Part shown: piece after piece, positions 1 through 33,376 of the stretch
Numbering within the stretch: the stretch's first letter is position 1
Layout of the letters: each line of letters begins with the position of its first letter
The notes under the pieces: generated by a model
What the model saw: only the letters and a program-made list of their open reading frames with translations
Told to the model about the DNA's origin: nothing
The model's database searches: none
NCBI GenBank assembly: GCA_900315875.1
Contig: ONAX01000010.1
Coordinates: forward strand, 1-33,376
Length of the DNA: 33,376 nt
Source of the DNA: an uncultured Eubacteriales bacterium
Lineage (GTDB): Bacteria > Bacillota > Clostridia > Oscillospirales > Acutalibacteraceae
Reading direction: 5' to 3'
Translations under genes and position numbers: made by a program

Positions 1-102
1 CCTCACGATGGACACCCTTGCCATCAGCTAACACTTCCTACTGCCAAGCGTGTAGCGGACTTTCACCGCCAAGTTACTGCCCATTTCGGGCAAACCAAAT
101 AA
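1..102 (+). CDS. C-terminal 33 codons of an unidentified reading frame cut by the window edge
   Basis: Frame 1 is open from the first base to a TAA at 100-102 and encodes a basic, His-rich tail (ending VTAHFGQTK). It could be the end of a real gene or a chance open frame; I do not recognise the family. No start is visible because the sequence begins inside it. A GC-rich hairpin follows five bases downstream (107-135), which weakly favours a gene end. Low confidence. Confidence 0.25.
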   Translation, partial: PHDGHPCHQLTLPTAKRVADFHRQVTAHFGQTK

Positions 103-106
103 TTAT

Positions 107-135
107 CCCCGATGTCACTTCATATGGCATCGGGG
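107..135. terminator. Hairpin after the edge reading frame
   Basis: Arms CCCCGATG (107-114) and CATCGGGG (128-135) enclose a 13-base loop. The right arm is followed by A's rather than T's, so it lacks a classic + strand U-tract. It may be a terminator of weak type or a simple palindromic repeat. Confidence 0.3.
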
Positions 136-249
136 AAAAAATTAAGACAAAAAGGTGGGCATGAAATACGACTGTTCAGAAAAAAGAAACCGAAGTTAGA
201 AAACCTCATGACAATAGACGGTATGCACGATCTCCACGGCAAATAAAAA

Positions 250-289
250 AACGGTTGAGACTTCTATGAGCTTCAACCGTTATTTTTTT
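250..289 (+). terminator. Intrinsic terminator, possibly bidirectional
   Basis: Arms AACGGTTGA (250-258) and TCAACCGTT (273-281) are followed by ATTTTTTT on the + strand and preceded by an A-run that would serve as a U-tract on the - strand. No clear gene ends immediately before it, so it may be left over from a decayed gene. Between 136 and 250 I see only very short open frames. Confidence 0.55.
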
Positions 290-428
290 GGGAATATAAT
301 AATAAATTTCATCAAAAATAATACAGCCCCTGTTGGACACGAACTCATGCAAAATTAAGTTAGACTACTCTCGCTGTTTTCATTTTTTCTGACCGATAGA
401 TTTCCTTTTTAGAGAATAAAGAATAGTG

Positions 429-572
429 AATAGTGAATAACGAATAATACAGATAAGTGACGCCCGAAGAGGTCAAGCCGAAGGCGCAGACCGATTCGCT
501 GTCGGAACTTATGCAGCGACCGCAGGGAGTCGCAAACGCCCCAACGAGCTTCATTATAAATTATTCACTATT
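429..572. repeat. MITE-like element with 12-bp inverted ends
   Basis: AATAGTGAATAA (429-440) is the exact reverse complement of TTATTCACTATT (561-572). The left end also contains tandem copies of GAATAGT (421-437). The interior (about 455-550) is clearly more GC-rich than its AT-rich surroundings. This looks like a small non-coding mobile or palindromic intergenic repeat; the open frame that runs through it continues into the tRNA genes and is not convincing as a protein. Confidence 0.45.
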
Positions 573-578
573 AATTGA

Positions 579-602
579 GCCCCTGTACGTCAGTACAGGG
601 GC
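579..602 (-). terminator. Hairpin downstream of the tRNA genes
   Basis: A perfect 10-bp stem, GCCCCTGTAC (579-588) and GTACAGGGGC (593-602), with loop GTCA lies six bases beyond the 3' end of tRNA-Glu on the - strand. The following - strand sequence is only partly T-rich, so it could end the tRNA transcript or act as a 3' processing signal. Confidence 0.55.
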
Positions 603-607
603 GTTTA

Positions 608-679
608 TGACCCGGACGAGAATCGAACTCGTGTTACCGCCGTGAAAGGGCGGTGTCTTAACCGCTTGACCACCGGGCC
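608..679 (-). tRNA. tRNA-Glu (anticodon TTC)
   Basis: On the - strand the 72-nt cloverleaf starts GGCCCGG, has the anticodon loop CTTTCAC (anticodon TTC, Glu) and the T-loop GTTCGATTC, and closes with CCGGGTC plus discriminator A. The 3' CCA is not encoded. It lies four bases downstream of the tRNA-Met gene and shares its promoter. Confidence 0.93.
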
Positions 680-683
680 GTAT

Positions 684-760
684 TGGTAGCGGTAGTGGGA
701 CTCGAACCTACGACACTCCGGGTATGAACCGAATGCTCTAGCCAACTGAGCTATACCGCC
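684..760 (-). tRNA. tRNA-Met (anticodon CAT), elongator type
   Basis: The 77-nt cloverleaf on the - strand begins GGCGGTATAGCTCAG, has the anticodon loop TTCATAC (CAT) and T-loop TTCGAGT, and ends TACCGCT-A-CCA with an encoded CCA. Acceptor pairing with a first-position G-T pair and the D-arm fit elongator tRNA-Met better than initiator tRNA. An Ile tRNA with a modified CAT anticodon cannot be excluded from sequence alone. First gene of a two-tRNA unit. Confidence 0.92.
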
Positions 761-770
761 ATATTTTTCC

Positions 771-788
771 GCTGACTTAGCAGTCAGC
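771..788 (-). other. Leader hairpin between tRNA promoter and tRNA-Met
   Basis: GCTGACT (771-777) and AGTCAGC (782-788) form a perfect 7-bp stem with a 4-base loop. It lies within the short 5' leader of the tRNA precursor and ends about 10 bases before the mature 5' end, where it may help RNase P processing. Confidence 0.45.
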
Positions 789-794
789 TTTATT

Positions 795-823
795 ATTATA
801 TTATAAAAGAAAGTATTTGTCAA
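795..823 (-). promoter_or_regulatory. Sigma-A type promoter of the tRNA unit
   Basis: On the - strand TTGACA (818-823) and TATAAT (795-800) are separated by exactly 17 bp, a perfect consensus, 35 bases upstream of tRNA-Met. Confidence 0.88.
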
Positions 824-959
824 GCGTTTTTAAACTTTTTATTTATACTATTTGTATATTTTATTGATACTATACATTATATTTGAGATAGTTCTATTTC
901 TTACAGCTTTACAAAATGTAATAACGCCCTTTTTTTATTTCTGAATAAACAATCAACAA

Positions 960-1164
960 CTTTCAACAGCTTCTTGTTGAAAGTGTTGAAAACTTGTCAA
1001 CCGAGATGTTAAAACAGATATATTAATTATTTGCCAAAAAATCAAAAAATACCACAACATCTTGGGTTTTTAAAAAAATCAAGACATAATTTCATGTAAT
1101 ATTTGAAATGTAAATTACAAACTGTAATCTTTAATTAACATTTTCAACATTCGGATGTTGAAAA
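960..1164. promoter_or_regulatory. Cluster of six GTTGAA-core 9-mers (candidate DnaA-binding cluster)
   Basis: The gene-free stretch 824-1175 is AT-rich and holds CTTTCAACA (960-968) and TGTTGAAAG (975-983), a perfect inverted pair; TGTTGAAAA (984-992); GGTTGACAA-like (997-1003, reverse); and TTTTCAACA (1141-1149) with TGTTGAAAA (1156-1164), a second perfect inverted pair with arms of 10 bp. The same 9-mer fills the dnaA-dnaN gap. The last pair ends 12 bases after the stop of the neighbouring acetyltransferase gene and could instead be its transcript-end hairpin, but it lacks a U-tract. No gene is visible in 824-1175. Confidence 0.5.
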
Positions 1165-1175
1165 CACGTAAAAAC

Positions 1176-1739
1176 TCAACTATTACATATAGTATTAAGG
1201 GCAAAATACTCGCTTTTCAGTATCGAAAGACGGTCAATATCATAGAAAATTCCATTTTTAAACAGCTCGTTTCTACTCGTTCCCTCATATTTCATGCCCA
1301 GCTTTTCCATGACCCTGCGCGAAGGGGAATTGCAGCTCATGCACAACCCGGATATTTTTTCAAAACCAAGTTCGCAGAAACCATATTTCAGCATTGCCGC
1401 CGAAGCCTCAGTAGCAATTCCCTGGCTGCGAATGTCCTTATCAATATAATATGAAATATCCGCATGACGATGCTCAATACTGATATTGATAAGTCCGACA
1501 TTACCGACATACTTTCCGGAATCGAGCATAAATACACCATATTCCAGCGATTTCATATTCTTTTTGCTGTCCCGCAGGAAGCGAAACCACTTTTTTGCTC
1601 TGCTCTTCGGATAATCAGCTGGGATACCGTAAGTTGTTGCCCTGATCTCCGGCTGGCGGATAACATAGAGAAAATCGTCAATATCCTTACGGTTATATTC
1701 GCGGATAAAAAGTCTTTCAGTTGTAAACGACTGTTCCAT
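1176..1739 (-). CDS. GNAT-family N-acetyltransferase, RimJ/RimL-like
   Basis: This 187-residue protein has the GNAT fold pattern of the RimJ/RimL branch: an N-terminal TERLFIRE strand, the acetyl-CoA pyrophosphate loop RSQGIAT at about 104-110, and the C-terminal NSPSRRVMEKLGM segment at about 137-150. Enzymes of this branch transfer acetyl from acetyl-CoA to alpha-amino groups of proteins or small amines; the substrate here cannot be told. The ATG is supported by GGAGAG seven bases upstream (1747-1752). It stands alone on the - strand, with the GTTGAA-type inverted repeat just past its stop. Confidence 0.88.
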   Translation of the reverse strand: MEQSFTTERLFIREYNRKDIDDFLYVIRQPEIRATTYGIPADYPKSRAKKWFRFLRDSKKNMKSLEYGVFMLDSGKYVGNVGLINISIEHRHADISYYIDKDIRSQGIATEASAAMLKYGFCELGFEKISGLCMSCNSPSRRVMEKLGMKYEGTSRNELFKNGIFYDIDRLSILKSEYFALNTICNS

Positions 1740-1912
1740 TACAACACTCTCCGTATACTCTCGTTAAAATAATTTTACATCATGCCCGTAGTCATGTCAA
1801 CCCACCCTTGCCGGCAAGCGTTCGAGGAAAAAACCTCAGCGGCATGCTTTACGATAAAAGACGGCACTGTTCCGTAGTCATTGCCACACATTGTAATTAC
1901 TGACAAATCTAA

Positions 1913-1945
1913 AAACAGGACGCCGTTTTAAGCAGCGTCCTGTTT
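1913..1945 (-). terminator. Terminator of the CTG-start gene
   Basis: AAACAGGACGC (1913-1923) and GCGTCCTGTTT (1935-1945) form an 11-bp stem; on the - strand it is followed by a short U-rich run. It lies about 50 bases beyond the stop at 1993. The remaining intergenic 1740-1912 holds only a small GAGG/CCTC hairpin (about 1824-1837) and no gene. Confidence 0.75.
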
Positions 1946-1992
1946 AAAATATATTCTATTTTGCATTTCAATATCAGATCACAACTCAGGAA

Positions 1993-2724
1993 TTAATTGT
2001 ACAGATTAAATTTCTTGACGAGATTTCCGTCCTTATCCGTAATAGAGGAATACTTGCCGTTCGGGTCAGAAGATATCATATCATCGGAATATACAGTTTC
2101 TGGTGTATATTCGCCGGAATTGAGAATGTATGAGTTGGTACGATAAAGCTTGTAAGTATTTCCCTCATTGTCCTTGCCTGTTACGTAATAATCAATTTCA
2201 CCCTTGTCAACCGTGTCATTCATATGATATGTGTAGCAGTTTGCGTCAACCTTAACGTCTTTGTCATTCATAAGATCAACCTCACGGAATACCTTGCCGT
2301 CAAGATCAAAAACAAGCTTCAGCTCTGTAAAATGAATATCAGCAGTTCCTTTTGCATCAAATGCATAAACTGACAGATCGCCGCCAAGCTTTGTCTTTTC
2401 TCCGTCCTTGCTTACTTCAGCAGCAGAAGTATCAAAATCTACTGTTGCATAGCAATCAAGCCATTCCGAACCTACAACAGAATCGTTCTGTTCGCTGTAA
2501 TCTCTGAAAAGGAGAATCTGAGTAGACAGTATCTGAGTGATCCTGTCGCCGTCTGATTCAAGTGTAAGAATGCCCGAAGGATATTCCTTCCAGACAGATG
2601 CCTTAACGGTACCGGTATAGCGTCCGTCATCTCCGAGCTTAAGCTCTGTTTTACTGTCACCAATGCGGAAGGTCAGCTTATCGTCCTTTCCGAGAACAAG
2701 CCTTGTTTCAAGAGAAAGTGTCAG
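1993..2724 (-). CDS. Hypothetical 243-residue protein, probable CTG start
   Basis: I do not recognise this protein. The frame is open from a TGA just upstream (at about 2731) down to the TAA at 1993-1995, but contains no ATG, GTG or TTG before codon 152 (ATG at 2271). A GAGGTG ribosome-binding site (2732-2737) lies seven bases before an in-frame CTG at 2722-2724, and a good promoter lies about 40 bases upstream, so CTG is the likely start. An ATT at 2730 is too close to the ribosome-binding site. The product is hydrophilic, rich in Asp, Thr and Lys with beta-strand-like alternation and no membrane segment or signal peptide. Alternatively it is the remnant of a longer gene that lost its start, with translation from the internal ATG giving only 92 residues. 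Confidence 0.6.
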   Translation of the reverse strand: MTLSLETRLVLGKDDKLTFRIGDSKTELKLGDDGRYTGTVKASVWKEYPSGILTLESDGDRITQILSTQILLFRDYSEQNDSVVGSEWLDCYATVDFDTSAAEVSKDGEKTKLGGDLSVYAFDAKGTADIHFTELKLVFDLDGKVFREVDLMNDKDVKVDANCYTYHMNDTVDKGEIDYYVTGKDNEGNTYKLYRTNSYILNSGEYTPETVYSDDMISSDPNGKYSSITDKDGNLVKKFNLYN

Positions 2725-2762
2725 ATCAATTCACCTCATTACATCTTTGCTTTACTGACATT

Positions 2763-2791
2763 ATTATATATTGACAGATTTTGATTTGCAA
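2763..2791 (-). promoter_or_regulatory. Promoter of the CTG-start gene
   Basis: On the - strand TTGCAA (2786-2791) and TATAAT (2763-2768) are 17 bp apart, placing transcription start about 20-25 bases before the GAGGTG ribosome-binding site. Confidence 0.65.
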
Positions 2792-2832
2792 TAGCTTTTA
2801 CATGGATTGCAATTTGCACTGCATGGATTGCA
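2780..2832. repeat. Phased direct repeats over and upstream of the -35 box
   Basis: CATGGATTGCA occurs exactly at 2822-2832 and again at 2801-2811, a 21-bp period. A third, degenerate copy (7 of 11 matching) sits at 2780-2790 in the same phase and overlaps the -35 box. Two-turn spacing on one DNA face is typical of operator arrays for an activator or repressor. Confidence 0.5.
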
Positions 2833-2901
2833 CAAAAAAGGAATAATCGCTGTGATTATCAGGAATTATTCTCCCATGGATAATTAAGTGTAAATCAAAA
2901 T

Positions 2902-2931
2902 AAAAAAGCCGATGAACCGCAATTCATCGAC
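2902..2931 (-). terminator. Terminator of guaB
   Basis: On the - strand GTCGATGAA / TTCATCGGC (923-931 and 908-916 of the 2,000s) form a 9-bp stem with a 6-base loop followed by TTTTTTATTTT. It lies about 60 bases after the guaB stop. Confidence 0.87.
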
Positions 2932-2988
2932 TTTTGATTTATTACAGAATAAACACACTTTTCGTGCATCTGCTCCGGAATACATTTA

Positions 2989-4494
<1,506 letters not shown>

Positions 4495-4640
4495 TTATTC
4501 CTTTATATAGTATAAAATTATACAACAGAGATGTAGAATTATGTTTCTATAAAAGAATAATAATTGTGAATTGAGAGTGAAATTTTTTTCAGTATACGGC
4601 GTTTGTTTTTGTCCTGTTTTACCATATAATCAAAAGAAAA

Positions 4641-4662
4641 GAGGTCAGCAACTGCCGACCTC
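4641..4662 (-). terminator. Terminator overlapping the stop codon of the second GNAT gene
   Basis: GAGGTC (4641-4646) and GACCTC (4657-4662) with inner G-C pairs form a hairpin that on the - strand is followed by TTTTCTTTT. The TGA stop (4645-4647) lies inside the right arm, so termination and the gene end share sequence. Confidence 0.75.
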
Positions 4663-5142
4663 AGCCTCCATGACATAGTCATTCATAAAGTATCCGTTTC
4701 CGATATCATTATCCTCGGAGTAAAGCTTTTTGAATCCCATTTTTTCATAGAACGCAATCGAGCCCTCATTATAGCGATTGACGTTCAGATACATTCTGTC
4801 CATTCCTTCGCGCTGCGTCTGACGACATATGAAATCAATACTGTCAGAAGCAAGATGTCTGCGTCGGAATCTGCGGTCAATATAAAGCTTGCTTATATAC
4901 ATTCTTCCATCCCTGGGATAAAACCCAATGAATCCGGCAGTTTTTCCGTCTGCTTCGACAAAGTAATATCTGTACCCGTTTGCCATCTGCTGCAAAAGAG
5001 CAGATTCTGACTGGAATTTTTCAATCATATAATCATTCTGTTCTGCGCCGAGTATCTGGTCGTAATGTTCCTTTACAATTGCGCTTGCAAGAGCCGACAG
5101 CTCTGCGGCGCTGCTTTCGTCTGCTATCCTGAAATTTGTCAT
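4645..5142 (-). CDS. GNAT-family N-acetyltransferase
   Basis: The 165-residue protein has a GNAT layout: MYISKLYIDRRFRRR leads into the acetyl-CoA loop region and YLNVNRYNEGSIAFYEKMGF gives the typical C-terminal beta5-alpha4. The pyrophosphate-loop signature reads RRRHLAS where most members have a glycine at the His position, so cofactor binding may differ. I chose the ATG at 5142 because AAGGTG lies five bases before it; a GTG at 5148 falls inside that ribosome-binding site. The upstream HD-GYP gene ends at 5145, two bases away, so the two are translationally coupled. Substrate unknown; a role tied to the c-di-GMP enzyme is inference only. Confidence 0.85.
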   Translation of the reverse strand: MTNFRIADESSAAELSALASAIVKEHYDQILGAEQNDYMIEKFQSESALLQQMANGYRYYFVEADGKTAGFIGFYPRDGRMYISKLYIDRRFRRRHLASDSIDFICRQTQREGMDRMYLNVNRYNEGSIAFYEKMGFKKLYSEDNDIGNGYFMNDYVMEAEVGSC

Positions 5143-5144
5143 TG

Positions 5145-6800
5145 TCACACCTTATTTTTTCCAAAAGGCTTGCCTATGAACGGTTTATTTTTTTTCTGAT
5201 TCTGATTCTGTTCCTGAACGTTAGCTTCCTCGTCGGCAAGTCTTGCTTTTTCAATTTTCTCTATTGTATCATTGCTGAAGCTGGAATAATCCGGCTTAAT
5301 TATTTCATCAGATATCTGCATTGCGGCTGCCTGTGCCGCAGCAAGCTGCTCAGGAGAAACATAGTTTTCACGTCTGATTTCAGTTTCCATTTCCTTCTGC
5401 AGACTGAAAGCCCTGGCTATTGCTTCAGCTTCATATGCAGAAGGCGCGGTTATCTGAGAAGAGGATTTAACCTCCTCAATAACAGCCGGCTTTTTGATAT
5501 TGGCTGCCTTTTCATGGACAGGCTCTCTGTCCGGCTTAATTTCACTCATTTCGTAATTAACGTCCTCTGAAATCATTTCAAGCATGATATTTGCAATATA
5601 CGGATCAAGCTGAGTACGCTTCGATCGTTCAAGCTCATCTATTACCTTCTGCTGTGACATTGCGTTACGGTAGCTTCTCTGTGAAGTCATTGCGTCGTAA
5701 GTATCAGCGACGGCAATGATTCTCGCATAAATCGGAATATCGTCACCCTTCAGACCGTCAGGGTAGCCTCGTCCGTCATATCTCTCATGGTGCCATAGTG
5801 CGCCCACATAAAGATTGGGCATGGTAGTGATACGGATAAGAACATCCGCTCCGATAACAGGATGTGCCTTGATAGCAGCAAATTCCTCATCCGTCAGCTT
5901 TCCGGTTTTGTTGATGATACTGTCCGGAATACCGATTTTTCCGATATCATGCAGAAGACCCATATAGTATATTTCCCTCTGAAATTCCTTGGATTTTCCC
6001 ATGCGTCGTGAGATTTCTCTTGCATAGATTGCAACTCGCTGGGAATGACCGTTTGTATATGAATCCTTTGCATCGACTGTACTCGCAAGGGCCGTAATAA
6101 TCTGCAGGCTGAATTTTTCGGTTAGTTCATTCTGCTGGATATGCTTGCTTATCAGCTCGTCCTTGAATACCCGGGACTGGAAATACATGAAATAGAAGAT
6201 AAGTGCGGAAGTAATTGCAACACGCAGTACCCAGTAATTCGAGAAGAATGATTCCGCAAGAGTAGCGATAACAAGTATTCCTACTATTTCCAGCACAATT
6301 ATCCGTTCGAAGGAATTATCCTTATTTATCTTGACAAATGTAACAACAATGAGCACAACAAGGTAAATACCCATTATTATGTGAGCCGTCCAACCGAGAG
6401 GACCTCTCTGCAGAACAGCATGGTCATCATAATAATATGTAAAATGAGTAAAAAATGTTGAAAAAGCAAAAATGACATTCAGAATTGCAGGGATCATCAG
6501 TGGAAATTTAACATTCATCCGGCTTTCATCACGAAGTACAATTATTATAAACAAAATCAGAAGGAACGGCCGGACTGCATACCCGCAGGCAGTAGCAAGT
6601 GTCAGAAGCATCAGATTGGTATCCGGGTGAGTAAGCACAAGCTCCATATTATAGATAAATAGTTCTATGCAAATAAGAGCAGTAAGAATATAGAATTTTA
6701 AAGTAACCTTTTTTTCCATGCTGTTATTCTTCCACATAAAAACAAGCATGAATATCATTCCGACAACAGGATAGAAATTAAGAGAAAAATAGTCTATCAT
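5145..6800 (-). CDS. Membrane protein with HD-GYP domain, probable c-di-GMP phosphodiesterase
   Basis: The N-terminal ~220 residues hold about seven hydrophobic segments (a 7TM-type sensor region). The HD-GYP domain at about 225-400 has all signature residues: LLHDIGKIGIPD with the HD pair at 284-285, KAHPVIGADVL, and HHERYDGRGYP at 337-347. HD-GYP proteins hydrolyse cyclic di-GMP. The last ~150 residues are charged, low-complexity and end in KPFIGKPFGKNKV, with no domain I can name. The ATG at 6800 is nine bases after GGAGGTG; an upstream in-frame GTG (6821) overlaps that site and is unlikely. The downstream GNAT gene begins at the stop. The signal sensed is unknown. Confidence 0.92.
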   Translation of the reverse strand: MIDYFSLNFYPVVGMIFMLVFMWKNNSMEKKVTLKFYILTALICIELFIYNMELVLTHPDTNLMLLTLATACGYAVRPFLLILFIIIVLRDESRMNVKFPLMIPAILNVIFAFSTFFTHFTYYYDDHAVLQRGPLGWTAHIIMGIYLVVLIVVTFVKINKDNSFERIIVLEIVGILVIATLAESFFSNYWVLRVAITSALIFYFMYFQSRVFKDELISKHIQQNELTEKFSLQIITALASTVDAKDSYTNGHSQRVAIYAREISRRMGKSKEFQREIYYMGLLHDIGKIGIPDSIINKTGKLTDEEFAAIKAHPVIGADVLIRITTMPNLYVGALWHHERYDGRGYPDGLKGDDIPIYARIIAVADTYDAMTSQRSYRNAMSQQKVIDELERSKRTQLDPYIANIMLEMISEDVNYEMSEIKPDREPVHEKAANIKKPAVIEEVKSSSQITAPSAYEAEAIARAFSLQKEMETEIRRENYVSPEQLAAAQAAAMQISDEIIKPDYSSFSNDTIEKIEKARLADEEANVQEQNQNQKKNKPFIGKPFGKNKV

Positions 6801-6849
6801 ATCAGTCCGCACCTCCTTCACGAAAAATAATGATATAGCTCCACTTTAT

Positions 6850-6878
6850 ATTTTATCACATTTTAGTTAATAAAGCAA
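6850..6878 (-). promoter_or_regulatory. Candidate promoter of the HD-GYP gene
   Basis: On the - strand TTGCTT (6873-6878) and TAAAAT (6850-6855) are 17 bp apart, about 50 bases before the start codon. Confidence 0.5.
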
Positions 6879-6932
6879 TAAAAATAACAGTTATAGTTGT
6901 TGATTTTTGTGATATTTGTTGCATAATAGTAA

Positions 6933-6969
6933 CAAAAAAGCCGATGAATCCCTGAGGGATCCACCGACT
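6933..6969 (-). terminator. Terminator of the amylase gene
   Basis: AGCCGATGAATCCC (6939-6952) pairs with GGGATCCACCGACT (6956-6969) around loop TGA; the - strand continues with TTTTTT. Starts 20 bases after the stop. Its AAAAAAGCCGATGAA edge is identical to that of the guaB terminator. Confidence 0.88.
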
Positions 6970-6988
6970 TTATAAATAATTTTTTATG

Positions 6989-9307
6989 TCAGCTCCAGTT
7001 AAGCTTATAGGTCTGTCCGTCAACAACTTCAAGACCGTCAGTTGTGGGATACTGCTTTTTGCCGTCGTTGAAAATAACTACAGGATTTGGAATAGTATCC
7101 GGAACCTTATATGAATATGTTCCGTCACCGTTACTTGTCATAGGCTGACCGGGCCAATCGCCATTGTTTGCGTTGCCGCCCATTGAATAAACATATGCAT
7201 TCAGGTTGTCGCCCCATGAGTCCGGCTTTATGAAACTAATGGTAGCATATATGCCTACGGCAGGAGCGTTGTCATCAGCTTTGTATATCTTGCCTGCCTC
7301 AAGAGAAGCACCCTGCTCCATTGCTGCAGGATACTGATTATTGCCGTCACTGAATATTACAAGAGCCGCACTCCAGTCCTGCTCAAGAGCATAGGTATAG
7401 GTGCTGCCCTCACCCTTAGTCATCTTTTTGCCGGGCCACTCGTCATTAGTTTCCACAGGACTCTTGGTTTCATCATAGATGTAGATATATACATCTTCAC
7501 CCCATGAAGAGGGCTTATCAAATTTTATTTCCGTACCCTTTGAGGTCGTTTCGACCTTATTGAAATAATAGGTCATATTGGATGTCAGTCCGTTGCTGCC
7601 TTTTGCACTGAGGGTAAGGGTAGTTGTTTCGCCGCTGAGAGCAACATTAATGCTTTCACCGTCAGCAAAGTTTGTTGCAGCGCCGCCGTTGACGCTGTAT
7701 GTGCTCTCCTGAGCATCCTTAACATGTGCATTAACGCTTACAGTATCACCGCCGCAGTTAAATAATGTATTATCTATTGTGATTTTCGGCATTACAACGG
7801 GGTCGGTATATCCATCATTATAGAGAACTGCCACACCGCCTGCAGCAACGCTTCCGGAAATTGTTCCGCCGGTAACAGTGAAATCTCCGTTTTTGCCTGT
7901 TCTGTCAGTATATGTGCCGTCGCCCAGCGTGGATTTAATATTCAGAACAGCGGCTTTATCGCTGCCGTTAACAATAACCGCACCCTTTGTACCTCTGCAG
8001 ATAAGGAGAAGCTTTTCCTTTGCTTCTTCGTCCGGATTTGTCATTTCGGTTGCTTCCCCTGCCATTGCATTGCGGAACCGGTTAAGTGCAACAACCGTGC
8101 TGTCTTTATAAATATCGCTGCCTGCTGCTCCTATACGGTTCATTGTTCCCCACTGGCTGTCGGGTGATGAACCGTAAGGACGGTCGAAGAACAGCGGAGT
8201 TCCGTCGCCGTTTGCAGCAATTACTGCCCAGCCGCGGATAATCTGCTCGTCAGTAATAGAATATGTTCCGTCACCGGTGTAGTTATCGTGGGATTCTACC
8301 CAGGTAACGCCCTTAGTACTGCCCTTGAGGAGCATGTCGGACATATCCTTTGCCTTGAAGCGTCCAGTTTTAAGAGAAGAACGTATAACAGCACCGTAGC
8401 CGCTTGCTGTGGTATGACCTATTGCTGTAACATAATCCGCAATTCTCTCGTTATCACCCTGCAGAACCTCGCCGTAATTGAAAATACTGTCTGCCTTATC
8501 AATTTTAGTCGTTACCTGCTCCCAGAAATTGTTTTCATAGGAGTCATCCTCCTTGGGGTCATCCGGAAGACCAATATGCTTGGCAGTATCATATCTGAAA
8601 CCGTCCGCACCGTCAGCAATAAGCTGGTTGAGATACTTTATGAAATATTCCTGAAAAGCAGGATTTTCGGTATTAACATCATGTAGACCCGAAAGGGAAT
8701 AGGTTGTACACTGCAGTCTGTCACCATAGCTTGAAATATTTTTCGATTCGTTTTTGTGGTATAGCTTATCTGCGCCTCCGACTGAATTGATAAGGTTTTC
8801 AGATACCGCGCTCTTATCTGCAGAAGTATGGTTCGGAACAACGTCAACTATAATCTTTATTCCGTATCTGTCAGCCTCCTGACACAAAGCCTTGAAATCC
8901 TCTTCGGTTCCGACCTGATAGTTGCCAATTTTCCAGTCCGTCGGCTGATACTGGAAATACCATTTACCCTTGCCCATAAGCTGCATTCCGCCGTCGCCGC
9001 CGACGATAACCTCATTTGCAGGTGAGGTCTGGATGGTAGAATAACCTGCAGCAGCAATATCAGCCATGCTTTCCTTTATGGTATTGAATGACCATGACCA
9101 TGCATGAAGAATAACGCCGTCCTCAATTTTTTCCTTAAGTCCGAAATCAACGTTAACAGGTGTTGTATCCGCTGTGGAAGCTGTAGTCGATGTCGGGTTG
9201 CTGTTCAAATCTGTTGTGCCGCCCTTGCAGCCGGAAAACAGAGCAGCAGGTGATGCCGCCAGTGCAAGCATCAGAATAGAAGCAATGAGCTGTTTCCTTT
9301 TTAACAT
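6989..9307 (-). CDS. Lipoprotein alpha-amylase, GH13 (AmyE-like) with C-terminal CBM26-type starch-binding modules
   Basis: This 772-residue enzyme should hydrolyse internal alpha-1,4 bonds of starch at the cell surface. The lipobox LFSGC places the acylated Cys at 27, after a basic, hydrophobic signal peptide; a Thr/Ser-rich linker follows (about 30-52). The GH13 barrel (about 60-430) is closely like Bacillus AmyE: GVILHAWSWSFNTIK, DVVPNH (155-160), DGFRYD with nucleophile Asp240, FNYGE with acid/base Glu280, and WVESHDN with Asp341. A beta domain follows to about 497, then a linker domain (about 503-590) and two similar modules (about 592-690 and 692-772) each with WG..-Y-Y, WPG..M and VIF.DG..QYP, the CBM26 pattern. 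GGAGG precedes the ATG. Probably monocistronic, with its own promoter and terminator. Confidence 0.95.
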   Translation of the reverse strand: MLKRKQLIASILMLALAASPAALFSGCKGGTTDLNSNPTSTTASTADTTPVNVDFGLKEKIEDGVILHAWSWSFNTIKESMADIAAAGYSTIQTSPANEVIVGGDGGMQLMGKGKWYFQYQPTDWKIGNYQVGTEEDFKALCQEADRYGIKIIVDVVPNHTSADKSAVSENLINSVGGADKLYHKNESKNISSYGDRLQCTTYSLSGLHDVNTENPAFQEYFIKYLNQLIADGADGFRYDTAKHIGLPDDPKEDDSYENNFWEQVTTKIDKADSIFNYGEVLQGDNERIADYVTAIGHTTASGYGAVIRSSLKTGRFKAKDMSDMLLKGSTKGVTWVESHDNYTGDGTYSITDEQIIRGWAVIAANGDGTPLFFDRPYGSSPDSQWGTMNRIGAAGSDIYKDSTVVALNRFRNAMAGEATEMTNPDEEAKEKLLLICRGTKGAVIVNGSDKAAVLNIKSTLGDGTYTDRTGKNGDFTVTGGTISGSVAAGGVAVLYNDGYTDPVVMPKITIDNTLFNCGGDTVSVNAHVKDAQESTYSVNGGAATNFADGESINVALSGETTTLTLSAKGSNGLTSNMTYYFNKVETTSKGTEIKFDKPSSWGEDVYIYIYDETKSPVETNDEWPGKKMTKGEGSTYTYALEQDWSAALVIFSDGNNQYPAAMEQGASLEAGKIYKADDNAPAVGIYATISFIKPDSWGDNLNAYVYSMGGNANNGDWPGQPMTSNGDGTYSYKVPDTIPNPVVIFNDGKKQYPTTDGLEVVDGQTYKLNWS

Positions 9308-9319
9308 AATAAACCTCCT

Positions 9320-9334
9320 GCGGCAAACTGCCGC
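9320..9334 (-). other. Hairpin abutting the amylase ribosome-binding site
   Basis: GCGGCA (9320-9325) and TGCCGC (9329-9334) with a 3-base loop end exactly where AGGAGG (9314-9319) begins on the - strand. It may protect the mRNA 5' region or modulate ribosome access. Confidence 0.5.
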
Positions 9335-9377
9335 TGCATTGTATTAGTGGCGAATAGAGCCAATTATCCATAATTTA

Positions 9378-9405
9378 ATTATACACATCAGACTGAAATT
9401 TTCAA
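9378..9405 (-). promoter_or_regulatory. Candidate amylase promoter
   Basis: On the - strand TTGAAA (9400-9405) and TATAAT (9378-9383) are 16 bp apart, giving a 5' leader of about 65 bases. I see no clear catabolite-repression operator. Confidence 0.6.
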
Positions 9406-9473
9406 TAACTTTTCAGAAATTATACGCTTTTTACAAACTACAGCTTTAAGTCGATAAAGTATATCAAAAAACA

Positions 9474-9502
9474 TTGACAAAATATTGACGAAGTAATAAA
9501 AT
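9474..9502 (+). promoter_or_regulatory. Candidate promoter of the HAD phosphatase gene
   Basis: TTGACA (9474-9479) and TAAAAT (9497-9502), 17-bp spacer, divergent from the amylase promoter. Start of transcription would fall about 10 bases before the ATG at 9519, which would leave a very short leader that truncates the ribosome-binding site. Confidence 0.5.
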
Positions 9503-9518
9503 AAGGCGAAGGAGTTGA

Positions 9519-10367
9519 ATGATTATGCAATACAAAATAATTGCTCTTGATCTTGACGGCACTCTTACGAATTCAGAAAAAATAATAACAGACGAAACAA
9601 AGCGCTGGCTTATCGGCTATCAGCTTGCAGGCGGAAAACTGATTCTCGCTTCCGGCAGACCGACATATGGTATTTTAGATCATGCAAAAACTCTTCACCT
9701 CGATCGTTTCGGAGGATATATCCTTGCATATAACGGCGGATGCGTTATCGACTGCAAAAGCGGCGAAATTCTTTTCCAGCAGACATTCCCCCGTGAGCTT
9801 CTGCCTGAGATATGCGATATAATAAAGGACTACAATGTAGGAATCAATACATATCAGGATAACAATATCATTGCCGGAAAAAATGTGAATAAATATACCG
9901 AAATTGAAGCAAAAATAAACGGCATGAATATTAAGTTCGTAGAGGATTTCCCTGGATATGTTGATTTCGATATCAACAAATGCCTGCTTCAGGGAGAGCC
10001 TGATGAAATAGTTAAGCTCGAAGCTATTCTGTCGGAAAAATACAAAGGTACGCTCGGCGTATTCCGCTCTGAAAGCTATTTTCTTGAGCTCGTCCCGAAT
10101 GGTATTGACAAGGCTCAGTCAATTGACCGTCTGCTGAAAATGATCAAAATCCCGACAGAGCAGTGCATAGCCTGCGGCGACGGCTTCAACGATATCTCGA
10201 TGATAGAATATGCCGGTCTTGGTGTAGCAATGGAAAATGCAAAGGATTCCGTTAAAGAAGCAGCAGATGTGATTACTCTCTCAAATGACAATGAAGGCAT
10301 ATCTCACCTTCTCAGAACACTTCCGCGCGGCTTCGGCAGAAAAAGCGGTCATTCTAAAAAAATATAA
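9519..10367 (+). CDS. Cof-type HAD-superfamily phosphatase (class IIB)
   Basis: A 282-residue HAD hydrolase of the Cof/YkrA type, which dephosphorylate sugar phosphates, nucleotides or cofactors in the cytoplasm. Motif I is LDLDGTL near residue 10 (nucleophile and acid Asp), motif II is ILASGRP, motif III Lys lies in the GIDKAQSI segment, and motif IV is GDGFNDISM with the metal Asp residues; the C2B cap lies between II and III (about 85-190). GGAG at 9511-9514 lies four bases before ATG 9519 and ten before a second ATG at 9525; either may be used. It stands alone, followed by two hairpins. Confidence 0.93.
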   Translation: MIMQYKIIALDLDGTLTNSEKIITDETKRWLIGYQLAGGKLILASGRPTYGILDHAKTLHLDRFGGYILAYNGGCVIDCKSGEILFQQTFPRELLPEICDIIKDYNVGINTYQDNNIIAGKNVNKYTEIEAKINGMNIKFVEDFPGYVDFDINKCLLQGEPDEIVKLEAILSEKYKGTLGVFRSESYFLELVPNGIDKAQSIDRLLKMIKIPTEQCIACGDGFNDISMIEYAGLGVAMENAKDSVKEAADVITLSNDNEGISHLLRTLPRGFGRKSGHSKKI

Positions 10368-10381
10368 TATTATATAAAAAA

Positions 10382-10418
10382 AACGTCGATGAATTCAGTT
10401 CACCGGCGTTATTATTTT
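10382..10418 (+). terminator. Terminator of the HAD gene, first hairpin
   Basis: AACGTCGATGAA (10382-10393) pairs imperfectly with TTCACCGGCGTT (10399-10410), followed by ATTATTTTT. Confidence 0.72.
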
Positions 10419-10442
10419 TCAATAAAGATTTATTACTGAAAG

Positions 10443-10474
10443 CTCTCTGCCACCAGATGACAGAGAGTTTTTTT
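10443..10474 (+). terminator. Second terminator after the HAD gene
   Basis: CTCTCTG (10443-10449) and CAGAGAG (10461-10467) followed directly by seven T's; isolates the next + strand gene from readthrough. Confidence 0.72.
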
Positions 10475-10556
10475 ACATCAATACATCAATGATTTTTTAT
10501 TACGAATATGTATAGTTTGTTTCCGTTTGTCAAAACTAATAACGGAGGTGCAAATA

Positions 10557-11294
10557 ATGTACAGTATGAAAAATGAAAAGGTAAACAGGAAATCCCCGAA
10601 AAAAAATATAGCCTTCTACATTTCCCTTGCAGTCTGCATTGCCGCAATAGCAGGCGCAGCGTGGACAACCTACGGAAGTGTGGACGAATATACCAGACTT
10701 TCCGAAAACACTGTTCAGAGTACTAAAGAGCAGGAATCACAGCAGTCATCGGAAAAGACAGCGGAAATAAAACCCGCGGAAAAAAGTGAACCCGAAAAAA
10801 CCGAAAGCAGCAAGCAGGTAGAAAAAACAGAAGAAAAAACACCTCAGACATCTGTACCGGAGCGTGTGCGTGCAGTTGCTGCCGAGCCGGATCAGCCTAA
10901 AACATGCAAGCCTACAAGCGGCGATATAATCAAGCCATACAGTCCTAATATACCAGTGCGCTCTGAAACTATGAATGATTTCAGGACACACAGTGCAGTA
11001 GACTATAGTGCAGAGGAGGGCTCGCCTGTGAAAGCAGTTATGAACGGGAAGGTCAAAAAAATCTATACCGATGCCATGCTCGGAAATATCATATGTATTG
11101 AGCATGACGGCGGTTATGAGGCATTTTATTGCGGACTTAGCGACACACCGCCTGTCAGCGAGGGAGATACAGTTGAGCTTGGTCAGACTATAGGCTTTAT
11201 TGGAAAAATACCGTCGGAAATCAAGGAAGAAAGCCATTTGCATTTTGAAATGAAAAACAGCAAGGGTACAATTGATCCAACAAGTGTCATCTGA
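10557..11294 (+). CDS. Membrane-anchored M23 (LytM) family protein, SpoIIQ-like
   Basis: The 245-residue protein has a short basic N-terminus, one membrane segment (about 18-38), a long Glu/Lys/Ser/Thr-rich linker (about 45-125) and a C-terminal M23 domain (about 138-245). Zinc ligands are present: HxxxD with His145 and Asp149, and HLH with His229; so it may be an active glycyl or D-Ala endopeptidase facing outside. The single-TM layout and the MNDFRTHSAVDYS and DAMLGN segments resemble SpoIIQ, the forespore half of the engulfment channel; this identity is inference. I chose the ATG at 10557, seven bases after GGAGGTG; an upstream TTG at 10527 lacks a site. Followed by a GC-rich terminator. 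Confidence 0.87.
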   Translation: MYSMKNEKVNRKSPKKNIAFYISLAVCIAAIAGAAWTTYGSVDEYTRLSENTVQSTKEQESQQSSEKTAEIKPAEKSEPEKTESSKQVEKTEEKTPQTSVPERVRAVAAEPDQPKTCKPTSGDIIKPYSPNIPVRSETMNDFRTHSAVDYSAEEGSPVKAVMNGKVKKIYTDAMLGNIICIEHDGGYEAFYCGLSDTPPVSEGDTVELGQTIGFIGKIPSEIKEESHLHFEMKNSKGTIDPTSVI

Positions 11295-11344
11295 GTTTTG
11301 TCATTAAAAAAACAACAGGCTGTCGCAAATAGCACAACCCATCC

Positions 11345-11385
11345 GCCCGACCGCGAATTCTTCGCGACCGGGCAATATTATTTTT
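11345..11385 (+). terminator. Terminator of the M23 gene
   Basis: GCCCG (11345-11349) and CGGGC (11369-11373) close a stem with inner CGCGAA/TTCGCG and loop TTC, followed by AATATTATTTTT. The remaining gap 11386-11440 holds nothing I can name. Confidence 0.7.
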
Positions 11386-11440
11386 CAGAATAATAGGCTG
11401 TAAAATAATTTGCATTTTTTCGGCTTATCTCGTGCGATAA

Positions 11441-11467
11441 AAAAATCCTCCCCTGATAGAGGGGAGG
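11441..11467 (-). terminator. Terminator of the DD-carboxypeptidase gene
   Basis: CCTCCCCT (11447-11454) and AGGGGAGG (11460-11467) form a perfect 8-bp stem; the - strand continues ATTTTTTTATC. Confidence 0.87.
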
Positions 11468-11524
11468 CGGCAGTGCAAAGCGCTGACATTTGGATGGATT
11501 TGCATGAGGTTCAATTATTTATTA

Positions 11525-12862
11525 TCAGAATTTTCTGTATTTCTTGACAGGTCGTCTTGTTTTCTTGCGGCGATTGTACACAGCGGCAACTATCATATAT
11601 ATTAGAGCCAGAACTATAATACCGATAACAACTGCTATAAACCATGTTGACGTTGCTATCGTTTTAAGGCCGTCCATTACTGTAAGCAGTTCACTTCTGT
11701 CGACTGATTCACCTGCAAGCAGATCTATTGTTGCAAGCTTCTGATTCGCATAACTGAGTGTTACTGTGCCTATCTTGTCGCCCTGACGGACAGGAGCGTC
11801 AATGCTTTCAGGAATGCTGTAGGTTTTGTCAATACTGTCAAGCGAAACGTCGTCCGGCATGATTGTTGAATAGCCTTCTGCCGGAGCAAGCTGAATGGAA
11901 TCCTTATTCCATGCGTAATTAAGACCTATTTCCTTAACAAGATCGTTTTTGTCGAGGATGGTTTTTATTGCAAGATTCTCAAACGCCCATTTATACAGAT
12001 TTGCGGAATCAATCATAGCTCCGTTTTCATATTGCTCGCCCTTTTCGTCCTCGTAAGGAGCACCATAGGCAATACACAGATATGTATATCCGTCGCGTAC
12101 AGCCATTGAAACAAGACAGTATCCGCTGTCGTTACCGGTTGAACCTGTCTTTATTCCCACAGCATAGGGATAATAATAATCCCCTCCGCGGTATTCGTCT
12201 ATCATATAATTGGTAGTAACGAGATATCTGTCATCTCCGAGAATATCAGAAGTTACCGTATTTGTAATTTCTGTAAAAAACGGCAGAGTCAGCGCATATT
12301 TCGTAATCTTTGCCATATCCTCAACGGTTGTGTAGTGGTTGGGATCATTCAGTCCGTGCGGGTTTGAAAAATGCGTATCCTCGCACCCGAGGGACTGTGC
12401 CTTGCTGTTCATCAAATCAACGAATTTATCGATATCACCGTTTCCGACATAATCAGCAAGAATAAGCGCAGCATCATTTCCCGAAGGAATCATCATACAG
12501 CACAAAAGCTGGTATATGCTGACCTTTTCATTTTCCTCCAGACCTGCCATCGAGCTGCCAGTTCCGAGAAGCATGTCCAGAACCTCACCCTTGACATTGA
12601 GATATGTATTTTTAGGATCCGGAACATGTTCTGAGGTAATTACATATGTCATTATCTTGGTAGTTGAGGCAGGGAATCTCCTTGCAGAGGAATCCTTGCG
12701 GTAAACAACAGTTTCAGTATCCAGATTTTCGAGGTAAATAGATTTGCTCGTTGTTTCAAAATCTATGTTGTATGTAGCAGCGTTTACGGTGCTGCATGAA
12801 ATTGACGCCAATGTGCAAAGAAGCATGCAGACCGAAAGCAGCACAGAAAAATATTTTTTCAT
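11525..12862 (-). CDS. Serine-type D-alanyl-D-alanine carboxypeptidase (PBP5/DacF-like, S11 family)
   Basis: This penicillin-binding protein removes the terminal D-Ala from peptidoglycan pentapeptides outside the membrane. The 445-residue product has a signal peptide (1-29, with several Cys), the catalytic STTK at Ser66-Lys69, SGN at 127-129 and KTG at 238-240, a PBP5 C-terminal beta domain (about 305-385), then a C-terminal membrane helix (about 397-425) and a very basic RRKKTRRPVKKYRK tail, rather than the usual amphipathic anchor. Start at 12862 is supported by GGAGC seven bases upstream; a further in-frame start at 12898 has no site. The gap to the divergent gene (12863-13153) holds a small GAGGC/GCCTC hairpin (12904-12921) and no clear promoter. 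Confidence 0.94.
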   Translation of the reverse strand: MKKYFSVLLSVCMLLCTLASISCSTVNAATYNIDFETTSKSIYLENLDTETVVYRKDSSARRFPASTTKIMTYVITSEHVPDPKNTYLNVKGEVLDMLLGTGSSMAGLEENEKVSIYQLLCCMMIPSGNDAALILADYVGNGDIDKFVDLMNSKAQSLGCEDTHFSNPHGLNDPNHYTTVEDMAKITKYALTLPFFTEITNTVTSDILGDDRYLVTTNYMIDEYRGGDYYYPYAVGIKTGSTGNDSGYCLVSMAVRDGYTYLCIAYGAPYEDEKGEQYENGAMIDSANLYKWAFENLAIKTILDKNDLVKEIGLNYAWNKDSIQLAPAEGYSTIMPDDVSLDSIDKTYSIPESIDAPVRQGDKIGTVTLSYANQKLATIDLLAGESVDRSELLTVMDGLKTIATSTWFIAVVIGIIVLALIYMIVAAVYNRRKKTRRPVKKYRKF

Positions 12863-13153
12863 TGTATCAGCTCCGACCATTATGGGATAATAAAACAAAT
12901 TATGAGGCTGATGACCGCCTCTTATGTAAAGTTTACTAAAATATCATTCTCTTTATGTACAAGACGACTGATTTGTGATATACTTATCTATGGAATAGTC
13001 CGGAAAAGAAACAATCTGTCTGATCCGGAAAAGCTTTTTACCGCCCCAGAGAATGTACTATTCTATTGTACATCATTTTCGGCAAAAACACAAACATATT
13101 TCCAAAATTTTGGCAGGTTGCGCAAATTTGTCATATACAAAGGATGTAAAAGC

Positions 13154-13810
13154 ATGATATTTGTTACCGGCGATATGCATGGAGAGTATAAAAGATTTGA
13201 GGACAAGCGTCTGAAAAAGCTGACAGAGAATGATACCCTGATAATATGCGGAGATTTCGGCTTTATCTGGGACAATTCGCCCGAGGAGAAAAAGACGCTG
13301 CAGAAGCTGGGGGAGAGGAAGCATCTGACTCTTTTTGTCGAGGGAACGCACGAAAACTTTTCGCTGCTCGCTACATATCCCATATGTGAGCTTTTCGGTG
13401 CAAGAGCAAGGCATATCTGCGGAAATCTTTATCAGCTGCTGAGAGGAGAAATATATACAATAGAAGGCAGCACATTTTTTGCTTTCGGAGGCGGCGACAG
13501 CGACGACAAGGAGCTGCGCATGCGCAACGGTACATGGTGGCGCGAGGAACAGCCGTCTATAATAGAAATGCAGTATGCCGTAGAAAATCTTGATAAGGCG
13601 CGCCGCAGGGTGGATTACATAATCACGCACCAGCCCTCACTGTCTGATATGGCACGTGTTGACAGAAAATGCCGGGTTTCCGCCACAGCATCATTTTTTG
13701 ATGAGCTGTCTCACAAGGTAAGATACAAAAAGTGGTTTTTCGGCTCGCTCCACAAGGACAAGAAACTTCCCAAAGCTCACTGTCTTTTTACTGATGTGGT
13801 GAAAATATAG
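13154..13810 (+). CDS. Calcineurin-like metallophosphoesterase with degenerate metal motifs
   Basis: The 218-residue protein follows the metallophosphoesterase layout: GDMHG (Asp7, His9), CGDFGFIWD (Asp34), the third motif at 63-68, ITHQ (His159) and the last motif at 197-200. In typical members the third motif reads GNHEN and the last GHxH; here they read GTHEN and GSLH, so the bridging Asn (Thr65) and one His (Ser198) are replaced. Catalysis may be reduced or changed. The ATG at 13154 is preceded by AAAGGATG; the upstream in-frame extension to 12902 lacks a site and family-like sequence. Standalone gene, two hairpins follow. Substrate unknown. Confidence 0.88.
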   Translation: MIFVTGDMHGEYKRFEDKRLKKLTENDTLIICGDFGFIWDNSPEEKKTLQKLGERKHLTLFVEGTHENFSLLATYPICELFGARARHICGNLYQLLRGEIYTIEGSTFFAFGGGDSDDKELRMRNGTWWREEQPSIIEMQYAVENLDKARRRVDYIITHQPSLSDMARVDRKCRVSATASFFDELSHKVRYKKWFFGSLHKDKKLPKAHCLFTDVVKI

Positions 13811-13823
13811 TATTAAAATAATA

Positions 13824-13853
13824 ACGGGACAGCTCCGATTGAAACTGTCCCGT
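13824..13853 (+). terminator. Hairpin after the metallophosphoesterase gene
   Basis: ACGGGACAG (13824-13832) and CTGTCCCGT (13845-13853), perfect 9-bp stem, 14 bases after the stop; no U-tract, so possibly an mRNA 3' end stabiliser. Confidence 0.5.
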
Positions 13854-13855
13854 CT

Positions 13856-13897
13856 GCCCGATCGAAGGTATTTATCGACCGGGCATTTTTTATTTTA
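13856..13897 (+). terminator. Terminator of the metallophosphoesterase gene
   Basis: GCCCGATCG (13856-13864) pairs with CGACCGGGC (13876-13884), with one mismatch, followed by ATTTTTTATTTTA. Confidence 0.83.
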
Positions 13898-13908
13898 TCA
13901 CATAAAAA

Positions 13909-14061
13909 TTATTTCTTTCTTAAAATATCAAGAGTATGATTTGATGCGCCGACTGTATCCTGTCTTTCGCAGGTTGCAAGGTAATATTCAACCCGTCCAT
14001 GCTGAAGCAAAAGCCTTTCCTCTTCATTATAGTTATTGTAGAAGCTCTTTAAATAATCCAT
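13909..14061 (-). pseudogene. Internally deleted SAM-methyltransferase remnant (50 codons)
   Basis: On the - strand a short intact frame encodes 50 residues starting MDYLKSFYNNYNEEERLL. AAAGGA lies 10 bases before this ATG; another ATG at 14070 is too close to it. The first ~24 residues match the start of a clostridial class I SAM-methyltransferase family as I recall it (YNxYxEExRL...HGxVEY), while the end (LATCERQDTVGASNHTLDILRKK region) resembles the family's C-terminus; the whole SAM-binding core between them is missing. That points to a clean in-frame internal deletion leaving a translatable stub. The family match is from memory and needs a search. The stub could alternatively be a genuine small protein. 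Confidence 0.5.
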
Positions 14062-14088
14062 TTTTTTCATTTCCTTTATTATCTGATT

Positions 14089-14131
14089 AAAAAACCATAG
14101 TATTCCCGAAAGTTCATCAGAAATACTATGG
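14089..14131 (-). terminator. Terminator of the trpB2 gene
   Basis: CCATAGTATT (14095-14104) and AATACTATGG (14122-14131) form a perfect 10-bp stem; the - strand continues TTTTTTAATC. It separates trpB2 from the methyltransferase stub. Confidence 0.86.
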
Positions 14132-14161
14132 TCAATCTGAAGCTTAGCTTATGGCAGCTTA

Positions 14162-15535
14162 TTATTCAACATGGGGAAGCTTTGAAAAGCCTGCCTGAAG
14201 ATCCTCGTCTGTCGGGATGTAGTCGCTCATTTCGCCGTCGTTGTACTTCTGATATGCAACAAGGTCAAAATAGCCTGTTCCGGTAAGACCGAAGAGAATT
14301 GTCTTTTCCTCGCCGGTTTCCTTGCACTTCAGAGCCTCGTCAATTGCTGCACGGATAGCATGTGAGCTTTCCGGAGCCGGAAGAATACCCTCAATGCGTG
14401 CAAACTTTTCAGCTGCCTCGAATACAGCTGTCTGCTCAACTGCAACTGCCTCCATATAGCCGTCATGATAAAGCTGGCTGAGTGTAGAGGACATGCCGTG
14501 GAAGCGCAGACCGCCTGCGTGGTTTGCAGAGGGAATGAAGGATGAGCCGAGGGTATACATCTTTGCGAGCGGACAGATCATACCTGTGTCACAGAAATCG
14601 TAAGCAAACTTACCTCTTGTGAAGCTCGGGCAGGATGCAGGCTCAACAGCAATTATGCGGTAATCTGCCTCGCCTCTGAGCTTTTCACCCATAAAGGGAG
14701 CAATAAGTCCGCCGAGGTTAGAGCCGCCGCCTGCGCAACCGATGATTATATCAGGCTTTACACCGTACTTATCAAGCGCAGCCTTAGCCTCAAGACCGAT
14801 TACTGACTGATGCAGCAGAACTTGATTGAGAACAGAGCCAAGAACATAGCGGTATCCGGGGTTGGAGGTAGCAACCTCTACTGCCTCAGAAATAGCGCAG
14901 CCAAGGCTTCCGGTTGTGCCGGGATGCTCTTCAAGGATCTTTCTGCCGACTGCTGTTGTATTTGAAGGTGAGGGAGTAACATCTGCACCATATGTGCGCA
15001 TTACCTCACGGCGGAAGGGCTTCTGCTCGTAGCTTACCTTAACCATGAATACCTTACAGTCCAGTCCGAGATAAGCACATGCCATTGAAAGTGCAGTACC
15101 CCACTGACCTGCTCCGGTCTCGGTTGTAACACCCTTAAGACCCTGCTTCTTTGCATAGTAAGCCTGTGCGATAGCGGAATTCAGCTTATGGCTGCCGGAG
15201 GTATTGTTGCCCTCGAATTTGTAGTAAATCTTTGCAGGTGTGCCGAGTGCCTTTTCAAGGCAGTATGCACGAACAAGCGGAGCCGGACGGTACATTTTGT
15301 AGAAATCACGGATTTCCTGCGGTATTTCTATATAAGCTGTATCGTTGTCGAGTTCCTGAGAAACAAGCTCCTCACAGAAAACTGTGCTCAGTTCCTCTGC
15401 TGTCATCGGCTTGCCTGTGCCGGGGTTAAGGAGGGGTGCCGGCTTATTCTTCATATCTGCACGCAGATTATACCATTTATCCGGAATCTCCGATTCGTCA
15501 AGATAGATTTTGTAGGGGATTTTGTTTTCGCTCAT
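14162..15535 (-). CDS. trpB: Tryptophan synthase beta chain, TrpB2 type
   Basis: TrpB condenses indole with L-serine to tryptophan using PLP. The 457-residue length, the N-terminal extension (LDESEIPDKWYNLRADM) and the MYRPAPLVRA motif mark the TrpB2 (COG1350) branch rather than the shorter TrpB1. PLP Lys117 lies in GSHKLNS; ETGAGQWG (139-146) holds the catalytic Glu; IIGCAGGGSN binds the PLP phosphate. No trpA is adjacent, as is usual for TrpB2, which may salvage indole. The ATG at 15535 follows AAGGAAG; an in-frame start further up lies inside the T-box leader and is rejected. The leader carries a tRNA-Trp T-box, so expression should rise when charged tRNA-Trp is short. Confidence 0.95.
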   Translation of the reverse strand: MSENKIPYKIYLDESEIPDKWYNLRADMKNKPAPLLNPGTGKPMTAEELSTVFCEELVSQELDNDTAYIEIPQEIRDFYKMYRPAPLVRAYCLEKALGTPAKIYYKFEGNNTSGSHKLNSAIAQAYYAKKQGLKGVTTETGAGQWGTALSMACAYLGLDCKVFMVKVSYEQKPFRREVMRTYGADVTPSPSNTTAVGRKILEEHPGTTGSLGCAISEAVEVATSNPGYRYVLGSVLNQVLLHQSVIGLEAKAALDKYGVKPDIIIGCAGGGSNLGGLIAPFMGEKLRGEADYRIIAVEPASCPSFTRGKFAYDFCDTGMICPLAKMYTLGSSFIPSANHAGGLRFHGMSSTLSQLYHDGYMEAVAVEQTAVFEAAEKFARIEGILPAPESSHAIRAAIDEALKCKETGEEKTILFGLTGTGYFDLVAYQKYNDGEMSDYIPTDEDLQAGFSKLPHVE

Positions 15536-15584
15536 GATAGTTTCTTCCTTTCTGATATTAGCTTTGGATTCAGGGGTTGTCATA

Positions 15585-15888
15585 TAATAAAAAAAGCTGC
15601 CCCTGACATTTCTGCAATGCCGGGACAGGATAATTTCCTGCGGTGCCACCCTGCTTGACGCTGTGCGTCCTCTTTATGCGTACTTAAATACGCTGATCCC
15701 TTTCACGGAAGATCAATCCGTCTTACATACTCTGATATCCTGCATCGTGACATTACCACGGAACGGGAAAATACATTTCTGCTCGCCCTCAGAAGCCCAT
15801 TCGGAAATGCTGTCTTTGCTGATATTCCACCATCATCAGCTCTCTGTAAAAGATTAAACAAAACCTACTCACACTTCATCAACGGTTT
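15585..15888 (-). promoter_or_regulatory. T-box riboswitch, tRNA-Trp specifier (UGG)
   Basis: On the - strand the leader contains the AGAGAGC stem I start, the specifier context GAATGGGCTTCTGAGG with codon TGG at 15797-15799, the T-box core AGGGTGGCACCGCAGG (15637-15652) and a terminator hairpin (CTGTCCC at 15622-15628 pairing with GGGGCAG at 15597-15603) followed by a long U-run. Uncharged tRNA-Trp should favour the antiterminator and switch on trpB2. Confidence 0.93.
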
Positions 15889-15894
15889 AGCACA

Positions 15895-15923
15895 ATTGTA
15901 CACCAATTTTTTTAAAATGTCAA
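15895..15923 (-). promoter_or_regulatory. Promoter of the T-box/trpB2 transcript
   Basis: On the - strand TTGACA (15918-15923) and TACAAT (15895-15900) are exactly 17 bp apart, directly upstream of the T-box leader. Confidence 0.85.
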
Positions 15924-15937
15924 CAATTTTTTTCCGG

Positions 15938-16026
15938 GCGCAGAGCCTGCGCTCCCTGTTCGCGACAATCGCTAAGCTTCGCTCTGCAGCGTGACGCTGC
16001 CGCGAATTGGCACCGGCAGCTTGCCG
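15938..16026. repeat. GC-rich cluster of palindromes
   Basis: Within an AT-rich gap there are four perfect stems: GCGCAG/CTGCGC (15938-15952), TTCGCG/CGCGAA (15959-15964 with 16001-16006) enclosing GCAGCG/CGCTGC (15986-16000), and CGGCA/TGCCG (16014-16026). No T-tract follows any of them. It resembles a REP-like intergenic element. The rest of 16027-16134 shows no gene. Confidence 0.5.
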
Positions 16027-16134
16027 CCGCTTCGCTATGAATCAGAACCACAAGTTGTCTAATCGCGGTCGTGTTTTATAGCATTTCTTTTTTATCAATA
16101 AACAGCTCCTCCATCTAAATTTCAGAAAATACAG

Positions 16135-16160
16135 AAAAGCCGCACAGTTTCCTGTGCAGC
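16135..16160 (-). terminator. Terminator of gyrA and the long replication operon
   Basis: GCCGCACAG (16139-16147) and CTGTGCAGC (16152-16160) form a 9-bp stem with loop TTTC; the - strand continues TTTTC. Ten bases beyond the gyrA stop. Confidence 0.85.
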
Positions 16161-16169
16161 TTCATTATC

Positions 16170-18722
16170 TTATTCCTGATCCGGTATATTTTCTGTTTCT
16201 TCAAAATCACCCAGATTTTCAAGATTTCCCGGCTCATCGTCAAACTCGTCCTCTTCAGATTCATCTTCAGCTTCAGCCTCTGCTGTATCCTCGTGAGGTG
16301 CTCTTGCAATGGTTGCAACCTTGCTGCCGTCCATTGTTTTCATAACAATAACGCCCTTGGAGGGTCTTGCGCATATTCTGATTGAGGAAGCCTCTATCCT
16401 GATGATTACACCGTTATCGGAAATCATAATGATATCGTCGTCGAGATCAACTGCCTTAATAGCAGCAACACTGCCCCACTTGTCAGTGTGATAGTTTTTA
16501 AGTCCCGAACCGCCTCTGCTCTGTATACGGTAATCCGATACCTCAGAAAGTCTGCCGTAACCGGTTTCCGTAACCGTAAGAATAAGAGCGCCTTCTCTGA
16601 GCATAGCCATGCCGATTACGCTGTCGTTTTCACGCAGAGTAAGAGCCTTGACACCTCTTGCAGATCTGCCCATTGCACGAACATCTGTTTCCTTGAAGCG
16701 TATTGCCATACCGTCCTTTGTTGCAACAAGAAGCTCGCAGTTTCCGTCTGTCAGACGTACCCAGACAAGCTCATCTCCCTCGTCAAGGTCTATTGCAATA
16801 AGTCCGCCCTTACGATTTGTATAGAAATCCTTGGTCTGTGTTCTCTTGATAATACCGTTTTTGGTTATCATCACGAGGAACATATTTTCGTCTCCGTCCT
16901 CAGGAACGCGGATCATCGACGTTACCTTTTCATCCGGACCGAGGGGAAGGAGATTATTTATATTCATACCCTTCGAAGTTCTCGAACCCTCAGGTATCTC
17001 GAAACATTTAAGCCTGTATACCTTGCCGAGATTCGTGAAGAACAGTACATAGTCATGTGTTCCGCTTATGAACATTTCCGTCGCAACATCTTCGTCACGC
17101 CTGTTCATACCGCTGATACCTCTGCCGCCGCGGCGCTGAGTATGGTATGTGTCCATCTTCTGACGCTTGACATAACCGAGGTTAGTCATGGTAACAACGC
17201 AGTTTTCATAGGGGATAAGATCCTCAATATCAACTTCGCCGCTGACAACTGCAATTTCAGTTCTGCGCTCGTCGCCGAATTTTCTCTTTATTTCGCCCAG
17301 TTCAGCCTTGATGATACCGAGAAGTCTTTCTCCGTTTGCAAGAATATCCTTGTAATCGGCGATTTTTTCAAGCAGACCCTGCAGTTCTGCTTCAATCTTG
17401 TCTCGTTCCAGACCTGACAGCTGACCAAGACGCATTGAAACGATAGCCTGAGTCTGAGGCTCGTCAAGACCGAATCTCTCTGAAAGATTAGTTTTCGCTG
17501 TGGGAATATCCTTTGATGAACGGATTATCTTGATAACCTCATCAATGAAGTCAACCGCAATTTTCAGACCTTCGAGGATATGAGCTCTTTCCTCAGCCTT
17601 TCTCAGATCATAAATTGTTCTTCTGGTAATGACCTCAACCTGGAAGTCAATGTAATTCTGCAGAATTTCCTTGAGATTGAGAACCTTCGGTACACCGCCT
17701 ACAATAGCAAGCATAATGATACCGTAGGTTACCTGCATCTGAGTATATTTAAAGAGATTATTCAGCACTATCTGAGGTGCTGCTTCACGCTTGAGGGTAA
17801 TTTCAATATGCATGCCGTTTCTGTCGGAATGGTCCTCAATATTGGTAATGCCCTCTATTCTCTTGGTTTTTACCATATCGGCAATGCTCTGTACAAGCTC
17901 TGCCTTATTTACCTGATACGGCAGCTCGGTAACAATGATCTTGAAGCGACCGTTCTTTTCCTCTGCTATTTCAGCCCTTGCACGGACGGTTATTTTTGCA
18001 CGTCCGGTAGCATAAGCAGCGCGAATGCCTGCTTTGCCCATTATTATGCCGCCTGTCGGGAAATCCGGTCCCTTGATATGCTGCATAATATCCTCAAGAC
18101 TTGCATCGGGATTATCAATAACGCAGTCAACTGCGTCAATAACCTCACCGAGGTTATGCGGAGGAATATTTGTAGCCATGCCGACCGCAATACCCTTTGA
18201 GCCGTTTACAAGGAGATTCGGAAAACGTGAGGGAAGAACCGACGGCTCCTTGCGGCTGTCGTCGTAATTGGGAACATAGTCAACGGTTTCCTTATCGATA
18301 TCCGTCAGCATTTCTACGGATATCTTGCTCATTTTGGATTCGGTATAACGATATGCAGCAGGCGGATCTCCGTCAACGGAACCGAAGTTTCCGTGACCGT
18401 CAACAAGGGTATATCTCATTGAGAAATCCTGTGCAAGACGTACAAGCGCATCATAAACAGAGCTGTCACCGTGCGGATGGTATCTACCGAGAACGTTACC
18501 GACTGTAGTAGCGCACTTTTTGTACGGCTTTTCAGGAGTAAGTCCGTCCTCATACTGTGAATAGAGAATTCTGCGGTGTACGGGCTTAAGACCGTCACGA
18601 ACGTCCGGCAATGCTCTCGAAACTATTACAGACATCGAATAGTCAAGAAAACTCTGCTTCATTTCCTTTTCAATATTGACGTCTATTATTTTGGATTTAG
18701 CCAAGGCTTCCTGTATATCCAA
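16170..18722 (-). CDS. gyrA: DNA gyrase subunit A
   Basis: GyrA forms with GyrB the A2B2 type II topoisomerase that introduces negative supercoils with ATP. The 850-residue protein carries the breakage-reunion domain with catalytic Tyr126 in AAYRYTE, quinolone-region residues Ser87 and Asp91 in the sensitive form ([10 protein letters not shown]), the GyrA-box QRRGGRG at the start of the C-terminal beta-pinwheel, and an acidic tail (about 805-850, [12 protein letters not shown]). The start is TTG at 18722, six bases after GAGGTG, which overlaps the stop of the preceding gene; the length then fits the family. It is the last gene of the putative 12-gene operon, separated from gyrB by four small genes. 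Confidence 0.97.
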
Positions 18723-18725
18723 ATT

Positions 18726-19259
18726 TTACACCTCTTTTTTATATTTTTCCTCTCCGATAATCTCTCTGATAACACTGAGCTTATCTTCACTGAGGACTCT
18801 TTTCGGAATAAAGTAGTACTGCTCATTATCAATAAAAATAATAAGCGTATTTTTACCTTCCACGGCACTGTGGATGTACTCCGGCGGAACAGACAGTTTA
18901 TGCGAATCATCATTAATACTAAACAGTGTCGGCGTAAATATTACTGTCTTTGAATTAAAGCTTTCACTGTTATAGCGATAAAATGCCTGTGCCTGCTTGT
19001 ACGTCAGAAACGGGTCTGTAACATCGTAATAGGAAAAGACATAAAGTCCTACCCCAATCAGCAAGAACCAGCATATAGTCTGATAAATATTTCCTCTGAT
19101 ATTAATAAATGCCGCCGCACCGCCAACCGTAGCAATAATTCCAACAATACGCAGTATTATTTTATTTTCCTTCGGGGTAAGATACCTTGAGCGCAAAATA
19201 CTCATCTGAAGGAAATCCTTTTCGGTTATACGGTAGCTTTCTCTTATTTCCTTCTCCAT
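18726..19259 (-). CDS. YcxB-like membrane protein (third copy)
   Basis: The 177-residue protein has a cytoplasmic N-terminus, two hydrophobic segments (about 35-55 and 60-80) and a C-terminal YcxB-type domain ending FIPKRVLSEDKLSVIREII, where aromatic-IPKR-hydrophobic is the family hallmark. YcxB-like domains are small, possibly PH-like beta domains of unknown function. Residues 5-20 (IRESYRITEKDF) resemble the other copies only loosely. The ATG follows GAGGG; the gap to the preceding gene is 11 bases and to gyrA three bases. One of three diverged paralogues between gyrB and gyrA. No function is assigned. Confidence 0.82.
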   Translation of the reverse strand: MEKEIRESYRITEKDFLQMSILRSRYLTPKENKIILRIVGIIATVGGAAAFINIRGNIYQTICWFLLIGVGLYVFSYYDVTDPFLTYKQAQAFYRYNSESFNSKTVIFTPTLFSINDDSHKLSVPPEYIHSAVEGKNTLIIFIDNEQYYFIPKRVLSEDKLSVIREIIGEEKYKKEV

Positions 19260-19270
19260 TTTTCCCTCTG

Positions 19271-19846
19271 TTATTGCTTATTTTTTCGTTTCGGCTTAAT
19301 CCTGCGGTACTGCCTTATTGTTTCTCTCTGGAAATGCTCCGACAGAAGCTGACGCTGGGACTGAGTAATATATCTTTTGGAAATAACCGTTACCCTGTTT
19401 TCAAAACCGCCGATAAGCAGGAAAATATCGTCGGTTTCTATGCAGTCGGTAAGTTCCGTATAGTATCTTTTCAGAGTTTCATTTTCGCTTTTCATTATGA
19501 AATGATCTCTGTAAATATAGTATTTGCAGTTTTTAGACAGAAGCTTTGAGCTTTTGAAAATATGTTCGCCTCTGAGCTTAGCCCTTTTCGGCAGCATATA
19601 CAGGTAATATGAGCACATATATATGCACACAAGCAGTATCACACATGCTACAGGAACACGGGTTATATCCCAGCTGTTAAGCATTATGATTATCATCATT
19701 GCTATTCCGATAGCAAAGAAAACGGATGATTTCCAGACTCTGCCTGAAGATTTTCCTCTGCGAAGGTCAAAAAGCCTGTAGCCCTCGGCATATTCTCTTA
19801 TTTTCAGCTTGCTTTCAAAGCTCATTACAAGTGAATTACCTATCAT
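19271..19846 (-). CDS. YcxB-like membrane protein (second copy)
   Basis: A 191-residue protein with two hydrophobic segments (about 40-60 and 65-90) and a C-terminal YcxB-type domain: YYIYRDHFIMKS, YYTELTDCIETDD and VTVISKRYIT, the last replacing the usual IPKR. The C-terminus is strongly basic (RRIKPKRKNKQ). The ATG at 19846 is chosen because it overlaps the thioesterase stop by four bases (ATGA) and GGAG lies eight bases upstream; a GTG at 19855 is too close to that site. Coupled translation with the thioesterase suggests linked roles, which is inference. Confidence 0.8.
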   Translation of the reverse strand: MIGNSLVMSFESKLKIREYAEGYRLFDLRRGKSSGRVWKSSVFFAIGIAMMIIIMLNSWDITRVPVACVILLVCIYMCSYYLYMLPKRAKLRGEHIFKSSKLLSKNCKYYIYRDHFIMKSENETLKRYYTELTDCIETDDIFLLIGGFENRVTVISKRYITQSQRQLLSEHFQRETIRQYRRIKPKRKNKQ

Positions 19847-20280
19847 TCCGGCCACTCCGTAACAACCATTTCTTTCAGTTTTTCATACAGTTCAGATCTC
19901 TGCTTTTTCAGGCTTACCGGATGGAAGGTTACTGCATCCACAAAGCCATGCAATGTGCTGCCCGAAGCCATTATTTCACCGTTTAATACAACACGGTAGC
20001 TGAATTCTATCTTTGCAAAGCTGAGCTTTGATACAATCGTCTGAATAGTAACCACATCTTCGTATTTTACGGGACGCAGATATTTACAGTTCAGCTCCGA
20101 AAGAGGAAGCATTATTCCGCCCTTTTCAAGCTCTGTATACGTCAGACCTGCCAGCTTTATAAATTCTGTTCTTGCTGCCTCATACCACACAGGATATACT
20201 GAATGATGAATTATACCCATCATATCTGTTTCGGCATATCTTGCCCTTATCTGAAGTTCACTGATATTATTCACTTTCAT
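19843..20280 (-). CDS. Acyl-CoA thioesterase, YbgC/FadM (4HBT hotdog) family
   Basis: Hotdog-fold thioesterases of this family hydrolyse acyl-CoA or acyl-ACP thioesters. The 145-residue size is typical. The active-site helix reads RYAETDMMGIIHHSVYPVW, with catalytic Asp19 and the following MMG-x-x-H pattern; LNCKYLRPVKYEDVV and the terminal strands complete the fold. It overlaps the gene before and the gene after by four bases (ATGA in both cases), so it is translated in register with two YcxB-like membrane proteins. A role in membrane lipid turnover near gyrase expression is speculation. No ybgC/tol context exists here. Confidence 0.92.
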   Translation of the reverse strand: MKVNNISELQIRARYAETDMMGIIHHSVYPVWYEAARTEFIKLAGLTYTELEKGGIMLPLSELNCKYLRPVKYEDVVTIQTIVSKLSFAKIEFSYRVVLNGEIMASGSTLHGFVDAVTFHPVSLKKQRSELYEKLKEMVVTEWPE

Positions 20281-20978
20281 TTCTCCCGTTTCGGCTGAGT
20301 ACCGGACAGCAGTATTGCTCTTACCTCATTGAAGATTTCCGGCTCTATTACACGCTCCGGAATAGCAAATGCCCTGTCCTTCTTGTTATATATCATGATG
20401 ATATTGTCAAATTCCTCGATAGTTGCGCTGCCGTCAAGCTCAATCGTCCATTGTCCGTCCTCACGCCCGATATCAACATGCGTCGGATATATTTCGGCTT
20501 CCATAGTCTTGCCGTCTGCAAGAAGCTTTGCCATGCTTTTAAGGTGCATATGGGGAACTATCCATATAACAGCTATCATAGCAAGGCTGACACCTGCAAA
20601 AAACAGATTGAACTGATTGAATTCGCTGGTCGACGTAAAATATACCACAGCAAATACAACCGCGGCAAATGCAAGAATTATACTCTGTATAACAGCCCTT
20701 GCACCCTTTGTCTTTATCATATCGCTGTGATAAAGACATTTATACATTTCATCCTGCGTCATCACATATGAAAGACGCACACCGGTTTCCGGTATTTCAT
20801 ATTTTTCCGCATCGTCATTGCTGACATATTCAGCCTCGGAGCCGTCCCATTCAGGGTTTTCGTCGCTTTCAAGACCACCGAGCTCCTCCGCTATTTCCCT
20901 TATCAGCTCTTCCTCTTTTTCCTTTTCAGCCTTCGACTCACTCTGAGTTGAAGGCTTATTACTGTCGTTATCGCTCAT
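20277..20978 (-). CDS. YcxB-like membrane protein (first copy) with acidic N-terminus
   Basis: The 233-residue protein starts with a charged, disordered stretch (about 1-60, many Glu/Asp), then VRLSYVMTQDEMYKCL, two membrane segments (about 95-118 and 125-145) and a YcxB-type domain (about 160-225) with FAIPERVIEPEIFNEVRAIL, close to the IPKR hallmark. AAAGGAG lies seven bases before the ATG, 28 bases after gyrB. Its stop overlaps the thioesterase start. The N-terminal extension is absent from the other two copies. Function unknown. Confidence 0.82.
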   Translation of the reverse strand: MSDNDSNKPSTQSESKAEKEKEEELIREIAEELGGLESDENPEWDGSEAEYVSNDDAEKYEIPETGVRLSYVMTQDEMYKCLYHSDMIKTKGARAVIQSIILAFAAVVFAVVYFTSTSEFNQFNLFFAGVSLAMIAVIWIVPHMHLKSMAKLLADGKTMEAEIYPTHVDIGREDGQWTIELDGSATIEEFDNIIMIYNKKDRAFAIPERVIEPEIFNEVRAILLSGTQPKREK

Positions 20979-21006
20979 TCTTTAACTCCTTTTAATATCT
21001 TCAGAA

Positions 21007-22959
<1,953 letters not shown>

Positions 22960-23337
22960 CTACCTCCGTATATTCCGAACCTTTATGTTTTTTGCCGACT
23001 TTTTCTCCGATTTAGTCATCTTTTCAGGCTTCAGCCTGACCGTCAGCGGAAAAAGTAATACCGCTGCGGTTACTGCAGCAGCGTCGCTTGCTACAAGTAT
23101 CGCAAATCCAGATAAAGACAGTCCTCGTGACGAATAAAAAATTATCAGATTAAAAATTATCATGATCATGCACACAGTACAAAGCATTATTATCCTGCCC
23201 TGTTTTTTCTGCGGCACAAATTTTTTCTTGCAGTAGTAGCAGTTCTGTACGCCGGATTTCATTTCCGACGTTTCCTTGTATCCGTATTTTGTTCCGCAGT
23301 GTGGACAAACCGGCAGAGTCAACAGCTTCATACTCAT
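22960..23337 (-). CDS. Small zinc-ribbon membrane protein (second of a pair)
   Basis: The 125-residue protein has CPHC at about 11-14 and CYYC at about 33-36, spaced by 18 residues, an apparent zinc ribbon, then two hydrophobic segments (about 49-68 and 75-100) and a basic Lys-rich tail. It resembles the small CxxC-x20-CxxC proteins of Bacillota. Its ATG overlaps the stop of the preceding gene by four bases and it lies nine bases before gyrB. A second in-frame ATG two codons later could also be used. Function unknown; tandem placement with a similar protein suggests duplication. Confidence 0.78.
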   Translation of the reverse strand: MSMKLLTLPVCPHCGTKYGYKETSEMKSGVQNCYYCKKKFVPQKKQGRIIMLCTVCMIMIIFNLIIFYSSRGLSLSGFAILVASDAAAVTAAVLLFPLTVRLKPEKMTKSEKKSAKNIKVRNIRR

Positions 23338-24026
23338 TTTCTGCCTATGATAAAGGATACCGACCCGTCATCATCGTTTTCTTCTTTTGCGGGAGATGAA
23401 GGTTCCTCAGCAACTTTTTCTTCAGTCTTTTCGGGCTTATTATATATTTTTACATTTTCCTCACTGCCGGCTTCCTCATTTCCGACATCTGCGGAAATAT
23501 CCATATCCAGTCCGGACTGAATGTTTTCTTCTGAATCAGCGGAGAACTGAGCTTTTTCTGCTTCCTCTTCACCTGCAGGCTTAGACATGCTCTTAGCGAT
23601 TGCAAAGCTCTGTCTGAAATCGTCGCCGACGTCAAGCTCTATGGGATTATCCTGAACAACCTCAGGCTTTACCTCAGGAATGGGACTTATTTTTCTTTTC
23701 AGCTTATTAACTGCCGACTTGTCAACGCATGGTTCAAGCTTAACAAAAAACGGCACCGCTATATAGAAAACCAAAAAAGGAGCGAAAACATAGAGTATTC
23801 CCCTGTAATCCGAATGATCTCCTAAAAGGGAATACAAAAGCATAATTGCAAAGGATGTAACGACCGAAACCGTACCGATAGCATATAGTCCGGTATGGAT
23901 TACAACGTTCGATATACATTTGCAGCCCTTGCAGCAATGCTCTCCCTTTGTTTTAAGCACGTTTGCTCCGAATATTGATACCTTTCTGTGACAATACGGA
24001 CATTCTGTCAGAAGTCTTTTTGCCAT
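23334..24026 (-). CDS. Zinc-ribbon membrane protein with acidic tail (first of a pair)
   Basis: A 230-residue protein: CPYC at about 9-12 and CKGC at about 33-36 form a zinc ribbon like that of the next gene; two membrane segments follow (about 44-66 and 75-95), then a ~130-residue cytoplasmic tail that is very Glu/Asp-rich and probably disordered. The short C-terminal SVSFIIGRK segment may be a docking end. An upstream AAAGGAAATG region gives a weak ribosome-binding site 12 bases away. Overlaps the next gene by four bases (ATGA). The gap to remB is 42 bases. Function unknown. Confidence 0.78.
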   Translation of the reverse strand: MAKRLLTECPYCHRKVSIFGANVLKTKGEHCCKGCKCISNVVIHTGLYAIGTVSVVTSFAIMLLYSLLGDHSDYRGILYVFAPFLVFYIAVPFFVKLEPCVDKSAVNKLKRKISPIPEVKPEVVQDNPIELDVGDDFRQSFAIAKSMSKPAGEEEAEKAQFSADSEENIQSGLDMDISADVGNEEAGSEENVKIYNKPEKTEEKVAEEPSSPAKEENDDDGSVSFIIGRK

Positions 24027-24068
24027 AAGTCTATCATTTCCTTTCCTTGTTTCACGCCTTTATAATTA

Positions 24069-24317
24069 TTACCTGAAATAACGCCTGATAAGCGTTCCCG
24101 GTGAAAGCTGGCAGATATAAATCATATTTTCTCCGTTTTCTCTGCAAAGTACAAAGGATTTCGGAAGTTCGTAGGATACGTATATTATCCTGCCTTCCTT
24201 TTGTGCCTTTGAAAGAAATTCCCTCGTTTTGAAGGAGAGAGTAGCATTGTCAAGATCGAAAATCCCGACTATGCTGTCTGTATTAATTACGGTGTCACCG
24301 CCTATATGAAGATACAT
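24069..24317 (-). CDS. remB: RemB/YaaB-like DUF370 regulator
   Basis: The 82-residue product matches the small RemB (YaaB) family: MYLHIGGDTVINTDSIVGIFDLDN, SKAQKEGRIIYVSYELPKSF and YICQLSPGTLIRR are all characteristic. In Bacillus subtilis the gene sits in the same place (between recF and gyrB) and affects extracellular matrix gene expression. GGAGG seven bases before the ATG overlaps the recF stop, two bases upstream, so the two are coupled. Confidence 0.93.
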   Translation of the reverse strand: MYLHIGGDTVINTDSIVGIFDLDNATLSFKTREFLSKAQKEGRIIYVSYELPKSFVLCRENGENMIYICQLSPGTLIRRYFR

Positions 24318-24319
24318 CT

Positions 24320-25417
24320 CTATTCCTCCGTACAGGTCAGTCTGCCGCCGTCAACACATATCATTCCGCGCGCAGGCACCGAAAGCTCACAGCATGTAAT
24401 GAAAACCTGCATTCCTTCAAGCCTGCTGAGAAGGTAATCCTGTCTTGATGGATCAAGCTCGCTCAGAACATCGTCAAGCAATATAACAGGCGCTTCTCCT
24501 TTTTTTTCGGCAAGCAGAGCAGCCTCTGCAAGCTTAAGTGACAGCACGGCGGAGCGCTGCTGTCCCTGGGATCCGAAGCTTCTTGCTTCTTTCCCGTTTA
24601 TTTTTACCGACAGATCGTCCCTGTGGGGTCCTGTCGTCGTATATCCGAGATAAATATCGTCGCTTTGCCTCTTGCGAAGATTTTCAAGCATCATCTGCGA
24701 CATTTCTGAGCTACTCATTGTATTTTCAGCCCTGAAACTGATTTTGTATTCTATTTCAAGACTTTCCCGTCCTTCTGAAATTCCGTCGTAGAATAATGCG
24801 GCATGCTTTTTCAGCCCTTCAGTGTATAAAGCTCTGGTTCTGGCAACTGCTGCCCCCTCGGCTGCAAGCTTTTCATTCCAGATATCGAGAGTATCCTCCA
24901 GCTCTCTGTGCCGCGGAATATCCTTAAGCAGAGCGTTTCTTTCCCCGAGAATCTTTTTGTATCTTGAAAGCTGCACTGCATATGCCGGTTTTATCTGGCA
25001 CAGCGCGCCGTCAATAAAAGCCCTTCTTTCCTCCGGACCATTTTTTATCAGAGTAAGGTGATCGGGAGAAAATACAACCGCCGTAAAGCTTCCTATTATC
25101 TGGGAAAGATACTTTTTCGGTACGTCATTAAGTGTGGCGCTTCTTTTTCCGTTTCTGATATTAAGCTCAATGCACTGATCTCTGCCCTCGGAATTAAATT
25201 CAAGTCTGATTTCGGCATGGTCGCTGTCAAAGGCAATAAGCTCGCTGTCCTTTGATCCACGGAAAGATCGTCCTCCCGTAAAAAGCCACAGACATTCGAT
25301 AATATTTGTTTTTCCCTGTGCATTGTTGCCGAAAATAACGTTTATTCCGTCCTTCGGGCAAAGAGCTGTATTTTCAAGATTTCTGAAATTCGTGAATTCT
25401 ATTTTCTTAACAAGCAA
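24320..25417 (-). CDS. recF: DNA replication and repair protein RecF
   Basis: RecF, with RecO and RecR, loads RecA at single-strand gaps. The 365-residue ABC/SMC-like ATPase has Walker A GNNAQGKT (30-37), the signature-region SQGQQRS and Walker B VILLDDVLSELD. The start is TTG at 25417, seven bases after GAGGTG; a TTG further upstream (25432) lies inside the rlbA coding end and has no site. The gap to rlbA is one base. Part of the conserved dnaN-rlbA-recF-remB block. Confidence 0.96.
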   Translation of the reverse strand: MLVKKIEFTNFRNLENTALCPKDGINVIFGNNAQGKTNIIECLWLFTGGRSFRGSKDSELIAFDSDHAEIRLEFNSEGRDQCIELNIRNGKRSATLNDVPKKYLSQIIGSFTAVVFSPDHLTLIKNGPEERRAFIDGALCQIKPAYAVQLSRYKKILGERNALLKDIPRHRELEDTLDIWNEKLAAEGAAVARTRALYTEGLKKHAALFYDGISEGRESLEIEYKISFRAENTMSSSEMSQMMLENLRKRQSDDIYLGYTTTGPHRDDLSVKINGKEARSFGSQGQQRSAVLSLKLAEAALLAEKKGEAPVILLDDVLSELDPSRQDYLLSRLEGMQVFITCCELSVPARGMICVDGGRLTCTEE

Positions 25418-25418
25418 A

Positions 25419-25637
25419 TCAGCACACCTCAACGGTTGTATCGTTATATTCCGCTTTGTCGCCGACCCTGAGTTTTTTTCCTCTCATGGTGCAGACTTCT
25501 CCGTTGACCAGTACCTCTCCGCCCTGAATAACGAGCTTTGCCTGTCCTCCCGTCTGGGTCAGACCTGCAAGCTTGATTGCATTGTCAAGCCTGATGAATT
25601 CTTCGCCGGGAGCAAGTGTTATTTTTTCAATCGTCAT
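25419..25637 (-). CDS. rlbA: S4-domain RNA-binding protein RlbA/YaaA
   Basis: A 72-residue protein with an S4 RNA-binding domain across its length (IRLDNAIKLAGLTQTGGQAK and GEVLVNGEVCTMRGKKL, the RxDxxL and VxVNGxxxxxxG elements). Homologues between dnaN and recF in Bacillota are linked to ribosome large-subunit assembly. GAGGTT precedes the ATG, which overlaps the dnaN stop by four bases. Confidence 0.93.
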   Translation of the reverse strand: MTIEKITLAPGEEFIRLDNAIKLAGLTQTGGQAKLVIQGGEVLVNGEVCTMRGKKLRVGDKAEYNDTTVEVC

Positions 25638-26734
25638 TTTGCCAACCTCATAGGAACTACGATGAACAGGAAGCTGTCGCCCTCTGTCGGCATTATTACC
25701 ATGGGTTTTACCGAGCCGCTGAGGTGTATTTTTACTTCGTCTGTTTCGCTGTATCTCAGTGCGTCAAGAAGATATCTGTTGTTAAAGCCGATTTCTACGT
25801 TTTCGCCCTGCATTTCTGCTTCAACCTCGTCATGAGCCTGACCGAGCATAGTATTGCAGGTTGTTTTTATCATGTTGTTGTCGATATAGCAGCGTATCGG
25901 GCTTTTCATTTTCTCATTGAGAAGAAGTGACATTCTCTCGACTGTGTTTATGAACTTTCTGGTATTAACTTTGAGCTCTGTAATGTGAGAGGTAGGAATT
26001 GCGCTGCGGTAGTTGATGAATTCCGTTTCAATAAGTCTTGAAATCATGCTGTAATTATCTATACGGAATATTATATGCCTTCCGCTTGCAGTAATGCTTA
26101 CCTGCTTGGTATTGGGAGTGATAAGCTTCTGTACCTCCTGCAGTGCTTTTCCGGGTACAATAAAGGATTTTTCTCCTGCATAGTCGATTTTTTCGGTTCT
26201 GATAGCAAGTCTGATACCGTCTACGGAAACAATTCTTATCGTACCGTCTGCAATTTCAAAGAGTGAACCTGTGTATGCAGGCTTGTTATCGTTTTCGGAA
26301 ATTGCATAAATTGTCTGGCGGATCATGCTTGCGAGTATTTCTCCGTCAATAAGTATGCTTTCCTGGCTTCTGATAATGGGAAGCTCAGGATAGTCCTGTG
26401 CAGGCATGCCGATAATCTTGTAATCGGATCTTCCGCTTGTTATGTAAACTATGTTTTTATCGTCAACCTCAATGGTGATTTTATCCTCGGGCATTTTTCT
26501 TATAATTTCTGAGAAGAGCTTTGATGTTACTACAGTTGAGCCTTCTTCTCTGATATTTGCGGAAAGTGTAGTAGAAATACACATCTCCAGATTGTATCCG
26601 GAAAGGGTGATTGTATTGTTTTCCGCTTTTATGAGAATACCCTCGAGTATGGGTTTTACGGATTTGGGAGCTACTGCTCTTTGAACATTTGAAACCGCTT
26701 CTGAGAGGCTGCTTCTGTTACATTCAAATTTCAT
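25634..26734 (-). CDS. dnaN: DNA polymerase III beta subunit (sliding clamp)
   Basis: DnaN dimerises into the ring that tethers polymerases to DNA. The 366 residues cover three similar clamp domains of about 120 residues each; typical pieces are the N-terminal FECNRSSLSEAVSNVQRAV, LEGILIKAENNTITLSGYNLE and the C-terminal VKPMVIMPTEGDSFLFIVVPMR. A CCTCC on the + strand (26744-26748) is the ribosome-binding site. It is the first gene after the dnaA-dnaN gap and probably begins the 12-gene unit; its promoter is not obvious but would overlap the GTTGAA-core sites, allowing control by the factor that binds them. Confidence 0.98.
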   Translation of the reverse strand: MKFECNRSSLSEAVSNVQRAVAPKSVKPILEGILIKAENNTITLSGYNLEMCISTTLSANIREEGSTVVTSKLFSEIIRKMPEDKITIEVDDKNIVYITSGRSDYKIIGMPAQDYPELPIIRSQESILIDGEILASMIRQTIYAISENDNKPAYTGSLFEIADGTIRIVSVDGIRLAIRTEKIDYAGEKSFIVPGKALQEVQKLITPNTKQVSITASGRHIIFRIDNYSMISRLIETEFINYRSAIPTSHITELKVNTRKFINTVERMSLLLNEKMKSPIRCYIDNNMIKTTCNTMLGQAHDEVEAEMQGENVEIGFNNRYLLDALRYSETDEVKIHLSGSVKPMVIMPTEGDSFLFIVVPMRLAK

Positions 26735-26759
26735 CGGTTTTTTCCTCCGGTTGTCCTTT

Positions 26760-27031
26760 CAGACAAAAAATAATAATAAATATTTCGTTGTAGTATTAGG
26801 GACGGTTGAAAAGTTGAAAAATCCCGTTTTTCCTGATTTTATCATATTTTGTCATTATTTACTCATGTTGGTCTGCAGTTTATTTTCTGATGAAAAATCC
26901 GGGGGGATTTTCATTAATTAACATTCCTGTTGAATCGTGTTGGTTGAATGTTTAAAAAAAGTTGAATTTCTGAAATATCTGTTTTTTATTATTCAACATC
27001 AAAATGTTGAAAAGTTGAATAATTTTCAACA
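26760..27031. promoter_or_regulatory. oriC: Candidate chromosomal origin (dnaA-dnaN side) with variant DnaA boxes
   Basis: The 297-bp gap between dnaN and dnaA holds at least nine GTTGAA-core sites: GGTTGAAAA (26804-26812), AGTTGAAAA (26812-26820), TGTTGAATC (26928-26936), GGTTGAATG (26942-26950), AGTTGAATT (26960-26968), a reverse site (26991-26998), TGTTGAAAA (27005-27013), AGTTGAATA (27013-27021) and a reverse TTTTCAACA (27023-27031). No TTATCCACA occurs. Next to the two dnaN-proximal boxes are a GC-rich GGGACGG (26799-26805), TAG-TAT-TAG (26791-26799) and an AT-only tract (about 26765-26785), the order known for the Bacillus unwinding element. Chance expectation for the 6-mer here is well below one. 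Confidence 0.65.
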
Positions 27032-28345
27032 TTATCTGTTTCTGATATTTTTAATGATATCTTCAACTGTGGACTTGAGCTTGGGGTCCTTTTCCATTTT
27101 CTTATCCATCTGCTTGAGGGCATATACTATTGTAGAGTGATCTCTGCCGCCGAATTCCTCACCGATGAGGTTCATGGACATATTGGTAATCTCTCTTACA
27201 GCATATATTGCAATCTTTCTTGCGTTTGAAACATTGGAATTTCTCTTTGACGAGCGTATATCATCGCCGGTCAGCCCGAAATGGCGTGCAACCTCGTCAA
27301 TTATCGTTTCAACGGTAAGGGGAGATGGCTGATCGTTATTAAGTATTTCTGAAATTGTCTTCTGTGCTATATTTATTGTAATCTTATCTCCGTACAGCTG
27401 ATTCTTTGCCTTGAGCTTTTTTACTACTCCTTCAAGCTGACGGATATTTGTCTTGAGTCTTGTTGCTATGTACTCCGTAACATCGTCCGGCAATTCAATT
27501 TCGAGAAGCTCTGCCTTTCTGCGGATTATGGCAATTCTTGTTTCGTAATCCGGGGGCTGGATGTCCGCAATGAGTCCGGATTCAAAACGGCTGCGAAGTC
27601 TGTCTTCGAGAGTCTTGATTTCTTTCGGCGGACGGTCGGATGTAAGAACTATCTGGCTCTTTTCTTCGTAAAGAGTATTGAAGGTGTGGAAGAATTCCTC
27701 CTGGGTTGCTTCCTTTCCTCCGATGAACTGAATATCGTCCACGAGGAGAACGTCAGCCTTGCGGTATTTCTGACGGAATTCTGCGTTATTGTTCATTCTG
27801 ATGGCTTCGATCATTTCATTTGTGAAATCCTCGCCCTTTACGTAAACAATAGCCTTTTCGGGATTGTTTTTCCTTATTTCATTGCGGATAGCATAAAGAA
27901 GGTGAGTTTTTCCGAGACCGGAATTACCGTAAATGAAAAGCGGGTTGTATGCTCTTACAGGGTTGGTTGCAACCGCAAGAGAAGCCGCATGAGCAAATTT
28001 ATTTGAAGAGCCGACAATGAAGGTGTCAAACGTAAATTCATAATCGGCATTAATCATGCTTTCGTTAAGTTCCTTTTCATTCTGTTCAATTTCCTCAGGA
28101 ACAGTAAATACAATTTCAATGCCAGTGCCGAAAACACTTTCAAAGGCATTGTTGAGAAGCTGCATATATCCCCTGATAAGTGTCTGGCGATGGAAATCTC
28201 CCGGTACCATAAGTACTGCTTTTCCCTCAGCAAAATCCAGAGTAACGGGTTCAATTTTGCTTATCCATGTCTTGTATGCTACTTCTGTGATATTTGCCTT
28301 GCAATATTCACACACAAGATCCCAAGCTTCATTAAATGAATCCAT
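27032..28345 (-). CDS. dnaA: Chromosomal replication initiator DnaA
   Basis: DnaA-ATP binds DnaA boxes at oriC and melts the origin. The 437-residue protein has domain I (1-80), a short domain II, the AAA+ core with Walker A GNSGLGKT (140-147) and Walker B LLVDDIQF (200-207), and domain IV with the signature GGRDHSTIVYALKQM. By alignment to E. coli, the recognition module differs at DNA-near positions (Gln408 to Lys, Thr435 to Ser, His439 to Tyr), while Arg399, Arg407, Asp433 and His434 are kept. GGAGAG lies nine bases before the ATG. Transcribed on the - strand from a promoter about 110 bases upstream. Confidence 0.98.
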   Translation of the reverse strand: MDSFNEAWDLVCEYCKANITEVAYKTWISKIEPVTLDFAEGKAVLMVPGDFHRQTLIRGYMQLLNNAFESVFGTGIEIVFTVPEEIEQNEKELNESMINADYEFTFDTFIVGSSNKFAHAASLAVATNPVRAYNPLFIYGNSGLGKTHLLYAIRNEIRKNNPEKAIVYVKGEDFTNEMIEAIRMNNNAEFRQKYRKADVLLVDDIQFIGGKEATQEEFFHTFNTLYEEKSQIVLTSDRPPKEIKTLEDRLRSRFESGLIADIQPPDYETRIAIIRRKAELLEIELPDDVTEYIATRLKTNIRQLEGVVKKLKAKNQLYGDKITINIAQKTISEILNNDQPSPLTVETIIDEVARHFGLTGDDIRSSKRNSNVSNARKIAIYAVREITNMSMNLIGEEFGGRDHSTIVYALKQMDKKMEKDPKLKSTVEDIIKNIRNR

Positions 28346-28380
28346 ATATTCATTCTCTCCTGTTTCTTTAATTTATTTCC

Positions 28381-28399
28381 TTCCGCTTGTAATGCGGAA
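28381..28399 (-). other. Hairpin in the dnaA leader
   Basis: TTCCGC and GCGGAA arms around a 7-base loop in the 5' leader of dnaA, about 20 bases upstream of its ribosome-binding site; might affect dnaA mRNA stability. Confidence 0.4.
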
Positions 28400-28450
28400 T
28401 ATGTCATTTTTTAGTGTTTTTATTTGAAAAAAAACACCTATACAAGGATA

Positions 28451-28479
28451 AGTATATCATAAATTTATATGTTAATCAA
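28451..28479 (-). promoter_or_regulatory. Candidate dnaA promoter
   Basis: On the - strand TTGATT (28474-28479) and TATACT (28451-28456) are 17 bp apart, giving a leader of about 100 bases. The nearest GTTGAA-core sites lie about 100 bp upstream (28578-28609). Confidence 0.55.
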
Positions 28480-28577
28480 GCAGTGAAAAACAAATTTCCA
28501 AATATTTACGGTCGCGGTATTTTTAATGCTTACAATACTGAATAAGTAAATCACATGTAGTTCTGAAACGCTTTCGA

Positions 28578-28653
28578 CTTTCAACATTTTGTAAAAAAAT
28601 AGTTGAAAATTTGAGTAAAGAAACCGATTTTATAAAAAAAGCTCTTAAAATCG
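28578..28653. promoter_or_regulatory. Upstream origin sub-region: two variant DnaA boxes and an inverted repeat
   Basis: CTTTCAACA (28578-28586, reverse) and AGTTGAAAA (28601-28609) repeat the origin 9-mer upstream of dnaA; an AT-rich inverted repeat CGATTTT / AAAATCG (28625-28631, 28647-28653) follows. With the dnaA-dnaN sites this gives the bipartite layout known for Bacillota origins. The gap 28346-28815 has no gene. Confidence 0.5.
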
Positions 28654-28674
28654 AATAAAAATTTAAAAATTCAG

Positions 28675-28704
28675 TTGACAGAACCATGCTCTATAGTTTA
28701 TAAT
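28675..28704 (+). promoter_or_regulatory. Promoter of the rpmH operon
   Basis: TTGACA (28675-28680) and TATAAT (28699-28704), both consensus, 18-bp spacer. The leader is about 105 bases long. Confidence 0.83.
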
Positions 28705-28757
28705 TTTACGGTGCAAGGTTATATCCTGAGCTTGTCGCGCCCTTTTTGGCGTTTATG

Positions 28758-28792
28758 ACAGGTATCAGACATTGCCTGTAACTGACAATGTC
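28758..28792 (+). other. Overlapping hairpins in the rpmH leader
   Basis: ACAGG (28758-28762) can pair with CCTGT (28775-28779), while GACATTG (28768-28774) can pair with CAATGTC (28786-28792). The two stems interlock, so they are either mutually exclusive or a pseudoknot. They end seven bases before AAAGGAGG of rpmH, consistent with translational control of L34, unproven. Confidence 0.4.
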
Positions 28793-28815
28793 GTCTTTGA
28801 AAGGAGGTAGTTTCA

Positions 28816-28950
28816 ATGCTGAGAACATATCAGCCCAAAAAGCTTCACAGAAAGAAGGAGCATGGCTTCAGAAAGAGAATGTCTACCGCTAACGGCCGCA
28901 AGGTGCTTGCCCGCCGCAGAGCAAAGGGAAGAAAGAGACTTACATACTGA
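28816..28950 (+). CDS. rpmH: Ribosomal protein bL34
   Basis: The 44-residue, extremely basic protein matches L34 throughout: [21 protein letters not shown], then [22 protein letters not shown]34 sits in the large subunit near the base of the 23S rRNA. AAAGGAGG (28799-28806) lies ten bases before the ATG. It leads the conserved rpmH-rnpA-yidD-yidC-khpB series, divergent from dnaA. Confidence 0.98.
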
Positions 28951-29020
28951 TTTTTAGTCAGTCTTCTTCCGAAAGCAAATATGCATACAGTCTGTTCCTG
29001 ATACGAGAAGGTGGGACGCT

Positions 29021-29356
29021 TTGAGTGATATCATCACTTTAAAAAGAAATAACGACTTTCGCAGGCTTTATTCGAGAGGCCGCTTTTTCCTGTCTCCGGT
29101 TCTTGTTACATATGTAATGAAGAATCGCCGTGATGAGGTTCGTATCGGCATTACTTCAAGCAAAAAGATTGGTAAGGCTGTAGTGCGCAACAGATCTCGC
29201 AGAGTAATACGTGAAGCGTATCGAGAGCTTTCATCTCAGGTAAAGCCCGGCTACGATATAGTTTTTGTTGCAAGGGGTAAGACTCCTTTTGTCAAAAGCA
29301 CGGAAATTCTGCGTGTCATGAAGAAAGAGCTGAAAGAGGCGGGTGTTTTAAAATGA
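29021..29356 (+). CDS. rnpA: Ribonuclease P protein component
   Basis: RnpA is the protein cofactor that helps RNase P RNA trim tRNA 5' leaders. The 111-residue product has the hallmark [15 protein letters not shown] helix and the N-terminal [17 protein letters not shown] strand. The start is TTG at 29021, with AAGGTGG six bases before it. The last four bases overlap the yidD start (ATGA). Its 71-base separation from rpmH has no terminator, so both share a transcript. Confidence 0.96.
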
Positions 29357-29622
29357 AGCGCCCGCTTATTTGGCTTATACGTTGTTATCAGAAATACATA
29401 TCATCCGCAACTCCTCCCAGCTGTAAATACTACCCTACATGTTCTAACTACGGTATAGAGGCGATATCAAGATTCGGAGCCTTAAAAGGAATGGCGCTGA
29501 CTATCTGGAGGATACTGCGCTGTAACCCTTTTTCAAGAGGGGGATTTGACCCCGTGCCCGAAAAAAAGCAGAGGGCAAAAAGGATCAATTGGGAAAACAG
29601 GGATCATAAGGAAAAGGGATGA
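29353..29622 (+). CDS. yidD: Membrane protein insertion efficiency factor YidD
   Basis: The 89-residue protein has the family motifs: [35 protein letters not shown] and [16 protein letters not shown]. YidD is a peripheral inner-membrane protein that aids YidC-dependent insertion. Overlaps rnpA by four bases and is followed by yidC after 19 bases. Confidence 0.96.
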
Positions 29623-29641
29623 AAGGACGGGTTTATATTTA

Positions 29642-30715
29642 ATGGAGTTTATATTCAACACGCTTGGAGGTATTTTCGGTTACATTCTGTGGTTTGCCTT
29701 TTATCTTGTTAAGAATTTCGGTATTGCTATCATTATATTTACCTTTATTATCAAGATACTGCTGTTCCCCTTTTCTATCATTCAGCAGAAGTCAATGGCG
29801 TCCAATGCCCGTTTCCAGCAAAAACAGCGGGAAATCATGGAAAAGTACAAGAATGATAAGGTAAAGGCAAACGAAGAAGTACAGAAGCTGATGGAAAAGG
29901 AAAACGTCAGCCCTACGGCAGGATGCCTGCCTATGATGGCGCCTATGTTCGTAATGCTCGGCGTATGGTATGCCGTAAGAAATCCGCTTACAAACGTTCT
30001 TCATATTGCATCAGATAAGGTCGATACTGCTCTTGCAAGTATTTCAACTATTCCCGGAATAGGTCTGAATATCAACAGCCAGCAGTACGGTCAGATAAGC
30101 ATTGTTAAATATTTCGGTTATCTTCAGCAGTTTTTCGTAGACGCAGACGGAAACAAACTTTTTACATCACAGGAAACAGCAAGTATAAATGAATTCAGCC
30201 ACGGCTTTAATTTTCTCGGACTCGACCTTCTTGCAACTCCCAGCCAGAGTCCCTTTTCTTCCATGATGTGGATCATTCCCGTACTGTGTTTTGTAACATA
30301 CGTTCTGTCAATGCTGCTTACCCAGTGGCTCAACGGCACAAAGATGCAGGGCTGCATGCTTGCAATGGTATTTGGTATGCCTCTGTTTTCAGCATGGATT
30401 TCCTACAGTGTTCCTGGTGCGGTTGGTTTCTACTGGATCACATCTACAGTTCTCGGCTTTGCTCAGTCACTTATCCTTAACAAGTTCTACAGCCCGAGTA
30501 TAATGGAAGCAAAGGCCGAAGCACAAAGAGTTCTGCTGCGGCGTCAGCAGGAAGCGAATTACGAATTTATTGAAGTACCTGATTATCAGGCGCCCTCGTC
30601 TCTGAGTAAAGCGGACGTTGTAAAGGAAGTTCAGAGTAAATCGGGCAATTCGAAAAAGAAAACGAATAAATCAGGCTCTGATAATAAGAGCAGTTATCAG
30701 GGAAGAAAAAAATAA
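29642..30715 (+). CDS. yidC: Membrane protein insertase YidC (Oxa1 family)
   Basis: A 357-residue insertase, with or without SecYEG, for membrane proteins. The N-terminus EFIFNTLGGIFGYILWFAFY is typical of clostridial YidC without a lipoprotein signal. Helix 2 carries IIKILLFPFSIIQQKSM, where the hydrophilic-groove residue that is Arg in Bacillus SpoIIIJ reads Lys; the charged hairpin with EIMEKYKNDK follows, then GCLPMMAPMFVMLGVWYAV. Two or three further helices lie at about 195-300 and the tail is basic. An insert of about 60 residues (near 115-180) between helices is longer than in Bacillus. The ATG at 29642 is chosen for family match; the ribosome-binding site is weak (ACGGG at 10 bases). 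Confidence 0.96.
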   Translation: MEFIFNTLGGIFGYILWFAFYLVKNFGIAIIIFTFIIKILLFPFSIIQQKSMASNARFQQKQREIMEKYKNDKVKANEEVQKLMEKENVSPTAGCLPMMAPMFVMLGVWYAVRNPLTNVLHIASDKVDTALASISTIPGIGLNINSQQYGQISIVKYFGYLQQFFVDADGNKLFTSQETASINEFSHGFNFLGLDLLATPSQSPFSSMMWIIPVLCFVTYVLSMLLTQWLNGTKMQGCMLAMVFGMPLFSAWISYSVPGAVGFYWITSTVLGFAQSLILNKFYSPSIMEAKAEAQRVLLRRQQEANYEFIEVPDYQAPSSLSKADVVKEVQSKSGNSKKKTNKSGSDNKSSYQGRKK

Positions 30716-30729
30716 CAGGGGGTTAAAAA

Positions 30730-31626
30730 ATGATTAAAGAAGTTACGGTTACAGCCGAAACAATAGAAGAAGCAGAACAAAAAGCACGCGAACAGCTTGG
30801 CAGAGATGAAATTAACGTTGAGGTTCTGCAGCAGCCCGAAAAGAAAAAATTCGGCCTGTTCGGCGGCAATCCTGCAAAAATCAGAGCATATATCGAGCTT
30901 GCACCCGTTGACTGCGCAAAGGAATATCTTGAGGATATTCTTGGCAAGATGGGAATCAGCGGCTTTGAGCTTACAAGTGAGGAAATTGAAGGCGGCGCAG
31001 TAATCAATATTGAGGGCGACGACATTGGATTCATTATCGGACACAGAGGAGAAACCCTCGACGCACTGCAGTACCTGACAGGTCTTGTAGCAAACCACGT
31101 TGACAATGAATACTACAGAATTTCGATAAACATCGGTAACTATCGTGAAAAGAGAGAAAAGACACTTGAAATTCTCGGCAGAAAGCTTGCTTTCAAGGCA
31201 GTAAAGACCGGTGCAAAAACTTCTCTTGAACCGATGAACCCCTACGAGAGAAGAATAATCCATACAGCAGTTCAGAAGGTAAGAGGTGCTACCTCATGGA
31301 GTGAGGGCGAAAACCTGCAGCGTCACGTTGTAATTGGTCCCGATCCCGAGTATAAGCCCTCATATCGTGAAAGAGGCGGCTACGGCAGAGTCAGACGTCA
31401 GAGCAATTTCAATAAGGACGGCTCATATAACCGCAGACCCCGTACTACCGGATATCAGCGCAGAGTTTACAGTGAGGACGAGGCTCATCCGCAGGACAGC
31501 ATGTTCTCCAGCTTTGAAAACGACAGCTCCTCAGAGCGCGTAAGAGAAAGCATTAACGAGCGCCCCGATACTTCCCTTTACGGAAAGATTGAAATCAGAA
31601 AGCGTCCGGAAAGTGAAGAAGAATAA
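30730..31626 (+). CDS. khpB: RNA-binding protein KhpB (Jag): Jag_N, KH and R3H domains with a long tail
   Basis: KhpB with KhpA binds many small and messenger RNAs in Bacillota and affects cell division. The 298-residue product has Jag_N (1-52, KKKFGLFGG), a KH domain (about 80-150) with FIIGHRGETLDALQ containing the GxxG loop (104-107), and R3H (about 150-208) with RRIIH. Beyond about 210 there is a ~90-residue tail rich in Arg, Gly, Tyr and Ser, not seen in the ~205-residue Bacillus protein, likely disordered and RNA-binding. AGGGGG precedes the ATG, 14 bases after yidC. A terminator follows. Confidence 0.95.
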   Translation: MIKEVTVTAETIEEAEQKAREQLGRDEINVEVLQQPEKKKFGLFGGNPAKIRAYIELAPVDCAKEYLEDILGKMGISGFELTSEEIEGGAVINIEGDDIGFIIGHRGETLDALQYLTGLVANHVDNEYYRISINIGNYREKREKTLEILGRKLAFKAVKTGAKTSLEPMNPYERRIIHTAVQKVRGATSWSEGENLQRHVVIGPDPEYKPSYRERGGYGRVRRQSNFNKDGSYNRRPRTTGYQRRVYSEDEAHPQDSMFSSFENDSSSERVRESINERPDTSLYGKIEIRKRPESEEE

Positions 31627-31680
31627 AAAAATATACTTCGTCCAGAGCGGCGAAGGGCTGATGTTTTATTGACCACCGTA

Positions 31681-31718
31681 AGGGGATGCCCGTTTCCGGG
31701 CGTCCCCTATTTTAAAAT
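31681..31718 (+). terminator. Terminator of the rpmH-khpB operon
   Basis: AGGGGATGCCCG (31681-31692) and CGGGCGTCCCCT (31697-31708), a 12-bp stem with one G-T pair and loop TTTC, followed by ATTTTAAAAT. Confidence 0.85.
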
Positions 31719-31759
31719 CAGATTACTGTTTGCGGCTTTTGGCGATGAGAAATCAGAGC

Positions 31760-31777
31760 ATGACAGTATTCTGTCAT
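31760..31777 (+). other. Hairpin abutting the mnmE ribosome-binding site
   Basis: ATGACAG (31760-31766) and CTGTCAT (31771-31777), perfect stem with loop TATT, ends two bases before GGAGG of mnmE. Confidence 0.45.
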
Positions 31778-31789
31778 ATGGAGGTTATT

Positions 31790-33154
31790 ATGGAAAAGAC
31801 AATAGCAGCAATTTCGACACCGAACGGTGCCGGTGGAATGGGTGTTATCAGAATATCCGGCGAAAATGCGCTTGCAGTTGCTGAAAGTGTTTTCAGCTCC
31901 GTTTCAGGAAAAAAGATTTCGGAAATGAAGGGCTATACAGCATCATTCGGAAAAATTATGGATGATGATGAAATGATTGACGAGGCTGTTGCACTTGTTT
32001 TCCGCGCTCCGCACAGCTATACCGGAGAGGATGTAGTCGAAATCTCCTGTCATGGCGGAATGTATGTGACCAGACGAGTGCTAAGGGCAGTTATTTCACA
32101 CGGCGCAGCTCCTGCAGGACCCGGAGAATTTACGAAAAGAGCATTTCTAAACGGAAAAATGGGTCTGACAGAGGCAGAATCCGTTATGGATATCATTTCC
32201 GCAAACGGGGAACAGTCAGCAAGAGCTGCTCTCGGAATAAAGGAAGGCAGACTTCGCAGGAAAATTGACGAGGTACGCACGCAGCTTATTACTCAGGCAG
32301 CACACCTTGCAGCATGGGCTGATTATCCGGAGGACGAAATACCGGAGGTCGACGAAACCGAGCTTAAAGCAGCGCTTTACGATTCTGCTGAAAAGCTGTC
32401 TGCACTGCTTAAAACCTATGACGCAGGAAAGCTAATGAGAGAAGGCGTGGATACTGTTATCGCAGGAAAGCCTAATGTGGGAAAATCGACGCTTATGAAT
32501 CTGCTGTCCGGCTGCGAGCGTTCCATTGTAACAAATATTCCCGGCACTACGAGGGATATTATTGAAGAAACGGTTATCCTCGGCGGTATTCCGCTGAGAC
32601 TGAGCGATACTGCAGGAATACGCACAACGGATGATCCCGTTGAAAGCATAGGCGTCAGCCGTGCAAGGGACAGACTGCTGTCTGCGGGGCTTGTTTTTGC
32701 TGTTTTTGATGCAAGCATTCCGCTGACGGACGATGACCGGGAGCTTATTTCTCTGCTTGAAAATGCTCCGGCTGTTGCAGTTATCAACAAAACTGATCTT
32801 GATGTTAAAATCGACGACGCATTTATCAGGGAAAGGATAAAGCATGTTGTAAGTATTTCTGCCAAAAACGGCAGCGGTATTTCTGAGCTGGAGGCGCAGG
32901 TCAGTCAGATAGTAGGTGCGTCAGGTCTGGATACAACACAGGGAATTCTTGCAACAGAGCGACAGAAGGCAGACGCACAAAAAGCCCTGACTCTGATAGA
33001 GGAAGCCCGTCTTGCGCTTGACGCCGGAGTTACACTTGATGCGGTAACGGTCGTTATAGAGGATGCGATTGACAGCCTGCTGGAGCTTACGGGAGAAAGA
33101 GTGACAGAAGCTGTTGTCGATAAGGTGTTTTCTCAGTTCTGCGTGGGTAAATAG
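31790..33154 (+). CDS. mnmE: tRNA uridine-5-carboxymethylaminomethyl(34) synthesis GTPase
   Basis: MnmE with MnmG modifies wobble U34 of certain tRNAs using methylene-tetrahydrofolate and GTP. The 454-residue protein has the N-terminal folate-binding domain (1-120, AAISTPNGAGGMGVIRISG), helical domain, G domain with GKPNVGKS (226-233), DTAG (273-276) and NKTD (333-336), and the C-terminal FCVGK with the invariant Cys. GGAGG lies five bases before the ATG at 31790; the in-frame extension upstream to 31730 is not family-like. Its usual partner mnmG would be expected just beyond the window. Confidence 0.97.
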   Translation: MEKTIAAISTPNGAGGMGVIRISGENALAVAESVFSSVSGKKISEMKGYTASFGKIMDDDEMIDEAVALVFRAPHSYTGEDVVEISCHGGMYVTRRVLRAVISHGAAPAGPGEFTKRAFLNGKMGLTEAESVMDIISANGEQSARAALGIKEGRLRRKIDEVRTQLITQAAHLAAWADYPEDEIPEVDETELKAALYDSAEKLSALLKTYDAGKLMREGVDTVIAGKPNVGKSTLMNLLSGCERSIVTNIPGTTRDIIEETVILGGIPLRLSDTAGIRTTDDPVESIGVSRARDRLLSAGLVFAVFDASIPLTDDDRELISLLENAPAVAVINKTDLDVKIDDAFIRERIKHVVSISAKNGSGISELEAQVSQIVGASGLDTTQGILATERQKADAQKALTLIEEARLALDAGVTLDAVTVVIEDAIDSLLELTGERVTEAVVDKVFSQFCVGK

Positions 33155-33166
33155 ATATTTGAGAAG

Positions 33167-33195
33167 GGAATGTTCTTGATGGACATTCCTTTTTT
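33167..33195 (+). terminator. Terminator of mnmE
   Basis: GGAATGT (33167-33173) and ACATTCC (33183-33189) followed by six T's, 12 bases after the stop. Confidence 0.8.
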
Positions 33196-33303
33196 GTAAT
33201 TTAGAATCTGTTATACGGCGGTTTACAGTTTCTGATATGAAAATTATTATTTGAGATAACAGAATCGCTGCAAAACTACTATCTCGGCTTGCGCCGGGCA
33301 CCT

Positions 33304-33357
33304 CATCAGTCGACGTCCGGCTTCGCCGTATGTCGACAGCTTCCCCAGAGGGGAAGC
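33304..33357. repeat. Palindromic intergenic repeat at the window edge
   Basis: Two GTCGAC sites (33309-33314, 33332-33337) flank GTCCGGCTTCGCCGTAT, followed by the perfect stem GCTTCCCC / GGGGAAGC (33339-33346, 33350-33357). This combination resembles a dispersed repeat common in gut Bacillota; the neighbouring 33196-33303 shows no gene. Confidence 0.55.
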
Positions 33358-33376
33358 CTGTTTTCTACCACCGAAT

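Follow-up and report, generated by a model that had tools for sequence, protein, structure and literature searches.

The window, which denotes the whole stretch of 33,376 nucleotides analyzed here, makes up an entire contig (C56) of a genome of 2.26 Mb in 104 contigs. It carries dnaA (27032..28345, minus strand; 437 aa, Pfam Bac_DnaA 238 bits and Bac_DnaA_C 89.5 bits) and dnaN (25634..26734, minus strand; 366 aa, three DNA_pol3_beta domains), separated by a gap of 297 bp (26735..27031), the putative unwinding half of oriC. A single dnaA is present in the genome, the second match of the DnaA ATPase search reaching 37 bits vs. 241 bits for the first. The gene order rpmH-dnaA-dnaN (with rpmH named from its position and a short open reading frame), boxes flanking dnaA on either side and a turn of the GC skew were found, i.e., the features by which the bipartite oriC of Firmicutes is recognized. 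The cumulative G-C minimum of the contig lies at position 25843 inside dnaN, 0.9 kb from the gap, so that the skew turns within about 1 kb of it, as anticipated by an earlier note on this DNA. Values are -0.074 for positions 1-25500 and +0.075 for 27032-33376, with mixed skew between 25.5 and 28.5 kb. As the genome is split into 104 contigs, the skew was followed per contig rather than as a whole-chromosome curve. In another genome of the family (G162), eight of ten skew samples left of dnaA were negative and eight of nine on its right positive, the values close to dnaA being weak.

The earlier note had reported at least nine 9-mers with a GTTGAA core in the gap and the lack of the classical DnaA box. 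Exactly nine GTTGAA/TTCAAC cores are present, and TTATCCACA is absent from the dnaA-dnaN gap of the window even if one mismatch is allowed. In 3000 dinucleotide shuffles of the gap, GTTGAA appeared 0.40 times on average and three times at most, and hexamers with at least two G/C never exceeded seven copies. Since some hexamer reached at least nine in 438 of these shuffles, with A/T-rich ones attaining nine, the nine-core claim stands on GTTGAA itself. The nine comprise two boxes next to dnaN, which are described below, five on the minus strand at 26928..26936 (TGTTGAATC as read on the plus strand), 26942..26950 (GGTTGAATG), 26960..26968 (AGTTGAATT), 27005..27013 (TGTTGAAAA) and 27013..27021 (AGTTGAATA, in 8-bp register with the preceding box), and two on the plus strand at 26990..26998 (TATTCAACA) and 27023..27031 (TTTTCAACA). 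Exact copies of TGTTGAAAA are found at 27005-27013 and 27023-27031 only. As claimed, this 9-mer has two mismatches in nine bases to TGTGGATAA; against the wider consensus TTWTNCACA there is a single one, at base 6, where all nine cores carry A instead of the classical C. The rest of the window (33,079 bp) contains 26 cores, two of them in the dnaA-rpmH gap at 28578..28586 (plus strand, CTTTCAACA) and 28601..28609 (minus strand, AGTTGAAAA as read on the plus strand). These upstream boxes may represent either the other half of a bipartite origin or a control site of dnaA.

For comparison, the best 80 loci of a scan of named genomes and further relatives were collected, the cultured relative Pseudoruminococcus massiliensis (L007) among the sampled rows. 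This gave 253 loci, of which 243 yielded distinct DnaA proteins and 225 had a gap of 80-900 bp. The term genus is used here for rows with at least 77% DnaA identity (37 including the window, five named records; the next identity is 72%), and further lineages are addressed by their DnaA residue 439 as Y439 or H439 lineages. In the 37 gaps of the genus, GTTGAA was enriched more than any other hexamer (276 vs. 17.5 expected), which bears out the conservation that the earlier note had proposed to look for, followed by TCAACA (230 vs. 18.1) and the trio sequence CTACTA (52 vs. 1.7). The C-type hexamer GTGGAA was enriched as well (48 vs. 7.0), and no enrichment in these gaps was found for TCTACA (2 vs. 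4.8) and GTGGAT (6 vs. 4.6). Core density in the genus amounted to 22.5 per kb in the gap vs. 0.74 in dnaA, and upstream of dnaA GTTGAA occurred 57 times in 34 genus loci (17.1 expected). In the window's own genome, TTTTCAACA was found at 104 places vs. 10 for its reversed control and TTTTCCACA at 48 vs. 21, counts in which coding bias is possible; being that frequent, the 9-mer TTTTCAACA alone has no power to mark an origin. In the open-licence literature, no paper was found that links TTTTCAACA to a DnaA box or TGTTGAAAA to a replication origin, or that deals with DnaA boxes at the oriC of Ruminococc taxa.

The dnaN-side end of the gap shows the order described by the earlier note, i.e., boxes, a GC-rich heptamer, TAG-TAT-TAG and an AT-only tract. 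On the minus strand, module box 1 (26812..26820, TTTTCAACT) is located 21 bp before the first trio and module box 2 (26804..26812, TTTTCAACC) in 8-bp register with box 1. They are followed by a GC-rich spacer (26799..26805, GGGACGG on the plus strand), whose margins reach into the ends of box 2 and the first trio, a run of three DnaA-trios (26791..26799, CTA ATA CTA on the minus strand, 3'-GAT TAT GAT-5' on the other) continued by CAA CGA, and an A/T-only tract (26765..26785) as putative melting site. Read on the dnaA strand, the genus alignment features the same block of two tandem boxes, GC-rich spacer, CTA-type trios and AT-rich DNA, with a homologous module in 36 of 37 gaps. The score of the window module was reached by none of 1500 shuffles. 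The module rule, which scores A and C at base 6 equally and G and T lower, is lenient: out of 740 shuffled gaps it accepted 124, including 43 at -21, and was therefore rejected as a proof by itself. Frequencies given for modules rest on 36/37 gaps of the genus, 106/123 of other Y439 lineages, 55/59 of H439 lineages and 5/6 further gaps.

The TTCAAC-type box 1 lies at -21 from the first trio in 36/37 genus gaps, and 47 of the 55 modules from H439 lineages have the same spacing; box 1 is exactly TTATCCACA in 29/60 modules (H439 plus five lineages with another residue at 439). This common position makes the sites positionally homologous to classical DnaA boxes. Measured against the published rules for the basal unwinding system (BUS) of Bacillus (PMC8287927), which ask for at least three trios with a fixed middle base, the window has exactly three, the published minimum, vs. 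five in 26/36 genus modules. Its -21 distance and 8-bp tandem register are like those of the Bacillales rows. With three mismatches each to TTATCCACA, boxes 1 and 2 exceed the BUS limit of two and agree with the rule only if a species-specific box is used, which it permits (PMC8287927). As both module boxes are more than two mismatches away from TTATCCACA in 23 of 36 genus modules, a search for this motif with two mismatches would miss both in these origins.

Placed between dnaA and dnaN, the gap most probably (probability of about 0.88) forms the unwinding half of an oriC that is bipartite and of Bacillus type, in which the box would be the classical site with either A or C at base 6. This reading draws on the enrichment of the repeats, their fixed place relative to the trios, the exchange between A and C in aligned boxes, the changed contact residues of DnaA and the turn of the skew, all of which are shown here at sequence level. 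DnaA would then bind and open strands at the gap: domain IV would bind TTTTCAACA-type boxes, the tandem pair at 26804-26820 would guide a DnaA oligomer onto the trios at 26791-26799, and this oligomer would stretch the trio strand, whereupon the A/T tract at 26765-26785 would melt. The Bacillus-like architecture suggested by the earlier note is borne out by box, GC-rich, trio and AT order and by the 21-bp spacing, which match those of Bacillales and others.

Base 6 deserves separate consideration. In the 36 module boxes of the genus, bases 4, 7 and 8 are fixed and base 6 of box 1 is always A, with T at base 1 in 17, base 2 in 30 and base 3 in 29 boxes, and A (17) or T (19) at base 9. Over whole gaps of the genus, base 6 of the pattern [TA]TTC?AC was A 265, C 47, G 2 and T 1 times, as compared with A 285, C 305, G 10 and T 11 times in 123 other Y439 lineages. 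Of 14 box columns that are well held in the genus alignment, 9 show both A and C and none G or T, and the A/C type switches at least 33 times over the 171 of 225 rows placed in the tree. The genus thus marks the A-rich extreme of a broad spectrum of boxes that carry either A or C at this base.

A reading with an about even chance is that DnaA, its specificity unchanged, binds A and C equally well, base composition deciding which of the two letters is found. In line with this, the A share drops as the GC content of dnaA rises (rho -0.60 for 135 of 160 Y439 gaps, i.e., those with at least three boxes, and -0.48 for 99 outside the genus), albeit the trees give too few independent pairs for this GC link. 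Low-GC lineages outside the genus have A shares equal to gap composition (0.80 vs. 0.77, 0.71 vs. 0.72 and 0.65 vs. 0.69). Nevertheless, the genus exceeds composition (0.92 vs. 0.70 in its largest bin), A is scarcer than composition predicts in high-GC lineages (0.25 vs. 0.51), and G and T hardly occur. Strict neutrality of base 6 thus fits the low-GC lineages outside the genus and fails for the genus and the high-GC lineages. What the genus adds to the wide tolerance of A is that A is nearly fixed beyond composition.

The contacts of the window DnaA (E. coli numbers) read R399, N423, R432, D433, H434, S435, V438 and Y439. Six contacts, R399, P423, D433, H434, T435 and H439, were described as conserved in Firmicutes and E. 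coli (PMC7561715), and at these positions the window has R, N, D, H, S and Y. S435 and Y439 occur in 37/37 genus DnaA proteins, and residue 423 is N (26), K (10) or S (1). At equal GC content (bin 0.30-0.38), the A share is 0.84 for Y439 vs. 0.27 for H439, which at first pointed to a link between N423, S435, Y439 and A at base 6. The DnaA of the genus could have switched its preference at base 6 from C to A with the substitutions at 423, 435 and 439, the boxes at the origin and at conserved non-origin arrays having followed, which is doubtful. Under such a switch, initiator and sites would have changed stepwise with intermediates still alive (mixed origins, L191), a course that we consider similarly questionable. 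Both are rated this low because A at base 6 occurs with unchanged contacts: the 59 H439 lineages consist of 32 Bacillales, assigned by record title, with A in 2/47 boxes (A 2, C 45), and 27 others (A 34, C 43). Of these non-Bacillales, 13 retain each of the six classical contacts, and A was found in 16/36 of their boxes (C in 20). This count also favors the equal binding of A and C and undercuts Y439 (or S435, N423) as the cause of the A preference, for which the tree supplies too few independent pairs. Compared with these 16/36 boxes, the strict C at base 6 is a Bacillales habit in this sample. As to the changed box that the earlier note proposed for this lineage, the 9-mer does replace the classical box and would be what DnaA uses, but it is shared with other lineages. 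The amino group common to A and C might be read by an acceptor, for instance D433; in the literature excerpts consulted, no assignment of base 6 to a DnaA residue was found.

Further variation was observed across the sample. D433/H434 is replaced (HY, NY, HH) in L121, L124, L133, L146, L150, L030 and others, and in the 35 gaps whose DnaA lacks D433, base 6 is still mostly A or C (A 77, C 33, G 4 and T 3 times). Anaerotruncus colihominis (L016/L017) has a C-type origin. The 464-bp dnaA-dnaN gap of L191 (genome G083) combines 11 TTCAACA with 9 TTCCACA boxes, its helix-turn-helix reading HHSTIVY. L080 has TTATGCACA-like boxes (GCATAA and ATGCAC, four each) and the helix-turn-helix KTHTTVMY, and matches TTWTNCACA at base 5.

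The repeats also resemble the Spo0A box TGTCGAA, from which TGTTGAA is one base off and which is known at the oriC of B. subtilis, where Spo0A boxes overlap DnaA boxes (PMC5295017). They could accordingly serve to restrain replication in sporulation, and Spo0A is encoded in the window genome, in 59/64 genus genomes and in all 26 near-complete ones, so that its loss is unusable as a test. This explanation is nonetheless very improbable: the CG core is absent here, TCGACA occurring once in the 37 genus gaps, below the 4.0 expected, aligned box columns allow A or C only, and since the window gap is without any other DnaA box, the initiator would have no sites there. Spo0A might additionally bind at some of the sites.

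The same boxes occur away from the origin. The gap between rsmG and a parB/noc-like gene (L277:1278-1441, own genome C81:5277-5440; L284-L313) carries inverted box pairs 22-23 bp apart in 24/29 genus loci, 31 pairs in total, with a box density of 8.8 per kb upstream of the noc-like gene vs. 0.58 within it. In B. subtilis, DnaA was reported as a repressor of trmE-noc (PMC4447404). Near noc, the 9-mers form long palindromes, one then followed by a T run, and the pair adjoining rsmG is also a terminator-like palindrome, which would suit sites of another protein or terminator halves, with DnaA using weaker, unlisted sites. This is hardly credible, as the gap sites hold a fixed box position before the trios and C on the left faces T on the right in 6/31 noc pairs, which breaks hairpin pairing. 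A candidate DnaA-binding cluster outside the origin lies upstream of a DUF218 gene (L279:981-1095, own genome C39:22480-22594; L314-L328), where 5-7 DnaA-type boxes within 130 bp recur with the same spacings in 12/30 genus loci, one of the 30 spanning just 146 bp there. Among the 11 loci that share one particular box of this array, 4 have it in the A-type and 7 in the C-type form, as counted on the alignment. In B. subtilis, the joint deletion of six DnaA-box clusters led to early initiation (PMC5295017). The arrays suggest a single protein that may read A or C at base 6 in several places.

These origins bear on the question of how the specificity of an essential initiator shifts in concert with that of its many sites. 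With A-type, C-type and mixed origins and the conserved module as a ruler, this question becomes testable with few purified proteins.

Among known systems, the B. subtilis BUS (PMC8287927) shares tandem boxes in 8-bp register, a GC-rich spacer, at least three trios, AT-rich DNA and the location on the dnaN side; the window differs by the mismatches of its boxes to TTATCCACA, past the limit for the better box under the standard motif. The oriC2 of C. difficile (PMC7561715) likewise has its unwinding half between dnaA and dnaN, with trios CTACTACTATTACTACTA, and the boxes of its module (L046), TTATTAACA and TTATCAACA, carry A at base 6 like those of the window. It differs in its six classical contacts, in A at base 3 and in the authors' consensus TTWTNCACA (PMC7561715). 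The cyanobacterial box TTTTCCACA (PMC10225481) features T at base 3 as here and reads identically to the C-type boxes of the relatives, but differs from the window box by C at base 6. Whereas the change in epsilonproteobacterial boxes (PMC5043019) is T at base 5 and was footprinted, and the one described here concerns base 6, both cases have in common a one-base shift of the box alongside DnaA variation at 435 and 438-439.
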